Source: Gammaproteobacteria bacterium
GTDB taxonomy: Bacteria > Pseudomonadota > Gammaproteobacteria > Ga0077536
DNA: 64,000 bases
Assembly: GCA_016209015.1 (NCBI GenBank)
Contig: JACQWY010000060.1
Span: 1 to 64,000, forward strand
Reading direction: 5' to 3'
Shown here: in pieces, positions 1-64,000 of the stretch
Numbering within the stretch: position 1 is the first letter of the stretch
How the letters are laid out: each line of letters begins with the position of its first letter
Notes under the pieces: generated by a model
The model's input: only the letters and a program-made list of their open reading frames with translations
The model's database searches: none
What the model was told of the DNA's origin: nothing
Program-made: the position numbers and the translations under genes

Positions 1-1
1 C

Positions 2-136
2 GAAGACGCCATCGAGCGCCACGGCGGCAACATGCTGCGCGCCGCCCGCGATCTCGGCATCGCCCGCAGCACGCTCTACGAGAAGCTGAAGGCGTATGGC
101 ATCCGCGGCAAATCGCGCGGCCGTGACCCCACGTAG
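2..136 (+). CDS. C-terminal end of a sigma-54-dependent activator (Fis-type HTH), partial
   Basis: Only the last 44 codons are in the window. The peptide carries the Fis-type helix-turn-helix seen at the C-terminus of NtrC/AcoR-family sigma-54 activators (GGNMLRAARDLGIARSTLYE, then a KLK-YGI ending). The gene stops with TAG at 134-136 and a REP palindrome starts at the next base. A perfect sigma-54 promoter with upstream palindromes lies 5 kb downstream before an acetone-carboxylase-type operon, and operons of that kind are commonly driven by such an activator. That this gene controls it is inference; the AAA+ and sensor domains are outside the window. Confidence 0.85.
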   Translation, partial: EDAIERHGGNMLRAARDLGIARSTLYEKLKAYGIRGKSRGRDPT

Positions 137-164
137 GTCCGATTAGCCGAAGGCGTAATCGGAC
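137..164. repeat. REP palindrome, copy 1
   Basis: Imperfect 28-bp palindrome: outer arms GTCCGATTA and TAATCGGAC, inner GCC/GGC stem, and one unpaired G. It begins directly after the activator stop codon. Two more copies lie at 761-788 and 842-869, with the transposase gene between copies 1 and 2. This is the usual relation of REP elements to a RAYT gene. Confidence 0.9.
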
Positions 165-188
165 GTTCGACCCGATTGCCATGATGAC

Positions 189-719
189 TCACGCCTCGCC
201 CCGGACGGCAGCCCGCGCATCACCGCACCAATCGACGGGATAGATGCCTGCCGCGACGTAACGGTGAAACGTCGAATGCGGCCAATCCGATACTCTTGGG
301 ACGAGCCCGTGCTTCAGGGGATTGGCGTGTAGGTAATCGACGTGTCGCCGGAGATCTTCGTCGCCGCGGATCAAATGCTCCCAGAAATGCCGCTGCCAAA
401 TCCCCCGCTCGCCCGCTTCGCGTCGTACGCGAGATCGAATTTCCGTCGCCGGAATCGTCCGGGAAAATGCCGACTTGATGAGGCGCCAGCGCATGCTGAA
501 GTCGGAATCGCCTCGGGGCAACGTCAAGATGCAGTGCATGTGCTCCGGAAGTACGACCCATGCATCGATACGAAAAGGATACTTGGAACGCACCGCACGA
601 ACGGACGAGCGCAGGAGCTCGATTTCACGCACGAGCAGATCGTTGCCGTCGCGGTGCAGGAGATTGACGGTGAAGAACCACGTTCCACCTGGGGCGTAAG
701 CGCGTCGGTAGTCGGGCAT
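189..719 (-). CDS. REP-associated tyrosine transposase (RAYT, IS200-like)
   Basis: Y1-type HUH transposase of about 176 aa. Visible marks are the N-terminal MPDYRRAY segment typical of RAYTs, the metal-binding HUH motif in LPEHMHCILTLP, and the catalytic tyrosine in HVDYLHANPLKHGL. The family is thought to nick single-stranded REP hairpins and spread them. The ATG at 719 matches the family N-terminus; an in-frame GTG at 743 is the alternative. REP palindromes flank the gene on both sides. The frame looks intact, so the element may be active. Confidence 0.9.
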   Translation of the reverse strand: MPDYRRAYAPGGTWFFTVNLLHRDGNDLLVREIELLRSSVRAVRSKYPFRIDAWVVLPEHMHCILTLPRGDSDFSMRWRLIKSAFSRTIPATEIRSRVRREAGERGIWQRHFWEHLIRGDEDLRRHVDYLHANPLKHGLVPRVSDWPHSTFHRYVAAGIYPVDWCGDARAAVRGEA

Positions 720-760
720 GTCCGTATGCCAGTGAGATTCCACGCAATGATAACCGGAAC

Positions 761-788
761 GTCCGATTACGCCTGCGGCTAATCGGAC
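761..788. repeat. REP palindrome, copy 2 (inverted)
   Basis: Same 28-bp palindrome as at 137-164 but in the opposite orientation, with the central loop GCCTGCGGC. It lies just upstream of the transposase start, so the gene sits between inverted REP copies. Confidence 0.9.
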
Positions 789-841
789 CTACGACAACAC
801 GGAAAACTTCCTTGTGTGGCGAGTCTTGGGCTTAGGCGAGC

Positions 842-869
842 GTCCGATTAGCCGCAGGCGTAATCGGAC
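842..869. repeat. REP palindrome, copy 3, overlapping a gene end
   Basis: Third copy, 53 bp from copy 2 and inverted relative to it, giving a BIME-like pair. It overlaps the 3' end of the GGDEF-EAL gene and supplies its last residues (SDYACG) and its TAA stop. Confidence 0.9.
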
Positions 870-3800
870 GGAGCGCCGGCGCCGGCCTGCCGCTTCGCGA
901 ACCAGCCCTCGATCCCCTGCGCCGCGAGCGGGCGGCTGTAGATGTACCCCTGGATCTGATCGCAGCCGAGCTCGCGCAGGAGATCGCGTTGTGCTTCGGT
1001 CTCGACGCCTTCCGCGACCGTCACGAGGCCGAGCTCGTGCGAGAGCGCGATGAGGCCGCCGGCGATGGCGCGATCGCGCGCGTTCTCGGTGAGGTGGCGG
1101 ACGAAGGCCATGTCGAGCTTCACGGTGTCGATGGGCAGGCGCCGCAGGTAGCCGAGCGAGGAGTAGCCGGTGCCGAAATCGTCGATCGCGAGCTTCACGC
1201 CGAGGCCCTTCAACTGCTCGAGGATGCGGATCGCCTCCTCGACGTCGTGGATCATGATGCTCTCCGTGATCTCGATGCCGATCTCGCGCGGCATGACGCT
1301 CGCCGCCTCGAGGCTGCGCTCGAGGCGCGGCACGAAATCGGGCTCGAAGAACTGACGCGTCGAGACGTTGATCGACAACAGCCCGGCCGGGTGGCCGGAT
1401 TCGCGCCAGCGTCGCGCCTGGGCGAGCGTCTCGTCGATCACCCACGCGCCGATCCCCGAGATGAGCCCGGTCTCCTCGGCGATGGGAATGAAGCGCGCCG
1501 GCGCCACGAGCTCGCCCGACTCCGCGTCGCGCCAGCGCACGAGTGCCTCGGCGCCCGCCACGCGGCCGGTCGCGAGCTCGATCTGCGGTTGGAAGTGCAG
1601 CTCGAAACTGCCTTCCTTCACCGCGCTGCGCAGGCGGTGCTCGATGTGCAGGCGCTGGCGCACGCGCTCGTTCATCTCCGCGGTGTAGTAGCGGAACGTG
1701 TTGCGGCCCTCGTCCTTCGCGCGATACATCGCCGTGTCGGCGTTGCGGAGCAGGGTCTCGACGGTGTCGCCGTCGCCGGGGAAGACCGCGATGCCGACGC
1801 TCGCCGTGATGCTGAACTCCTGGCCTTCGAGGAAGAGCGGCTTCGCCACCGTCTCGAGCAGCTTCTCGGCGACCGGCGTCACGTTCTCCTCGCGGTTCAC
1901 GCCGTTCAGCACGATCACGAACTCGTCACCGCCGAGCCGGCACACCGTGTCCTCGCGCCGCACGCAGGACGCGAGGCGCATGGAAATCACCTGCAGGAGC
2001 TGATCGCCCATGGTGTGGCCGAGCGAATCGTTGATGTGCTTGAAGCGATCGAGATCGAGGAAGATCACGGCGATGCGCCGGCCGGCGTGGCGCGTCTGTT
2101 CGAGCGCGAGCTCGAGCTGGTCCTCGAGCAGCATGCGGTTCGGCAACTGCGTCAGCCAGTCGTGCGTCGCGAGGTGCTCGACGCGGGCCTCGCTCTCCTT
2201 GAGCGCCGTGATGTCCTCGTGAACCGCGACGAAGTGCGTCACTCCGGCGCCGTTGCTCGCGAACGGCGTGACGGTCTGCAGCACGGTGTAGAGGCTGCCG
2301 TCCTTGCGGCGGTTCGTGAGCTCCATGCGCCAGGTCTGACCGGCGAGGATCGTGCGCCACATCTCGCCGTAGTAGTCCGCGTCGTGGCGGCCGGATTTCA
2401 GCACGCGTGGATTGCGGCCGAGCACTTCCGTCGGCGCATACCCGGAGAGGCGGCAGAACGCCGAGTTCACCCATTCGATCGTGCCGAAGCAGTCGGTGAT
2501 GAAGATCGCATTGCTCGCCGATTCGAGCGCGGTCTTCTGCAGCCTGAGCCAGTGCTGATCGAGCGCGGCCTGCAATGCGTGGGCGACACGGCGCGACAGC
2601 GCGGCGAGACGTGCGGCGGCTGCGCCCTCGAACGCCGCGTCCTGATCGGAGCTGAACAACAGCACGCCCCCGACGTCGTGATAATCGTCGAGCGGCAGCG
2701 CGAGGCCGCTCGCGAGCCCGAGCGCGGCGAGACGCGAGAACACGGGATGATCCGTCGGCGCCGCGGCGCTCCAGCCGCTCGCGCCGCTGCCGAAGCCGAT
2801 CGTGCAGCTCAGCGCCGGGACGCTCGCCTCGCGCGTCGGGCCGAACTGTGCGCTCACCGCCCCGGCGAGGCGGCCGGCGACGGAGTGGACCGCGGCCTGG
2901 CCGTGCCGGTCGCGGAGTGCGAGGCAGACCAGCGGATAGTCGAAGAGCCGTGCGAGCGTACCGGCGCAGTAGTCGACGATCTCCTCCATCGAGGCGCCGG
3001 CGAGCATCTGGCGATTCATGTCGCGCAGGAGCTTCTCGGCGCCCTCGGCGTAGACGCGCGCCGTCTCGTCGTCGAGCGAGCCCGCGACGCCGATCACTTC
3101 CTCCCCCTCGCCGCGCAGCGCGGAAAGACTCGCATGCACGTGCAGGCGGCGCCCGTCGCTCGCGACGATGCGGGCGTCGAGCTCCGCGTCCTCGTAGAAG
3201 CCCGTGCAGATCGCCTCGATCGTCGCCGCCATGGCGTCGCGGTCCTCCTCGCTCACGAACTCGACGAGCCGCCGGCCGAGCGAGCTCTCGAGCGGATAGC
3301 GGGTGAGCTCGGCCCAGGCGGGGTTGACGAAGACGAGTGCGCCCGCGGTATCGAGCCGGAGAATGATCTCGCGCACCGCCGAGACCACGGCGCGGTAGTT
3401 GCCTTCGCTGTTGCGCAATTGCAGGCGGTCGCGCTCGAGATCTTCGGCCATCTGGTTGAACGTCTGCGCGATCGCGCCGAACTCGTCGGCCGTCGCGCCG
3501 CCGATGCGCGCATCGAGGCGTCCCGAGCCCCACTGCCGCGCCGCCGCGGCGAGCGCGGCAAGCGGGGTGAGCATGGTCCGCCGTACGGCCGTGCTGATGC
3601 CGATGGCGAGCGTCAGCGCGACGATGGCGAGCACGGCGGCGGCCGTCAGGTAGAGCTGATTGAGCGTCCCGAGCGCCGCCGACAACGGAACGAGCCGGCA
3701 GTAGCGCCAGGCGAGCGGTTCGAGCGGAACGGAGACGGCGAGATAGCGCTCCCGGCCGAGGTTCACGTAGCGCGGGGCGTGGCGTTGCGCCCTGACCGCT

Positions 3801-4687
3801 TCGAACAACCGCGCGAGCCCGGGCTCGCGCGCGGCATCGAGGTGGAACGGTTCCTTCGAGGCCTCGAGCTCGCGCTGCCAGGGCCCCGCGAGCACGAAGC
3901 GGCCGGTGGCGTCGAGCAGGAAGTGATGCTCCCCCGCGTAGGTCTCGCCGGCCTCGGTCAGGGTCTGCAGGACGCGCGAGATCGGCACGTCGTGACCGAG
4001 CGCGCCCTGCCATGCACCGTCGATGACGAGCGGGCGCACCGCACTCACCATCCAGGTCCGCGATACGGGATCGTAGAGTGCGGGTGTCCAGCGCGTCTCG
4101 CCCTTGGGATTCCCGGCCTGGCGCGTGAGCGACATCCACGGCATGTCCGAGTAGTCGTTGTCCGCGCGCATCATGTAGACGAAGTCCGGGTAGCTCGGAT
4201 CGAAGATCACTTCGCTGCGCTCCGGCCCGAGCCACCAGGTGTTCGTGAACTGCTTCGTCGCGGCCGCGCCGAACACGTCGAGCACGCGTTTCACCGCGAC
4301 GTGCAGGCGGCGCGCCTCGGGAGAGCGCACGCCGTCCGGCGGCAGGAAGATCCCGGCCTCGCGGCTGCCGTCGAAGCGCCCGCGGAGGCTGCGCCAGCCG
4401 CCGTCGTCGTCGCGCGCGACGAAGGCGTCGAGCGCGTCTTCTTCGGCCGGGGCGCTGTTGCGGTAACGTTCCTCGACGAGGCGTGCGAGCGCGGCGAGGC
4501 TCGCGTCGGCGCCGCGGAGCTTGTCGATCTGGATCTCGAGCACGCTCGCCGTGCTCGCGGCGATCTCCGCCCCGGTCTGCTGCAGGATGCGCTCGCGGGC
4601 GAGGAGGTAGACGAGGGCGCTGCCCGGCAGCGCCGTCAGGGCGACGAGCAGCGTGGCCCACAGCGTGAGCCGGCGCGCGAGTATCAT
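848..4687 (-). CDS. Membrane sensor with HAMP, PAS, GAF-like, PAS, GGDEF and EAL domains
   Basis: Predicted bifunctional cyclic-di-GMP enzyme of 1279 aa. A first membrane helix lies near residues 5-25, then a Cache-like periplasmic sensor, a second helix near 335-355, HAMP, a PAS domain, a GAF-like segment, a second PAS, GGDEF and EAL. The GGDEF motif (about residue 919) is intact, and RRED lies five residues before it, a complete RxxD inhibitory I-site. The EAL domain keeps EALVRW (about 1047), the N of INVS, DDFGTGYSS, VKLD and AEGVE, so both synthesis and hydrolysis look possible. The ATG at 4687 begins MILARRLTLW, right before the first helix; the frame is open further upstream without a good site. 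The last residues are encoded by a REP element. The signal it senses is unknown. Confidence 0.92.
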   Translation of the reverse strand: MILARRLTLWATLLVALTALPGSALVYLLARERILQQTGAEIAASTASVLEIQIDKLRGADASLAALARLVEERYRNSAPAEEDALDAFVARDDDGGWRSLRGRFDGSREAGIFLPPDGVRSPEARRLHVAVKRVLDVFGAAATKQFTNTWWLGPERSEVIFDPSYPDFVYMMRADNDYSDMPWMSLTRQAGNPKGETRWTPALYDPVSRTWMVSAVRPLVIDGAWQGALGHDVPISRVLQTLTEAGETYAGEHHFLLDATGRFVLAGPWQRELEASKEPFHLDAAREPGLARLFEAVRAQRHAPRYVNLGRERYLAVSVPLEPLAWRYCRLVPLSAALGTLNQLYLTAAAVLAIVALTLAIGISTAVRRTMLTPLAALAAAARQWGSGRLDARIGGATADEFGAIAQTFNQMAEDLERDRLQLRNSEGNYRAVVSAVREIILRLDTAGALVFVNPAWAELTRYPLESSLGRRLVEFVSEEDRDAMAATIEAICTGFYEDAELDARIVASDGRRLHVHASLSALRGEGEEVIGVAGSLDDETARVYAEGAEKLLRDMNRQMLAGASMEEIVDYCAGTLARLFDYPLVCLALRDRHGQAAVHSVAGRLAGAVSAQFGPTREASVPALSCTIGFGSGASGWSAAAPTDHPVFSRLAALGLASGLALPLDDYHDVGGVLLFSSDQDAAFEGAAAARLAALSRRVAHALQAALDQHWLRLQKTALESASNAIFITDCFGTIEWVNSAFCRLSGYAPTEVLGRNPRVLKSGRHDADYYGEMWRTILAGQTWRMELTNRRKDGSLYTVLQTVTPFASNGAGVTHFVAVHEDITALKESEARVEHLATHDWLTQLPNRMLLEDQLELALEQTRHAGRRIAVIFLDLDRFKHINDSLGHTMGDQLLQVISMRLASCVRREDTVCRLGGDEFVIVLNGVNREENVTPVAEKLLETVAKPLFLEGQEFSITASVGIAVFPGDGDTVETLLRNADTAMYRAKDEGRNTFRYYTAEMNERVRQRLHIEHRLRSAVKEGSFELHFQPQIELATGRVAGAEALVRWRDAESGELVAPARFIPIAEETGLISGIGAWVIDETLAQARRWRESGHPAGLLSINVSTRQFFEPDFVPRLERSLEAASVMPREIGIEITESIMIHDVEEAIRILEQLKGLGVKLAIDDFGTGYSSLGYLRRLPIDTVKLDMAFVRHLTENARDRAIAGGLIALSHELGLVTVAEGVETEAQRDLLRELGCDQIQGYIYSRPLAAQGIEGWFAKRQAGAGAPSDYACG

Positions 4688-5017
4688 CGCGGCGCCGCGG
4701 CGCAGTGCGCGCGATGCATGATCGGAATCGAATGCACGGGACTCGGCCCATGGGGCGGGCGGCACGCGCGCATTCCGCGCTGGCCGGCCGGCGGTTACGG
4801 TTCCCTCCATCCTGGACGGGTGCTGTGAGGCTCCCGCCGTCGCACGGCGATCGTGGCCCCCCGACCACGACGCCTGCGCTCACCGCTGGCGCGATGGGCA
4901 CGCTCGGTGCGGCGTCCGCAGGTACGGAGCTTCCGCCGATGTCGCCCCATCGACCCAGGCAGTATAGGACAGCACCCACCCCGTTCCGATGGCGCGAACG
5001 CAATACTTTGTGGCGGC

Positions 5018-5090
5018 TGTCCGCGGCGGGTGTCCGGAGTCCGGACAGCGCCCGGACAGTTGTCCGGCGGGCCGACAGCGGCGTCCGGAC
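5018..5090. promoter_or_regulatory. Cluster of TGTCCGG/CCGGACA palindromes, likely activator-binding sites
   Basis: Two near-perfect palindromes lie here: TGTCCGG-AGT-CCGGACA at 5031-5047 and CCGGACA-GT-TGTCCGG at 5052-5067. Half-site-like words follow at 5018-5026 and 5083-5090. They end about 50 bp before the -24 element of the sigma-54 promoter, the usual place for an enhancer-binding activator. The DNA palindromes are seen; the identity of the binding protein is inferred. Confidence 0.7.
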
Positions 5091-5139
5091 GGGGCACCGG
5101 TTTTCCCCGTATTTCCGGCCTTCCCGCCGCCTGCGCCGC

Positions 5140-5155
5140 TGGCACGCTCATTGCC
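5140..5155 (+). promoter_or_regulatory. Sigma-54 (-24/-12) promoter of the carboxylase operon
   Basis: TGGCACG-CTCA-TTGCC matches the sigma-54 consensus at every conserved position, with GG at 5141-5142 and GC at 5153-5154 separated by exactly 10 bases. Transcription should start near 5166, about 145 bases before the first gene. Confidence 0.9.
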
Positions 5156-5312
5156 ATTACCCGGGCGAGCTCCGCGACAGGTGCGGCGCATCGGCCTCTC
5201 GGTCGTAGGCGGACCTGGGGACGAGGCCGGTGCATCGCGCTGTCCCGGAGCTTCGCCACGAAGCCGCCCGAGCGGCCACGGGCCCGAGCCCGCATCATCC
5301 GGAGGACAACGC

Positions 5313-7529
5313 ATGGCAACGATCGAAGAGAAGGTGCTCGAGCAGGGGGCCGGCCGCCGCTCGCTCGAGCAGATGTTCGAGGAGCGCGATCGGCTCACGC
5401 GCGAGAGCGGACATTACTACGGCATCACGGAGCTCTCGCTCCGCGATGCCGATCCGCTGAAGTTCGAACGCTTCTACTCGAGGCTCCACACCTGCGTGCT
5501 CGCCGCACGCGAGGTCGCGCGCTACGTCGCGGCGAGTCCGGGCGGTCGCGAGATGGGCGAATCGCTGTGGGCGCTGACGACGGCGGAGGGTGATTCGCTC
5601 GCGCTCTCGCTCGGCTTCTTCTCGCACACCGCGGCCTTCCCCGTCGCCGTGCGCTACATGGCGACCGAGAAATACGACGACAACCCCGGCATCGACGACG
5701 CGGACGTCTTCTGCACGGACGACGGTCTCACCGGCGGCGCGCCGCATCCGGGCGACACGTACTGCTACGTGCCGATCGTCGTGCAGGGCGAGATCATCGC
5801 CTGGGCGGTCGGTCTCAATCACATCATGGAGGCGGGCGCGCCGGTCGCCGGGAGCTGGCCGGGCTTCTGCGTCGACACGTTCATGGACGGCTTCGTGTTC
5901 CCGCCCATGAAGACCGGCACGAAGCTCAAGCAGGCGACGTGGTGGGACAACTTGTGGAAGCGCCGCACGCGCGCCGGCACGATGAACATCCTCGACGACA
6001 AGATGCGCCTCGCGGGCTGCGCGATGGTGCACAAGGGCGTGCACGAGATCGTCCACGAGTTCGGCCTGCCGTATTTCAAGCGCGCCGTGCGCGAGGTGAT
6101 CGAGGAGAGCCGGCGCATGGTGATGGACAACATCAAGGCGCTGATGATCCCCGGCACCTACACCGGTGTCGCGTTCCGCGTCGCGAAATACGGTGACATG
6201 CAGAAGATCTGGGCGCAGGCCGATCGCGACAACCTCATCCACATCCGCCAGGAATTGAGCGTGGACGGGAAGGGCCGCATGGCCGCGGATCTCGAGGGCT
6301 CGTCGCGCTGGGGCCAACACGCGTTCAACGGCTATCCCGGCGGCGCGGACTGCTCGCTCTACCTCGCGATGACGAACACGTTCTCGCACAACACGAAAGT
6401 GACGGCCGGCATCAACCTCACCGTCACGAGCCATTATCCGAAGGGCTGCATCTACAATCCGGACAACGATTTCGCCTCGTTTGCCAACATCTGGGCGCAG
6501 TCGATGGCGATGAACAGCGTGGGCTTCTACTCCATCAACCGCGCCCTTTTTTCGCGCGGCTATCTCGAAGAGGCGTTCGCGACGGACGGCGACTGGGACG
6601 GCGTGCAAGGCGCGGGCGAGCTCGCGGACGGCACGCCCTACGGCTTCACGAACTTCGAATACGTGGGCGGTGTCGCGTCCGGCGCGTTCTGCTACCGCGA
6701 CGGCGAGCCCGTGACCTGGGCGGAATGGACGCAGCTCTGCAACATCGGCAATGCGGAGGAGTTCGAGTATCTCATCCCGACGATGTTCTATCTCGGCCGC
6801 AAGACGCTCCCGGGATTCTGCGGTCACGGCAAGTTCCGCGGCGGCCTCGGCCAGACCTCCGTGCACTGGATCGTCGATCCGGGCAGGCACCTCGGCATGA
6901 GCCGCGGCGGCGCGGGCACGGCGATGACGACGTTCACCGCGACCGGCATGAGCGGCGGCTATCCCGCGCCGAACTGCTTCCATGTCACGGCGCGCGGCAC
7001 GAATCTGCAGGAGTTGATCGACAACGGCGGCCACACGCCGCGCGATGCGATGGAAGTGATCGAATACGCGGCCGACGGCCGGCTGAAAGTCGACAAGCTC
7101 GAAGTCTGGAAGTACGACCCGCCGGAGCTCCAGATGAAACACAACGATCTGTGGTCGAACGCGACGGGTGCGGCCGGCGGCTGGGGCGATCCGATCGAGC
7201 GTCCGGCCTCGCTCGCCCTGCAGGATCTGAACGAGGGCTCGATGAAGCCCGCGTTCGTGGCCGCGCTCTACGGCGTGATCGCGACGCAGAACGCCGCGGG
7301 CGAATGGGAGCTCGACGCCCCCGCGACCGCCGCGCGCCGTGCCGCGATCCGGCTCGCGCGCAAAGACGCGAAGCCGGCTGCGCAATGGTGGCAGGAGGAG
7401 CGCGAGCGGGTGGTGAGGCGGGAGTTCATCACGCCCATCGCGGACATGTACCGGGGCTCGGCCAGCTTCCCGAAATTCGATCGCGAATTCCGGGGCTTCT
7501 GGCAGCTTCCCGCCGACTTCCAAATCTGA
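5313..7529 (+). CDS. acxB: Acetone carboxylase-type alpha subunit (hydantoinase B / oxoprolinase family)
   Basis: A 738-aa HyuB-family protein, close in size to the acetone carboxylase alpha subunit. These enzymes carboxylate a ketone to a beta-keto acid using ATP and bicarbonate, with beta and gamma subunits. The gene is first in an operon with a zinc-finger gamma subunit and a HyuA-family subunit; the gamma gene is what separates acetone carboxylases from simple hydantoinases. The ATG at 5313 follows GGAGG at 5301-5305; the frame is open upstream through the promoter region, but a start there would precede the transcription start. The subunit order here (alpha, gamma, beta) differs from the better known acxABC order. 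Acetophenone or another ketone is a possible substrate. Confidence 0.82.
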   Translation: MATIEEKVLEQGAGRRSLEQMFEERDRLTRESGHYYGITELSLRDADPLKFERFYSRLHTCVLAAREVARYVAASPGGREMGESLWALTTAEGDSLALSLGFFSHTAAFPVAVRYMATEKYDDNPGIDDADVFCTDDGLTGGAPHPGDTYCYVPIVVQGEIIAWAVGLNHIMEAGAPVAGSWPGFCVDTFMDGFVFPPMKTGTKLKQATWWDNLWKRRTRAGTMNILDDKMRLAGCAMVHKGVHEIVHEFGLPYFKRAVREVIEESRRMVMDNIKALMIPGTYTGVAFRVAKYGDMQKIWAQADRDNLIHIRQELSVDGKGRMAADLEGSSRWGQHAFNGYPGGADCSLYLAMTNTFSHNTKVTAGINLTVTSHYPKGCIYNPDNDFASFANIWAQSMAMNSVGFYSINRALFSRGYLEEAFATDGDWDGVQGAGELADGTPYGFTNFEYVGGVASGAFCYRDGEPVTWAEWTQLCNIGNAEEFEYLIPTMFYLGRKTLPGFCGHGKFRGGLGQTSVHWIVDPGRHLGMSRGGAGTAMTTFTATGMSGGYPAPNCFHVTARGTNLQELIDNGGHTPRDAMEVIEYAADGRLKVDKLEVWKYDPPELQMKHNDLWSNATGAAGGWGDPIERPASLALQDLNEGSMKPAFVAALYGVIATQNAAGEWELDAPATAARRAAIRLARKDAKPAAQWWQEERERVVRREFITPIADMYRGSASFPKFDREFRGFWQLPADFQI

Positions 7530-7555
7530 CGCCGCGACGCGCGAGGAGAGCAGAC

Positions 7556-8122
7556 ATGGCCGCAGTGGACAAAGACCTCATCCGCCAGCTCGTCGACGGC
7601 ACGATCAGCCGCGACAACGCCCGGCAACTGATCCGCATGGCCCGCAAGGATCACGAGCGTTTCTGGAACTATCTCGAAGTGCTGCAGGCGCGCGTCGCGT
7701 GGCGCGACCGCATCCTGCTGCGTCTGAACGATCACCTCTACATCGTCGCGAAGACCGGCGGCGGCCGCGTCGTGAAATGCGATTGCGGGCACGAGTTCGG
7801 CGATTACCGCACGAACTGGAAGACCGCGGCGCTCATCAACGTGCGCCGCACGCACGACGAGTTCGCGCAGGTGTATTCCCCGGCGCCGGCCTGTCCCGAG
7901 CCGGAGTGGCAGGAGATCCGCGAGTTCTACTGCCCGGACTGCCAGGCGCAGCTCGCCGTCGAGGTCGTGCCGCCGGGTTATCCGCTCGTGCACGAGATGC
8001 TGCCGGATCTCGATCGCTTCTATCGCGAGTTCATGGGCCGGCCGCTGCCGGACGAATCGCCCGACTGGTACGTGGATCGGACCCAAGACACGACGCGTGC
8101 CTGGCACGCCGCCGCACGCTGA
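7556..8122 (+). CDS. acxC: Acetone carboxylase-type gamma subunit
   Basis: A 188-aa protein with the AcxC pattern: N-terminal VDGTISRDNARQLIRM, then KCDCGHEFGDYRTNWK, then REFYCPDCQAQL, and an acidic FYREFMGRPLP end. The CxC and CxxC pairs suggest a zinc site. In the known enzyme the small gamma subunit is part of the alpha2-beta2-gamma2 complex. It is 20 or so residues longer than the typical 168. The gene starts 26 bp after the alpha gene with a GAGGAG ribosome site and ends 10 bp before the beta gene, so one transcript is expected. Confidence 0.85.
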   Translation: MAAVDKDLIRQLVDGTISRDNARQLIRMARKDHERFWNYLEVLQARVAWRDRILLRLNDHLYIVAKTGGGRVVKCDCGHEFGDYRTNWKTAALINVRRTHDEFAQVYSPAPACPEPEWQEIREFYCPDCQAQLAVEVVPPGYPLVHEMLPDLDRFYREFMGRPLPDESPDWYVDRTQDTTRAWHAAAR

Positions 8123-8132
8123 GGAGGCACCC

Positions 8133-10301
8133 ATGGCAACGCAAGCCCCGACCCACGCCGCCCCGCGCGAGTTCATCCTCGCGCTCGACGCCGGCGGCAC
8201 CATGACCGACACCATCCTCGTGAAGGGCGACGGCAGCTTCACGATCGGCAAGTCGCTCACGAACCGCGAGGACGAAGCCTCGAGCTATTCCGAATCCGTC
8301 GCGGACGCCGCGCTGCAGATCGGCCTCGATTCGCGCACCGTGCACACGAACACCTCGGTGTCGATCTACGCCGGCACCGGCATGCTGAACACGATCCTGA
8401 CCGGCACCGGCCGCAAGGTCGGGCTGCTCGTCACGCGCGGCTTCGAGCACATCACGATAGTCGAGGGCGGGCTCACGTATCTCGGCCAGACGCAGGCCGA
8501 AATCCTGCACCAGCAGCTCCACGAGCACACGCGTCCGCTCGTCGATCCGCGCAACGTGCTCGGCGTCGCGGAGCGCATCTGCGGCGGCAGCTATTTCTCG
8601 GGTTCGCATCGCGCCCCGGGCGAGGAGCTCGTGCCGCTGAACGAGGACGACGTGCGCAGGCACACGCAGACGCTCATCGACCGCGGCTGCGAGGTGATCG
8701 GCATCCTCTTCATCAATTCCTTCATCGCACCGAAGCACGAGCATCGCGCGAAGGCCGTCGCGGAGGAGGTCGTCGCGAAGAGCGACCGCAGGCTGCCGAT
8801 CGTCTGCTCCTCCGACGTCGCGCCCGTCTCGCGCGAGAACAATCGCGTGAAGAGCCTGCTCTTCCAGTGCTTCGCGGCGGAGCTGACGCGCGAGGCGCTG
8901 CTCGCCGTCGAAGGCGCGGCGCGCGAGGACGGTTACAACGGACGCCTGCTCACGCTGCTGTCCTACGGCGGCGCGGTGAACGTCGAATATCAGCGCCTCT
9001 ACGAGACGATGGTCTCGGGCCCGATCGGCGGGCTCATGGGCGCGCAGATCGTCGCGAACAAGCTCGCGCTCAGGAACGTCGTCACCGCCGACATGGGCGG
9101 CACGAGCTTCGACGTCGGCCTTCTCGTCGACGGGCGGCTGGGCTTGCGCAAGGACGCGGACTTCGCGGGGCATCGTCTCGCGCTGCCGATGGTCGCGCTC
9201 GACTCCGTCGGCTCCGGCGCGGGCTCGGCGGTGTGGATCGACGAGTACAGGCGCCTGCACGTCGGGCCCGATTCCGCGGGCGCGAAAGTCGGAAGCTGCT
9301 TCAAGTACGACAAGCTCACCGTCACCGACGTCAACGTCGCGCTCGGCTACGTCGACCCGAGCTACTTCCTCGGCGGCAAGATCGCGCTCGATCGCGACAA
9401 GGCGCTCAAAGCACTCGAGGAGACCGTCGCGAAGCCGCTCGGTATCGACGTCTACGAGGCCGGCCGCGGCATCCTCGACGTCGTGAACACGCAGATGCGC
9501 GACCTCGCGCTCGCCATGATGACGTCCAAGGGTTACGACCCGCGCGAGTTCACCATGATCTGCTACGGCGGCGCGGGCCCGGTGCACATGTGGGGCTTCA
9601 CCGATGGGATACCGTTCGAGGACGTGATCACCATGCCCTGGGCCGCGGGCTTCTCGGCGTTCGGCGCGGCGGGCGCGGAATACATGCACCGCTATCATCG
9701 CGGCTTCGTCGAGCTCGTGCCGAACGGCATGGCGCACGACGACAAGCAGGCGCTCGCGGACCGCCTCGACGCCGTGTTCCGCGGCCTCGAGGAGGATGCC
9801 CGCAACGAGATGAGCGCGGAGGGCGTCGACGTCCGGCACCTCACGTTCCGCTACGGCGTCTACGCGCGCTACATCGGCCAGCTCGAGAGCTTCGACACGG
9901 TGCTCGACTTCGGACATCTGAAGCGCGCGGAGGACGTCGATCGCCTCGTCGACGCGTTCGAGGACATGTACACGAAAGTCTATCCGGTCGGCGCGCGCTT
10001 CCCGCAGGCCGGCTACTCGATCACGGAGGTCTATCTGCAGGCGGTCGCACCGAAGCCCCAGCCGGACATGCGCGAGTATCCGCTCAGCAATCACGAGCCG
10101 GCGGCCGCCGCCTTCGTCGGCGAGCGCGACGTCTACCACGCAGGGCGCTGGGTGCCGTTCAAGGTCTGGCAGATGGGCGAGCTCACCGCCGGCAACGTCG
10201 TGAACGGCCCGGCCATCATCCGCGATCCGATGACGACGGTCGTCGTGCCGCCCGGCAAACGGATCGAGATCGATCGCTTTCTCTGTCTCCACTATCGCTG
10301 A
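8133..10301 (+). CDS. acxA: Acetone carboxylase-type beta subunit (hydantoinase A family)
   Basis: A 722-aa HyuA-family protein with an actin-like ATPase fold. The phosphate-binding LALDAGGTMTDTIL is at residues 13-26 and a second phosphate motif is TADMGGTSFDVGL. In acetone carboxylase this type of subunit activates the substrate with ATP. The length fits the known beta subunit (about 717 aa). The ATG at 8133 follows GAGGAGG at 8121-8127, which overlaps the stop of the gamma gene. It is the last gene of the operon. Confidence 0.82.
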   Translation: MATQAPTHAAPREFILALDAGGTMTDTILVKGDGSFTIGKSLTNREDEASSYSESVADAALQIGLDSRTVHTNTSVSIYAGTGMLNTILTGTGRKVGLLVTRGFEHITIVEGGLTYLGQTQAEILHQQLHEHTRPLVDPRNVLGVAERICGGSYFSGSHRAPGEELVPLNEDDVRRHTQTLIDRGCEVIGILFINSFIAPKHEHRAKAVAEEVVAKSDRRLPIVCSSDVAPVSRENNRVKSLLFQCFAAELTREALLAVEGAAREDGYNGRLLTLLSYGGAVNVEYQRLYETMVSGPIGGLMGAQIVANKLALRNVVTADMGGTSFDVGLLVDGRLGLRKDADFAGHRLALPMVALDSVGSGAGSAVWIDEYRRLHVGPDSAGAKVGSCFKYDKLTVTDVNVALGYVDPSYFLGGKIALDRDKALKALEETVAKPLGIDVYEAGRGILDVVNTQMRDLALAMMTSKGYDPREFTMICYGGAGPVHMWGFTDGIPFEDVITMPWAAGFSAFGAAGAEYMHRYHRGFVELVPNGMAHDDKQALADRLDAVFRGLEEDARNEMSAEGVDVRHLTFRYGVYARYIGQLESFDTVLDFGHLKRAEDVDRLVDAFEDMYTKVYPVGARFPQAGYSITEVYLQAVAPKPQPDMREYPLSNHEPAAAAFVGERDVYHAGRWVPFKVWQMGELTAGNVVNGPAIIRDPMTTVVVPPGKRIEIDRFLCLHYR

Positions 10302-10314
10302 GTGTCCCCGCTTG

Positions 10315-10338
10315 CCCCGCGGCGGCGACGTCGCGGGG
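10315..10338 (+). terminator. Possible terminator hairpin after the carboxylase operon
   Basis: CCCCGCG at 10315-10321 pairs with CGCGGGG at 10332-10338 across a 10-base loop, 13 bp after the last stop codon. It is followed by ATTCTCTC rather than a clean T run, so termination is only likely, not clear. Confidence 0.4.
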
Positions 10339-10395
10339 ATTCTCTCGCAGGATCCCGCGAAAGATCCGCGGCACCGCGGTCGAGTTCAAATCCGA

Positions 10396-10569
10396 CGTCA
10401 TCCCCGCGCCGGCGGGGATCCCGTCGGTGACCTGCGGCCTACCGATTGAACCTCGGTATTCGAGGCGCCGAAGCACGATCCGCGTCGCCGAATCCGGGTA
10501 TTCGCCCCCGGGGCTGATCGTCGTCGCCGAGGCTCGACGACCGGGTCCCCGCTTCCGCGGGGACGACGG
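10396..10569. repeat. Dispersed composite intergenic repeat, copy A
   Basis: About 174 bp bounded by GTCATCCCCGCG...CGGGGATCCC at the left and GGTCCCCGCTTCCGCGGGG at the right. Read on the minus strand it aligns with the plus strand of 15113-15285 over the terminal hairpin and the following 80 or so bases (shared words include TCGTCGAGCC/TCATCGAGCC and GATCAGCC). The two are diverged copies of one family. No protein is encoded. Confidence 0.7.
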
Positions 10570-10573
10570 CTGA

Positions 10574-10727
10574 GGGGACTGCGGGCGCCGAGGTCGCGAA
10601 GTGCATCCCGGGCTGCTTCGGGCCGGGCTCCGAAATGCACTTCGTGCAGGACGTCGGACACTTCATGCTCGTCGAGAAGCCGGAAGTCGTGAAGGCGATG
10701 ATCGTGGAGTTCCTGGGGTGGAAGTGA
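10574..10727 (+). pseudogene. 3' remnant of an alpha/beta hydrolase gene
   Basis: The frame ending at the TGA of 10725-10727 reads like the C-terminus of an alpha/beta hydrolase: MHFVQDVGHFMLVEKPEVV, then MIVEFLGWK. The GHF motif holds the position of the catalytic histidine. There is no upstream body of the gene, and the dispersed repeat begins where the similarity stops, so the gene was cut by the repeat or by a deletion at its edge. Confidence 0.65.
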
Positions 10728-10792
10728 GCGGGGGTCTCGTCCCGGCGCAGATCGGGGCGGGGCCGGCGGCAGACTCCGCGCGACGTCGCGGC

Positions 10793-10816
10793 TCGATGCG
10801 CCTCCTTCGTCGGCAC
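10793..10816. repeat. Dispersed motif, core copy
   Basis: 24 bp identical to the core of the 39-bp motif at 50634-50672 (minus strand there) and nearly identical to 53721-53759. Core words are TCGATGCGCCTCCTTCG and TCGGCAC. The function is unknown; all three copies lie beside decayed genes. Confidence 0.6.
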
Positions 10817-10869
10817 CCTCTGAAATTGTCACGGCTCCGGGGCGCCGATCCGAACTGCCGGCTCCGCGC

Positions 10870-11481
10870 TCACTTCCGTGCGCGCAGCCCGTCGACGAGC
10901 AACCGCGTCACTTCCGCCGCGAGCTGCGGTCCGCTCAGCCGGCCGTCCTCGCGATACCAGCGCGGCATCCAGTTGATGGCGCCCATGAACGTGAACACCG
11001 CGATTTTCGGATCCATGCGCAGCAGTGTGCCGTCGCGCATGCCTTCCTCGATCATCGTCACGAAGCTCTGTTCGAAGGCGTCCCGTCGCGCCACGACCTT
11101 GCGGCGATCCGCCGGCCGCAGCGCGTCGATTTCCATGATGATGGCGCAGGCACCGAGATCCTCGAACATCGCCGCGATGTAGCTCTGCAGCGTGATGGTG
11201 AGCTTCTCCGCACCGGTCCTGCCGTCGCGCAGGCCCTTCGCGATCGCCTGATCGCCGATGTCCTGGGCGAGACTGTGGCATTCGAACAGGATTTCCTGCT
11301 TGTCGCGCACGTAGTTGTAGAGCGTGCCCTTCACGATTCCGAGCGCGCGCGCGACCTCGTCGAGCGAGGTGTTGTGATAGCCGTACTTCGAGAACGCGCG
11401 GCCGGCTTCCTTGAGCACGGTCATGCGCTTCAGACGCTGGATCTCGTCATTCGTCTTGTGGGCGTTCTTCCAGCGTCCCAT
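10870..11481 (-). CDS. TetR-family transcriptional regulator
   Basis: 203 aa. The N-terminal helix-turn-helix is clear (AFSKYGYHNTSLDEVARALG, then IVKGTLYNYVRDKQEIL), followed by a helical ligand domain resembling regulators of fatty-acid or steroid-type acyl-CoA catabolism. It is the last gene of the minus-strand block 14760-10870, 80 bp after a crotonase gene. It may repress that block through the palindromes at 14850-14870; this link is inferred from position only. The inducer is probably an acyl-CoA. Confidence 0.88.
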   Translation of the reverse strand: MGRWKNAHKTNDEIQRLKRMTVLKEAGRAFSKYGYHNTSLDEVARALGIVKGTLYNYVRDKQEILFECHSLAQDIGDQAIAKGLRDGRTGAEKLTITLQSYIAAMFEDLGACAIIMEIDALRPADRRKVVARRDAFEQSFVTMIEEGMRDGTLLRMDPKIAVFTFMGAINWMPRWYREDGRLSGPQLAAEVTRLLVDGLRARK

Positions 11482-11561
11482 GCGCAGGATCTCGTAGTCA
11501 GCGGTTCAGGCAGGATTGCGCAACGATGAAGCCATGGGCTCGCACGGCCGGCAGGCCGCGT

Positions 11562-12350
11562 TCAGCGGAACTCCGGCGCGCGCCGCGCCCGGAACGCCGC
11601 GACGCCTTCCGCGAACTCGTCGCTGCCGAGGCAGACCGCCTGGGCCGTTCGTTCGTCCTCGAGCAGCGTATCGAGAGCGCCCGCCGTGCGCTCGAACAAC
11701 CCTTTCGTACGCGCGAAGGCCTGGCGCGGCAGATGCGCGAGGCGCGTCGCGAGCTGCAGCGCCTCGGCGTCGAGCGCATCAGGCGCGCTCAGCAGGTCGA
11801 CGAGCCCGAGTGTCGCGGCTTCGGCGGCATCGATGCGCCGGTCGTCGAGCACGAGGCGTTTCGCGCGCTGCAGACCGACGCGGCGCGCGAGCAGCGTCGT
11901 CAGGGCACAGTCGGGCACGAGGCCGATGCGCAGGAACTGCACGCCGAAGAAGGCATCGCGGGCGGCGATCACGTAATCCGCACCGAGCGCGAAGCCGACG
12001 GCGCCGCCGGCGCAGGCGCCGCGCACGACGGCGACGACGGGCTTCGGGAACGTGACGAGCGCGCGCACGCTGGCGACGACCGCGCCGTGGTAGTCGTGCA
12101 GCGCGCGTCCATCCTCGGCGCTCATCCAGTCGAGATCGCCGCCCGCCGAGAAATGCGGGCCTTCGGCGCTGAGGATCACGGCCCGCGTGTCGCGGTCTTC
12201 GGCGAGTGCGGCGAGGGCGGAGGCGAGCGCGGCGATGCTCGGGCCGTGCAGTGCATTCAGGCGCTCCGGACGCGCGAGGACGATGGCGCTCACGCCCGCG
12301 GCGCGGCGTTCGATGCGCACGCCGCGCGCGGCCGCGTCGGGGGCCGTCAT
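11562..12350 (-). CDS. Enoyl-CoA hydratase/isomerase family protein (PaaG-like)
   Basis: 262-aa crotonase. The oxyanion-hole segments are FSAGGDLDWM and RGACAGGAVGFALGADY. The catalytic-loop region reads LRIGLVPDCALTTLL: an Asp where classical hydratases have Glu, as in the PaaG isomerase group, so isomerase or ring-opening chemistry is possible. The ATG at 12350 overlaps the stop of the upstream metallo-hydrolase by 4 bp (ATGA), which fixes the start and implies translational coupling. Confidence 0.88.
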   Translation of the reverse strand: MTAPDAAARGVRIERRAAGVSAIVLARPERLNALHGPSIAALASALAALAEDRDTRAVILSAEGPHFSAGGDLDWMSAEDGRALHDYHGAVVASVRALVTFPKPVVAVVRGACAGGAVGFALGADYVIAARDAFFGVQFLRIGLVPDCALTTLLARRVGLQRAKRLVLDDRRIDAAEAATLGLVDLLSAPDALDAEALQLATRLAHLPRQAFARTKGLFERTAGALDTLLEDERTAQAVCLGSDEFAEGVAAFRARRAPEFR

Positions 12351-13153
12351 GGACGGACGTCCGCGCGTGCGACTTCGGCCGCTCCGAGCGCTGCGAGCGG
12401 CCCGTGGTTGAGCCGTGACCACTGCGCGTCGTCGTGCCCGAAGACGAGCCGCGCGCCGCGCTGCACGAGCCCGCGCAGCAGCTCGAGCGAGCGCAGCATC
12501 GCCTCGCGATCCGCGACGATGTCCGGCAGGCGCAGCTCCTCGAGCGTCCGGCGCAGATAGCACGCGTCACCGCACAGCACGACGTCGCCGTCGGCGGTAC
12601 GCACCTGGAGCGACTGATGGCCCGGCGTGTGGCCGTAGGTCGGCACGCAGACGACGCTGCCGTCGCCGAACAGGTCGTGCGCGCCGTCGATCTCGAGCCG
12701 GTCGTGGCCGAGGTCGTAGTGGATGGGATTGAAATAGTTCGAAGCGATCGTCTCCGGGATCCTCCCGGCCTCCCATTCGCGCTTCTGCACGACGAGCCGG
12801 GCGTTCGGGACGAGCGCGTTGCCGCCGGCGTGATCGAAGTGCAGATGCGAGTTCACGACGTAGTCGACACGCGCGATGTCGTGACCGGCCGCCGCGAGAC
12901 GTGCCGCGAGATCCGCCCCGGGCGCGAAATCGACTTCGAAAAAGGGCGCTGCGACGAGCAGCTCGCGCTCCTTGTCCGTCCGTATTCCGACCGGCAGGCC
13001 GGTGTCGAACAGTACGGTGCCGCGCGGGTGCACGATGAAGAACGCGGGCACCGGCACTTCGATGAAGCCTTCCTCGCCGCTGATGAGAAAGGGATGAGGC
13101 ATGCGCAGCCGCCCGCAGGTCATGCCGTGGAGCGCGACGGGTGAGGCGTTCAC
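12347..13153 (-). CDS. Metallo-beta-lactamase-fold hydrolase (N-acyl-homoserine-lactonase-like)
   Basis: 268 aa. The zinc signature NSHLHFDHAGG is complete, followed by PTYGHTPGHQS, LCGDACY and a late GHDD histidine. The overall pattern is the AttM/AiiA-like lactonase branch. Inside an acyl-CoA degradation operon it may open a lactone or cleave a thioester instead of quenching quorum signals. The GTG at 13153, 8 bp after the SDR stop, is the chosen start; an ATG at 13123 is the alternative. The stop overlaps the next crotonase start. Confidence 0.82.
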   Translation of the reverse strand: MNASPVALHGMTCGRLRMPHPFLISGEEGFIEVPVPAFFIVHPRGTVLFDTGLPVGIRTDKERELLVAAPFFEVDFAPGADLAARLAAAGHDIARVDYVVNSHLHFDHAGGNALVPNARLVVQKREWEAGRIPETIASNYFNPIHYDLGHDRLEIDGAHDLFGDGSVVCVPTYGHTPGHQSLQVRTADGDVVLCGDACYLRRTLEELRLPDIVADREAMLRSLELLRGLVQRGARLVFGHDDAQWSRLNHGPLAALGAAEVARADVRP

Positions 13154-13161
13154 GGCGGCGC

Positions 13162-13947
13162 TCACTGATTGAAGGAGTAGCCGCCGTTCACGGGCAGCGT
13201 CTGGCCGGTGACCCAGCCCGCGGCAGAGGACGCGAGATAGATGATCGCGGCCGCGGCGTCTTCCGGCTCGCCGAGGCGGCGGATCGTATAGAGCCGCTCG
13301 ATCTGCTTCACCTTTTCCGCGTCGCCGAGCATGTCCGCGATGCCGGGCGTGCGGATCGTACCGAGCGCGACGCAGTTCGCGGTCACGTTGTAGCGCCCGA
13401 GGCCTTTCGCGATCGCGCGCATGAAGCCCGCAGCGCCGGCCTTCGCGCCGGAGTACACGGCGAGATGCGGCTCGCCCACGCGTCCGGCATCCGAGATCAC
13501 GGTGATGATGCGGCCGAAGTCGCTCTCGATCAGGAGCGGAATGGCGACACGGCAGGCATTCAGCACGCCGTAGAAATTCGTGCCGATCCAGCGCGCCCAG
13601 TCCGCGGGGCCGGTCTGCCAGAACGGCGGCAGCTCGCCGATCGCGCCGGGGCCCGCGTTGCCGGCATTGTTCACGAGCACGTCGAGGCCGCCGTAGCGCT
13701 GTCTGACGTCCGCGACGAGCAGCGCGAGCGCCTCGAGATCGGTGACGTCCGCGGGCGCGGCGAGCGCTTCGCCGCCGGCGGCGCGGATCTCCGCGCACAC
13801 CGCCTCGGCACGCGCGGCATGGAAATCGTTGACGACGATCGCGCGCGCGCCGGCGGCGGCGAGCGCGAGACAGGTCGCGCGGCCGACGCCCTGGCCGGCA
13901 CCGGTGACGAGCGCGACGCGACCCTCGACGTGGATGGGGTTGTTCAT
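13162..13947 (-). CDS. Short-chain dehydrogenase/reductase
   Basis: 261-aa classical SDR with the cofactor motif TGAGQGVG (residues 16-23), NNAG, and the active-site Ser followed by YSGAK. The C-terminus VNGGYSF is typical. An acidic residue (VNDF) after the second strand favours NAD(H). It lies 15 bp after the upstream crotonase, so it probably oxidises the hydroxyacyl-CoA formed in the same pathway. Substrate unknown. Confidence 0.9.
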   Translation of the reverse strand: MNNPIHVEGRVALVTGAGQGVGRATCLALAAAGARAIVVNDFHAARAEAVCAEIRAAGGEALAAPADVTDLEALALLVADVRQRYGGLDVLVNNAGNAGPGAIGELPPFWQTGPADWARWIGTNFYGVLNACRVAIPLLIESDFGRIITVISDAGRVGEPHLAVYSGAKAGAAGFMRAIAKGLGRYNVTANCVALGTIRTPGIADMLGDAEKVKQIERLYTIRRLGEPEDAAAAIIYLASSAAGWVTGQTLPVNGGYSFNQ

Positions 13948-13962
13948 GCGGGGCTCCTCGGC

Positions 13963-14760
13963 TCAGCGCCCGAGGAAGCGCGGCGCGCGCTTCTCGTTGA
14001 AGGCGGCGAGTCCTTCGTTGCGATCGTGGGAATGGACGTGCAGCTCGCTGATGGCGATCTCGGCGCGCAGCGCGGTGTCGAGCGGCTGGTCGCAGGCGTC
14101 GGCGACGAGCGCTTTCATGCGCGCGAGACCGAGCGGGCTCTTCGGCACGAGCTTCGCGACGAAGGCCTCGACCGCGGCGGCGAGGCCGTCCGCGGGCGCG
14201 ATCTCGTCGACGAGGCCCCAGCTCACGAGCTCCGGGGCCGGCAGCAGATCCCCGGTGAACAGCAGACGCTTCGCGCGGCCGGGGCCGACGCGGCGCGGCA
14301 GGCGCACCGAGCCGCCGGCGCCCGGCAGGAGGCCGAAGTTCGCATGACCGTCGCCGATGCGCGCGCGCTCGTCGGCGAAGACGAGATCGCAGCACAGCAG
14401 GAGCTCGATGCCGGCAGCGAGCGCGAGGCCGTTGACGGCGGCGATCGTCGGCTTCGGCAGGCGTTCGAGGCGGTTGAACACGCGATTCGCCGTGGCGAAG
14501 AAGCGCGCCATCATCGTTCCCTCGTCCTCGCCCGCGCGGTTCTCGAGGATGGCTTTCAGATCGGCGCCCGCGCAGAACGCCCGTCCCGCGCCGGTCACCA
14601 CCACGGCGCGGATCTCCGGATCGCGCTCGGCGCGTTCGAGCGCCGCGTCGAACGCGGCGAACGTTTCCGGGACGACGCTGTTCAGCGCGGACGGGCGGTT
14701 CATGGTGAGCCAGAGCGCGGGGCCGCGCATTTCCTCGAGCAGTACGGGTTCGTCGCTCAT
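13963..14760 (-). CDS. Enoyl-CoA hydratase/isomerase family protein, first gene of the operon
   Basis: 265-aa crotonase with oxyanion segments FCAGADLKAIL and NGLALAAGIELLLCCD and the loop NFGLLPGAGGSVRLPR. The usual first catalytic Glu before the GLLPGAGG loop is not obvious, so it may not be a standard hydratase. The ATG at 14760 follows GGGGAGAA with good spacing. It is the promoter-proximal gene of the block ending with the TetR gene. Confidence 0.88.
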   Translation of the reverse strand: MSDEPVLLEEMRGPALWLTMNRPSALNSVVPETFAAFDAALERAERDPEIRAVVVTGAGRAFCAGADLKAILENRAGEDEGTMMARFFATANRVFNRLERLPKPTIAAVNGLALAAGIELLLCCDLVFADERARIGDGHANFGLLPGAGGSVRLPRRVGPGRAKRLLFTGDLLPAPELVSWGLVDEIAPADGLAAAVEAFVAKLVPKSPLGLARMKALVADACDQPLDTALRAEIAISELHVHSHDRNEGLAAFNEKRAPRFLGR

Positions 14761-14849
14761 TGCAGTTCTCCCCGATTCATCGAGCACGGTCATGCCGTAT
14801 GCGCTGGTGCGGTGACGGCGCAGGGCGTGACGATATGGTTCGATCAAAA

Positions 14850-14870
14850 TGACTATAAAGTCAATATTGA
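14850..14870. promoter_or_regulatory. Overlapping palindromes, candidate operator of the acyl-CoA operon
   Basis: TGACT-ATAA-AGTCA (14850-14863) and the perfect palindrome TCAATATTGA (14861-14870) overlap by three bases. They lie 90-110 bp before the first gene of the minus-strand operon. On that strand a TTGACT -35-like box overlaps them. The AT-rich stretch stands out in GC-rich DNA. The TetR protein of the same operon is the obvious candidate ligand. Confidence 0.5.
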
Positions 14871-14880
14871 GAACGCCATG

Positions 14881-15112
14881 TTCTCAGCTTGGACACAGGG
14901 GAAGATCGGGTGGAAGGGCGGCGCGGCACCGTCGCCCGCGGCCCCGCACCCGCGAATCCCGCATTTGCGCGAGTGGCGGAGGTGGGCTCGGCGCGAGCGC
15001 GCGAACTCTGTCACGGCAAGAAGCGCGAAGCGCCTGCAGTGATGAAAGCAGCCTACGGGTGAATCCTCGGAAAGGCCTGCGGCGCGGTACCGTCACCGGC
15101 TTCCCCGCACCC
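14881..15112. other. Intergenic DNA without a supported gene
   Basis: GC-rich sequence between the operon promoter and a dispersed repeat. I see no ORF with a ribosome site or recognisable protein, and no RNA gene. Confidence 0.5.
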
Positions 15113-15285
15113 CGTCATTCCCGCGAACGCGGGAATCCAGTCATCGAGCCCCGGCGCAGCCGATCAGCCGCGGGTCCATACGCTCGGATTAGCCGCCGGG
15201 TCCCGGGCTCGGCACGCGGGAATCCCGGGCTCGCTGTCCGCGACGCGGGTCACCGGCCGGATCCCCGCGTGCGCGGAAATGACGG
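15113..15285. repeat. Dispersed composite intergenic repeat, copy B
   Basis: Starts with the hairpin GTCATTCCCGCG-AA-CGCGGGAATCC and ends with ATCCCCGCGTGCGCGG before AATGACGG. It is inverted relative to copy A at 10396-10569. It lies between the acyl-CoA operon and the phosphotransferase gene and encodes no protein. Confidence 0.7.
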
Positions 15286-15364
15286 TGAGGACGAGGCCTC
15301 CGCCGGCTTCATCACGGCACGTCCGCCACGGCAAGCTGCTCATTCGATAGGTACGCGATCCCGT

Positions 15365-16339
15365 TCACCCCGCCGCACACCGCACGGCGAGCGCCGTATA
15401 CGCCGGCAGCACCGCCGCCCAGCTCGCGAAGCGCGGATCGCTCGCGCGGCCGCTGCGGTGGAGCTCGACGCCGAGCGCGAGGATGGCGCCGATCTTCGCG
15501 GCTTCGATCGCCTCGTAGCGCAGCAGATCGCGCGCTTCGCGGCCCGTCGCGCGCTGCCATTCCTCGATCGTCCGCTCGCGCGTCCACCAGCCGGGCAGCT
15601 CGAAGCCCGCGCTCGCGAGATCGCGCAGATCGAAGAACTGCATGATGTAGGCGAGGTCGAGCAGTGGCTCGCCGATGCCCGCCATCTCCCAGTCGACGAG
15701 CGCGCGCAATTCGCCGTCGCGGCTCCAGAGACAATTGCCGTGCTTCGGATCGCCGTGGATCGGCGTCGGCGGGCCGGAAGGCGCGGGCGGACGGCGCACG
15801 AGATCCTCGAGCACGTCGAGCAGCGCGGCCTCGGCGTGCGAGGCACGCGCGACGTCGAGCCAGTGCCGGGCTTCGTCCGCCGCGCTGCGCGGCCGCGCCG
15901 GGAACGTCGCGGCGGGCAGGCGATGCAGCGCGGCGACCGCGCCTATCCACTGCGCGCACATGCGCTCCGGCATTGTCGCCGGTGCGGCCGCGAGCCAGGC
16001 CGGGGTCGTGTACTCGAACGCTTCGCCCGCGACGCGCGCCATGAGGAAGAAGGGATCGCCGATCACGTCCGGATCCGTGCACAGCTCGTGCACCGCCGGC
16101 ACGGGCGGTCCTTCGGCTGCCGCGCCGACGGCGGCGAGCACGGCGTGCTGCGCGGCCATGTCGTAAGGTGGCAGCAGACCTTCCTCGGAAGGCGGCAGGC
16201 GCAGGATGCGCTCGAGCCCTTCGAGCAGATACGTCTCGTTCGAATGTCCCGTCGACAGTGGCACGATCGCGGTCAGGGTCGTTCCGCAACCGAGATAATC
16301 GCGCAGCCCGGCGCAAAGGCGCACGAGATCGCGGGCCAC
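15365..16339 (-). CDS. Phosphotransferase family protein (APH/ACAD10-like kinase fold)
   Basis: 324 aa. The aminoglycoside-phosphotransferase fold is shown by the catalytic loop IHGDPKHGNCLW and the metal-binding LVDWEMAGIGEPLLDLA. Proteins of this type are frequent in fatty-acid and steroid catabolic clusters and may phosphorylate hydroxyacyl-CoA compounds. The GTG at 16339 (VARDLVRLCAGL), 4 bp after the upstream stop, is the chosen start, so the two genes are coupled. Substrate unknown. Confidence 0.82.
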   Translation of the reverse strand: MARDLVRLCAGLRDYLGCGTTLTAIVPLSTGHSNETYLLEGLERILRLPPSEEGLLPPYDMAAQHAVLAAVGAAAEGPPVPAVHELCTDPDVIGDPFFLMARVAGEAFEYTTPAWLAAAPATMPERMCAQWIGAVAALHRLPAATFPARPRSAADEARHWLDVARASHAEAALLDVLEDLVRRPPAPSGPPTPIHGDPKHGNCLWSRDGELRALVDWEMAGIGEPLLDLAYIMQFFDLRDLASAGFELPGWWTRERTIEEWQRATGREARDLLRYEAIEAAKIGAILALGVELHRSGRASDPRFASWAAVLPAYTALAVRCAAG

Positions 16340-16343
16340 GGCC

Positions 16344-17507
16344 TCAGACCTTGTGGCCGTCGGCGGTGAGGCCGAGCTCCGGCCATGCGCCGAGCACGAT
16401 CGGCTCGAAGAGGCCGTAGCCGCTCGCATTCCCGTCGCGGACCCGCACGATCGTGTCGCGCACGGCAGTCGCGAGCCGCTTGCGCTTGCCGGGCACGGTG
16501 ATGTCCGCGATGCGTTCGCCGTCGACGTGGAGCAGGCCGCGCCAGTTGCCGTGCTTCCTGCCTTCGAAGCCGAGATAGAGCGCGGTCGCGAGATAGAAGC
16601 CCGACTCGCCCATGACCTCGATGTCGAGCGCGTTCGTCTCGCCGTTCAGCATGTCGACCCAGAGCCGCCCGCCGAGCAGACGCCGCGTCGCGTCGTCGTA
16701 GCGGAGCTCGGACCGCACGCGTGCGATGCGCTCCTGGCGGCCGTCGGCGTGATTGCGATAACCGGAGAAGTAGAAGACGTCCTCACCGCGAATCTGCAGG
16801 TAGAAATGATATTCGTAGCGCGTGCCATCGGGCCGCTCGAGCAGCAGCGGTGACCAGTTCAGCAGGAACTTCGAGCCCTCGAACCTGCGCTCGCCGAAAT
16901 CGCGCGCCGGACGCAGATCCGTCGGCGGCGCGCCGACGTCGAGGCGCACGCCCCAGGAGTGATCGCGATAGGAGAACCAGTCGGCGGGGTCGATCTCCTC
17001 GCGCCGGCCCTCGATCTCGACCCAGCCGCTCGGCACGCCGGCCTGGTGATAGCGCACGACGTTCGAGACGACGCGGAAGCCGCGCTCGTCGCGCTGGATG
17101 TGGCGGTCCTCGAAGAAGCACGGATGCACGGCCTCGAACGTCACGTCGAAACGCAGCGGTATCACGTCGTTGTGATCGAGCGTCCAGCGGATTTTCTTCA
17201 GCGGCTCGATCACTTCGTAGCGGATCGGGCCGACGGCAGTCGTCAGCGGATCGGGGGAGAGCTCGCGGCTCGCGCGCACGGTCCATTGTTCGCGGCCGCG
17301 CGAGATGCCGGCGAAGGCATCCATCACGTCGCGGTTCTGATAGCGGCCGAGGCCGACGTCGATCTGCAGCCCGCCGTCCTTGCGCGAGCTCGGTGTCCAC
17401 AGTTTCTCGGTCCAGGCGAGATCGGATTCCGCCACGGTGCCGAACGTGTCGGCGATCTGGTGATTGAGCTGTTCGTCGATCGCGAGCAGCCGGCCTATCT
17501 CTTGCAT
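16344..17507 (-). CDS. Conserved protein of unknown function upstream of the phosphotransferase
   Basis: 387 aa, soluble, with no signal peptide or membrane helix. It is rich in Trp, Tyr and Arg with many predicted beta strands; segments such as DWFSYRDHSWGVR, YEYHFYLQIRGEDVFYFSGYR and ELRYDD recall lipocalin-like or CrtC-like beta barrels, but I cannot assign a family. It is encoded just before a phosphotransferase gene, 4 bp apart, so the two likely act in one catabolic step. The ATG at 17507 starts MQEIGRLLAID. Confidence 0.7.
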   Translation of the reverse strand: MQEIGRLLAIDEQLNHQIADTFGTVAESDLAWTEKLWTPSSRKDGGLQIDVGLGRYQNRDVMDAFAGISRGREQWTVRASRELSPDPLTTAVGPIRYEVIEPLKKIRWTLDHNDVIPLRFDVTFEAVHPCFFEDRHIQRDERGFRVVSNVVRYHQAGVPSGWVEIEGRREEIDPADWFSYRDHSWGVRLDVGAPPTDLRPARDFGERRFEGSKFLLNWSPLLLERPDGTRYEYHFYLQIRGEDVFYFSGYRNHADGRQERIARVRSELRYDDATRRLLGGRLWVDMLNGETNALDIEVMGESGFYLATALYLGFEGRKHGNWRGLLHVDGERIADITVPGKRKRLATAVRDTIVRVRDGNASGYGLFEPIVLGAWPELGLTADGHKV

Positions 17508-17618
17508 CGGTCTTCACCTCCGGCATTCTTCGGGTGTGTGAGAACGTCGTCGAGCATGCCCGCGTGCGCGGCACGCGGGCGGAGGAACCAGGATCCGCGC
17601 CGGCTGCGGTGCGGCCGC

Positions 17619-19076
17619 TCAGGGATGCCGTTTCGAGATGCGCGAGTGGCGGCGTCCGTAGAGGAAGTAGATCACCACGCCGATCGCCATCCAGCCGATG
17701 AAGAGCTCCCAGGTCTCGCGCGGCAGGCTGATCATCATGTAGCCGCAGGACAGCACGCCGAAGATCGGAATGACCGGCACCCAGGGCGCGCGGAACGGAC
17801 GCGCGAGCTCGGGATGGAGCCGCCGCAGGACCCAGATCCCCGCGCACACCATCACGAACGCCGAGAGCGTGCCGAGCGAGACGAGGTGGCCGATGACCCC
17901 GATCGGCAAGGTCGCGGCGACGAGTCCGGAGCACAGTCCGATGACGAGCGTGCCGAGGTGGGGCGTGCGGAAATGCGGGTGGATCTTCGCGAACATCGGG
18001 AAGAAGAGTCCGTCGCGCGCCATGGTGTAGAAGACGCGCGACTGGCTCAGCAGCAGCACCATCACCACCGAGGCGAGGCCCGCGATCGCGCCGACGTTCA
18101 CCGCATAGCCGAGCCAGCGGAGCTTCGGTCCCGCGTGATCGATCGCGACGAACACCGGGTGCGGCACGGCGAGCTCCTTGTAGGGCGCGAGCCCGGTCAT
18201 CACGAGCGCCATGAGGATGTAGAGGATCGTGCACAAGACGAGCGAGCCGAGGATGCCGATCGGCATGTCGCGCTGCGGATTGCGCGCTTCCTGCGCGACC
18301 GTCGAGACGCCGTCGAAGCCGATGTAGGCGAAGAAGATCGTCGCCGCCCCCGCGACCACGCCCGAGTACCCGAATTTGCCCGGGCCCTCGGCGGGCGGCA
18401 CGAAGGGGTGCCAGTTGTCCGGGTTCACGTACATCGAGCCGAAGACGATCACGAGCAGCACGATCGTGAGCTTGACCGCGACCATGACGTTGTTGAAGTT
18501 CGCGGATTCCTTGATGCCGACGATGAGGAAGATCGTCAGCACGCCGACGAGCGACATCGCCGGCACGTTCAGCAGCGCGCCCGTGGTCACGAGATGGCCG
18601 GCCGCGTCGAACGCGAGCGGCGCGCTGGTCAGGCTCTGCGGGAGGTGTATGCCGAGCTCGCCGAGGAAGGCCGTGAAATACCCCGACCAGCCCACGGCGA
18701 CCGCGCTCGCCGCGACGAGGTATTCGAGCACGAGTGCCCAGCCGATGATCCAGGCGACGAGCTCGCCCATGGTCGCGTAGGCATACGTGTAGGCGCTGCC
18801 GGCGATCGGGATCATGGCTGCGAACTCGGCGTAGCAGAGTCCGGCGCACAGGCACGCGAAACCCGCGAGCACGAAAGACAGCGCGATCGCCGGCCCGGCA
18901 TGCTCGGCCGCGGCCTGCCCCGTGAGCACGAAGATGCCGGCGCCGATGATGCCGCCGACGCCGATGAAGATGAGGTTCAGCGGACCGAGACTGCGCTTCA
19001 GCGTGTGCTGGCCCTCGTCGGTATCACCGGCTTCGATCTGCAGGTCGGCAACGTTCTTGCGCGTCCACACTCCCAT
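17619..19076 (-). CDS. APC-superfamily amino acid permease
   Basis: 485 aa, about 12 membrane helices. The first helix carries the APC signature IGVGGIIGAGIFVLTGQAA, and the second is followed by YAEFAAMIPIAGSAYTYAYA; together these place it in the CAT/YfnA-like cationic amino acid transporter group. The ATG at 19076 follows AAAAGGGGAA. It stands 111 bp upstream of the unknown gene on the same strand, and co-transcription is uncertain. Substrate not predictable beyond amino acids. Confidence 0.9.
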   Translation of the reverse strand: MGVWTRKNVADLQIEAGDTDEGQHTLKRSLGPLNLIFIGVGGIIGAGIFVLTGQAAAEHAGPAIALSFVLAGFACLCAGLCYAEFAAMIPIAGSAYTYAYATMGELVAWIIGWALVLEYLVAASAVAVGWSGYFTAFLGELGIHLPQSLTSAPLAFDAAGHLVTTGALLNVPAMSLVGVLTIFLIVGIKESANFNNVMVAVKLTIVLLVIVFGSMYVNPDNWHPFVPPAEGPGKFGYSGVVAGAATIFFAYIGFDGVSTVAQEARNPQRDMPIGILGSLVLCTILYILMALVMTGLAPYKELAVPHPVFVAIDHAGPKLRWLGYAVNVGAIAGLASVVMVLLLSQSRVFYTMARDGLFFPMFAKIHPHFRTPHLGTLVIGLCSGLVAATLPIGVIGHLVSLGTLSAFVMVCAGIWVLRRLHPELARPFRAPWVPVIPIFGVLSCGYMMISLPRETWELFIGWMAIGVVIYFLYGRRHSRISKRHP

Positions 19077-19448
19077 TCGATTCCCCTTTTCGTCGGCTGG
19101 CGGCCCGTTTCGGGAACGGGAGGTCCGCACCCCGCTACTCCCTGCACGGGTCGGAACTAAACCATGGTGGCCAGGGCTTGTCGAGAGGTGGGCATCCGGG
19201 GGCCGGGAGGCCCGCGCCTAGGAGGATTCCTAAGCGTTCGTGCCGATCGTCCCGGTCCGGGCCTGACCTGCCTCAACGAGTCGTGCCGCCCATGAGGTTT
19301 TTCACCATTCCGGGCCCACCGCCGCCTTTTGCGCGCTGCCGAAATTCGTTATGTTGCCTGCTCGGTCATGCGGCGCGCGACGCGCCGACGGCACCGGAAT
19401 GCATTCCGGGATCAGGCAGAATTCATAAGGACAAGAGGGACACTATCC
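19077..19448. other. Divergent intergenic region before the cohesin-like gene
   Basis: Holds the promoters of the permease (minus) and of the surface-protein gene (plus). I see no further gene. A GAGGGA ribosome site lies about ten bases before the ATG at 19449. Confidence 0.5.
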
Positions 19449-20012
19449 ATGAAACGTTCTTTCATCGCAGGCTCCATCCTCCTTGCGCTCGGCATCGCCG
19501 GGGCCCACGCGGACACCGTCAACATCGAAGTTTCCCCGGCCGGACCCACGGTCGAAATCGGCGACGTGTTCGCGGTCAGCATCCTGGGCCATGCACCCGG
19601 CTCGCTGCTCGCCGGCGGCGGCATCGACGTGTCGTTCGACCCGGCGGTGCTGAAGGTGAACAGCCTGACGATCAACCCGGCGATCGGCGACTTCACGTCG
19701 AGCAACGGCACGATCGACAACGTCGCGGGCACGGTGAAGAACGCGGGCTTCGCGAGCTGGGTGGGGGTGAGCGGCGATTTCACGATCGCCACGATCGGCT
19801 TCACGGCGCTGGCCGGCGGAACGAGCGCAGTGACGGTGCACGACGCGTCCGATCTGGCGTGGGTGTGGGCCAGCTATTCGTTCAACGACGTGACGACCGT
19901 CTACTCGGCGGCCTCGGTCAAGGTCAACGCCGTACCGCTGCCGGCCGCCGCCTGGCTCGTCGCCCCGGTGCTCGCCGGCCTCGTGCGGCAGCGGCGCGCG
20001 CGAGCCGCCTGA
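19449..20012 (+). CDS. Exported cohesin-like protein with a VPLPA-CTERM sorting signal
   Basis: 187 aa. Signal peptide about residues 1-22 (MKRSFIAGS... AHA). The body is a single beta-sandwich with cohesin features: VNIEVSPAGPTVEIGDVF, IDVSFDPAVLKVNSLTI and GGTSAVTVHDAS. The C-terminus has the tripartite sorting tail VPLPAAAWLVAPVLAG followed by RQRRARAA, a VPLPA-CTERM signal, which an exosortase and its partner machinery are thought to cleave for surface anchoring. No exosortase gene is in the window. The next gene and three more nearby end in dockerin-like repeats, so this protein is a good candidate for their surface receptor. Pairing is inferred, not shown. Confidence 0.85.
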   Translation: MKRSFIAGSILLALGIAGAHADTVNIEVSPAGPTVEIGDVFAVSILGHAPGSLLAGGGIDVSFDPAVLKVNSLTINPAIGDFTSSNGTIDNVAGTVKNAGFASWVGVSGDFTIATIGFTALAGGTSAVTVHDASDLAWVWASYSFNDVTTVYSAASVKVNAVPLPAAAWLVAPVLAGLVRQRRARAA

Positions 20013-20132
20013 CGCCCGGCCTGGCCGGCGGCACGCTGCCGGCCAGGCCCCCGCGCTGCGCCTGCGAGATGCGGATTCCGCCGGCGGGAACGCAGGGCGC
20101 GCACAGGAAGTGAACCACGGGGAGGGAACGCC

Positions 20133-22994
20133 ATGCTACGCCGTCTGCTCATTCTGATCGCCTTGCTGCTGCTCTGGACGCCGGCCGGCGCCGCGCTCGT
20201 CGCGGACACCGAGCGCAACGGCGTCTTCTATCTCCTCGACGCCACGCCCGGCGCGGCGAACCCGAACCGGTTGCTGCGTTACGATTCGAATGCGGGTCAG
20301 TGGCTCGGCACGATCGTGCTGCCGGCCGCCGAGACGCCGCGCGGGCTCGCGGTCCATGCCTCGGGGATCTTCATCGCCTTCGATCGCAGCACGTATCGCT
20401 ACTCGTTCGACGGCACGACTAATACCTTCGTCGCGAACAGCGCGACCTCGAACCAGAGTCTGCAGATCCTCGGCGACGTGCTCGTGATCGTCAGCACCGG
20501 CTATCTGCAGACCGCGCTCGCGACCTTCGACGCGAACTCGCTCGTCCTGCTCGCCTCGGGCCAGTCCGCCTATCCCCATTCCTGCAACGGCGCGAGCGCG
20601 GCGCCAGCGATGAACCGCATCTTCTGCCGCACGAGCGGCATTTCGCCGGCCGACATCATCTATGTGAACATCGCCGCGACGGGCGCGATCGGCACGACGA
20701 CCGACAGCCCGTACCACGGCGCTTATCCCGACGCGAATCGCACCTGGGTGTTCCCGGACGGCGCGCGCGTCGCGGACAGCGCCGGTCTCGTCTACGCGAC
20801 CACCTCGCTGCAATGGCTCGGCAGCTTCGGCGGGCAGATCGAGGACCTCGCGTTCGTCGGCGACGTGCCGGTCGTCCTGCGCGCCGGCCAGCTCGTCGCG
20901 TACACGAACGCCCTCCTGGAAGCGGGCGGCTATGCGCTCGGCGCGGGCACGAAGGCGATCTTCGGCGCCGGGGACAAGGTCTATGCGTTCGCGGAGACGA
21001 GCGGCAGCTACACCGTGCAGGTCGTCCCGCTGAGCTCGTTCTCGGGCGCTCAGCCGGGGGCCGCGATCGATCCCACCGGCCTCGACTACACGCCCGACGC
21101 GTACGCGTTCGACGAGACCGACGGTGTGCTGTACCTGCTCAGCAAGCTGCACGTCAGCGTCTTCCGCTGGTCGGTGGCGAGCGGGGTCTACCTGCCGACG
21201 CTGCCGCTGGTCGCGGTGCCGGATTACATGGCACTCGACGCGGCACACCACGCGATCTACCTCGGCATCGCCGACGGCAAGATCAAGAAGCTCGACGTCG
21301 CGAGCGGCGTCGAGACCCACTTCGCGACGCTGCCAATGCGCCCGAACGGCCTCGCGATGGCGGGCGATTTCGTGTTCGCGTCCGACGGCTCCGGCGCCTG
21401 GGACACGCACTACGTGTTCCGCCTCGACGGCACGATCGCCTCCTGGAAGGACTGGAATTACTACTCGACGGAGTACGTCTGGAATGCGGCGAGCCACAAG
21501 ATGTATTTCTTCCGGGACGGCATGTCGCCGAACGATCTGCTCTCCGAGGCGATCGACCCGGTCGGCGGCGCGCTCGGCGCGGAAATGGACAGCCCCTATC
21601 ACGACGGCACGCCGTTCATGCACCCGATCCGCGTCAATCCCGACGGCTCGAACGTCGTTCTCGGTACGGGCCGGATTTTCGACACGGTGACGCTCGCCCA
21701 AACCGGCGCGCTGCCCATCAACGTGATCGACGCCGCGTGGACGAACGGCGAGCTGCGCACGCTGCGCGCCGGCCTCGACGTCGTGCAGTTGCAGCGCTGG
21801 GGCGCGAATCTCCAGCCGCTGCAGCTCCTGCAGCTGCCGGGGCAGGCCTTGCGGCTGTTCTCCTACGAGGGCAAGTCGCTCGTCGCGCGCATGATCGGCG
21901 CGCGGCCGCGCTTCGATTTGATCGACACCGGGAATCTCCCGGATGGCGATGCCGACGGCGTCAACGACTACGTCGACAACTGCCCGGCGACGCCGAACGC
22001 GAACCAGGCCGACGCGGACCTCGACGGCACGGGCGATGCGTGCGATCCGGACCGCGACGGCGACGGACTGCCGAACGACTACGAGTCCGCCATCGGCAAC
22101 GATCCCGATCTCACCGCCGACGCCCGCCAGGATCGCGACGGCGACGGTTACGATGCGCTCGTGGAGTACGGCCGGAGCACCGATCCGAACGTGAAGACCT
22201 CGGTGCCGGCACCGCTGCAGCATATCGCGATCGGCTTCGATACCGGCCTGCCGCGCAACTTCTTCGTGTTCGGCGCGCAGACCGGCTGGGCGGCGACGAC
22301 GAGCGCCGGCAACGGCGACGCCTTCAGCCTGCGCTCCCAGGCCGCCTCGGCCGGCCGCACGTCCCGGCTCACGTGGCGCGACGTGTTCAAGAACGGCACG
22401 GTCACGCTCGACGTGTTGCAGCGGGGCGAGAATTCGGACACCGTCGGGATCTCCGTCGACGGCGTGGGCGTGCGGGCGATCTACGCGGGCACCGCCTGGC
22501 AGACCGTCAGCTTCGACGTCACCGCCGGCGTTCACGACATTGCGGTCATCTTCTACAACGAGGGCACGAACGCGGGCGAGGCGTTCATCGACAACGTGAA
22601 GTTCGACCAATACGTCGAACCCGACTTCGACGGCGACGGCGTGCCCGACAGCGTCGACAACTGCCCGGCGCACGCGAATCCCGGTCAGGAGGACGACGAT
22701 CACGACGGCGTCGGCAATCGTTGCGACGACTGCACGAAAGTCGCGAACCCGAATCAGCTCGACACGAACGGTGACGGCTACGGCAACGTCTGCGACGCCG
22801 ACTTCAACAACGACGGCGTGGTGAACGCGCCGGACCTCGCCTACCTGCGCCTCGCGATGGGCATACCGGCGTACGACGGCTCACCGTTCCAGCTCTACGA
22901 CCTCAACCAGGACGGCTGGGTGAACATTCCGGATCTCGTCATCTTCAAAAGCCGCTGGGGCACGAAGGCCGGGCCCTCGGGATTGAAGCCTTGA
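20133..22994 (+). CDS. Large exported propeller-like protein with TSP3 and dockerin repeats
   Basis: 953 aa. Signal peptide about 1-20. Residues 22-600 consist of repeated strands such as GVFYLLDATPG, GVLYLLSKLHVSVFRW and AIYLGIADGKIKKLD, resembling a YVTN/NHL-type beta-propeller. Thrombospondin-type-3 calcium repeats (DGDADGVNDYVDNCP) follow near 610-680, then a jelly-roll-like domain (about 695-810), more TSP3 repeats, and a C-terminal dockerin-like pair: DFNNDGVVNAPDLAYLR and DLNQDGWVNIPDLVIFK. The protein ends GPSGLKP, a tail shared with the three PilY1-like proteins nearby. It starts 120 bp after the cohesin-like gene with a GGGGAGGGA ribosome site. Likely secreted and calcium-stabilised. 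Confidence 0.85.
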   Translation: MLRRLLILIALLLLWTPAGAALVADTERNGVFYLLDATPGAANPNRLLRYDSNAGQWLGTIVLPAAETPRGLAVHASGIFIAFDRSTYRYSFDGTTNTFVANSATSNQSLQILGDVLVIVSTGYLQTALATFDANSLVLLASGQSAYPHSCNGASAAPAMNRIFCRTSGISPADIIYVNIAATGAIGTTTDSPYHGAYPDANRTWVFPDGARVADSAGLVYATTSLQWLGSFGGQIEDLAFVGDVPVVLRAGQLVAYTNALLEAGGYALGAGTKAIFGAGDKVYAFAETSGSYTVQVVPLSSFSGAQPGAAIDPTGLDYTPDAYAFDETDGVLYLLSKLHVSVFRWSVASGVYLPTLPLVAVPDYMALDAAHHAIYLGIADGKIKKLDVASGVETHFATLPMRPNGLAMAGDFVFASDGSGAWDTHYVFRLDGTIASWKDWNYYSTEYVWNAASHKMYFFRDGMSPNDLLSEAIDPVGGALGAEMDSPYHDGTPFMHPIRVNPDGSNVVLGTGRIFDTVTLAQTGALPINVIDAAWTNGELRTLRAGLDVVQLQRWGANLQPLQLLQLPGQALRLFSYEGKSLVARMIGARPRFDLIDTGNLPDGDADGVNDYVDNCPATPNANQADADLDGTGDACDPDRDGDGLPNDYESAIGNDPDLTADARQDRDGDGYDALVEYGRSTDPNVKTSVPAPLQHIAIGFDTGLPRNFFVFGAQTGWAATTSAGNGDAFSLRSQAASAGRTSRLTWRDVFKNGTVTLDVLQRGENSDTVGISVDGVGVRAIYAGTAWQTVSFDVTAGVHDIAVIFYNEGTNAGEAFIDNVKFDQYVEPDFDGDGVPDSVDNCPAHANPGQEDDDHDGVGNRCDDCTKVANPNQLDTNGDGYGNVCDADFNNDGVVNAPDLAYLRLAMGIPAYDGSPFQLYDLNQDGWVNIPDLVIFKSRWGTKAGPSGLKP

Positions 22995-23318
22995 GCTGCC
23001 CCGCGGTGACGCGCCGGCCCTGAACGTCCGCGTAACGTCGCCCGCCGCGAAGCCGGGCTTCCGCTGCGCGTTCGCAGGCTGCGGGGTGGAATGCGCGCGG
23101 GTGCCGCGTGGTGGCGGCGCGGCCCCGGCGAACAGGCCCCGCGCTTCGGTGCCGAACCCGCTCCTGGAGGATCGCCGCAGCGGCTTGCACCGGCCGCTCC
23201 GGGTGAACCACGCTGCACGCGGGGACGGGGCCGAACGCACCCCAGGATCCGCCCCGCCTCGAGACCCGACGACCCGGGGCGCAGGATGCCGCGCCCCAGG
23301 TTCTGCCACTGCCCGCGT
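22995..23318. other. Intergenic region between convergent dockerin genes
   Basis: GC-rich, non-coding as far as I can tell. A short GAAGC/GGCTTC inverted repeat near 23059 could be a weak terminator, but no T run follows on either strand. Confidence 0.4.
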
Positions 23319-26300
23319 CTAGCGGTAGCCGGACGGTCCGACGGCCTTGCCGAACAGCAGCTTGAACTTCGCGAGATCGACGGTGTTCACGAAGCCGTCG
23401 CCGTTGAGGTCCGCATCCGCATCGTGCGTTCCGAAGCGCTGCTTGAAGAGCGCGAGGTCGACGGTATTGACGAAGCCGCTGTTGTCGAGATCCGCGTCGC
23501 AGACGTTGCCGAAGCCGTCCTGGTTCGAATCGCGCTGGTTCGCGTTCGGGACGAGCTTGCAGTTGTCGTAGAGGTTCGGGATGCCGTCGCCGTCAGTGTC
23601 CGCGCCGGCGCACGTCCGCCAGTCCGGAACGGCCCTGCTGTGGATGCGATCGAATGCGGTGACGAGCGCCGCCTCGAGCAGCCCGGGGTTCGAGAGCGGG
23701 AAGAACGTATCCGGAATGCCGTCCGACGTGCCCGTATTCCCCTGGACGTCCGCGCTGTCCCATTCGGTGGGGTCATCGGGTGTTCGGTTGCCGTTCTGAT
23801 CGATGAAGCCGCCCCACTTCGCGGCGTAGTAGAGCGGATCGCGCAGCAGTGGGGAAGCTCCACCCGCCGACACGTCGAAAGTGTATGACTGCGCGCCGCG
23901 CTGGCCGCCGGATTCGCTGAGTGCGCGGCAGTTCGTGCAGCCGGTCACATCTGTGGCATCGACGAAATTCGCGCCCAGGCTCCCCGAATAGGCATGAAAG
24001 CCGTCCTTCGTCGTGCCCGTGACGACGAAACCGAACAGCTGGCCCGTCGTGGTGGATTCGGCGACCGCGGTCGTCGTGACGAGCACCTGGTTCGTCGCGG
24101 CGTCGACGTGGTACTCGAGCGTGCCCCACATGTCCTGATCGAAGTCGCCGCCCTGATCACTGTCGTCCCAGGCGACGAGGGACTTGCCGTAGAAATAGCG
24201 GCCCCCGGAACTGGCGGGGACGGTCGAGGTCATGCTCGCGACTTCCAGGTGCGGCTGCACGATGCGGTAGTCGACGAGGCTGCCGCCGCCGTCTTTCGTG
24301 GGATCCGGCGGGGACGCGAAACTGCCCCGCAGGAGCCGATAAGCCGGCAGAATGTGGATGTGGCGCAAGGCCGTGGCGGGCGGGCCGATCGGCACGTCGA
24401 TCTCGGGCCGGTTCGTCGCGATCGGCAGGCCGTAGGTCGTCACCGCCTGGATTCCGGCGAGGTCCGTGCGCAGATCGTGCGTGTGCGCGTAGTGCGCGAG
24501 GCCGGCGACGTGATACGCGCCGCGCAGCGTCGGCGTCTCCGGACAGATGCCGAACGTGCTGCCGAGCGCGCTCACGGTCTTCGCCGTGCAGATCTCGTTC
24601 GCGTTCGCCGCAGTGCGGCCCACGAGGTAGTCGTGCCCGCTGATGCCTTCGCCGTCGCCGACGGCATTCGTGGTCGTGACGGGATTGAAAGCCGTGTAGA
24701 GCGCCGTCTGGTCGTCGTCGTAGGAGTTGATGCCCGCGTTGACGGCCACGACGTTCAGCGAGGCGCAGGCGTTCGCGTCGGTGAGCGGCGCCAGGGACCA
24801 GGTGTCGGTGCGCAGGCCGGGAAAATAAGTCGTGTCGGTCGTATTGAACGTCGGGGTCGCCATGCGCGTGCCGGTCGCCGTGTAGTAGTGCAGAGCCTCG
24901 AGATAGATCTCGGAGAACGGATTGCCCCAGCTCGCGCAATAGCCTTCGCCGGGTCCGCCGCCCGTCGCGAGGATGTCGGTGAGCTGCCAGTCGCAGCTCT
25001 CGCCGCCCGTCGAATCGCCGCTGCGATACGTGCCGTACTTGTAGCCGTAGCCCCAGACGCGCAGGGCGTTGAGCGTGCCTATGATCCCGGGCGCGGGCAG
25101 GTTGAGGAACACACCGGTCGTCGCATCGAATTCGTTAGTGAGCGGGCCCTGGTTCTTGCGCAGCACGCCGCCCGAGACGTTCTTGTGGAAGCTGCCCGTG
25201 ATCAGACCGAACGCGATTTCGTTGTTCAGGCCGTAGCGCTGGAGCACGCCTTCCGGCTTCAGGTTCGTGCCGTACGCGGTGCAGTTCTCGAGGTTGTGCG
25301 CTGCATCGAAGAACGCCGCCTCGCAGACCGCCACGCGCACGAGGTGATCGCGCGCCAAGCCCGGCGTCTTGAGCGCCTGGGCCGTGCCCGGATCGCTGCT
25401 GGCCGCGAAGATCCCGGAGTAGGACGGGACGTTCGCGTTCGTGTTCGCGCTGGGCAAGGTATGAATGTTCGTCGGCTCGTCGCTCCAGGTGCACTGCCAG
25501 CGCTCGTTCAGCGCCCAGAGCTGATAGTTGCCGGCGACCGCGCGCAGCAGCGGCGGCTGCGTCGTGGATTGCGAGCTCGTCGTGGTGGCGGGATCCGGGG
25601 AGGCGTTGCAAATCGTGATGCCTTCGTTCGCGTCGTCGCGGCCGAAGACGTTCGTCCCGCTCGTGCTCGTCGCATCGACGACGAGCGGCGTCGCGGTGCT
25701 TTGCGTGCTGCCTACGGCGTAGGGCACGAGCTTCGCGAGGTCGGCGCCGTTGTAATACTTCGCGAACGCATGCGCGTCCGTCGGCAGATGAGCACGCTCG
25801 AGCACCGTGGCCGTCGCGGTGTCGGTCGAGCGCAGGCCGCCGTAGAGCGCTTTGCGCACCACGTCCATGCGCGTCATGGTCGCCCAATTCAGGAAGTTGC
25901 CGCTCCAGGCGTCGTCGAGCGAGCCCTCGCAGTAGTGCATGTGAGCTCCGGTCGCTGTCCCGACCGCGTGGAACGTATTGTCGACACTGCTGTAGCGGTA
26001 GCAGCGCTGGCTGTGGAAGTACCCGTAGTACTCGAAGGCATCCTTGTACGTCGTCTCGGATTCGCCGTCGCCGTCGAGGTCCGAGAAGTCGTTATAGGCC
26101 TTGAAGAAGTACTGCTGATCGCGGGACATGACCAGCATAGCGATCGGCTTCGGCACGAGTTGCGGAGGCGGTTCGACCGGCGGCGGTGGAGGAGGAGGCG
26201 GCGGCGGAGGGGGCACCGGGTCCGGCAGCGTGATCGTCTTGATACGCGCAGTTCCGGCATACGTGACGTGCTGCAAGTACTGATGGTTCGCGTAATCGTA

Positions 26301-26873
26301 GACCCAGCCGTCTTCCGCATAGTAGATGAGCGCCCCGTCGGTCCGCGTCTTCTCGAGGAACGCCAGCAGTTCGTCGGTCTTGAAGCTCGTGATGTCGGTC
26401 TGGAAGCCGCCAGACGCCGAGTAGTTCGTGTCGAGCGCGATCCCGTAGCGGTGATCGCGCTGCGTCGCCGTGTCGTCGTAACGGTAGCGATCGTCCCAGT
26501 ACATGCCGCCCATGGCCGGTGTCGTGTAGTTGACGTAGATCGCGAGACGCCGTTCCGGAGCCAGGTCCGCGGGCGGAAGCCACGGCATGTCGGCGGAGAG
26601 CGGGGAAGTGAAGTGATTGTTCCCCGCGAAGGACACCTGGGTGAGATGATCGTAGGCATCGGCTCCCGTCCACGTGGGATCGAAATCCAGCTTCAGCTCC
26701 GTGGTGTACGGCACGAACGTCGGGTCGAGGCCGTTCAGCGTCTCGCGACGCTCGACCTGCAGCTCGAACACGAGATGCGCGAGCGAATCCGCACGCGCGG
26801 AGTTGAGTGCTTCCAGCAGCAGCAGGCCGCCGGCGCACGCCAGGCGCAGAGCCGTCCTTCCCAGGTTCTTCAC
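23319..26873 (-). CDS. PilY1-like exported protein with dockerin C-terminus, paralogue 1
   Basis: 1184 aa from the GTG at 26873, which has GGAAG just upstream. Signal peptide about 1-29, a beta-rich domain (about 30-220), a Pro-rich linker, then the PilY1-type large domain: MSRDQQYFFKAYNDFSDLDG, SGNFLNWATMTRMDVVRKAL, and DPLYYAAKWGGFIDQNGN near its end. In typical PilY1 proteins a calcium-binding beta-propeller follows here. It is absent; the last 93 residues are instead a TSP3 unit (DTDGDGIPNLYDNC) and two dockerin-like loops (DLDNSGFVNTVDLALFK, DLNGDGFVNTVDLAKFK), ending GPSGYR. PilY1 proteins are pilus-tip adhesins and assembly factors. Here the dockerin suggests binding to a surface cohesin. 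Last gene of a three-gene minus-strand run. Confidence 0.85.
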   Translation of the reverse strand: MKNLGRTALRLACAGGLLLLEALNSARADSLAHLVFELQVERRETLNGLDPTFVPYTTELKLDFDPTWTGADAYDHLTQVSFAGNNHFTSPLSADMPWLPPADLAPERRLAIYVNYTTPAMGGMYWDDRYRYDDTATQRDHRYGIALDTNYSASGGFQTDITSFKTDELLAFLEKTRTDGALIYYAEDGWVYDYANHQYLQHVTYAGTARIKTITLPDPVPPPPPPPPPPPPVEPPPQLVPKPIAMLVMSRDQQYFFKAYNDFSDLDGDGESETTYKDAFEYYGYFHSQRCYRYSSVDNTFHAVGTATGAHMHYCEGSLDDAWSGNFLNWATMTRMDVVRKALYGGLRSTDTATATVLERAHLPTDAHAFAKYYNGADLAKLVPYAVGSTQSTATPLVVDATSTSGTNVFGRDDANEGITICNASPDPATTTSSQSTTQPPLLRAVAGNYQLWALNERWQCTWSDEPTNIHTLPSANTNANVPSYSGIFAASSDPGTAQALKTPGLARDHLVRVAVCEAAFFDAAHNLENCTAYGTNLKPEGVLQRYGLNNEIAFGLITGSFHKNVSGGVLRKNQGPLTNEFDATTGVFLNLPAPGIIGTLNALRVWGYGYKYGTYRSGDSTGGESCDWQLTDILATGGGPGEGYCASWGNPFSEIYLEALHYYTATGTRMATPTFNTTDTTYFPGLRTDTWSLAPLTDANACASLNVVAVNAGINSYDDDQTALYTAFNPVTTTNAVGDGEGISGHDYLVGRTAANANEICTAKTVSALGSTFGICPETPTLRGAYHVAGLAHYAHTHDLRTDLAGIQAVTTYGLPIATNRPEIDVPIGPPATALRHIHILPAYRLLRGSFASPPDPTKDGGGSLVDYRIVQPHLEVASMTSTVPASSGGRYFYGKSLVAWDDSDQGGDFDQDMWGTLEYHVDAATNQVLVTTTAVAESTTTGQLFGFVVTGTTKDGFHAYSGSLGANFVDATDVTGCTNCRALSESGGQRGAQSYTFDVSAGGASPLLRDPLYYAAKWGGFIDQNGNRTPDDPTEWDSADVQGNTGTSDGIPDTFFPLSNPGLLEAALVTAFDRIHSRAVPDWRTCAGADTDGDGIPNLYDNCKLVPNANQRDSNQDGFGNVCDADLDNSGFVNTVDLALFKQRFGTHDADADLNGDGFVNTVDLAKFKLLFGKAVGPSGYR

Positions 26874-26928
26874 GATCGCTTCCCTTCGGCCGCATGGCGG
26901 CCCGACGAATGAATCCTTTGCCGCTCCG

Positions 26929-29900
26929 CTACGGATGCAGCCCCGACGGCCCCGGCGGTTTGCCAAACATCTGTTTGAAACGCGCGAGATCGACGACGTT
27001 CACGAAGCCGTCGCCGTTGAGGTCCGCATCCGCATCGTGCGTTCCGAAGCGCTGCTTGAAGAGCGCGAGGTCGACGGTGTTGACGAAGCCGCTGTTGTCG
27101 AGATCCGCGTCGCAGACGTTGCCGTAGCCGTCCTGATTCGAATCGCGCTGGTTCGCGTTCGGGACGACTTTGCAGTTGTCGACGATGTCGATCACGCCGT
27201 CGCCGTCGCTGTCGGGACCGAGGCAGGCCGCGCGGGTCTGCGCCGCGGTGGCGCGGATGCGCGTGAACGCCGCGTTCAGCGCGGGCTCGAGCAGGCCGGG
27301 GTTCGACAAGTCGAAGAACGTATCGGGTATGCCATCGCCACCCGGCAGCGCATTGCCCGTGCCATCCAGCGTGTCCCATTCCTCCCGCAGATCCGGCATG
27401 CCATTGCCGTTCAGATCCTCGAAGCCGCCCCATTTCGCCGCGTAGTACAGCGGATCCTTCAGCAGCGGCGTCGCGCTCGCGCCGGTGACCGTGAACGTAT
27501 AGGACTGCGCGCCGCGCTGCCCGGTCGTCGCCGTGGCGGCCTGGCAGTTCGTGCAGCCGGTGACGCCGGTCGGATCCGTGTAGTTCGCATTTTCGATGCC
27601 GGAGTAGGCGTGGAAGCCGTCCTTCGTCGTGCCCTCCACGACGAAGCCGAAGAGCTGACCCGTGATTGTCGACTCGGCGACCGCCGTCGTCGTGATCTTC
27701 AATTGACGCGTCGCGGCGTCGTAGTGATACTCGAGCGTGCCCCAGAGATCCTGGTCGAAGTCGCCGCCCTGCTCGCTGTCGTCCCACATGACGACGAACT
27801 TCGCGTAGTAATAGCGCCCGGCCGAGATGCCCGGCACCGTGCTGGTCATGTCCGCGACTTCGACGTGCGGTTGCGCGATTCGGAAGTCGAACAGCGAGCC
27901 GCCACCGTCCTTCGTCGGGTCCGCAGGGATCGCCAGGCTGCCTTTCAGGAATCGGAACGCCGGAAGAATGCGCACGAACGGCGCCTCCGGCCCCGCCACT
28001 CCCGAAATCGGCACGCGGATCTCCGCGCGGTTCGTCGCCATCGGCAGGCCGTAGGTCGTGACGGTCTGTTTGCCGACGAGGTCCGCGCGCAGGTCCGTCG
28101 TGTGTGCCCAGTAGGCGAGACCGGCGAGGTGATAGGAGCCGCGGACCGTGGGTGCCTCCGGACAGATCCCGAACGAACTGCCGAGCGCGGAAATCGTCTT
28201 CGCGGTGCAGGTCTCGTTCGTGTTCGCCGCCGTGCGGCCGACGAGGAAGCTGTGACCCGTGACGTTCTCGCCGGTGCCGACGGCGTTCGTCGTCGCCACC
28301 GGGTCGACCGGCGCATAGAGCTTGGTCTGATCGTCGTCGTAGGAGTTCACGCCGGCATTCAGCGCGATGACATTCAGCGAGCGGCAGGCGGTGTCGGCGC
28401 TCAGCGGATCGACGGCCCAGGTGTCGCTCGTCAGCTTCGCGAAGTAGGTGCGATCGTCGCCGTTGAACGCGCTCGTCGCGCCGCGCGTCGAGGTCGCGTA
28501 CCAGCGCAGCGTCTCGAGATAGAGCTCCGAGAACGGATTGCCCCAGCTTGCGCACTTGCCTTCGCCCGGGCCGCCGCCGGAGGCGAGGATGTCCGTGATC
28601 TGCCAGGAGCAGTTCTCGCCGCCCGTCGAATCGTCGCTGCGATACGTGCCGTTCTTGTAGCCGTAGCCCCACACGCGGAGCGCGTTGAGCGTATTGAGGA
28701 TGCCCGGCGCGGGCAGGTTCAGGAACGTGCCGTTCGAGGGATCGATTTCGTTCGTGAGCGAGCCCGCGTTCTTGCGCAGCACGCCGCCCGAGATGTTCTT
28801 CTGGAAGCTGCCGGTGACGAGGCCGAACGCGAGCTGATTGCTGAGCCCGTTACGCTGCAGCGCGCCCTCGGGTTTCAGGTTCGTGCCATAGACCGTGCAG
28901 TTCTCGAGGTTGCGGTTCGCGTCGAAGAACTGGGTTTCGCAGACCTTCACACGCGCGACGTGATCGCGGCTGCCGGCCGGCGTCTTCAGCGCGGACGTGC
29001 CGCTCGGATCGCTGCCCGCGGCATAGATCCCCGAGTAGATCGCGTTGTTGCTGTTCGTGTTCGCGCCGGAAGCGGAGTGGCCGGTTCCCGGCTCGTCGTT
29101 CCAGGTGCATTGCCAGCGCTCGTTCGCACCCCAGAGCTGGAAATTGCCGGCGACGGCGCGGACGAGCGGCGGGCTCGTCGTCGACTGCGAGCTCGCGGTC
29201 GTGCTCGGCTCGGGCGTCGTGTTGCAGATCGTGATCCCTTCGATCGGATCGTCGCGGCCGGGAACGTTCGTGCCCGCGATGTTCGTCGCATCGACGACGA
29301 GCGGAGTCGTCGCCGATTGCGTCGCGCCGACGCCATAGGGCACGAGCTGCGCGAGATCCGCGCCGTTGTAATACTTCGCGAAGCTGTGGCCGTCCGTCGG
29401 CAGGTGCGCGCGTTCGAGCACGGTCTCGCCGGCCGTGTCCGTCGCGCGCAGGCCGCCGTAGAGCGCTTTGCGTACGACGTCCATACGGGTCATGGTCGCC
29501 CAGTTCAGGAAATTGCCGCTCCAGGCGTCGTCGAGCGAGCCTTCGCAGTAGTGCCCGTGCGCACCGCTCGCGACGCCGGCAACGGCGAAGCGCTTGTTCG
29601 TGGCGTCGTACCGATAGCAGCGCTCGCCGTGGAAGTAGCCGTAGTACTGGAAGCTGTCGCGGTACGTCGTCTCCGGCACGCCGTCGCCGTCGAGATCCGA
29701 GTAGTCGTTGTACGCCTTGAAGAAGTACTGCTGATCGCGCGACATCGCGAGCATGACCGCGGGCGCCGCGTCGGCCGAGGGCAGGGGCGGCGGCGTCACC
29801 GGGGGTGGCGGCGGCGGAGGAGGGGGTGGCGGCGGAGGTGGTGGCGGCGGCGGTTCGACCGGCGGCGGAGGAGGTGGTGGCGGCGGCGGCGGCGGTGGCG

Positions 29901-30552
29901 TGTCGACCTCGGTGATCGACTGGATGCGGGCCGTGCCATGGTAAGCGACGTAGTACTCGTAGGCGTGCACGCCGTAGTTGTAGACCATGGACACCTCGGA
30001 ATACCCGATGGGCTTGTTCGCGGCTTTCATGCCGTCGAGAAAAGCCATCAGCTCCGCGGTCTTGAAATTCTGGATGTCCGGTTGATAGCCGCCGTTCGCA
30101 TCCACGTTCGTGTCGAGCGAAATCGCGTAGCGGTACTCGCGTTGGGTTGCGGGATCCTGCAGGTAATAGCGGTCGTCCCAGTACATGTAGCCGAACTGCG
30201 GGTCGTAGTAGCTCACGTAGACCGCGAGATTGCGTTCCGGCGCGAGATCGAGCGGTGGGAGCCAGGGCAGCGAGCTCGCCACCGGCGATTCGAAGTGGTT
30301 GTTGCCGGCGAAGAACACCGTCGTCTGGTGGGAATAGACTTCCGTGTGATCCCAGCCCGGGTCGAACGTGACGGCCATTTGCGTCTTGAACGGCACGAAC
30401 GACGTGTCGCGGCCGGTGGCCAGATCGCGCATTTCGACATCGACGTCGAGCACGATCTTCTGATACGCGGCGACGGGGCCGGCGGCGAGCGCGAAGGCCG
30501 CCAGTGCTGCGCAGGCCGCGATCCGCGCGGCGGGGGTCGAATCATGACTCAC
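26929..30552 (-). CDS. PilY1-like exported protein with dockerin C-terminus, paralogue 2
   Basis: 1207 aa from the GTG at 30552, which is five bases after GGAGG; an in-frame ATG at 30579 is possible. Signal peptide ends near AAGPVAA. The N-terminal beta domain aligns with paralogue 1 (TSFVPFKTQMAVTFDPGWD, VFFAGNNHFESPV). The linker is extreme: two runs of 13 and 18 prolines around a VEPPP break. The PilY1 large domain follows with the same landmarks (MSRDQQYFFKAYNDYSDLDG, WATMTRMDVVRKALYGG), then TSP3 and dockerin repeats ending GPSGLHP. No beta-propeller. The dockerin-coding DNA is almost identical to that of paralogue 1, more so than the gene bodies. Confidence 0.85.
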   Translation of the reverse strand: MSHDSTPAARIAACAALAAFALAAGPVAAYQKIVLDVDVEMRDLATGRDTSFVPFKTQMAVTFDPGWDHTEVYSHQTTVFFAGNNHFESPVASSLPWLPPLDLAPERNLAVYVSYYDPQFGYMYWDDRYYLQDPATQREYRYAISLDTNVDANGGYQPDIQNFKTAELMAFLDGMKAANKPIGYSEVSMVYNYGVHAYEYYVAYHGTARIQSITEVDTPPPPPPPPPPPPPVEPPPPPPPPPPPPPPPPPPVTPPPLPSADAAPAVMLAMSRDQQYFFKAYNDYSDLDGDGVPETTYRDSFQYYGYFHGERCYRYDATNKRFAVAGVASGAHGHYCEGSLDDAWSGNFLNWATMTRMDVVRKALYGGLRATDTAGETVLERAHLPTDGHSFAKYYNGADLAQLVPYGVGATQSATTPLVVDATNIAGTNVPGRDDPIEGITICNTTPEPSTTASSQSTTSPPLVRAVAGNFQLWGANERWQCTWNDEPGTGHSASGANTNSNNAIYSGIYAAGSDPSGTSALKTPAGSRDHVARVKVCETQFFDANRNLENCTVYGTNLKPEGALQRNGLSNQLAFGLVTGSFQKNISGGVLRKNAGSLTNEIDPSNGTFLNLPAPGILNTLNALRVWGYGYKNGTYRSDDSTGGENCSWQITDILASGGGPGEGKCASWGNPFSELYLETLRWYATSTRGATSAFNGDDRTYFAKLTSDTWAVDPLSADTACRSLNVIALNAGVNSYDDDQTKLYAPVDPVATTNAVGTGENVTGHSFLVGRTAANTNETCTAKTISALGSSFGICPEAPTVRGSYHLAGLAYWAHTTDLRADLVGKQTVTTYGLPMATNRAEIRVPISGVAGPEAPFVRILPAFRFLKGSLAIPADPTKDGGGSLFDFRIAQPHVEVADMTSTVPGISAGRYYYAKFVVMWDDSEQGGDFDQDLWGTLEYHYDAATRQLKITTTAVAESTITGQLFGFVVEGTTKDGFHAYSGIENANYTDPTGVTGCTNCQAATATTGQRGAQSYTFTVTGASATPLLKDPLYYAAKWGGFEDLNGNGMPDLREEWDTLDGTGNALPGGDGIPDTFFDLSNPGLLEPALNAAFTRIRATAAQTRAACLGPDSDGDGVIDIVDNCKVVPNANQRDSNQDGYGNVCDADLDNSGFVNTVDLALFKQRFGTHDADADLNGDGFVNVVDLARFKQMFGKPPGPSGLHP

Positions 30553-30623
30553 GTCCACCTCCGTGTTCTCCTCAGTCATGTCCCGGCGCTTGCCGGGACG
30601 TTGGTGTTCCGCCCTTGCTCGCG

Positions 30624-33605
30624 CTACGGATGCAGCCCCGAAGGCCCCGGCGCCTTCCCGAACATGCGCTTGAAGTACGCGAGATCGATCGCGTTGACGA
30701 AACCGTTGCCATCGAAGTCGGCGTCCGCGTCGTGCGTGCCGAAGCGCAGCTTGAACTTCGCGAGATCGACAGCGTTGACGAGGCCGTTGTCGTCGAGGTC
30801 CGCGTCGCAGGCGTTGCCGTAGCCGTCGCCGTTCGTGTCGAGCTGGGTCGCGTTCGGCACGAGCGTGCAGTTGTCCTGAATGTCCGGCACCCCGTCGCCG
30901 TCCGCGTCGGGACCGAGGCAGGCCTTGGTGTCCGCGGCGGCATCGTCGCGGATGCGATTGAACGCCGTCGTCAGCGCCGCTTCGAGCAGCAGCGGATTCG
31001 CGACGTCGAAGAAATCGTCGGGGATGCCATCGCCGCCCGGTACCTCGTTGCCGGCGCGATCCTTCGTATCCCACTCCGCTTGCAGATCGGGCACGCCGTT
31101 GCCGTTCGTGTCCTTGAAGCCGCCCCACTTCGCGGCGTAGTACAGCGGGTTCGCAAGCAGCGCGGACGCGCCGCCGGCGCGCAACGTGAACGAATAGCCC
31201 TGCAGGCCGCGCTGACCGCCGGTTTCGTTGAACGCGCGACAGTTCGTGCAGCCCGTGACGCCGGAGGGATCGCTGTAATTCGCGCCGAGGATGCCCGAGT
31301 AGGCGTGGAAGCCGTCCTGCGTCGTGCCGTCGAGCACGAAGCCGAAGAGCTGACCGCCCGCCGTGCCCTGCTGCACGCTCGTCGTGGCGACGTTCAACAC
31401 GCGCGCGCCGCGGTCGAGGTGGTACTCGAGCGTACCCCACATGTCCTGATCGAAATCCGCGCCCTGCTCGCTGTCGTCCCAGGCGAGGTAATACTTCGCG
31501 TACCAGTACCGGCCGTTCGAGCCGCCGGCCGTCGTCGCCGACAGGTCCGGCACTTCGATCGGGGTCTGCACGATGCGGAAGTCGAGCAGCGTGCCGCCGC
31601 CGTCGTGCGCCGGATCGCCATTGATCTTCACGTAGCGGTAGGCGGGGACGATGTTCGCGACCGTCGCGCCGCCCGCGCCGTCCGTCACGCCGATCACCGG
31701 GCGGTTCGGCGCCATCGGGACGCCGTATGTCGTCACGCGCTGCGTGCCGGGGAGATCGCCGCGGAGGTCGTGCGTATGCGCCCAGGCCGCGAGTCCGGCG
31801 ACGTGATACGAGCCGCGGATCGTGGGCGCCCCCGGGCAGAGGCCGGCGACGGCGCCGAGCGCTGCGATCGTCTTCGGCGTGCACGTCTCGTCCGCCGCGA
31901 GCGCCGTGCGGCCGACGAGCTTCGTCTGGCCCGTGATGCCCTCGCCGTCGCCGACCGCGTTCGTGGTGGCGATCGGATCGACGGGCGCGAAGAGCGTCGT
32001 CTGATCGTTGTCGTAGGACGCGATGCCGGCATTGATCGCCACGACGTTGAGCGACGCGCAGGCATTCGTGCCGGCGAGCGGATCCGCCGTCCAGGCATCG
32101 CTCGCGAGACCTGCGAGATAACCCGCGTCGTTCGCCGCGAAGGCGGGCGTCGGCGCGCGCGCGCCGCCCGCCGCGAAGTAGCGCAGCGCTTCGAGGTAGA
32201 TCTCCGAGAACGGATTTCCCCAGCTCGCGCACTTGCCTTCGCCCGGGCCGTAAGGTGCGGCGATGTCCGTGAGCTGATAGGGGCAGTTTTCGCCGCCGGT
32301 GGAGTCTCCCGACAGATACGTGCCGTCGCGATAACCGTAGCCCCACACGCGCAGCCGGTTCAGCGTCGCGACGATGCCGGGCTGCGTCCCGCCGATGAAG
32401 ATGCCGGTCGCGGGGTCGACCTCGTCGCCGAGCGCCGTCATGCCCTTGCGCAGCACGCCACCCGAGAGATTCTTCTGATAGCTGCCCGTGACGAGGCCGA
32501 AGCGCAGTTCGTTCGAGAGCCCGTAGCGCTGCAGCGCGCCGGCGGGTTTGAGATTCGCGCCATAGGCCGCACAGTTCTCGAGGTTGCGGTTCGGATCGTA
32601 GAACTGCGCCTCGCAGACCTTCACGCGTGCGACGTGATCGCGGCCGCCGGCCGGCGTTTTCAGCGCCTGCACGGTCGAGGGATCGCTGACCGCGGCGTAG
32701 ATCCCGGAGTAGAGCGCGACGTTCGAGTTCACGTTGCCGAGCGCCGCGGCGTGCGGGCTCGCAGGCTCGTCGCTCCACGTGCACTGCCAGCGTTCGTTCG
32801 TGCCCCAGAGCTGGTAATTGCCCGCGACGGCACGCACGAGCGGCAGGGCGAGCGAGGACTGCGAGCTCGCCGTCGTGCCCGCGTCCGGCGTCGCGTTGCA
32901 GATCGTGATGCCTTCGTTCGCATCGTCGCGCCCGGGGGTGTTGCCCGCCGTGCTCGTCGCATCGACGACGAGTGGCGTCGTCGCGGTCTGCGTCGCCCCG
33001 ACGCCGTAAGGCACGAGCATGGCGAGATCCGCGCCGTTGTAATACTTCGCGAAGCTGTGGCCGTCCGTCGGGAGATGCGCGCGTTCGAGGACGGTGTCGG
33101 TCGCCGTGTCCGTCGCGCGCAGGCCGCCGTAGAGCGCCTTGCGCACGACGTCCATGCGCGTCATCGTCGCCCAGTTCAGGAAGTTGCCGCTCCAGGCGTC
33201 GTCAAGCGCGGCCGTGCAGTAGTGCGAGTTCGCGCCGGTCGCGAGGCCCGCGACGGCGAAGCGCAGGTTCACCGTGTCGTAGCGGTAGCAGCGCCCGCTG
33301 TGGAAGTAACCGTAGTAGGAGACGCTGTCCGCGTACGTGGTCTCCGGGATGCCGTCGCCGTCGTGGTCGACGTAGTTCGTGTAGGCCTGGAGGAAATACT
33401 GCTCGTCGCGCGACATCGCGAGCATGACGAGCGGCACGGGCGTGGCCGCGGCCGCGAGCGCGTCCGGGACGGTGAGCGGTGAGCCCGCGAGCAGTGTCGC
33501 GACCAGTCCGAGCACGAACGCGCTGCACGACGGCGCGCGGGTGCGGCCGGCGGTATCCGGATCTGTGCCGTGGCGGTGCTTCAACCCAGGATCCCCCTCG
33601 TTCAC
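30624..33605 (-). CDS. PilY1-like exported protein with dockerin C-terminus, paralogue 3
   Basis: 993 aa from the GTG at 33605 (GGGAG five bases before it); a TTG at 33584 is an alternative. It has a signal sequence (SAFVLGLVATLLAG...DALAA) but lacks the N-terminal beta domain and proline linker of paralogues 1 and 2, going directly into MLAMSRDEQYFLQAYTNYVD. The PilY1-type large domain, TSP3 unit (DADGDGVPDIQDNC) and two dockerin loops (DLDDNGLVNAVDLAKFK, DFDGNGFVNAIDLAYFK) follow, ending GPSGLHP. It is first in transcription order, with short gaps of about 70 and 55 bp to the next two, so the three are probably one operon. Confidence 0.83.
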   Translation of the reverse strand: MNEGDPGLKHRHGTDPDTAGRTRAPSCSAFVLGLVATLLAGSPLTVPDALAAAATPVPLVMLAMSRDEQYFLQAYTNYVDHDGDGIPETTYADSVSYYGYFHSGRCYRYDTVNLRFAVAGLATGANSHYCTAALDDAWSGNFLNWATMTRMDVVRKALYGGLRATDTATDTVLERAHLPTDGHSFAKYYNGADLAMLVPYGVGATQTATTPLVVDATSTAGNTPGRDDANEGITICNATPDAGTTASSQSSLALPLVRAVAGNYQLWGTNERWQCTWSDEPASPHAAALGNVNSNVALYSGIYAAVSDPSTVQALKTPAGGRDHVARVKVCEAQFYDPNRNLENCAAYGANLKPAGALQRYGLSNELRFGLVTGSYQKNLSGGVLRKGMTALGDEVDPATGIFIGGTQPGIVATLNRLRVWGYGYRDGTYLSGDSTGGENCPYQLTDIAAPYGPGEGKCASWGNPFSEIYLEALRYFAAGGARAPTPAFAANDAGYLAGLASDAWTADPLAGTNACASLNVVAINAGIASYDNDQTTLFAPVDPIATTNAVGDGEGITGQTKLVGRTALAADETCTPKTIAALGAVAGLCPGAPTIRGSYHVAGLAAWAHTHDLRGDLPGTQRVTTYGVPMAPNRPVIGVTDGAGGATVANIVPAYRYVKINGDPAHDGGGTLLDFRIVQTPIEVPDLSATTAGGSNGRYWYAKYYLAWDDSEQGADFDQDMWGTLEYHLDRGARVLNVATTSVQQGTAGGQLFGFVLDGTTQDGFHAYSGILGANYSDPSGVTGCTNCRAFNETGGQRGLQGYSFTLRAGGASALLANPLYYAAKWGGFKDTNGNGVPDLQAEWDTKDRAGNEVPGGDGIPDDFFDVANPLLLEAALTTAFNRIRDDAAADTKACLGPDADGDGVPDIQDNCTLVPNATQLDTNGDGYGNACDADLDDNGLVNAVDLAKFKLRFGTHDADADFDGNGFVNAIDLAYFKRMFGKAPGPSGLHP

Positions 33606-33729
33606 CAATGCTCCCGGCAGACACGCGCCGCGTGCGGCCCGTATCGAATCATCCCTGCCCTGGCTGGAAGAGCGCTTCGGTCACCGCCTGCTCCCGCGGC
33701 GGCGCCTGCGCCTTTGTGATTGAGCCCGA

Positions 33730-34170
33730 CTATATAGGATTTGCCCGGCCGCACCCATCAGACGATTCCGAGGCCGGGCCCTTCAGTTCCACGGTATTGC
33801 CCTCGGGATCCGTGACGTACATCGATGGCCCGTAACCCTCCGCGCCGTAGCGCCGTGCGACCTCGCCCGCGGTCACGCCGAAGTCCGCAAGGTGTGCGCG
33901 GATCGCTGCCGGGTCGAAGGGTTCGACGCGCAGACAGAAGTGATCGACGTTGCGACCCTCGCGGCCGGGCGGCGCACCCCCGGCCCGCCCGAGCTCGCCG
34001 TCGACGGGGACGAGATCGATCAGGGCCTGGCCCGCGCGGAGCTGGATGAGTCCGATGTCGGCCTGATGCTTTTCGAGCGTGCAGCCGAGCACGTCGCAAT
34101 AGAAGCGGACCATCGCGTCGGCATCGACGACGCGCAGCACGAGGTGATCGAGGAAGCGGATGGCAAACAT
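33730..34170 (-). CDS. VOC (glyoxalase/dioxygenase) family protein
   Basis: 146 aa, two beta-alpha-beta-beta-beta units. Visible metal-site candidates are LDHLVLRV at the start, VDHFCLRV in the middle and a late Glu in DPEGNTVELKG. The pattern is close to the YaeR/VOC group of small virulence-associated or lyase-like proteins of unknown substrate. ATG at 34170. A single gene downstream of the GNAT-CBS pair on the same strand. Confidence 0.85.
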   Translation of the reverse strand: MFAIRFLDHLVLRVVDADAMVRFYCDVLGCTLEKHQADIGLIQLRAGQALIDLVPVDGELGRAGGAPPGREGRNVDHFCLRVEPFDPAAIRAHLADFGVTAGEVARRYGAEGYGPSMYVTDPEGNTVELKGPASESSDGCGRANPI

Positions 34171-34244
34171 GGCAGGCCCCGGCGTGGTGATGGCCTATTG
34201 TCGGAATTCACGGCTTGCCCCGCCAGCGGCGCGGCGCGCCACGC

Positions 34245-34712
34245 TCAGCGGTTGCGGTGCATGTCGTAGGCGAGCCGCACCGCCGATTCACGGCCGCAGT
34301 AGTAGCGGGGGACGATCTCGATGTCTTTGTAGCCGAGGCGGGCGTAGAAGCTGCGCGCGCCGGCGTTGCCGATGCGGGTTTCGACGTAGATGACCTGGAT
34401 GCCGGCGACGTCGGCCGTCTCGGTGAGCCATGCGACGAGGTGCCGGCCGATGCCGCGCTTGCGGTAGTTCGGCTGCACGGCGAGAAGCTCGAGATGCGCC
34501 TCGATTTCGGCGTAACGCATGATGGCGCACGCCACTATCGCCTTGCCGAGGCGGGCGACCGCGACGTTCGTGTCGTTGGCGCGGATCTTCTTCGCGATCC
34601 GCGCCGGCTTCCACTGCCACTCGAGGCCGTATTCGACGTAGTCTCGCGACATCACCGCGATGGTGCCGGCGTCGGCCGGCTTCGCGAGGCTGATGTCGTA
34701 CTGCTCGATCAC
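34245..34712 (-). CDS. GNAT-family N-acetyltransferase
   Basis: 155 aa. The acetyl-CoA-binding motif A is clear: LLAVQPNYRKRGIGRHLV (Q/RxxGxG/A type), followed by IYVETRIGNAGARSFYARLG, the ending seen in RimI-like enzymes. The GTG at 34712 (VIEQYDISLAK), 17 bp after the CBS gene stop, is the chosen start. Acceptor substrate unknown. Confidence 0.85.
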   Translation of the reverse strand: MIEQYDISLAKPADAGTIAVMSRDYVEYGLEWQWKPARIAKKIRANDTNVAVARLGKAIVACAIMRYAEIEAHLELLAVQPNYRKRGIGRHLVAWLTETADVAGIQVIYVETRIGNAGARSFYARLGYKDIEIVPRYYCGRESAVRLAYDMHRNR

Positions 34713-34729
34713 CGCCGCCGGCGCCGCGA

Positions 34730-35164
34730 TCAGGCGAGGACGTTGCGCGCCTGGTCCTCGATGATGAGCTGATACATGAACGTCTCGAGCTCGGAGCCCA
34801 TCGCGTCGCGCGAGGACACGATGCCGACGGCGCGGCCGTTCTCGACGACGGGCACGTGGCGGAAGCGTCCGGCGTGCATGATTTCGAGCGCGCGCGAGAA
34901 CGACTGGTCGGGCGATATGCTCGTCGGATTGCGGGTCATGACCTCGGCGATCGCGGTCGTGTTCGGATCGCGGCCCTCGGCGACGACGCGGAACAGCGCA
35001 TCGCGCTCCGTGAAGATGCCGACGAGGCGCTCGCCCTCGAGGATCACGATCGCCCCGATACGGTGATGCTTCATCAAGCGCGCGGCGTCGCCGACCGAGA
35101 CGTGCGGCACGGCGCTGATCAGATCCTGGCCCGTGACGATCGAGCGGATGGTGCGGATTCCCAT
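34730..35164 (-). CDS. Two-CBS-domain protein
   Basis: 144 aa consisting almost wholly of a CBS pair: first GDAARLMKHHRIGAIVIL...LVGIFTERDAL, second SFSRALEIMHAGRFRHVPVV...AVGIVSSRDA. Such stand-alone pairs bind adenine nucleotides and act as energy sensors. Followed by a GNAT gene 17 bp downstream, so a shared transcript is likely. The ribosome site is GGAGAG. Confidence 0.9.
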   Translation of the reverse strand: MGIRTIRSIVTGQDLISAVPHVSVGDAARLMKHHRIGAIVILEGERLVGIFTERDALFRVVAEGRDPNTTAIAEVMTRNPTSISPDQSFSRALEIMHAGRFRHVPVVENGRAVGIVSSRDAMGSELETFMYQLIIEDQARNVLA

Positions 35165-35327
35165 GTGTGCTCTCCTGGAAGTGTGAGTGAGGCAATCATG
35201 GTCTGCCGGTTCTCAAACTGCAATACGTTCGCGGGCGTACGGAACGGCGCTTTACGGTCGGGAAATGCCGCTTTCGTGGGGGTTCGTGAACAATGGAAAC
35301 GCCGCGGTCCGTATCAAGGCGCGCGCC

Positions 35328-36551
35328 TCAGTCCGCGAGCCGGACCGCCCCGCACGCCGCGAGCGCGGCGATCCCGTCCGCCGAATATCCCGCTTCGGCG
35401 AGGATTTCCGCCGTGTGCTCGCCGAAGCGCGGGGCCGGCCGGCGGAGCATCGCCGGCGATTCGGAGTACCGGGTCGCCGGGCGCATCTCGAGGATCGCGC
35501 CTTCGCTCGGATGCGCCGTGTGCGCGAAGTACCCGGTCGCGACGAGGTGCGGATCACGGCTCAGCGACTCCAGCGTGTGCAGCGGCATCGCCGGGATGTC
35601 GGCCGCGGCCAGGAGCTCGAGCCACTCGGCGGTCGTGCGCGTCTTCAGGAGCGCTGCGACCTCGGCGTAGATCTCGTCGATGTAGCGCGTGCGCGTCGCG
35701 ATGTCCGCGTAGCGCGGGTCCGTCGTGCAGCGTTCGGGCTCGCCGATCATGGCGAAGAACGCGCGCCACTGCTTGTCGGAGTAGATCACCGTGCAGACAT
35801 GACCGTCCCGCGTCGGGAACGGCGTGCGATCGCGGGCGAGCAGCCGGGCGTAGCCGTAAGGTCCCGTAGGCGGCTCGAACGTCGCGCCGCCGAAATGCTC
35901 GCCGAGCACGAACGGCACCATGGTCTCGAACATCGGCACTTCGATGGCCTGACCGACGCCGGTCTTCTCGCGGCGATAGAGCGCCGCGCAGATCGCGTTC
36001 ACCGCGGCCATGCCGACGGTGCGATCGATCATCGCGACCGGGACGTAGCGCGGCGTGCCGTCGCCTACCGCGGCGACGAGCGAGGGCACGCCGATCGCGC
36101 CCTGGATCAAATCGTCGTAGGCCGGCTTCGCGGCATACGGCCCGTCCTGCGCGAAACCGAAGACGCCGACGTGGATGAGCCGCGGATTGAGTGTCGAGAG
36201 GACGTCCCAGGTCAGCCCGAGACGGGCGAGCGCCTGCGGCCGCACGTTGTAGACGAGCACGTCGGCACGCTCGACGAGCTTCAGCAGCGCGGCGTGCGCG
36301 TCGGGATGCTTGAGATCCATCACGACGCTGCGCTTGTTGCGGTTCACGTGCAGGAACGTCGGGCCCATGCCGGGATTCCGGCTCGCCCCGAGATGCCGCG
36401 TGGAATCGCCGGCCGGCGGCTCGATCTTCACGACGTCGGCGCCGAGGTCGGCGAGGAGCTGAGTCGCGAACGGGCCCATGAGCACGGTGGTGAGATCGAC
36501 GACACGCACGCCGTCGAGCGCGCCGGCGGCCGGCGCGTCGGATTCGATCAT
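35328..36551 (-). CDS. Class III CoA-transferase (CaiB/BaiF family)
   Basis: 407 aa. N-terminal VRVVDLTTVLMGPFATQLLADLGADVVKIEPP pattern of the family (seen in two adjacent blocks), then NPRLIHVGVFGFAQDGPYAAKPAYDD, where the Asp of the YDD pair is in the position of the catalytic aspartate that forms the aspartyl-CoA intermediate. The enzyme transfers CoA between carboxylic acids and fits the acyl-CoA catabolism elsewhere in the window. ATG at 36551. Substrate unknown. Confidence 0.9.
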   Translation of the reverse strand: MIESDAPAAGALDGVRVVDLTTVLMGPFATQLLADLGADVVKIEPPAGDSTRHLGASRNPGMGPTFLHVNRNKRSVVMDLKHPDAHAALLKLVERADVLVYNVRPQALARLGLTWDVLSTLNPRLIHVGVFGFAQDGPYAAKPAYDDLIQGAIGVPSLVAAVGDGTPRYVPVAMIDRTVGMAAVNAICAALYRREKTGVGQAIEVPMFETMVPFVLGEHFGGATFEPPTGPYGYARLLARDRTPFPTRDGHVCTVIYSDKQWRAFFAMIGEPERCTTDPRYADIATRTRYIDEIYAEVAALLKTRTTAEWLELLAAADIPAMPLHTLESLSRDPHLVATGYFAHTAHPSEGAILEMRPATRYSESPAMLRRPAPRFGEHTAEILAEAGYSADGIAALAACGAVRLAD

Positions 36552-36635
36552 GTGAGAGTCCTTTGCCCTGTCGGGAAGAAGCTTCGGGTGAGACGATCCT
36601 CGCCGCTGCGTCGCGTATCCCGCAAGCCGCCGCGC

Positions 36636-37319
36636 TCAGATGGCGTAGGTCGGTCCGCGCGGACTCGTCGGCGGCGTGCCGCCCTCGTGCGGGCCGCGGT
36701 GCGTGAGCCCGATGCGATCGAGATCGTCGATCGTGATGATACGGGTATACATCAGGTCGTCGGCGTGCGGACTGCGCCGCCAGCCGAGCTGCAGCTCGCC
36801 GATGTTGCGCTTCGCCATCTTGTAGAGGCGCTGGATCGTGTGCGCGGTGACGACCGGCCGGCCTTCGACGTAGTCGCGCATGCGCGCGACCGAGACGACC
36901 GTCGTGTTGTAACGCGGATCGTGGGTCGAGAACTCGAAGCGGCCTTCGCCCGCCGGGCTCTTGATGTCGCGTTCGGTGATGAGGACGTAGTGCGTCGCAG
37001 CGCCGCGATCGGGCAGTGCGCCGAGCTGCGCCTGTGCTTTCTCGATCATGTCGTCCGCGTTCCAGAGATGCGTACCGGGCAGCGTCTCGACTTCGAGCGG
37101 ACCGAGCGCCGGCGCACTGCGGACGGTGAGCCCGAGCTCCGCGGAGAGCGCCTGCGCGACTTCCTTCGCGGTGTCCTCCGGGAAATTCTCGAGCGGAACG
37201 AGGTAGACGTCGACGGCGCCGGGCGCCGTGCCGGCGGCACGTGCGCTCACGCCGGTGAGCGTGCCGAGCACGCTCAGGCACAACATGACGATCGGATAAG
37301 CCAGTGGGCGTTTGACCAT
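36636..37319 (-). CDS. Exported archaemetzincin-like protein without the zinc motif
   Basis: 227 aa with a signal peptide (MVKRPLAYPIVMLCLSVLG... ending SARAAG). The body has the archaemetzincin (M54) outline: VDVYLVPLENFP at the start, THYVLITERDI, then RLYKMAKRNIGELQLGW followed by DDLMYTRIITIDDLD. In active members the second region reads HExxHxxGxxHC; here the histidines and glutamate are replaced (RNIGELQLGW), so zinc proteolysis looks lost. Family assignment is by pattern and moderate. ATG at 37319; another in-frame ATG at 37352. Confidence 0.55.
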   Translation of the reverse strand: MVKRPLAYPIVMLCLSVLGTLTGVSARAAGTAPGAVDVYLVPLENFPEDTAKEVAQALSAELGLTVRSAPALGPLEVETLPGTHLWNADDMIEKAQAQLGALPDRGAATHYVLITERDIKSPAGEGRFEFSTHDPRYNTTVVSVARMRDYVEGRPVVTAHTIQRLYKMAKRNIGELQLGWRRSPHADDLMYTRIITIDDLDRIGLTHRGPHEGGTPPTSPRGPTYAI

Positions 37320-37508
37320 CGCTGCGATCTCCGTCGAAGGCTGTGACGTCATCGGGCGGGCGCGGGCAACGGTCGTACTGCGGTGCGCGGCCGGCCGGGG
37401 ATCGGACCGTACGCGGGGATGATGATCAATTCGATGCGGGGTGCGCAAGCCCCGCGTGCGCAGGCGGCGCGATGATGCGTAGCACCATCGTCGCCGTGCG
37501 CGCAGCGC

Positions 37509-38052
37509 TCACATGCCGAGCGCGGTGGTGAGCACATTCGCGACCGGGCTGCCGCCGGACGACTTCACGTAGTCGACGACGAGCGGCACGAAGCGGCCGA
37601 TCATTTCCGGCTTCAGGCCGAGCTTCGAAGGCCGGCGCGAGCGCCTGCGCGGCACCGGGCTTGTCGGCGAGGCCGCCGAGTCCGTTCGCCTTCAGCGCCT
37701 GCGATGCACCGTTCATGAGGCTGCCGCTGTCGAGACCCGCGGCAGCCGCGCCGGAGCTCGAGGCATTCGGCAGCGCGGGTTTCGTGTTCACGGCCGGCGC
37801 GGCCGCAAGGTATTTGCTCATGCCGGGCACGGCCTGTTTGATGAGCCCGAAGTTCTCGGCGGTCATCTGCGACTTCGCGTACTTGAAAATCGAGCCCGCG
37901 CCGCCGACGGCCTGCGGCTTCGTCACGCCGGTCCGGTTCATGAGCAGGCTCGTGAGATCGAGGGCCTGCGCGGCGTTCGCGAACGCCGCGGCCAGGACGA
38001 AGAGCGCGACTGCGATCCGGCGGGCGGGACGAGCGTGGAATGCAGTATTCAT
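37509..38052 (-). pseudogene. DUF2780 exported protein gene with a single frameshift
   Basis: The frame from the ATG at 38052 encodes a signal peptide and the DUF2780 pattern (LTSLLMNRTGVTKPQAVGGA, GSIFKYAKSQM, AVPGMSKYL) and then leaves frame near 37624-37627. Removing one base restores the rest of the family sequence, KLGLKPEMIGRFVPLVVDYV, and an ending ANVLTTALGM with TGA at 37509-37511. The whole interval is 544 bp, one base more than 181 codons, which fits a single inserted base. It may be a real mutation, a phase-variable site or a sequencing error. Confidence 0.8.
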
Positions 38053-38151
38053 GCGACACCTCGATTCACTGGCAGCGACGATCCCGGGCGCGCCCGCGCC
38101 CGGCCTTCGATTCCGACGATACGCGGCGCGACAGCGGCGCGGGCCGGGCGC

Positions 38152-39003
38152 TCAGATGTAGATGAAGTGACCGTCGCGGAGCGCCGTCTGTCCGTCCGCG
38201 GTCCGCATGCTGAAGCACACGCCCGCCGTGCCGCAGCGCGAGTATTCGAGCGTCAGCGCATTCGGCAGCTCGACGCGGCCCGCGAAGCGCGCGGTGATGC
38301 GCCGCACGCGCGTCGCATCGCCTTCGAGCACGCGCGAGACGAGCGCCGAAACCGCGAGCGCGAGCGTCGCCGTGCCGTGGAGCAGCGGATCGCCGATGCC
38401 GTTCGCAGTTGCCACCGCGCGATCGGTGTGGATGGGATTCCAGATCCGTGCGCACTCCGTGTAGACGTGCGCCATGTTCCGCGGCACGAGCAGATCGCAG
38501 CTCCGCGGCACGCCGGCCTTGGTGGCGAAGCCGGGCAGCGGCGCGAGCGGTTCCGTCCAGAGCGCCTCGCCCACGAGGGTCGCGCCGAGGAAGAGGTTGC
38601 CCTGCCAGGTCTGGCAGACGACGCGTCCCGCGCTGTCGCTCGTGTCGAAGCGCCAACCGAGATAGACGCCCGGCTTGCGCTGCTCGGCGCCGACGATCGT
38701 CGCCGTCGTCATGTACGTCTCGTCGGCCACGAGCGGCGCGACGAGGTGGAGATCGTGCGTGGCGTGGACGCTGCGCCGCATGTCGACGCCGTGCTCGGCC
38801 ATGCTCGCGACGAGCACCGGCCATTCGAGGCAGACGGGGAACACCGGATGAATCCCGAGCGGCTTGCCGTCGCGGTTGTCGAAGTAGGCGTCGCTGAGAT
38901 CGTCGATACCTGCGGCGTAAGCCATCACCCAGCGCGCATCGACGCGGTGCTCGACGGGGCCGGTGCGCTTGCCGACGAGGTCGGCGCTGGAGATCGAGGT
39001 CAT
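38152..39003 (-). CDS. MaoC-like double-hotdog hydratase
   Basis: 283 aa. The C-terminal hotdog carries the hydratase-2 type motif IWNPIHTDRAVA, with the catalytic Asp/His pair represented by N-PIH-D, and GDPLLHGTATLALAVSALVS after it. The N-terminal hotdog resembles FAS1-like dehydratase domains. Enzymes of this build hydrate enoyl-CoAs in degradation of fatty acids or steroid side chains. ATG at 39003. Single gene; it borders a lower-GC island on its upstream side. Confidence 0.82.
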   Translation of the reverse strand: MTSISSADLVGKRTGPVEHRVDARWVMAYAAGIDDLSDAYFDNRDGKPLGIHPVFPVCLEWPVLVASMAEHGVDMRRSVHATHDLHLVAPLVADETYMTTATIVGAEQRKPGVYLGWRFDTSDSAGRVVCQTWQGNLFLGATLVGEALWTEPLAPLPGFATKAGVPRSCDLLVPRNMAHVYTECARIWNPIHTDRAVATANGIGDPLLHGTATLALAVSALVSRVLEGDATRVRRITARFAGRVELPNALTLEYSRCGTAGVCFSMRTADGQTALRDGHFIYI

Positions 39004-39208
39004 GTGATCGTTCCCGGGTGGTCAGGGCCCAAGCTTGAGCCAGGCCGGGGACGACCGCAATCCTCGCTGCCCGCTCAGCGGCGCCTGCGGAGCAGGCCGG
39101 CGAGGCCGCAGGAGAAGCTATTGTGGTGCGACGACGCGTATTAGTGTCAATCCGACCGCTGCGAGTAAAGTCAGCCTAAGTCATTCTGAAGAGGCTGGGG
39201 AGGCGGCT

Positions 39209-39967
39209 ATGTACGAAATCGAGTCGGGCTCAATGTCGGAGGAATTCTTATCCTGCTGGACTGCGGCAGGGAACCACTTAAGCCGGCAAGTCGAAGGAGG
39301 CATCCAAAGTTGGCTCCGGGCGCATCCATACCCACCATTTCTCGAGCATCTGTCGTTTCGCTTAGGAAACCAGTTGTTCTTTGTTCGCATCGAGGACGTC
39401 GAGGGGAAGGTCATTGGTCCTGGGAGCTTAAGGGGGATAAAACTGGTCGCTAAAGAGACGAATGGACGTGCCTGTACTCTGCCGATGAAGAGGAATCTGA
39501 TTAATCAGAACTGGGCTGCAGACCGGCCCGGCTGGGGGCTACTGGATGCTGAGACCGGAGACCCGCTGAACCCGATCGATCTCGTTTCAGCTATGAACAT
39601 CGAGATGAGCACGTGGGAGGTCCAGGATATGGCCGTACAGGTAGTGCGCGACTATATCGGTGGGCAGGGATTCCAATTAATGTCATGGCAAGCAAATCCA
39701 GCGGTCGACCCTTCGATCTGGTTTCTTGGAAAGTCGAGGAACCCTGAATGGGTCATAGTGCGAACCGCGAAATATCCCGCGAACCGCGCTGAGAGGCCAG
39801 GAAACTGGAACGAGATCGCTCAAGCTTGCGCGCGACTTGGTACAGTTGGGCACTTCGCGTCTGTAGCAATCGTCAGCGCTGCGCAGCCTTTTCGTTCGAG
39901 AGTCGAAGCGCCACTCCCGCTATGGCGAGGCCACGGGATGCATGTGAACTTTTCAGGGCTGGAATGA
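39209..39967 (+). CDS. Unknown protein at the island start
   Basis: 252 aa, soluble, family not recognised. N-terminal region: YEIESGSMSEEFLSCW and SWLRAHPYPPFLEHLSFRLG; C-terminal region: DPSIWFLGKSRNPEWVIVRT. The middle includes VQVVRDYIGGQGFQLMSWQ, and the IWFLG...WVIVR strand pair with acidic surroundings vaguely suggests a nuclease-like fold, but I do not claim it. ATG at 39209 after GGGGAGG. Codon use is visibly less GC-biased than in the flanking genes, pointing to horizontal transfer. Confidence 0.65.
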   Translation: MYEIESGSMSEEFLSCWTAAGNHLSRQVEGGIQSWLRAHPYPPFLEHLSFRLGNQLFFVRIEDVEGKVIGPGSLRGIKLVAKETNGRACTLPMKRNLINQNWAADRPGWGLLDAETGDPLNPIDLVSAMNIEMSTWEVQDMAVQVVRDYIGGQGFQLMSWQANPAVDPSIWFLGKSRNPEWVIVRTAKYPANRAERPGNWNEIAQACARLGTVGHFASVAIVSAAQPFRSRVEAPLPLWRGHGMHVNFSGLE

Positions 39968-40059
39968 GTAACACTGCTCCTCTTCCCACGTGTGTTGGCG
40001 ATCAGATCGACATCCGGCTCTAGCCGGTCTCATGGCGGAATATGAAGTGTGGACTGCTG

Positions 40060-40100
40060 CCGGATTCACGGACACCGAGTTGAGGTGTCCGTGAATCCGG
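40060..40100. repeat. Perfect 17-bp inverted repeat with a 7-base loop
   Basis: The arm CCGGATTCACGGACACC (40060-40076) and its exact reverse complement (40084-40100) flank GAGTTGA. A partial repeat GGTGTCC follows at 40102-40108, directly before a transposase-like ATG. It may be two insertion-sequence ends left tail to tail, or a strong transcription barrier. Confidence 0.75.
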
Positions 40101-40109
40101 AGGTGTCCC

Positions 40110-40190
40110 ATGGCGAGAAGAATGTTTAGGCGCAAGTATAAGCTAGACGAGTTACGGTTAGTGGGCCAATTCTATGCCCTCATCCGGTGA
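40110..40190 (+). pseudogene. Remnant of an IS3-type transposase OrfA
   Basis: A 26-codon frame beginning MARRMFRRKYKLDELRLV and stopping soon after. It matches the usual N-terminus of IS3-family OrfA proteins (MARRxFTxEFKxEAVRLV) with changes, and is preceded by IS-end-like repeats. No further transposase sequence follows. Confidence 0.5.
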
Positions 40191-40212
40191 AAGAAGTAGC
40201 GGGAGCCTTTGA

Positions 40213-41262
40213 GTGAGTATCGAGTTCGGGAGTCTCCGTGTTGACCTCGGTATCTGTGGTCGTTGGACGGAGCAAGGCCAGTTCACGGTGACCATCGGTC
40301 CCGAGCCGCTGGCGGCATTGACTCGCCACGTCGAGGCTGGAAGTCGGGTGTACGAGCTTTTCGCGATCAAGCGGCCAGGTGACCTATGGAATTATCTGAC
40401 CGTTACGGCGGTGAGCCTGCCGAAGGATGTACAAGCTCGATTCGAAAAGGCGCTGAGCCGCATCGATAAGTCGCTCCGCAGTAGGCGGCGCAAGTATCCG
40501 CACAGGAATCGATTGCCCTATTTGCAATTCGACTCGCTTTTCTTCTATGGCGATCCGGACGAAGACGATACTGCCGATCGGAGATGGGACCGATATCGCC
40601 ATTCACCGCCAATGAAGGATTTCCTCCACAGTACATTCGAGAAGATTTCGGCTTTCCAACGTGAGGTCCCAGCGCGCGATGCGCTATTTGCCTACGAAGT
40701 CGAAGGGCTGCGTGCCTTTACGCACCTGTACGACGATGTGCCCAGAGAGAAATGGCTTGATCTATGTCGCAAGCACGCGCCTGGATGGCCCCCGCACACC
40801 GAGGCGTTTTACTCGAAGCTTCAAGAGCTACTTGCTGTCAGGGCTGTTCACTCGGTTCGTTATCGCGGCTGGGGTGACCATTACATTCATCGGATGATGT
40901 GCCTCGAGCAGCGACTGCGCGCCGACAAGGGCAACTTGCGACCGCGTTTCGCGATGTACTTATGTTCCCTCGGCGGACACAGTAACTCGCAACCCTGGGG
41001 TGCCGAACTATGGTACTTCGAAGAGGGGCTTGGGCCTGGCGAACTGTTCATTGAAGACCACTGCCTCGGCGCATCCGTGCGGGATCTCATTGCCATGGGA
41101 CGGGCGGAATGTAACTTCGTCCTGTCGAACACTGATCAAGGTGAAATCCCAGGGTATACCGTCGATGCGGGGGACGGGTACTTCCTCTATGAGAAGGCAG
41201 AGAAAATCAACGTCGCCGTTTTGCCGCAGCTGGTAGAAGAGCGAGTTCGTTGTCGTGGATGA
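40213..41262 (+). CDS. Unknown protein coupled to a sirtuin gene
   Basis: 349 aa, soluble, no family recognised. Distinct blocks are VTIGPEPLAALTRHVEAGSR, YLQFDSLFFYGDPDEDDTAD, WGDHYIHRMMCLEQRLR and CSLGGHSNSQPWGAELWYF. The GTG at 40213 follows GGGAG. The stop overlaps the start of the sirtuin gene by 8 bp, so the two are translated together and probably act together. Composition and codon use differ from the chromosomal background. Confidence 0.7.
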   Translation: MSIEFGSLRVDLGICGRWTEQGQFTVTIGPEPLAALTRHVEAGSRVYELFAIKRPGDLWNYLTVTAVSLPKDVQARFEKALSRIDKSLRSRRRKYPHRNRLPYLQFDSLFFYGDPDEDDTADRRWDRYRHSPPMKDFLHSTFEKISAFQREVPARDALFAYEVEGLRAFTHLYDDVPREKWLDLCRKHAPGWPPHTEAFYSKLQELLAVRAVHSVRYRGWGDHYIHRMMCLEQRLRADKGNLRPRFAMYLCSLGGHSNSQPWGAELWYFEEGLGPGELFIEDHCLGASVRDLIAMGRAECNFVLSNTDQGEIPGYTVDAGDGYFLYEKAEKINVAVLPQLVEERVRCRG

Positions 41263-42124
41263 CAGCTTTGACGGTGCGGTGCTCGCCGAAAGTTTCCGAA
41301 AGGCTGCGGAGCTGATTGCAAACTCCGAAGCGCTGGTCATCGCTGCGGGCGCCGGAATGATTGCAGATTCGGAGCGCCCCGGATTCTTAACCCCGCAAGA
41401 AATATGGAAGGCGTATTCCGAACGCCAAAGCTCGCGTCTGCAGTTTAGTGATATCGCAGGGCCTGCTGCGTTCGCCCGCGATCCTTACTTGGCATGGGGC
41501 GTTTACGGGCAGTGCTTGAACCTCTATCGCGAGGCTCAGCCACACGTGGAGTTCGCGCTGCTGAGGATGGTCGGCGCTCGTGCCAAGCATGGCACATTCG
41601 TCTACACCAGCAATGTGGACGGAGCCTTCCAGAAGGCGGGATTCGCGGGGAATCGGGTGGTGGAATGTCACGGGTCAATCCACTGTTTCCAATGTACGAG
41701 CAATTGCATAGATGGGATCTGGAGTGCTGACAAATTCTTTCCGGTGGTCGACGTCCAGCAATGCCGATTGATTTCCAAGGTTCCTCTATGTCCGAGATGC
41801 GGCGCGGTTGCTCGGCCGAACATTCTTATGCTCAATGACTGGGAATGGCGTTCCATCCTTCCCGAAATGCAAGAGGAGCGGCTCTACGACTGGGTGAACG
41901 AGATTGAGCGGCCGACGGTGATTGAGATAGGTGCCGATGACGCGATCCCGACCGTTCGCAATTTCGCTGAATCGCTCGATGGGCCGATAATCCGAATCAG
42001 CCCAGAAATCAGTGCGGACTACGATTCCAGCATTATCAAGGTTCAAGCTTCGGCACTTACCGGAATGCAGGGCATCAGCCGCGTCCTGCTCGAGGAGATT
42101 TGGGACGGAGAAATCGAAGTCTAG
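41255..42124 (+). CDS. Sirtuin (Sir2-family) NAD-dependent protein
   Basis: 289 aa. The NAD-binding GAGMIADSERPGF (about residues 30-42) corresponds to the usual GAGxSxxSGxPxFR with changes; TSNVDGAFQKAGF replaces TQNIDxLHxxAG; the catalytic histidine is in VVECHGSIHCFQC. Two Cys pairs (CFQC and CPRC) form the expected zinc site, and RPNILMLND follows. It is therefore deacylase-like rather than one of the zinc-free defence Sir2 domains, although several consensus positions are altered. GTG start at 41255, overlapping the upstream gene by 8 bp. Confidence 0.85.
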   Translation: MDDSFDGAVLAESFRKAAELIANSEALVIAAGAGMIADSERPGFLTPQEIWKAYSERQSSRLQFSDIAGPAAFARDPYLAWGVYGQCLNLYREAQPHVEFALLRMVGARAKHGTFVYTSNVDGAFQKAGFAGNRVVECHGSIHCFQCTSNCIDGIWSADKFFPVVDVQQCRLISKVPLCPRCGAVARPNILMLNDWEWRSILPEMQEERLYDWVNEIERPTVIEIGADDAIPTVRNFAESLDGPIIRISPEISADYDSSIIKVQASALTGMQGISRVLLEEIWDGEIEV

Positions 42125-42602
42125 GCCGGGGTGAGCAACGCGGGTCGATCTGAGCCCGGAAGTCCGACCGCGATCGTCGCCGATAAGTGAAAAGTCGCGA
42201 CTTCCCGCAAAAGGACGGTCTGGCCTGAATCGGCGCCCATTGCCGGCGCTTTTCGGATATAGCGGATGGTCCATCCGTCGCAGGCTATTTGCCCGCCACC
42301 GCTCTCTGCAGGTTTGCGCAGCGAACCGACCCGGAGTCGTAATTAGCCCAATCGAAGCTGCGGCCACCCGCGTCCATCCCTAAAGCGATCCGCTATCTGT
42401 CTCTTCCACTAGTAGATCACGCTTTTCTACATCTTGCATTTCGTCAGCACCTACCGGCGGATAGGCAGCGCGGCCGCTTCCGAATTGTGCCCTCGCTTCG
42501 CTCACTAACGCATGGAGGCGACCCAGATTACGCGAAAGATCGGAGAATCCGCCCTGAGTACCCCGAAACTGCTCTGCCGACGGCTAAGGATACGCGCTCA
42601 GA
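42125..42602. other. Intergenic region inside the island
   Basis: About 480 bp with no supported gene. Open frames on the minus strand lack ribosome sites and recognisable sequence. It may be decayed coding DNA. Confidence 0.4.
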
Positions 42603-43625
42603 ATGTCGCTGGTACCATCTAAAAAGAACGATCAGGTATTTCAGCTATCGTTAACGGAGCTCGCGTTTACGCTCGTTTTTCTGTTGCTGCTACTCGCCGG
42701 ACTAATGGTTCATCACGAAAAGCGAAGCGCAGATGGCGAGAGGAGGCGGGCTGAGCAGCAGAGGCAAGTAGCGTTAGCCGAGCAGGCGAAACTGCGCGAG
42801 GCCGTTCGAACATCGCAGGAGCTAAGTCGACTGCGCGACGATTCGGAGAAAGCGGTGGCAGAACTCAAGGCGCTGCTACCTCAGAGCGCCGTTAATCCAG
42901 ATGCAATTATCTCCGACTTGCGGAAGTGCAGCGCTAAAGATACCGAGATTCGCCGCCTTCAAGCAGCAGTCGCGGATCTGGAGGAGAAGCTCACTGCGCT
43001 CGTTGCGGTTGCGGCTTTGGTGAAGAAAGCGGGTGCGGACACAGCAAAGGCGACTGTCGGGCGAGAGGTTGCGACGGCGTTAGCTTTTAAGAAGGGATAC
43101 GAAGACGCGCGAAATGGCCCCATTCAGGGTGGTGAAGGATTCGACCGAGGAAAATCCTGCGGAGTGTCCGAGAATCGGCTGAGCGACCTTACAAAAGAAG
43201 CGCAGAATTTGAGAGGACAACTCACGAATATGATCAAACAAGCGGAGGGCACCAAAAACTCGAAGGGCTTTGGTTTGCCGCCGTGCTGGGTTGACGAATC
43301 GGGTAAAGTTCAGCGACTGCTGGATGTCGAAGTCACCGATGGTGGCTTAATCGTTCGCGCTGGATGGCCACCAGAACGTAACGGGGATTCAAAGGCTGTG
43401 CCTGGTGTTGAAGCGCTTACGTCAACTGATTCGGAAGAAACTATTGCGGCATTTCGCGGTGCAGCGGACTCCGTGTACGCGTGGAGCCGAGGGCAAGACC
43501 CCGAGTGTCGCCACTACGCATCTGTAACGGTCTCAGCCACTAAAGTTCAATCGGCCGTGACCGGCAAGAATGCGGTATACGATTACTTTTACCCGTATGG
43601 TCGGGAAGCGCTCGCGAAACCGTAA
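42603..43625 (+). CDS. Membrane-anchored coiled-coil protein of unknown function
   Basis: 340 aa. One membrane helix at residues about 16-37 (LTELAFTLVFLLLLLAGLMV), then a long coiled coil about 40-140 with many Glu, Arg, Lys and Ala, then a globular C-terminus with PPCWVDESGKVQRLLDVEV and ECRHYASVTVSATKVQSAV. The N-terminal plan recalls MotB/TolR/ZorB-type proteins, but no OmpA-like peptidoglycan-binding domain is visible and no MotA-like partner is adjacent. ATG at 42603 with AAGGA upstream. Last gene of the atypical-composition island. Confidence 0.7.
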   Translation: MSLVPSKKNDQVFQLSLTELAFTLVFLLLLLAGLMVHHEKRSADGERRRAEQQRQVALAEQAKLREAVRTSQELSRLRDDSEKAVAELKALLPQSAVNPDAIISDLRKCSAKDTEIRRLQAAVADLEEKLTALVAVAALVKKAGADTAKATVGREVATALAFKKGYEDARNGPIQGGEGFDRGKSCGVSENRLSDLTKEAQNLRGQLTNMIKQAEGTKNSKGFGLPPCWVDESGKVQRLLDVEVTDGGLIVRAGWPPERNGDSKAVPGVEALTSTDSEETIAAFRGAADSVYAWSRGQDPECRHYASVTVSATKVQSAVTGKNAVYDYFYPYGREALAKP

Positions 43626-44072
43626 TCATCGACCATTGGCGTACGGGACCATGAGTTCAGGTGTTTCGAGCTGCCGCTCCGACGCCTCGAACCAGAACGC
43701 CGGCAGCGCGCGGCCCGTCGCGACGAGCCATTTTCGGAAATCGTCCTTCGTCACGCATTCTTCGTGGAGCAGGCGGTAATCGGGATCGCGCTTGGCGGCG
43801 GCGATGGCGCGCAGGTGATCGAGTGCCGTCTCGCGGATCATGATCGGGGGCAGCGTGCGATGCGCGGCGTAGCCGACGAGCGGTTCGCCGCGCAAGGGTG
43901 TGGCGGCCGGCGTCCACTGCGGATCGACGCTCTGGAAGCGCAGGCCTTCGTCGAGCACGCCGCGCGCGAGCTCGCGGGCGACGAGCACGTCGTGAACGAG
44001 CCGTTCACGCGCCCAGTGCCGGACGAGCCCGGCGAAGCGGAAACGGGGAACTTCGCAATAGCTGTCGATCAT
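43626..44072 (-). CDS. Small protein of unknown function
   Basis: 148 aa, soluble, no recognised family. Ends adjacent to the stop of the convergent island gene, marking the island edge: codon use here is again strongly GC-biased. Visible blocks: FRFAGLVRHWARERLVHDVL, PPIMIRETALDHLRAI and DDFRKWLVATGRALPAFWF. Confidence 0.65.
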   Translation of the reverse strand: MIDSYCEVPRFRFAGLVRHWARERLVHDVLVARELARGVLDEGLRFQSVDPQWTPAATPLRGEPLVGYAAHRTLPPIMIRETALDHLRAIAAAKRDPDYRLLHEECVTKDDFRKWLVATGRALPAFWFEASERQLETPELMVPYANGR

Positions 44073-44172
44073 CCGTGGCCTCGCGTGGTGTAAGCCCGAA
44101 CGCTAGCGCGCCGTGACGGGCAGGTCCATGGGGAAGCGCCCCGGGATCGCGCCCGGGGCCTCTGTCCGGCGC

Positions 44173-44511
44173 TCAGCGCGTCGTGCCCGAGCCCGTCTCG
44201 CCCGCCGTGCCGCTCGTGCGCGCGCCGGCGCCGCCGCAATCCGGCGCGCCGCTCCTCGCGCGCGACGTGCCGCGGCCGCAGTTCGTCGCGCCTTCACCGG
44301 TCGACGAGCCCGGGTTGCCGCTGTCGTAACCGCCGGTCGACGTGCCGGTCGAGGTGCCGCTGCCGTAGCTGCCGCCGGTATCCGAGCTCGTGCCGCTGCC
44401 GGATCCCATTCCGGCGCCCGAGCCCGAACCCGATCCCGTGCCGGCGCTCTGCGCGCAGGCCACGCCGCTCGTGGCGGCGAGCACCGCAATCAGACAAAGC
44501 TTCTCGAACAT
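44173..44511 (-). CDS. Small exported Gly/Ser/Thr-rich protein
   Basis: 112 aa. Signal peptide 1-20 (MFEKLCLIAVLAATSGVACA), then a low-complexity region built of GSGSG, GTSTG and similar units and a tail with two cysteines (TNCGRG and PDCGGAG). No domain is recognised. It could be a flexible surface or periplasmic filler. A precursor role for the radical SAM enzymes 1.4 kb away is only a thought. ATG at 44511 with GGAG upstream. Confidence 0.65.
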   Translation of the reverse strand: MFEKLCLIAVLAATSGVACAQSAGTGSGSGSGAGMGSGSGTSSDTGGSYGSGTSTGTSTGGYDSGNPGSSTGEGATNCGRGTSRARSGAPDCGGAGARTSGTAGETGSGTTR

Positions 44512-44841
44512 GGAGTTTCTCCTGTGCTGCGAAGTATGAAATGCAGCCGGCACGCGGCCGGTGGGAGTTACGTAGCAAGGGCGGTGCCCGCGGCGGGGCG
44601 ATTCGTCGGGCATGAACGTCCGGGCGGCGCGAGCGCGTAACGGTGGCGTCCGAACGGATCGCAGGTCGACGGGGGTTTCGCCGACGCCGCCTACGTGCGA
44701 TGTCAGGCAGCCGGGAGCGGCGCGATCGCACGCACTCCCGGCACCTCGGTGCCCGGGCCGCACTGTCCCAGGTTTACAACGCCCGGTCCCAAATTTTCAT
44801 CGCCGTGCGCGGCGGGCGACGGAATGGCGCAGGGCGCTGCG

Positions 44842-44857
44842 TGGCACGCGTGATGCA
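44842..44857 (+). promoter_or_regulatory. Possible sigma-54 promoter before a small gene
   Basis: TGGCACG-CGTG-ATGCA keeps the GG and GC elements exactly 10 bases apart and matches the consensus except at one position of the -12 box. It would start a transcript near 44868, about 47 bases before the ATG of the 47-aa gene. Less certain than the promoter at 5140. Confidence 0.4.
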
Positions 44858-44869
44858 CCCTCGGAAGCA

Positions 44870-44890
44870 GGCCGCGACGACGGCCTTTTT
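44870..44890 (+). terminator. Terminator-like hairpin with a T run
   Basis: GGCCG-CGACGA-CGGCC followed directly by TTTTT, a short rho-independent terminator form, only 25 bases before the ATG of the small gene. It could end an upstream transcript or attenuate the small gene. Confidence 0.5.
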
Positions 44891-44914
44891 CATTCGCCAT
44901 ATGAGGAGTCAGCA

Positions 44915-45058
44915 ATGAATACACAGCACTCGGATCAGCGCGACAAGCAGCAGCAGCAGCAGCGTAACGATCGCAACGAGAAGGAGCGCGGCAACCCGCA
45001 GCAGTGCAGCGACGACAGCCGCAAGGCGAAGGAACGCGAAGAGCAGGCGCGCCGCTGA
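44915..45058 (+). CDS. Small hydrophilic Gln/Arg/Glu-rich protein
   Basis: 47 aa: MNTQHSDQRDKQQQQQ, then alternating Arg, Asn, Glu and Lys. No signal peptide or membrane segment. GAGGAG stands ten bases before the ATG, which supports translation. It is likely intrinsically disordered. Function unknown. Confidence 0.6.
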   Translation: MNTQHSDQRDKQQQQQRNDRNEKERGNPQQCSDDSRKAKEREEQARR

Positions 45059-45097
45059 GCGGCCGGAGCGCAGGGCCTGACCCCGCGCTCCTTCGAT

Positions 45098-45802
45098 TCA
45101 ATGCGGCGAGGCCGCCCGATGCGGCGGCCCGCCGCCCGCTTTCGCGCGCAGTTCCGCCGACGGCTCGGCGGGCTTCGCGCCGTGCGCCGCGAGATAGCGC
45201 ACGACCGCATCGTGCTTCGCCGCGGCGGCATGGGCGATCGGCGGATCGCCGTTGACGTTCGCGGCGTTGACGTCCGCGCCGCGCGTCACGAGGAGCTCTA
45301 CCGCTTTCATCTCCCCGGCGGCGGCCGCGGCGTGCAGCGGCGTCGCGCCGTCTTTCGTCCGCGCATCCAGCGCGACCCCGTGATCGAGCAGCGCGGCGAG
45401 TGTCGCCGCGTCCCCCGTAGCCGCGGCGTAGAGGGCGAACTCTGCGGCATGCGCGCCGCGCGCGTGGATCGCCGCATCGTGGCGCAGCCAGTAGCCGTAG
45501 GGCGTGCGGACCACGCCCCAGGCGGCTAGATAGACGAGCACGACGACGACACCGGTTCTGCCGCCCGGCGTGCGATAGGCGAGCGCCGCGACGAGATAGA
45601 CCGCGAGCCACAGCAGCCCACCGTAGAGCGCGACGTAGAGCACGCTGCCGAGCCCGCTCTGCAGGATCGACAAGGCGACCTGCTGCGGACCGAGCTCGCG
45701 CGTGACCACGGTTTCCTCCCAGATCAAGCGGCCGGCGAGGATGGCGGAGAGCGCCGCGAGGGGCAGCCCGGCGAGGACGTAGTACTTCGGCATTCGGGAC
45801 AT
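45098..45802 (-). CDS. Membrane protein with C-terminal ankyrin repeats
   Basis: 234 aa. Three membrane helices in the N-terminal half (LAGLPLAALSAILAG, VALYGGLLWLAVYLVAAL, VVVVLVYLAAWGVV), then about three ankyrin repeats (HAAEFALYAAATGDAATLAA, DGATPLHAAAAAGEMKAVEL, NGDPPIAHAAAAKHDAVVRY). The ankyrin part probably binds a protein partner. ATG at 45802; a second in-frame ATG at 45793. Divergent from the radical SAM operon. Confidence 0.8.
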   Translation of the reverse strand: MSRMPKYYVLAGLPLAALSAILAGRLIWEETVVTRELGPQQVALSILQSGLGSVLYVALYGGLLWLAVYLVAALAYRTPGGRTGVVVVLVYLAAWGVVRTPYGYWLRHDAAIHARGAHAAEFALYAAATGDAATLAALLDHGVALDARTKDGATPLHAAAAAGEMKAVELLVTRGADVNAANVNGDPPIAHAAAAKHDAVVRYLAAHGAKPAEPSAELRAKAGGGPPHRAASPH

Positions 45803-45926
45803 GAGTCGGAGATCTCTGTGCTGTGGCCCGCGGGCGGGCGCCAAGCATAGGGTGGGGCGTGCGGCGCGTCAAAGCGCGTGGCCGGTGCCCTTGTCCGCGC
45901 GGCGCAGGCACCGAATAATCCGGCCC

Positions 45927-47939
45927 ATGGCTTCCGTCACGCTGATCTATCCGCCGGCAACCGAGCCGCGTGCGCCGCACCTGCCCTTGCCCGCGCTCGC
46001 GGCCCATCTGCGCGGCCAGGGCATCGCGACGCGTCTGCTCGATCTCGATTGCGACGGCCTGCGCGCGCTGCTGCGGCCGGAAGCCCTCGTCGCGGCCGGC
46101 GCCCGGCTCGCGCGTCGCGGCGCTGCGGTCGAGCCCCGCTTGCGCCATGCGGCCGAACGGCTGCCGGAAGTGATCGGCGGCGCGCTCGCCTGTTTCGACG
46201 AGCGGGCGCGGTTCCTCGCGGCGAACGATCGCCTCGCCGCTTATCATCATCTGCTCGATGCCTGCGCCGTGCAGTCCGCGGCCTCGCCCGGCGGCGCGAG
46301 CTGGTCGATCCATCCCATGCACTACGACGTCGCCGGCATCGACGGCGCGAAGTTCGCGGACCTCGTGCGCGTGAGCGCCGAGCCGGCCGCGAATCTCTTC
46401 CACGACTACTGGGAGACCGAGGTGCTGCCGGCGATCGATCGCGAAGCGCCGACGCTCGTCGGGATCTCGCTCGCTTGCCGTCAGCAGACGATCCCGGCGC
46501 TCATGCTCGCGCGGCGACTGCGGGCGCGCGGCCATTACGTCGTGCTCGGCGGCACGTTCATCGCGCGCTTCGTCGAGACGCTGCAGGGGCTGCCGGTGTT
46601 CTTCGGTCTGTTCGCCGACGCCGTCGTGCCCTACGAGGGGGAGTCGGCGCTCGTCGAGCTCGTGACCCAGCTCGAGGGCGGGCGCGATCTCGCGCGCGTG
46701 CCGAACCTGCTCTACCGCGATGGCGCGCAGGTGCGCGCGACGCGCATTCACGTCGAGAACGTCGCGACCCTGCCGACGCCGGATTTCACGGGCCTGCCGC
46801 TCGACCGCTATCTCACGCCCGATCCCGTCCTGCCCTTCCTGTTCGGCAAAGGCTGCTACTACGACGCCTGTCGCTTCTGCGAATCGGCCTACATCAACCG
46901 CGTCGCGAAGAAGCGTTACCGCCTGCGGACCGTGGAGCGCGTGGTGGAGGACGTCCTCACGCTCGCGGATCGTCACGGCGCGCGCCACTTCACGGTCGCC
47001 GACGAGGCCGCGCCGCCGAAGCTGCTCGCGGAGTTCGCGGATCGCCTGCTCGCGGTGGGGCGCGAGGATCTCGCGTTCGAGACCTATGCACGCTTCGAGC
47101 GCGGCTTCACGACGCCCGTGCTCGAGAAGCTCGCGCGGGCCGGCGTGAAGCGCTTCTTCTTCGGGCTCGAGTCCTACGACCAGCCGAGCCTCGATGCGAT
47201 GGAGAAGGGCACGCGGCTCGAGGACGTCGCGCCGCTGCTCGATCGCTGCGACGCCGCCGGCATCCGTTACCACGTCTTCGGACTCGCCGGCGTGCCGGGT
47301 CAGTCGCGTGCGGCGATCGAGCGCACGATGGCCTTCTTCCGCGAGCCGCGCTTCGCGACGCCCGGCAACGGCTTCGACGTCCAGCCGATGCAGATCCACC
47401 TGCGCTCGCCGTACGGGCGCGAGCTCGACGCGTTGCCCGTGGAATTCGATCGCACGCTGCTCGCGCGCGAGTTCGTGCACGGCCTCGGCACGGCGTGGAC
47501 GAGCACGCAGGGCGCGGATCGCGCCGCAGTCACGGCCGCGCTCGGCGACTTCCAGACGGCGCTCGCGGATCCGGCCTGGCCCGCGCCGTTCTTCTTCCTG
47601 TGGCCGATGAAGGAGAGCTGGAGCGTGTATTACGCCGGCACTTACGATCGCACGCGCTTTCCCTGGCCCGTCGCCATGCCGGAGGCCGCGGTCTGGGACG
47701 GCTACACGCTGCGCGTCGCCGATAGCACGGTGACGTGGACCGAGGCCGGTCGCGTGCAGCTCGCCTCGCGCCACGGTGGGATCGCACTCGAGGCCCCGGC
47801 CTACGAGACGATGCGTACGCTCGCCGGGCAGACGCTCGCGGACTGGGTGGCCGCATTCGGCGGCGCGGCGTCGGGCGTCGCGACCGCGCTCGCGGCGCTC
47901 GTCCAGCGTCAGATCCTGCGCCTCGATCCGCGGCGCTGA
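45927..47939 (+). CDS. B12-binding-type radical SAM protein
   Basis: 670 aa. The N-terminus resembles a cobalamin-binding domain (LIYPPATEPRAPHLPLPALA, then an AHLRGQG helix and strand LLDLD). The radical SAM cluster motif is GCYYDACRFC with Cys310, Cys315 and Cys318; the four-residue first spacing is common in B12-radical SAM enzymes. The barrel continues with FETYARFERGF, KRFFFGLESYDQ and YHVFGLAGVPGQ. Related enzymes methylate unreactive carbons or modify peptides. First gene of an operon whose second member starts 4 bp after its stop. ATG at 45927. Substrate unknown. Confidence 0.82.
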   Translation: MASVTLIYPPATEPRAPHLPLPALAAHLRGQGIATRLLDLDCDGLRALLRPEALVAAGARLARRGAAVEPRLRHAAERLPEVIGGALACFDERARFLAANDRLAAYHHLLDACAVQSAASPGGASWSIHPMHYDVAGIDGAKFADLVRVSAEPAANLFHDYWETEVLPAIDREAPTLVGISLACRQQTIPALMLARRLRARGHYVVLGGTFIARFVETLQGLPVFFGLFADAVVPYEGESALVELVTQLEGGRDLARVPNLLYRDGAQVRATRIHVENVATLPTPDFTGLPLDRYLTPDPVLPFLFGKGCYYDACRFCESAYINRVAKKRYRLRTVERVVEDVLTLADRHGARHFTVADEAAPPKLLAEFADRLLAVGREDLAFETYARFERGFTTPVLEKLARAGVKRFFFGLESYDQPSLDAMEKGTRLEDVAPLLDRCDAAGIRYHVFGLAGVPGQSRAAIERTMAFFREPRFATPGNGFDVQPMQIHLRSPYGRELDALPVEFDRTLLAREFVHGLGTAWTSTQGADRAAVTAALGDFQTALADPAWPAPFFFLWPMKESWSVYYAGTYDRTRFPWPVAMPEAAVWDGYTLRVADSTVTWTEAGRVQLASRHGGIALEAPAYETMRTLAGQTLADWVAAFGGAASGVATALAALVQRQILRLDPRR

Positions 47940-47943
47940 GCCG

Positions 47944-49332
47944 ATGTTGTACGTGCCCACCCCGGAAACCACGTCGCAGGCCGACACCGCGGCGATCTAC
48001 ACGACCGCGGATCTGCAGTACCTCGACACGCCGCTCGGCACGCTCGCCGTCCACGCCCCGCGCGGCGGCTGGGCCTATGTCGACGCGGACGAGCTCGCGT
48101 TGTTGCGCGCGCTCGCGGCCGGCGACGCGCTGCCCGCGAGCGACGACCGCGCAGCGAAGCTCGCCGCGCTGTGGACGCGCGGCCTCGTCGCGGCCGACGG
48201 GCGCTGGGCGCGCGAGCCGGGACCGTCGCCGGCTGCAGGGCAGGAGGTGTTCTCGCTCGCGATGCTGCTCTCCACGGGTTGCAATCTCGCCTGCACGTAT
48301 TGCTATCTCGGCCACGACAACCCCGCCGGCTGGCGGCACGCGACGCGCGACGAGGCGCTCGCGGCGATCGATGCCGTGCGCGCGCGCGGTCATGCGGTGA
48401 CCGTCGTCGATCTCGGCGAGGTCGCGCCGATCGGTGACCTGTGGCGCGAGATCGTGCTCGCGCTGCGCGAACGTCCGCTCGAAGCGAGCCGTCAGCTGCG
48501 CGTGCTCGTCCAGACGAATGCGACGACGCTCGACGAGGACGACTGCGCGTTCTGCGCGGCGCACGGGATTTCCGTGGGTGTGAGTCTCGACGGCCCGGCC
48601 GCCGTGCACGATGCGGCGCGCGTCTTCCGTGACGGACGCGGCTCGCACGCCCGCGTCACGCGCGTGCTCGGCTCGCTCGCCGCGCACGGCGTGCCGCACT
48701 GGACGATCGCGACCGTCGGCCGGCACAACGTAGAGTTGCCGGAGCAGGTGATCGAGGCGCTCGCCGCGTTTCCCGCGGCGCCCTATGCGCTGAAGCCCAT
48801 CCTGCCCGCGGGTGCGGCCGGTGCGGATTGGGAGACGCTCGGCATCTCCGCCGCCGCGTACGCGGCCTTCCTGCGCCGCGCGATCCGCCACGGCCTGACG
48901 CGCGATCCGCCGCGCCTCGATCTCACCTCGCGGCAGTTCCTCGCGCGGATCCTCGGGCGCCCGGACGGCTGGGTGAAATCCTGCACCTCGCGCCGTTGCG
49001 GCTGCGGGGAGACGCGGCTCGTGTACGAAGCGGGCGGTCACTGGACGCCGTGTCCGCGCTTCGGCGAATACGGCGTGCGCACGGCGACGCCCGAAACGAT
49101 TCCGGCCCTCGCGCTGCCGGTCTGGAGCCGCGCGCTGCCCGCGGCGTGCAGCGCCTGTGCCTGGCAGAGCGCCTGCGGCGGCGGCTGCGCGCTGTCCGGC
49201 CCCGACGATCCGCACTGCCTCGCCTACCGCGCGCACTTCGAGGCCTTGTTCGAGGACGTTCTGCCCGCGGCCGCCGCGGACCCCGCGCTCGGCGAGGCGG
49301 TGTTCGGCGGTCTCGAGCTCGCGCGCGGCTGA
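47944..49332 (+). CDS. Radical SAM protein with SPASM-like C-terminal cysteines
   Basis: 462 aa. N-terminal domain of about 100 residues, possibly a peptide-recognition-like fold. Core motif STGCNLACTYCYLGHD with Cys113, Cys117 and Cys120. The C-terminal region has CTSRRCGCG (from about residue 347), TPCPRFGEYG and CSACAWQSACGGGCA, a cysteine set like the SPASM/twitch clusters of peptide-modifying enzymes and anSMEs. It starts 4 bp after the B12-type enzyme, so the two should work on the same substrate. No clear precursor peptide lies inside the operon. Confidence 0.82.
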   Translation: MLYVPTPETTSQADTAAIYTTADLQYLDTPLGTLAVHAPRGGWAYVDADELALLRALAAGDALPASDDRAAKLAALWTRGLVAADGRWAREPGPSPAAGQEVFSLAMLLSTGCNLACTYCYLGHDNPAGWRHATRDEALAAIDAVRARGHAVTVVDLGEVAPIGDLWREIVLALRERPLEASRQLRVLVQTNATTLDEDDCAFCAAHGISVGVSLDGPAAVHDAARVFRDGRGSHARVTRVLGSLAAHGVPHWTIATVGRHNVELPEQVIEALAAFPAAPYALKPILPAGAAGADWETLGISAAAYAAFLRRAIRHGLTRDPPRLDLTSRQFLARILGRPDGWVKSCTSRRCGCGETRLVYEAGGHWTPCPRFGEYGVRTATPETIPALALPVWSRALPAACSACAWQSACGGGCALSGPDDPHCLAYRAHFEALFEDVLPAAAADPALGEAVFGGLELARG

Positions 49333-49377
49333 GTGCGGCACGTCGCTGCAACGAGGCCGCTGTCATGGCGTCGCGCC

Positions 49378-49923
49378 ATGCCCACCCGTGCCTGCCTCGC
49401 CGTCTCCGGGCTGCTCGCCGCGGGCGCCGCGTCCGCCGGCTGGCACGGCGAGCACACGGCGAGCCGCCTCGATTTCGTCGCACGCTTCATGGGCGACGCC
49501 GTGCCCGGGCGCTTCACGGATTTCGACGTCGCGCTCAGCGGCGAGGCCGCCGCCGGCGCGCAGCTCGTCGTGAGCGTGCGCACCGCGGGCGCGGTCTTCG
49601 ACAGCGCCGAAGTCACGGCCGCCGTGCGCGACGCAGCGTGGTTCGACGTCGCGCAGTTTCCGGAAGCACGCTACGAGGCTGCGCTCGAAGCGCGCGGCGG
49701 CGGGCGCTTCCTCGCGCACGGCACGCTCGCGCTGAAAGGCGTGCAGCGCGCGCTCGAGATTCCGATCACCTGGCGGGAGCAGGCGGACGGCGCGCACCTC
49801 GTCGGCGAATTCGCAGTCGAGCGCGGCTGGTTCGGCATCGGTACCGGCTCGTTCGAGGCGACGGACGAAGTCGCCGCCGAAGTGCGCGTCAGCTTCGACG
49901 TGCGGCTGCGTCGCGATGAGTGA
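49378..49923 (+). CDS. Exported YceI-like protein
   Basis: 181 aa with signal peptide (LAVSGLLAAGAASA, then GWHGEHTAS). The body has the YceI lipocalin-like pattern: SRLDFVARFMGDAVPGRF, FDSAEVTAAVRDAAWFDV, FPEARYEA, and GTLALKGVQRALEIPITW. YceI proteins bind polyisoprenoids in a hydrophobic pocket. ATG at 49378. The stop overlaps the next gene by 8 bp. Confidence 0.82.
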   Translation: MPTRACLAVSGLLAAGAASAGWHGEHTASRLDFVARFMGDAVPGRFTDFDVALSGEAAAGAQLVVSVRTAGAVFDSAEVTAAVRDAAWFDVAQFPEARYEAALEARGGGRFLAHGTLALKGVQRALEIPITWREQADGAHLVGEFAVERGWFGIGTGSFEATDEVAAEVRVSFDVRLRRDE

Positions 49924-50611
49924 GCGTGGCGTACGGCGGTGGACGATCGCGGCCGTGCTGCTGCTCACGGCCTGCGCGCCGACGCAGCGCGCGCCGTCGC
50001 TTGCGCCGGCCGCGCGCCCCGAGGGCTTCCCGACGCAGCAGTACCTCGAGGCCGCCGCGCGCGGCGAGGCCGTCTATATGCTCGAACCCGGCAACTCGCT
50101 CGCCGTCGCGACCGTGCGCCGCAGCGGCCCGCTCGCGAAGCTCGGCCACGATCACGTCGTCGCGAGCCATGCCTTGAACGGTTACGTCAGGCCCGCCGCC
50201 GGCGTCGGCGATCTCTACGTGCCGCTCGCGGATCTCGACGTCGATGCAGCGGAGCTGCGGCGCGACGCGGGCCTCGACACGACGCCGAGCGCGGCCGACA
50301 TCGCGGGCACGGCGAAGAATCTGCAGGAGAAAGTGCTCGCGACGGATCGTCATCCCTATGCGATCGTGCATTTCGAACGACGGGCCGCGGATACGCTGCA
50401 GCTCACGATGATCCTGAACGGCGTCGCACACGAGTACACGGTCGCGGCGCGCATCGACGTCGCGGCAGAGGAGCTCGCCGCCGAGGGCCGCTTCGAGGTG
50501 AAGCAGACGGATTTCGGCATCACGCCGTTCGCGATTCTCGGCGGCGGGCTGCGGGTGGAAGACGCGATCGCGATGCGCTTCGTGGTGAAGGCACATCGGA
50601 TCGCGGAGTGA
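49916..50611 (+). CDS. YceI-like lipoprotein
   Basis: 231 aa. Lipobox LLTAC with the modified Cys near residue 20 places it in the outer membrane. The body is a divergent YceI-type barrel: GPLAKLGHDHVVASHALNG, YVPLADLDVDAAELRR, HPYAIVHFERR and TDFGITPFAILGGGLRVED. Overlaps the upstream YceI gene by 8 bp and ends the operon. A pair of periplasmic lipid-binding proteins after two radical SAM enzymes suggests a modified lipid or a lipid-linked product. Confidence 0.82.
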   Translation: MSERGVRRWTIAAVLLLTACAPTQRAPSLAPAARPEGFPTQQYLEAAARGEAVYMLEPGNSLAVATVRRSGPLAKLGHDHVVASHALNGYVRPAAGVGDLYVPLADLDVDAAELRRDAGLDTTPSAADIAGTAKNLQEKVLATDRHPYAIVHFERRAADTLQLTMILNGVAHEYTVAARIDVAAEELAAEGRFEVKQTDFGITPFAILGGGLRVEDAIAMRFVVKAHRIAE

Positions 50612-50633
50612 GCGGCGACGCTGGCTTCGGTTT

Positions 50634-50672
50634 CATAGGATGTGCCGACGAAGGAGGCGCATCGATCGCGTC
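50634..50672 (-). repeat. 39-bp dispersed motif, left copy
   Basis: On the minus strand it starts GACGCGATCGATGCG and ends GGCACATCCTATG. It differs at three of 39 positions from 53721-53759 on the plus strand, and its 24-bp core is exact at 10793-10816. It bounds the rearranged segment on its left. Confidence 0.7.
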
Positions 50673-50726
50673 TTTGAGCGTGACGAGGCGCCCGCCTGCG
50701 CAGGGAGTGCGAGTCGACGGGGCTTG

Positions 50727-50987
50727 CTAAGTGCCCCCCACGATCGCGATCCGCTCGGCGAGCAGCGTCGAATCCAGCACGAAGCCGTCGCATGCGACGT
50801 CCTTCCCGACGTAAGCCTCCAGCGCCTCGTCGCCCATGGCCGGGCCGCCTTTGCGCCGGAGCACGAAGCGGCCTTCAGCGGTCGTGATGAAGACGGCTTC
50901 GCGCTCGCTCTTCGTCCCTTTGCCGAAGACGCCACGCGTCACGCGACCGCGCAGGGCTTCGACGTGACGTGGCGCGGCGTCGCTCAT
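50727..50987 (-). CDS. Small protein of unknown function downstream of the protease remnant
   Basis: 86 aa, soluble. Contains EALRGRVTRGVFGKGTKSER, AVFITTAEGRFVLRRKGG and GKDVACDGFVLDSTLLAERI, which read like a small OB- or SH3-like beta barrel. Its ATG at 50987 is 4 bp after the stop of the C25/caspase-like gene, so it was the second gene of that unit. No family recognised. Confidence 0.65.
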   Translation of the reverse strand: MSDAAPRHVEALRGRVTRGVFGKGTKSEREAVFITTAEGRFVLRRKGGPAMGDEALEAYVGKDVACDGFVLDSTLLAERIAIVGGT

Positions 50988-50991
50988 GGGT

Positions 50992-51800
50992 TCAGCGGCG
51001 GTGATAGACACGGTAGTCGATGATGCGGCCCGCGACTTCCTTCGCGACGATCGCGATCGTCTCGTGCTCGCGCCCGTCTTTCGGCCGCCCGATCGTCAGG
51101 TGATAGCGCGAGGGGGTGCCGGCGAGCTTGCGCTTCGTCGCGCCGGCGCGCGCCGCGGTTCCGCCCTTCACCTTGTAGGCGACGAAAGTCTCGTCCGCGC
51201 CGAGCCCGCTCTTGCGCGCGATGTTCGCGAGCGCCGCGCGGACGTTCGCCGAGCTGCGCCTGCCGCGTTCGGGGGTCGCGGCCGTCGGTTTCGTCTCCTG
51301 CAGGAAGCGGCCCGTCGCGGCGAGCTTCGCGCGCCGCTCGCGACGCCGGAAGCGATCCGCCGCTGCGCGATCCGCGAGCTTCGGGCGGGCGGGTGCGGCC
51401 GCGGCGACCGGCACGACGGCCGGATCGCCGAGGAGGTTGAACTGCGCGAGCGTCTTCAGATCGATCGGATCCATCTGCGCAGTATGCGCGACGAACTGCT
51501 GGCGTGCCGTCAGCGCGGCGCGCCCGAGCGAGGCCCCGCCGAGCACGGCCTGCAGGAAGTACTGGCACAGCAGATCCGCCGCGCCGTTGTCGTCGGCGGG
51601 CCCGTAGGCGATCGTCGTGCTGCCGAGATAGCCGTAGCAGCCCTGGCGCAGATAGCTCTGGCTGATCGGAATGTCGAGGCCGAGCGTCACGGAATCGTAG
51701 AGCTGGCCGCCGTAGCAGCATTCCGTCGCGGCGACGGTGCCTTTCGCGATCCTGCCGGCCGTCGTCGCCGTCGTGAGCGCCTTCGGGAACGACCGGCCGG
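50992..51800 (-). pseudogene. 5'-truncated cysteine-protease-like gene (C25/CHAT type)
   Basis: An open frame without a proper start: a stop at 51801-51803 lies at the edge of the RAYT repeats, and the sequence then reads KGTVAATECCYGGQLYDS, SYLRQGCYGYLGSTTIAYG and ADLLCQYFLQAVLGGASLG. A Cys followed by a small-residue stretch and a GSTTI strand is what one expects around the catalytic cysteine of gingipain- or caspase-like proteases. The upstream half with the histidine is missing. The C-terminal part is basic and repetitive. I judge it broken by the mobile element; a GTG at 51690 might still give a shorter product. Confidence 0.6.
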
Positions 51801-51823
51801 GTTATTCGGGGTCAGAGTCCAAT

Positions 51824-52567
51824 TCAATCGGGGTCAGAGTCCGTTAGCCAGTGGCTCAATTCGCCTGCTACGCCTGCCGGGGCATCGCGGCGCCGGCGCC
51901 CGGGCGAAGCAGGGGCGGTCCGGCGTTGGAGCGCGGTTTGCCATCGGTTGCGGGCACCCTCACTCCCCAGCACGACCTGCTGCGAGACGCAGCGGCGGAT
52001 CTCTTCGAGCGTGCCGTCTTCGAGCTGGGTGTCGAACAATTTCCGGTAAGCGACGCGCGTCGCGGCGGCGTCTCGACCGAGGGCGAGATACGTGGGGTGC
52101 GCGGTTACTAGCGAGTCATGCCTGCCTGCGGCGTTGGCGTGGAAGCTCGACCAGCGATACGCGCCGGGCACGTCCACGAGGCCCGCTCGTACGGAATTCA
52201 TTTCGATGTAGCGGTAGCAAGCGAGCAGATAATGATCGGAATCCACGAGCCCCGATTTGTAGCGGCCTTCCCACAAGGTGCCCGTCCGGCCGTGCCACGT
52301 ATTGAAGGCCCGGACGTATCGGCGTCCGAGGCATTGCATGAGATGAGAGACTCCTCCTGCTCGTTGAGGTGTGACGAGCAGGTGGACGTGATTACCCATC
52401 AAGGCATACGCGTGCAGCGCACATTCGCAGTGCGTCAACGCCTCGGCCAGATAGGAAAGGTAGCAACGATAGTCCCGCGGCTCATGAAAACAGGCCTGCT
52501 TGTCGTTGCCGCGTTGGACGACGTGCTGCGGCATCCCGGCGAGCGGGAAGCGAGGTAATCTTGCCAT
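51824..52567 (-). CDS. REP-associated-type tyrosine transposase, second family
   Basis: 247 aa, HUH motif in YALMGNHVHLLVTP and catalytic Tyr in YRYIEMNSVRAGLV; other landmarks are PQHVVQRGNDKQACF and RTGTLWEGRYKSGLV. It belongs to a different RAYT branch from the one at 189-719. The ATG at 52567 (MARLPRFPLAG) matches the family start, but the frame is open upstream without a stop into the NYN/PIN-like gene. The last residues (TDSDPD) and the stop are encoded by the element's own repeat. Confidence 0.88.
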   Translation of the reverse strand: MARLPRFPLAGMPQHVVQRGNDKQACFHEPRDYRCYLSYLAEALTHCECALHAYALMGNHVHLLVTPQRAGGVSHLMQCLGRRYVRAFNTWHGRTGTLWEGRYKSGLVDSDHYLLACYRYIEMNSVRAGLVDVPGAYRWSSFHANAAGRHDSLVTAHPTYLALGRDAAATRVAYRKLFDTQLEDGTLEEIRRCVSQQVVLGSEGARNRWQTALQRRTAPASPGRRRRDAPAGVAGELSHWLTDSDPD

Positions 52568-52641
52568 GGCGACACATCCTTGTGTTGCGAGCCGTGATTG
52601 TAATGCCAATTCGAGGTCGGTCCCAGCTCCCCGGGTGCTCT

Positions 52642-52751
52642 CGGACTCTGACCCCGAATGAATCGGACTCTGACCCCGAATGAATCGGACTCTGACCCCG
52701 AATGAATCGGACTCTGACCCCGAATGAATCGGACTCTGACCCCGAATGAAT
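52642..52751. repeat. Five tandem 22-bp repeats
   Basis: Exact tandem units each consisting of TCGGACTCTGACCCC plus GAATGAA, at 52642, 52664, 52686, 52708 and 52730. Two related units stand in the opposite orientation at 51805-51843. There are no spacers, so this is not CRISPR. Since 22 is not a multiple of three, successive units are read in different frames of the fused ORF. Confidence 0.95.
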
Positions 52752-53107
52752 ATGTCCGCGATCGTCGTCGAACGCTGCGCCCGTACGTGACGGGCGCGGA
52801 GATGTCTGACGAGCGGATCGAAGCCCGTGTCCTTCGAAATGACGTGGAAGTAGCCTGCCGAATCCTCGCTGCTCAGCCGGCCGATGTGATAGGCGATGTG
52901 GAAGTCGAGCGCGTTGTTCCCGGCGCTGTCGAGGAGGACGTGCTCGACACGGTCACCCAAGGGCTGCATCGCAGCGGCCACGTCGACAGCGACCTTCTTC
53001 TGGTTCGGGCCGAGAAACAGCATGACCTTGAAGTGGCCTTCCCTGAGCAGGCCGAAATCCTTGGGCTGCACGTTCTCGAAATCGACGAGGACGTAGTTCG
53101 TTCGCAT
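52752..53107 (-). pseudogene. 3'-truncated NYN/PIN-like nuclease gene fused to the transposase frame
   Basis: The first 119 codons encode a NYN/PIN-like domain: MRTNYVLVDFENVQPKDFGL, ALDFHIAYHIGRLSS and FHVISKDTGFDPLVRHL, with the acidic residues of the nuclease centre (VDFEN, LDFH, KDTGFD) retained. Family members normally continue well past the final IADI segment. Here the sequence enters the 22-bp repeats in frame and runs on into the transposase, giving one open frame of 427 codons. The domain core could therefore still be made, with an artificial tail. Confidence 0.75.
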
Positions 53108-53160
53108 CGGGCCTCCGTGCCGGTGTGTTCAGGAAGCTCTGGACTCGTTCAGAGGCACCT

Positions 53161-53619
53161 CTACTTCAGCTTCCACCGGAAATCGCAATGACTCCCGTGC
53201 TTCATGATCGTCTGCGTGCGCGCGAGCGTGAGGTCGGCGCCGATGGCGTCCGTGAGCGGCGGATCCACTTCGCAGGTGATCATCGACCCGAACTCCATCT
53301 CGCCGAGGCCACGGAAGTACTCGGCGTAGCGGCAGCCGTGGACGTTCAGCGAGAGCTCGCGGGCATCGTCGACGAGCGGTTCGAAGTCGAGCGCCTCATT
53401 GGCGGCGAAGAGCGGCATCATGCTGCGCAGCTTGTCGAGCGAAGTGCCGGGCGCCTGCGCGGCGACGGCGTTGCCGAACTGGGTGCCGAATTCCTTCACG
53501 GCGTCGCGCAGGAGATCGGCGGCGCGCGCCTCGCCGAGGGCCTCGCGCACGCGGCGGTAGAACGGCAGCAGGATTTCAGTCTGGATCTTCACGCGTTCGA
53601 GATAGGGCAGGGCTTCCAT
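53161..53619 (-). CDS. L-2-amino-thiazoline-4-carboxylic acid hydrolase-family protein
   Basis: 152 aa. The pattern of the ATC hydrolase family is present: YLERVKIQTEILLPFYRRVR at the start and HGCRYAEYFRGLGEMEFGSM later, ending GSHCDFRWKLK. Family members are known from cysteine formation from thiazolines, but most homologues are uncharacterised. ATG at 53619 with GAGGAGG upstream. Single gene between the rearranged region and gene fragments. Confidence 0.75.
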   Translation of the reverse strand: MEALPYLERVKIQTEILLPFYRRVREALGEARAADLLRDAVKEFGTQFGNAVAAQAPGTSLDKLRSMMPLFAANEALDFEPLVDDARELSLNVHGCRYAEYFRGLGEMEFGSMITCEVDPPLTDAIGADLTLARTQTIMKHGSHCDFRWKLK

Positions 53620-53720
53620 GGGGACCTCCTCCCGGCTTGGATGAGTGCGGGATCGTGGGGCGATTCTACACGCGTGCCCGGGGCGCGTGCGGTGCCCGAA
53701 GTGGTCGCGAGCACCGGGGA

Positions 53721-53759
53721 GACGCGATCGATGCGGCTCCTTCGCCGGCACATCCCATG
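53721..53759 (+). repeat. 39-bp dispersed motif, right copy
   Basis: Plus-strand copy starting GACGCGATCGATGCG and ending GGCACATCCCATG, inverted relative to 50634-50672, so the two copies flank the 3.1-kb rearranged segment. Confidence 0.7.
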
Positions 53760-54003
53760 AGCTCCGCCCTCCGGTATCCCGTCGCGCTCTATCGCGCGCC
53801 CGATGCAGCGACGGCGAACATCTGGTGGTTACGTCGCGACGAAGCTGCTCGCGTTCTTTGGCGGCACGGTGATGACCCCCGAGCCGCGCCTCACGCCGGA
53901 CGCGCGCGTGATCCATTCGGTGATGAGGCTCGCGGCCGGGCTGCGCCGGCCGCGGGTCCGAGCCCTCGCGCCGTCACGAGACGCGGCGCGCCACGCTGAC
54001 AGC

Positions 54004-54277
54004 GCTCCGCCGCGCGCACGATCCTCGGGAAGCCGAGCGCGCCCTCGACGATTGCCGCGGCCTTCACCCCGCCCATCATCGCGCCGACGATGCCGAGCGC
54101 CATCACGTCCGTGCCCGTGAGCAGCAGGTTCTCGACCGGCGTGCGGACGATCGTCCACGGCTTGCCGAGTCGCGCGGGCGTCGCGGGCACGCCGTAGAAC
54201 GCGCCGCCCGGTGCGCCCTGGAACGTTTCGAACGTGAGCGGCGTCGCGACTTCGACGTACTCGACGAGTGCGCGGCT
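54004..54277 (-). pseudogene. C-terminal fragment of a phytoene-desaturase-like FAD oxidoreductase
   Basis: Reads LVEYVEVATPLTFETFQGAP, GGAFYGVPATPARLG and ENLLLTGTDVMALGIVGAMM followed by GG, the final FAD-binding segment of the phytoene desaturase / retinol reductase family. There is no N-terminal part, and the similarity ends where a TetR fragment of the opposite strand begins. Clearly a remnant. Confidence 0.65.
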
Positions 54278-54414
54278 GGGCCGTGGTGCACGGCCTCGCT
54301 TTCCTGGTCATCGACGGCCAATGGCCCGAGGACGGACCCGTCGCGCCCGACGACGAGCCGGCGCTCGCGCGTCTCGCGCGGCGTGTCGGCGCCTTGCGGA
54401 AGGGCGAATGCTGA
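54268..54414 (+). pseudogene. C-terminal fragment of a TetR-type regulator
   Basis: Reads RGWAVVHGLAFLVIDGQW and ends LARLARRVGALRKGEC before TGA at 54412-54414. WxxVHGLAxLxIDG is typical of the C-terminal WHG domain of some TetR regulators. The DNA-binding part is missing; the other side of the junction is a FAD-enzyme fragment, so a deletion joined two former genes. Confidence 0.6.
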
Positions 54415-54421
54415 GCGGCGC

Positions 54422-55309
54422 TCAGGCGAGCAGGTAGCGCGGCGGGGCGTCGAGGAGCCCGGTGTCCGGGAAGGCCTCGCGCGCGACCGCGGCGACGGCG
54501 CGCGCGAACTCCGCGGCGCTCTGATAGCGATCCTCGTCGGCCTTCGCCATGGCGCGCGCGATCATCGCTTCGGCGGGAGCCGGCACGTCCGGCCGGAGGC
54601 TCGCGATGGGCTCGGGATCCTGGTGCAGGATCTGGAAGGCCGTGTGCTCGCGGCTGAACGGATAGCGCCCGGTGAGCAGGCGGTAGAGCGTCGCGCCGAG
54701 CGCGAAGATGTCCGTCAGGTGCGAGATGCGGCGCGCGGGATCGAAGTGCTCGGGCGCCATGTAGGCCACCGTGCCGGTATCGCGCAGCGGCGGTTCCTCC
54801 ATCTTGTGCGCGACGCTGAAGTCCATCCACTTCACGATGCCGTGCGCCGGGTGGTACATGATGTTCCCGGGCTTGATGTCGCGATGGACGATGCCGTGAT
54901 AGTGAATATAGGCGAGCCCGCGGCAGCAGGCATGAGCGATGGCGAGCGCCTCGTCGAGCTCGAGCGGGCCGGTCGCTTTGAGGTAATCGTCGAGCGAGCA
55001 GCCCGGGACGTATTCCATGACGATGTAGGGCTGGGCCTCGTCCGTCACCACGTCGTGGATGGTCACGATGTTCTCGTGGGCGAACTTGCCCGCGATCTTC
55101 GCCTCGTGGCGGAAGTCCTCGACGACCTGGCGGAGCTGTTCCGTGCCCAGCGTCTCGACGTGCGCGAGCTTCACGGCGACGTCGCGATCGAGGGCGGGGT
55201 CGTGGCAGCGATAGACCGTCCCGGACGCGCCTTCACCGACCTTGCGATCGATCTCGTAGCGTCCGATGGCGGAGCGGGCCGGGCCGAGCCGGGCGGCGGG
55301 CGTATTCAT
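54422..55309 (-). CDS. Hanks-type Ser/Thr protein kinase, soluble, with DFS motif
   Basis: 295 aa, kinase domain only. Gly-rich loop VGEGASGTVY, VAVKLA with the ATP-binding Lys, catalytic loop IVHRDIKPGNIMY, and the activation-segment start WMDFSVAH, where DFG has become DFS. The metal-binding Asp is kept, so activity is plausible. TGTVAYMAPEHF and DIFALGATLYRLLTGRYPFS complete the domain. No membrane helix or sensor. ATG at 55309. The substrate may be a nearby or distant protein; nothing in the context tells. Confidence 0.88.
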   Translation of the reverse strand: MNTPAARLGPARSAIGRYEIDRKVGEGASGTVYRCHDPALDRDVAVKLAHVETLGTEQLRQVVEDFRHEAKIAGKFAHENIVTIHDVVTDEAQPYIVMEYVPGCSLDDYLKATGPLELDEALAIAHACCRGLAYIHYHGIVHRDIKPGNIMYHPAHGIVKWMDFSVAHKMEEPPLRDTGTVAYMAPEHFDPARRISHLTDIFALGATLYRLLTGRYPFSREHTAFQILHQDPEPIASLRPDVPAPAEAMIARAMAKADEDRYQSAAEFARAVAAVAREAFPDTGLLDAPPRYLLA

Positions 55310-55548
55310 CGTCGTCGTTCTCGTTGGTATGCGCGGATGATCAGTCATCGGCACCGCAGTCCGAGCGGCGCAGCGCGCCCCACCCCGGGCGCGCGAATCC
55401 GCTGGCGGGTCCGTCCGCGGGGACCGCAGCCGCCCCGGCCGGGTCTCGAGAGATTCGGAGACGGGAAGCGTGCCGCAAGGGCAAGAAGAAAGCTTCTTCT
55501 CCGAACTGTGGGGCGGATCCTCGGCACACCGCAGCGCGTATTTCCCCC

Positions 55549-55719
55549 TTGTCGCCCTCGCGCAGGCGAGGGCCCAGTCGTTCAGCCTCGGCGCCGAGGT
55601 CGAACCGCGGGCCCAGCGCAGAAGACGAGCGCGGTGCGGAACGGAGCGCTCGAAAGTCCGAGGTTCACTGCGCGTGCCGTGGGTCACCGCCTGGGCCCTC
55701 GCCTGCGCGAGGGCGACAA
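55549..55719. repeat. Perfect 29-bp inverted repeat in a gene-free stretch
   Basis: The arm at 55549-55577 (TTGTCGCCCTCGCGCAGG and on) is the exact reverse complement of 55691-55719, with 113 bases between. Each arm contains its own small hairpin (CCCTCGC/GCGAGGG). The region 55310-55775 has no supported gene. It may be a miniature non-coding mobile element. Confidence 0.8.
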
Positions 55720-55775
55720 AGATCAGCCGAGGCGGAATGCGTCGGCTGACCCCGCGGTCTGGAGCAGAGCCAAAA

Positions 55776-55799
55776 GAAAGCCACCCGGAGGTGGCTTTC
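55776..55799 (-). terminator. Rho-independent terminator of the VPLPA-CTERM gene
   Basis: GAAAGCCACC and GGTGGCTTTC form a perfect 10-bp stem with a 4-base loop. On the minus strand TTTT follows the stem. It lies 23 bp past the stop of the minus-strand gene. Confidence 0.85.
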
Positions 55800-55822
55800 A
55801 GGAGGTCACGACGGGTGTCGGC

Positions 55823-56497
55823 TCAGACGCGGCGGCGGGTGATCGTCCCCATCGCGCCGAGCGCGGAGGCGAGCAGCCACACGGCGGCCGGCAGCGGCAC
55901 CGGCGTCGAGAGGAAGCTGAACTTCAGCTCGTTCTGGGGCTGGGCCAGGATCGAACCGAAGCCCGGACCGTCGATCGACAGGGTCAGCGAAGCGTTCGTC
56001 ACCGCGAACGTCACGAAGCTCGCGATCGGGGACTCCGCCGTGCCGCTGAAGTAGCCGCCGCTGAAGGTCGGGAGCGAGCTCGTGACGGTCTTCGCGAGCG
56101 CGCCGCCTGCGGCGACCGCCGGGCCGCCATCGAAGGAGACCATCGCGCTGCCCGAAGCCGATGTCGTCGCGCCGGAATATTCACCGAACACGAGGTTGCC
56201 GAGGAAGCTCGACGCCGGGCCGCTCAGCGTGTTGCCGGCCTTCGCCGTCACGGTGAAGCTCGGGAGTACGAACGTCTGGGTCGAACCGGCACCGCCGGCG
56301 ACCCCGAGAGACGACGGGAGGTTCCAACCGAAACCGACGACGTTGCCGCCGGAAGAGAAGGAGAACGAGAGACCGCCGAGGATCGTCGAATCATCGTAGT
56401 CCAGAGTGAAAGTGCCGAGGTCGGCCGTCGCGGCGGAGGCGTTGGCGGCGACGCCGACGAGACCGGCGAGGCCCACGAAAAGATGTTTTACGTTCAT
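55823..56497 (-). CDS. Exported VPLPA-CTERM surface protein
   Basis: 224 aa. Signal peptide about 1-22 (MNVKHLFVGLAGLVGVAANA), an all-beta body rich in Gly, Ser and Thr (SFSFSSGGNVVGFGWNLPSS, GNTLSGPASSFLGNLVFGEY), and the sorting tail PVPLPAAVWLLASALGAMG followed by RRR. It is the second protein in the window with this anchor type, and has no cohesin or dockerin. ATG at 56497 after AAAGGACAG. Function unknown; export and exosortase-type processing are expected. Confidence 0.85.
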   Translation of the reverse strand: MNVKHLFVGLAGLVGVAANASAATADLGTFTLDYDDSTILGGLSFSFSSGGNVVGFGWNLPSSLGVAGGAGSTQTFVLPSFTVTAKAGNTLSGPASSFLGNLVFGEYSGATTSASGSAMVSFDGGPAVAAGGALAKTVTSSLPTFSGGYFSGTAESPIASFVTFAVTNASLTLSIDGPGFGSILAQPQNELKFSFLSTPVPLPAAVWLLASALGAMGTITRRRV

Positions 56498-56726
56498 GCG
56501 CTGTCCTTTTGAAAGTTGGGCGGTTCCGTATCCCGCAGCCGGCGGCCTGCCGGGGCCGGGACTATGTGCACTTGCGCAGCAATCCACGGGCCAATCCGGA
56601 CGGGCGCCGTTAGTCCTTGGAAATGAGGGGCTTGGGCGACGGCCTCCGCAGGCCGGCGAGGAATTGTAAAAAATTCGAGAATCCGGCCCGCATTGCGGTG
56701 CCGGATCCGTCAGCGATTTTTACAGT

Positions 56727-57173
56727 TCAGGCGGGCGTCGAGGCCATGTCCGTGCGCCGCACGCGCAGCCGCTGGAACGCTTCGTAGAACGCCATGCCGC
56801 CGATCATCGCGATCACGAAGAGGACGGCCCTGGCCTGGCCGCTGCCGAGGGAGACGAAGGCCGGACCCGGGCAGAAGCCTGCGATGCCCCAGCCTGCGCC
56901 GAAGAGCGCACTGCCGAGTGCCGCGCGATGTTCGTAACGGCCGGGCGGCGGAAGATCCATCGTGGCGCCGAGCAGGCTCCGCGCCCGGCGGCGTGCCATG
57001 ACGAAGGCGGGCAGCGCAACCAGGATCGCCCCGCTCATGACGAACGCGAGCGAGGGATCCCAGTGCCCCGCGACATCGAGGAAGCCGATCACTTTCGCCG
57101 GATTCGCCATGCCGGAGATGATCAGGCCGAGCCCGAACAGGAGCCCGCTCAGCAGGGCGGTGAACATGCGCAT
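56727..57173 (-). CDS. YeeE/YedE-type membrane protein, second half (DUF6691-like)
   Basis: 148 aa, about four helices. GLLFGLGLIISGMANPAKVI is the hallmark of this half, and AGWGIAGFCPGPAFVSLG carries the conserved cysteine segment. With its partner 3 bp upstream it forms the split version of YeeE/YedE transporters, which move thiosulfate or other sulfur compounds through a cysteine-lined path. Confidence 0.88.
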   Translation of the reverse strand: MRMFTALLSGLLFGLGLIISGMANPAKVIGFLDVAGHWDPSLAFVMSGAILVALPAFVMARRRARSLLGATMDLPPPGRYEHRAALGSALFGAGWGIAGFCPGPAFVSLGSGQARAVLFVIAMIGGMAFYEAFQRLRVRRTDMASTPA

Positions 57174-57176
57174 GGC

Positions 57177-57611
57177 TCAGCCTCCGAACACGTGGTGGAT
57201 GAAGAACACGGTCAGAGCACCCGTCGTCATGAACGTCAGCGTCGCGAAGATCGAGCGCGTCGCGAGGCGCGAGATCCCGCACACACCGTGACCGCTCGTG
57301 CAGCCGCCGCCGAGGCGGGTGCCGAAGCCGACGAGGAGGCCTGCGACGACGAGCTCCGGTCCCACGGCATCGATGCGTACCGCGGGCAGCGTGCGCAGGA
57401 TCGAATACGCGAACGGGGCGGCGACGAGGCCGACGAGGAAGGCACCCCGCCAGTTCACGTCGTCGCCGGGCGAGCGTTCCATGAGCCCGCCGATGATGCC
57501 GCTGATGCCGGCGATGCGGCCGTTGCACAGCACGAGCACGGCGGTGGCGAGGCCGATCAGCAGTCCGCCCGCGAAGGCGGAGCCCGGCGCAAACGAAGTC
57601 CAGTCGATCAT
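57177..57611 (-). CDS. YeeE/YedE-type membrane protein, first half
   Basis: 144 aa, about four helices, with [13 protein letters not shown] and [19 protein letters not shown], the second motif giving the essential cysteine. First gene of the pair; ATG at 57611. An MddA-type methanethiol methyltransferase is encoded 1 kb away, so local sulfur metabolism is a plausible theme. Confidence 0.88.
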
Positions 57612-57735
57612 CGTTCGAGTCCTCCCGGCAAGCGCAGTCAGCTTGATTTGTGGCGCCGCGACGCGGCGCTTCGGTCGGCATTCCGTCCGCGCCCCCCGGC
57701 GCGTGCGGGCCGTCAATCCCGAGCTCAGATGAAGA

Positions 57736-57760
57736 GACACCACACGGATCGTGTAGTGTC
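57736..57760. promoter_or_regulatory. Palindromic operator candidate between divergent genes
   Basis: 11-bp arms GACACCACACG and CGTGTAGTGTC around GAT, with one mismatch. It lies 125 bp before the YeeE/YedE pair and the same distance before the crotonase gene on the other strand, so it could control either or both. Confidence 0.5.
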
Positions 57761-57884
57761 AGGAATACGGTAGCACGCGCGCTGACCGCCGCTCCAGGCG
57801 CCGGGCGCAGAGTTTGCAATTCCTTGCGAGGCCGCGACGGGCGGCGGATCATGCGCGCAATCGAGTCTCACGAGGATGTTCCCC

Positions 57885-58682
57885 ATGGCCGGTGCGCCCC
57901 TCCGCGAACACGGTGTCGAATGGCAGACCGACGCCGGGATCGGGCGCATCGTGCTCGACCGTCCCGAACGCGCGAACGCGATCGATCGAGACAGCGCCGC
58001 GGGGCTCGCGCGCGCCATCTTCGAGGTTCTCGACGCCGCACCGCGCGTGATCGTCCTCGGCGCGCGCGGACCGATCTTCTGTGCCGGCGGCGACATCCGC
58101 GTCTTCGCCGGCGGCGGCGGGGATTTCGAGCACGTCATCCTCGATCCCCTGACGAACCTCCTGCCCGCCTACCGAAAGCTCGCCGAGGCGCCGTGTCCGG
58201 TCGTCTGTGTCGTGAACGGGCCGGTCGGCGGCGCCGGGCTCGGGCTCGCGCTGCTCGGCGATTTCGTGCTCGCGAGCACGACCCTGAAGCTGCGCACGGG
58301 CTATGCGGCGATCGGCCTCTCACCCGATGTCGGCGCCTCGTGGTATCTCGCACGGCGCGTCGGCGAGGTGCGGGCGCGCCAGTGGCTGATGCTGAGCGAG
58401 GCGATCGGCGCGCAGGCGTGTCTCGCCGCCGGCGCGGTCGATGCATTGCATGAGCCGGAGGCGCTGGACGCCGCGGCGGACGCGCTCGTCGCGCAGCTCC
58501 TCGCGCGCGCGCCGGCCTCGCTCGCGGCCGTGAAACGCCTCACCGCCGCCGACCATCGCGCGCTCGTCGAGCATCTCGAGCTCGAGCGCGAGCTGCTGCG
58601 TGCCTGTGCCAAGACCCTCGACGCGCGCGAAGGCGTACGGGCATTCGTCGAGAAACGCCCGCCGCGCTTCAGCGGGAAGTGA
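57885..58682 (+). CDS. Enoyl-CoA hydratase/isomerase family protein
   Basis: 265-aa crotonase. Oxyanion segments IFCAGGDIRVF and NGPVGGAGLGLALLGDF; the catalytic loop reads YAAIGLSPDVGASWYLARR, with Asp in place of Glu as in PaaG-like isomerases. The ATG at 57885 has GAGGA nine bases upstream; an ATG at 57876 is possible. It converges with the methyltransferase gene, 4 bp between stops. Confidence 0.88.
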   Translation: MAGAPLREHGVEWQTDAGIGRIVLDRPERANAIDRDSAAGLARAIFEVLDAAPRVIVLGARGPIFCAGGDIRVFAGGGGDFEHVILDPLTNLLPAYRKLAEAPCPVVCVVNGPVGGAGLGLALLGDFVLASTTLKLRTGYAAIGLSPDVGASWYLARRVGEVRARQWLMLSEAIGAQACLAAGAVDALHEPEALDAAADALVAQLLARAPASLAAVKRLTAADHRALVEHLELERELLRACAKTLDAREGVRAFVEKRPPRFSGK

Positions 58683-58686
58683 CGCC

Positions 58687-59463
58687 TCAGCGCATGCCGC
58701 TCGGCGCCTTGTGCGTCGTGACGATCGGCGGGTGCACCTGGCCCGGTTTCGGCAGGAACATCGGCACTTCGCCCTTGTAGCGGACGTAGTCCGAGCCGAG
58801 CACCTGCGCGAGATCGCGCTCCTCGAAACGCACCGCGATCAACACGTAGACCGTCATGCCGGCCGAGAACAGGGCGTGGCCGAGCGTCATATCGGGCGTC
58901 GCCCAGAAGAGAATGAACATGCCCGTATAGAGCGGATGGCGCACGAGGCGGTAGAACCAGCGCACGACGAACTCGGGGTGCGAGTAAGTGCGGGCACGGA
59001 AGGCGAACCACACCTGCCGCAGCCCGAAGAGATCGAAGTGATCGACCATGAACGTCGAGGCGAGCGAGATGGCGAGGCCGGCGGCGAACAGCGCCCACAG
59101 CGCGATGCGCAGCTCCGGCGTCTCGACGTGCCAGACGACCTGCGGGATCGGCTGCCAGAGCCAGAACAGCACGATGAGCACGACGTTCGTCGCCATCACG
59201 TAGGTGCTGCGCTCGATCGCATGCGGCACGATGCGCGTCCACCATTGCTTGAAGCCGGGGCGCGCCATCGCGCTGTGCTGCAGCCCGAACAGCGCGATCA
59301 GCACGACGTCGATCGCGAGCGCCGTGACGAGGCCCGGGGCCTGGCCTGCGTCGACGCCTTTCGGCACGAGAAAATTCGCGACGAAGCCGACGAGGTAGAG
59401 AAAGACGCCGAAGAATACGCAGTACGCGAAGACGCCGTAGAGCAGCGTGAAGATTCTGTTCAT
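58687..59463 (-). CDS. mddA: Methanethiol S-methyltransferase-like membrane protein (MddA/NnrU type)
   Basis: 258 aa, about five to six helices. LFGLQHSAMARPGFKQWWTR followed by ERSTYVMATN and PIPQVVWHVE is the MddA pattern, and RLVRHPLYTGMFILFWATPD with EERDL near the end is the S-adenosylmethionine-binding part shared with isoprenylcysteine methyltransferases. MddA converts methanethiol to dimethyl sulfide. NnrU-type proteins with other roles are the alternative. ATG at 59463. Confidence 0.75.
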   Translation of the reverse strand: MNRIFTLLYGVFAYCVFFGVFLYLVGFVANFLVPKGVDAGQAPGLVTALAIDVVLIALFGLQHSAMARPGFKQWWTRIVPHAIERSTYVMATNVVLIVLFWLWQPIPQVVWHVETPELRIALWALFAAGLAISLASTFMVDHFDLFGLRQVWFAFRARTYSHPEFVVRWFYRLVRHPLYTGMFILFWATPDMTLGHALFSAGMTVYVLIAVRFEERDLAQVLGSDYVRYKGEVPMFLPKPGQVHPPIVTTHKAPSGMR

Positions 59464-59602
59464 CGATCCGACCCTCTCTCAGAGCGTGACGACTCGAGCG
59501 GAGATGCGAGCGGCCGGACGGTACTCCCCAAGGACCGTCGGGCTCCCGCACCGTGGAGCGCCCGCAGTATAGAAGCGGCCGCGCCGCTGCGCCATGGCGC
59601 GC

Positions 59603-60130
59603 TCAGCGCCGCGTCCGCGCCCTGGATTTCGCCGGACGCTTCGACCCCGCGCCCGCGGCTTCAGCGAGCGGCAGCTCGGTGCGGTAGACGACGGGCTTCA
59701 GCGCGAAGCTCGTCTGGATGTTGCCGATGCCCGGGATGCGCGTGAGCTTGTCGCCGAGGAAGCGCTCGTAGGACTCGAGGTCCGGGACCACGACGCGCAG
59801 CAGGTAATCCGAGGTCCCGGTCATGAGATAGCACTCCATGACCTCCGGACAGCTCGCGATGCGCGACTGGAACTGTTCGAGCGCCTCGCGCTCCTGGCTC
59901 CTCAGCGAGACATTGATGAAGGCGCTGATCGGCAGGCCCACGGCGACCGCGTCGAGGATCGCGACGTAGCGCTTCAGAATGCCGCTGTCCTCCAGCGCCT
60001 TCACCCGGCGCAGACACGGCGAGGGCGAGAGGCCGACCTTGCCCGCGAGCTCGAGGTTCGTGAGCCGGGCGTCGTTCTGCAGATAGTGCAGGATGCGGTA
60101 GTCGAGGCGGTCGAGCGGCGCGGTTGGCAT
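59603..60130 (-). CDS. Lrp/AsnC-family regulator
   Basis: 175 aa. N-terminal helix-turn-helix LDYRILHYLQNDARLTNLEL and VGLSPSPCLRRVKALEDSG, then a RAM ligand domain (CYLMTGTSDYLLRVVVPDLE). The basic tail (KRPAKSRARTRR) is unusual. ATG at 60130 is chosen over one 12 bases upstream (60142). It is divergent from aceE with 132 bp between, so it may sense an amino acid and regulate pyruvate dehydrogenase or branched-chain metabolism. Confidence 0.88.
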   Translation of the reverse strand: MPTAPLDRLDYRILHYLQNDARLTNLELAGKVGLSPSPCLRRVKALEDSGILKRYVAILDAVAVGLPISAFINVSLRSQEREALEQFQSRIASCPEVMECYLMTGTSDYLLRVVVPDLESYERFLGDKLTRIPGIGNIQTSFALKPVVYRTELPLAEAAGAGSKRPAKSRARTRR

Positions 60131-60262
60131 GATTGACCTCAATCGTTCTCTGAACTTCCCAAAGATAGCGCAGATTGTGTCTCACGGGGCGATATCGGCA
60201 CCTAATTGCCGCATCCGCCCGCTACACTTTCTCCGCCGGAATCCGGGGAGAACGAGCACGCC

Positions 60263-62938
60263 ATGAACGAACGCAACGACGCCATCGAAGGACTCGAGCT
60301 CGAGGAGCGCGAGTGGGTCGAATCGCTCGACTATCTCAATGCAACCTACGGCGCGCAGGGCACGCACGAGCTGCTCCGCGTGCTGCTCGGCCATGCGACG
60401 AGCATCGGCGTGCCGCTCAACGAAGCCCCGCTCAACACCGCCTACGTGAACACGATCCCGCTGCTCGAGCAGCCGCCCTATCCCGGCGACATCGAGCTCG
60501 AGAAGCGCATCGAGAACCTGAACCGCTGGAACGCGATGGCGATGGTGCTGCAGGCGGCGGACGCCGGCCACGGCGTCGGCGGCCACATCGCGACTTTTTC
60601 TTCCGCGGCGACGCAGATGGAAGTCGGCTTCCAGCATTTCTTCCGCAAGAAGACCGCGGACTACGGTGGCGACATCGTGATCCCTCAGCCGCATGCGGCG
60701 CCCGGCGTCTATGCGCGCGCCTTCCTCGAAGGTCGCCTCAGTGAAGATCACTTGAAGAACTTCCGCCGCCAGCTCGCGCCGGGCGGCGGGCTGTCGTCGT
60801 ACCCGCATCCGCGCGCGATGCCGGATTTCTGGGCCGTGCCCTGCGCCTCGATGGGCCTCTCGACGCCGACGGCGATCTACCAGGCGCGCTTCGCGAAGTA
60901 TCTCGAGAACCGCGGCTTGAAGCCGCGCAACGGCGGCAAGGTGTGGTGCTTCATCGGCGACGGCGAAGCGGACGAGCCCGAAGTGCTCGGCACGATCTCC
61001 ATCGCCGCGCGCGAGAAGCTCGACAATCTCATCCTCATCGTGAACTGCAATCTGCAGCGCCTCGACGGTCCCGTGCGCGGCAACGGCAAGATCATCCAGG
61101 AGTTGGAACGGCGCTTCCGCGGCGCCGACTGGAACGTCATCAAAGTGATCTGGGGCGGCGGCTGGGACGGGCTCCTCGCGCAGGACCACGCGGGGATACT
61201 CCGCAAGCGCATGGAGGACGCCGTCGACGGCGATTACCAGTACTACTCCGTCCTGCCGGGCGATCGCCAGCGCGAGCACTGGGTCGTGAACAACCCCGAG
61301 CTCGAGCGGCTCATGAATTCGCTGACCGACGAAGAGGTCCGCCTCATCAAGCGCGGCGGCCAGGATCCGAAGAAGATCTTCGCGGCCTACCATCGCGCGC
61401 TCGCCTCGAAGGACAAGCCGACCGTCATCCTCGTGAAGACCGTGAAAGGCGACGGGCTCGGCGCGGTGCAGGGCAAGAACACCGTGCACCAGAAGAAGAA
61501 TCTCAAGCCCGAGGAGCGCGAGCGCTGCGCGCGCGACTACGGCATTCCGCTCGCGACGGATGCGGTGATGCGCGCGGAGTTCTACCGGCCGCCGGAGGAC
61601 AGTCCCGAGATCCGGTACCTGAAAGCGCATCGCCAGGCGCTCGGCGGTTATCTCCCGGCGCGCGAAGTCGCGTGTCCGCGGCTCACGGCGCCGCCGCTCG
61701 AACGTTTCGCGGAATTCTTCCAGGGCTCGAACGAGCGCGCGGTGTCGACCACGGCGGCCGCCGTGCGCCTGCTCACGAAATTGCTGAAGGATCCGGACGT
61801 CGGCCGTTACGTCGTGCCGATCGTGCCGGACGAGGCGCGCACGTTCGGCATGGACGCGCTGTTCAAGGCGGCCGGCATCTATGCGCCGGAAGGGCAGAAC
61901 TACACGCCCGTCGATGCAGGCTCGCTGCTGCCGTACAAGGAAGCGGTCGACGGCCAGATCCTGCAGGAAGGGATCTGCGAGACGGGCGCGATGGCGTCCT
62001 TCCTCGCCGCGGGCACGGCCTACGCGATGCATGGCATCCCGACGATCCCTTTCTACATCTTCTATTCGATCTTCGGCTTCCAACGCGTCGGCGACATGAT
62101 CTGGGCCTGCGGCGACATGCTCGCCCGCGGCTTCCTGTTGGGCGGAACCGCGGGCCGCACGACGCTCAACGGTGAGGGCCTGCAGCACCAGGACGGCCAT
62201 TCGCAGATCGTCGCGAACACCGTGCCGAACCTGAAGAGCTACGACCCCGCCTTCGCCTACGAGCTCGCGATCATCATCCGCGACGGCATCAAGCGCATGT
62301 ACGAGGACGGCGAAGCGGTCTTCTACTACCTCACCGTCTACAACGAGAACTACGTCATGCCCGCGATGCCGGACGAGGATCCGACGGACGGCATCCTGCG
62401 CGGCATCTATCGTTTCCGGCGCGGTGCGACGAACGCGGGCAGCGCGCGGCGCGTGCACCTCCTTGCGAGCGGCAGTCTCATGCAGCAGGCGCTCGCCGCG
62501 GTGCCGCTGCTCGAGGCGCGCGGTTGCGCGGTCGACGTGTGGAGCGTGACGAGCTTCAACGAGCTTCAACGCGACGCGCTCGCCTGCGAGCGCTGGAACC
62601 GCCTGCATCCCGAAGCGGCGCCGCGCCGGCCGTATCTGCAACAAGCGCTCGTGGGCGAGGAGGGCGCGTTCGTCGCGGTCACCGATTACATGAAGATCTA
62701 CGCCGGCGCGATTGCGCCCTGGGTGCCGGGCGAGTTCGTCGCCCTCGGCACGGACGGCTACGGCGTCAGCGAGACACGTGACGCGCTCAGGCGCTATTAC
62801 GAGGTCGATCCTGCGCACATCGTGCTCGCGGCCTTGGACGGTCTCAAACGTCGGGGTGCGGCCACGGGCGCGGAGATGGCGGAAGTCATCCGCGAGTTCG
62901 GGATCGATGCGGACGCACCGGCAGCGGTGGAGCGCTGA
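60263..62938 (+). CDS. aceE: Pyruvate dehydrogenase E1 component, homodimeric type
   Basis: 891 aa, the length of AceE. It decarboxylates pyruvate with thiamine diphosphate and acetylates the lipoyl group of E2. The thiamine-binding motif is GDGEADEPEVLG, ending in the NCNLQRLDGPVRGNGKIIQE block. Other family landmarks are HGVGGHIATFSSAAT near the start, TAGRTTLNGEGLQHQDGHS, and YGVSETRDALRRYYEVD at the end. ATG at 60263, with GGGGAG upstream. The E2 gene begins 1 bp after the stop, so the two are one operon. Confidence 0.95.
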   Translation: MNERNDAIEGLELEEREWVESLDYLNATYGAQGTHELLRVLLGHATSIGVPLNEAPLNTAYVNTIPLLEQPPYPGDIELEKRIENLNRWNAMAMVLQAADAGHGVGGHIATFSSAATQMEVGFQHFFRKKTADYGGDIVIPQPHAAPGVYARAFLEGRLSEDHLKNFRRQLAPGGGLSSYPHPRAMPDFWAVPCASMGLSTPTAIYQARFAKYLENRGLKPRNGGKVWCFIGDGEADEPEVLGTISIAAREKLDNLILIVNCNLQRLDGPVRGNGKIIQELERRFRGADWNVIKVIWGGGWDGLLAQDHAGILRKRMEDAVDGDYQYYSVLPGDRQREHWVVNNPELERLMNSLTDEEVRLIKRGGQDPKKIFAAYHRALASKDKPTVILVKTVKGDGLGAVQGKNTVHQKKNLKPEERERCARDYGIPLATDAVMRAEFYRPPEDSPEIRYLKAHRQALGGYLPAREVACPRLTAPPLERFAEFFQGSNERAVSTTAAAVRLLTKLLKDPDVGRYVVPIVPDEARTFGMDALFKAAGIYAPEGQNYTPVDAGSLLPYKEAVDGQILQEGICETGAMASFLAAGTAYAMHGIPTIPFYIFYSIFGFQRVGDMIWACGDMLARGFLLGGTAGRTTLNGEGLQHQDGHSQIVANTVPNLKSYDPAFAYELAIIIRDGIKRMYEDGEAVFYYLTVYNENYVMPAMPDEDPTDGILRGIYRFRRGATNAGSARRVHLLASGSLMQQALAAVPLLEARGCAVDVWSVTSFNELQRDALACERWNRLHPEAAPRRPYLQQALVGEEGAFVAVTDYMKIYAGAIAPWVPGEFVALGTDGYGVSETRDALRRYYEVDPAHIVLAALDGLKRRGAATGAEMAEVIREFGIDADAPAAVER

Positions 62939-62939
62939 G

Positions 62940-64000
62940 ATGGGCACGCAAGGTCGAGAATTGAGGATCCCCGAGCTCGGCGAAGGCACGGTGGAAGGCA
63001 CGGTCGTCGCGGTGCTCGTCGCGCCCGGTGCGACGGTGGAAGCGGGGCAGAGCCTGATCGAGGTCGAGACCGACAAGGTGACGATGGAAGTGCCGGCGGA
63101 GTGCGCGGGTCGGATCCTGGAGCTCACGATCGAAGTCGGCCAGACCGTCGCGCCCGGGCTGCGCTTCGCGAGCATCGATGCGACGGCCGAGGAGATCGCG
63201 CGCGCCGTGCCCGAGGCGGCCGCGAGCGGCGCCGCGGCGATCCCGGCATCGGTGGCGGAGACTGCGGTCCGCCGTCCGAACGAGCGCCTGGAGGCCGCGA
63301 ATACCGCGGTTTTCGTCCCGGCGGCGGCGCCGCCGCGCATCCTGCCCGCGGGCCCCGCCGCGCGCCGCGAAGCGCGCGAGCTCGGCGTCGATCTCGGATC
63401 CGTGCAGGGCACGGGCCCGCGCCAGCGCATCAGCCGCGAGGACGTACGTCGTCACGTGCGTCGCGCACTCGCAAACGGCCCGGCCGCGCAGCCGGTGGTC
63501 GAGCCCCTGCCCGACCTCGCGGCTTTCGGACCCGTGCACAGCGAGCCGCTCGCGCGCATCGCGCAGACGACGGCGAAGAACATGGTCCGCTCCGCGACGC
63601 TCATCCCGCATGCCTGGGTGCAGGTCACGGCGGACGGGACGGCGCTCGACGCGGCGCGGCGCGATCTGCGTCGGGCGCAGGCCGACGGCGAGGCGCCATT
63701 GACCTTGAGCGTGCTCGTCGTGCGCGCGGTCGCGAAAGTGCTCGCCGCGCATCCGCGTATCAACGCAGCTTACGACGCGCAGAGCCAGTCACTGATCCTG
63801 CGCGACTACGTGAACGTCGGGCTCGCCGTCGCGACGCCGCGCGGCCTCGTCGTCCCGGTCGTGCGCGACCCGCTCGCAAAGGATTTGAAGGCGCTCGCTG
63901 CCGACGTCGACGAGCTCGTGCGCGGCGCGCGCGACCAGAAGCTGCCGCTGCGCGCCTACCAGGGCGCGGGCTTCACGATCTCGAACCTCGGCGGCCACGG
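62940..64000 (+). CDS. aceF: Dihydrolipoyl acetyltransferase (E2), partial at window end
   Basis: The first 353 codons are in the window. One lipoyl domain (IPELGEGTVEGTVV, lipoylated Lys in EVETDKVTMEVPAE), a short linker, the E3/E1-binding domain (ARREARELGVDLGSVQGTGP), then the catalytic domain starting PLARIAQTTAKNM and reaching AGFTISNLGGHG. The active-site His and Asp lie beyond the window. A single lipoyl domain is fewer than in the E. coli enzyme. ATG at 62940, one base after the aceE stop. Confidence 0.93.
   Translation, partial: MGTQGRELRIPELGEGTVEGTVVAVLVAPGATVEAGQSLIEVETDKVTMEVPAECAGRILELTIEVGQTVAPGLRFASIDATAEEIARAVPEAAASGAAAIPASVAETAVRRPNERLEAANTAVFVPAAAPPRILPAGPAARREARELGVDLGSVQGTGPRQRISREDVRRHVRRALANGPAAQPVVEPLPDLAAFGPVHSEPLARIAQTTAKNMVRSATLIPHAWVQVTADGTALDAARRDLRRAQADGEAPLTLSVLVVRAVAKVLAAHPRINAAYDAQSQSLILRDYVNVGLAVATPRGLVVPVVRDPLAKDLKALAADVDELVRGARDQKLPLRAYQGAGFTISNLGGH

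Follow-up and report, generated by a model that had tools for sequence, protein, structure and literature searches.

Two radical SAM enzymes and two YceI lipocalins in one operon: a possible orphaned RiPP-type tailoring module

Described systems and the layout of the operon

Genome mining has located B12-binding radical SAM genes in the thioamidated RiPP families of Bradyrhizobium (PMC8120280). Bacterial lipocalins of the YceI family, BcnA and BcnB among them, have been studied in Burkholderia; hydrophobic antibiotics, such as the lipopeptide polymyxin B, are ligands of these proteins, and octaprenyl pyrophosphate was present in their crystals (PMC5350466). Lipocalin-b561 protection against lipid peroxyl radicals has also been described (PMC9113575). 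No report that joins YceI proteins with radical SAM enzymes or with lanthipeptides was present in the literature searched. The initial annotation of the present locus knew of no described system of this make-up, and the same literature did not contain the set.

The locus occupies positions 45927-50611 of the window, by which we mean the whole 64-kb stretch of DNA that was analysed. According to the ORF calls, it consists of four genes, all on the + strand, in the order rSAM1, rSAM2, YceI-1 and YceI-2. The first gene, rSAM1 (45927..47939; 670 aa), is separated by 4 bp from rSAM2 (47944..49332; 462 aa), which is followed after 45 bp by YceI-1 (49378..49923; 181 aa); the latter overlaps YceI-2 (49916..50611; 231 aa) by 8 bp. 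All four reading frames are intact and show coding-type third-position GC, as expected in a GC-rich genome. A sigma-70-like promoter candidate (45891..45919, + strand) lies directly 5' of rSAM1 and matches the consensus at 9 of 12 positions, a match to consensus only. Terminator-like sites are absent from the gene junctions of the operon, including the junction between the radical SAM and YceI halves. The four-gene make-up and its spacing are real and beyond chance, and ORF calls and Pfam agree with the two radical SAM genes, two YceI genes, 4-bp gap and 8-bp overlap first reported.

Several neighbouring features were recorded. Just downstream of the operon, on the - strand, lies a peptidase C25 remnant (50995-51801) in which just the final portion of the domain is left; at another locus (L123), a C25 peptidase gene immediately precedes a relative of rSAM2. 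Further on, a single ORF (51824-53107, - strand) combines a PIN7 domain with an IS200-like (Y1) transposase domain, with about five copies of a 22-bp tandem repeat (52641-52772) at the junction of the two. Upstream, the stretch 39209-43625 includes the GC minimum of the window (0.57 at 40-44 kb) and contains a SIR2-family gene (41255-42124) with uncharacterised neighbours; this region was considered as a defence system and set aside, PADLOC having returned no match for the SIR2 protein.

Enzyme classes and folds

In Pfam, rSAM1 matches Radical_SAM above the cut-off (6.9e-14), while its B12-binding score of 18.5 falls below the cut-off of 32.1. Its top NCBIfam family is TIGR03975, comprising C-methyltransferases of RiPP maturation, at 98.1 bits against a cut-off of 281.85 and hence below the level for membership. 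The cluster-binding cysteines C310, C315 and C318 are invariant in 13 sequences and are spaced Cx4Cx2C, an arrangement common to the relatives, in place of the usual Cx3Cx2C. A structure model built with 12 relatives (pLDDT 88.9) matches OxsB (Z 24.0), TsrM (Z 22.8), AprD4 and CysS, and the alignments with OxsB and TsrM run from residue 1 onward. By the fold of this model, rSAM1 is a cobalamin-dependent radical SAM enzyme with a predicted cobalamin-binding domain at its N-terminus. The C-terminus of the model (about residues 593-668) forms a beta3-alpha3 domain, whose three strands and three helices are laid out like leader-binding domains.

Radical_SAM is also matched by rSAM2 above the Pfam cut-off, and SPASM gives no Pfam match. 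The cysteines C113, C117 and C120 (Cx3Cx2C) and seven C-terminal, SPASM-type cysteines (C352, C370, C402, C405, C411, C415 and C425) align with those of 12 relatives; the cluster-binding cysteines are all kept in this enzyme as in rSAM1. The GGEP motif is absent, with LGEV in its place. The protein scores below the cut-off of every NCBIfam family listed, its best scores being with sulfatase and peptide maturases; for the anaerobic sulfatase maturase family TIGR03942 it reaches 92.1 bits against a cut-off of 349.45. Its model (pLDDT 68.8) matches the folds of anSME, ChlB, CteB, TigE, SkfB and SuiB, and judged by this model rSAM2 is a SPASM enzyme resembling peptide and protein maturases. At low to middling confidence, residues from about 24 to 78 are modelled as a beta3-alpha2 domain of PqqD-like layout, into which the structure alignments with CteB and TigE extend; one relative of rSAM2 (L087) matches PqqD weakly (E 0.15). 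Neither of the two RRE-like domains, in rSAM1 or in rSAM2, has a match in Pfam. The structure models bear out the B12-type and SPASM-like assignments of the initial annotation.

The other two genes encode ordinary bacterial lipocalins, scoring 68.5 bits (YceI-1) and 29.7 bits (YceI-2) with the YceI family PF04264, both above the cut-off of 23.7. YceI-1 has a signal-peptide-like N-terminus and YceI-2 carries the lipobox LLLTAC, in agreement with an exported YceI protein followed by a YceI lipoprotein, as had been proposed. The nearest solved structure to YceI-1 is 5ixh, a YceI-like protein that we take to be BcnB of Burkholderia.

Relatives of the two enzymes and the missing precursor

When about 85,000 genomes, one per species, were scanned for relatives of rSAM1, eight loci with 39-44% identity emerged, in three Bradyrhizobium, one Mesorhizobium, a gammaproteobacterial MAG, and MAGs of Pseudonocardia, Myxococcales and Acidimicrobiales. 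A further relative (42% identity) is encoded in the same genome as the window, on contig C65, within a full RiPP cluster. The loci resemble RiPP clusters and carry TfuA- and YcaO-type genes, pieces of LanB-type dehydratases and metallo-hydrolases, with an NHLM peptidase exporter in several; some of these gene names rest on reading sequences. A small gene ending in -T(V/I)MCPW is present in seven of the nine loci; of the other two, one (L076) has a related TIMCPG stretch and the other is a short contig. Nothing relevant to the -MCPW ending was found in the literature searched. The precursors at L073 (4441-4695) and L075 (136-393) still end in -T(V/I)MCPW although they have no Nif11-like leader, indicating stronger conservation of the C-terminal motif than of the leader.

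In a maximum-likelihood tree, rSAM1 falls in a 100/100 clade of 13 sequences, and the other 12 members are all found in RiPP clusters with YcaO-, TfuA- or LanB-type genes. The enzyme clearly descends from peptide-natural-product clusters. It is sister (99/99) to one of two Bradyrhizobium copies and not to the C65 relative from its own genome, and was therefore probably acquired separately. Among the 52 positions common to 12 of the 13 sequences, rSAM1 is the odd one at 20, compared with 0-8 for other members, and it has the longest end branch within the clade (1.0). This deviation suggests that its substrate may have changed or that constraint on it has relaxed. The clade itself, which extends over Pseudomonadota, Myxococcota and Actinomycetota, represents a little-studied group of B12-radical SAM enzymes tied to -T(V/I)MCPW precursors.

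The C65 cluster lies outside the window (L062, 12146-17031; L063, 298-14296). It contains an MBL-fold gene, the B12-radical SAM gene, a true TIGR03975 enzyme (498 bits), a YcaO gene, a TfuA-like ORF and an NHLM exporter, together with two Nif11-like precursors of 129-130 aa that end in STVMCPW.

Close relatives of rSAM2 were found neither in the genome-contig scan nor among 144 relatives, 369 genomes of the class, 398 genomes of the phylum and plasmids. The best plasmid match, from Paracoccus yeei, has 26.6% identity over 80% and lies beside an HEXXH peptide-modification gene. All matches to rSAM2 are distant, and transfer of context from them is therefore weak. The view that radical SAM pairs of this kind usually modify peptides is supported, as rSAM1 falls in a clade that our sample places exclusively in RiPP clusters and rSAM2 resembles peptide and protein maturases.

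Around the operon, the partners expected of such clusters are missing. A phmmer search found no Nif11-type precursor within the 64-kb window, and none of its six frames encodes a precursor ending in -MCPW; elsewhere in the genome, this ending is confined to the two precursors of C65. No YcaO, TfuA, LanB-type or NHLM export gene was seen near the operon in the gene content of the ORFs. Nif11 precursors of the same genome are located on contigs C65, C29, C39 and C32, and the operon enzymes might conceivably act on them in trans; those on C29 and C39, which have other neighbours, were considered as substrates and set aside as no more than possible. Two Nif11 precursors of this genome outside the C65 cluster (L091, 8002-9810; L092, 9154-10968) have as neighbours a GT41-type glycosyltransferase in one case and a 477-aa protein with no clear family in the other. 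An exported Gly/Ser-rich small protein with cysteines in its tail is encoded 1.4 kb upstream of the operon in the opposite orientation (44175-44511, - strand), and is a conceivable candidate substrate for the operon enzymes.

The four-gene set was not seen elsewhere in our sample. YceI genes are absent from every examined locus with a relative of rSAM1 or rSAM2, and none of these loci combines B12, SPASM and YceI genes. Two loci (L119 and L122) do have a B12-radical SAM gene within a few kb of a radical SAM gene matching the rSAM2 profile, but in unrelated settings, and were rejected as instances of the pairing. Among 36 genomes of the window's order and family, YceI-1 had no match, and the only match to rSAM1 outside its own genome was a C65-like copy (G025). 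In this sample the set is thus a singleton, and it was probably acquired horizontally. The initial annotation had asked whether radical SAM homologues ever neighbour YceI genes; that they do not in the examined loci speaks against a conserved four-gene pathway. The neighbourhood search for the four genes found relatives of the YceI proteins adjoining a cytochrome b561-like gene and not radical SAM genes.

Interpretation and comparison with known systems

We favour, with a probability of roughly 0.45, the reading of this operon as an orphaned RiPP-type tailoring module, in which a fast-diverging radical SAM pair shares an operon with two lipocalin genes. In such a module, rSAM1 would most likely C-methylate a peptide and rSAM2 may introduce a second change, a crosslink or other oxidation, while the predicted small winged-helix-like domains of both enzymes could hold the leader peptide. 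With no recognisable precursor encoded alongside, the substrate would have to be unlinked or unrecognised, and supplied in trans. The most likely task of the lipocalins would be periplasmic binding of the hydrophobic product or of some other hydrophobic compound; alternatively, they may serve in envelope protection. In favour of the module are the clade of rSAM1, the fold matches, the RRE-like domains in the models, the antibiotic binding of Burkholderia YceI lipocalins and the genome mining in Bradyrhizobium. Against it stand the missing precursor in the window and the missing cluster partners, the 20 of 52 changed positions in rSAM1, the lack of Pfam matches for the RRE-like domains and the absence of YceI from the loci of relatives. 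The more specific proposal, that a RiPP-derived pair, after rewiring, makes a modified peptide whose precursor is either unlinked or not recognised, and that dedicated periplasmic lipocalins capture the hydrophobic product, would be a RiPP system not described before, and we consider it doubtful.

In the main rival reading, the halves have separate functions and share a transcript by accident, a RiPP tailoring remnant standing beside a lipocalin system for quinone-like or oxidised lipids, like Burkholderia BcnA/LcoA. Relatives of YceI-1 and YceI-2 lie close together in one genome (G075), where a YceI-2 relative stands beside a YceI/cytochrome b561-like pair without radical SAM genes; conversely, no radical SAM relative has YceI nearby, the 45-bp gap between the halves contrasts with the tight coupling inside each half, and the literature describes lipocalin-b561 protection against lipid peroxyl radicals (PMC9113575). 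However, the halves lie on the same strand with a short gap and no terminator-like site between them, and no cytochrome b561-like gene was noticed among the ORFs adjoining the operon. Two accidentally joined modules are possible, but on the whole unlikely.

We regard as improbable a reading in which the operon, a horizontally acquired fragment, is decaying and has no present function. The long end branch and changed positions of rSAM1, the replacement of the GGEP box by LGEV in rSAM2, the missing precursor, the lack of the genes in relatives of the same family (except for one distant rSAM1 homologue) and, just downstream, the truncated C25 peptidase gene and the IS200-like gene would all fit decay, but all four genes have intact frames of coding-type composition and both enzymes keep all cluster-binding cysteines.

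Still more improbable is modification of the YceI proteins themselves by the radical SAM pair before export, in the manner of anaerobic sulfatase maturases, whose target is an exported protein from an adjacent gene. The best PDB matches of rSAM2 are to anSME both in sequence and in fold, and the putative targets belong to the same operon and are exported. However, rSAM2 falls well short of the anSME cut-off (92 of 349 bits), both YceI proteins have relatives that occur without radical SAM genes, neither YceI protein has a cysteine beyond the signal or lipobox region, and the clade of rSAM1 is tied to short precursors rather than proteins.

Least credible is the view that the pair acts, by methylation or rearrangement, on an isoprenoid-type lipid which the YceI proteins carry: relatives of these proteins bind polyprenyl compounds and rSAM1 has weak scores to the lipid B12-radical SAM families HpnJ, HpnR and ladderane, but these scores lie well under the cut-offs and do not reach that for the RiPP family TIGR03975 (98 bits), and the tree groups rSAM1 with RiPP-cluster enzymes. 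The modified lipid or lipid-carried peptide first suggested for the locus is supported only by the co-location of YceI genes, and these are absent from the examined loci of relatives.

On the lipocalin side, the operon resembles BcnA/BcnB in its exported YceI domains and in the closeness of YceI-1 to 5ixh among PDB entries; it differs in having no noticed cytochrome b561-like partner, in that one YceI protein is a lipoprotein and in the position of both YceI genes 3' of the radical SAM genes. If the four genes of the favoured tailoring module act together, lipocalins would be partners of a kind new to ribosomal peptide natural products, acting as carriers or in self-protection. The SPASM maturases (anSME, CteB, ChlB, SkfB, SuiB and PapB) share with rSAM2 the radical SAM core, the SPASM-type cysteine set and the fold, whereas rSAM2 is below all listed NCBIfam cut-offs and has LGEV for GGEP. 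The TIGR03975 C-methyltransferases, which are B12-radical SAM enzymes of RiPP pathways and the top NCBIfam family of rSAM1, form a separate branch, with rSAM1 below their cut-off and a true member in the C65 cluster. The Bradyrhizobium-type thioamidated RiPP clusters (PMC8120280) and the C65 cluster have neither rSAM2 nor YceI genes where examined, and differ from the operon in its lack of an adjoining precursor, YcaO, TfuA, LanB-type dehydratase and NHLM exporter, but they are like it in that their B12-radical SAM enzymes belong to the same clade as rSAM1, at 37-44% identity over near full length.
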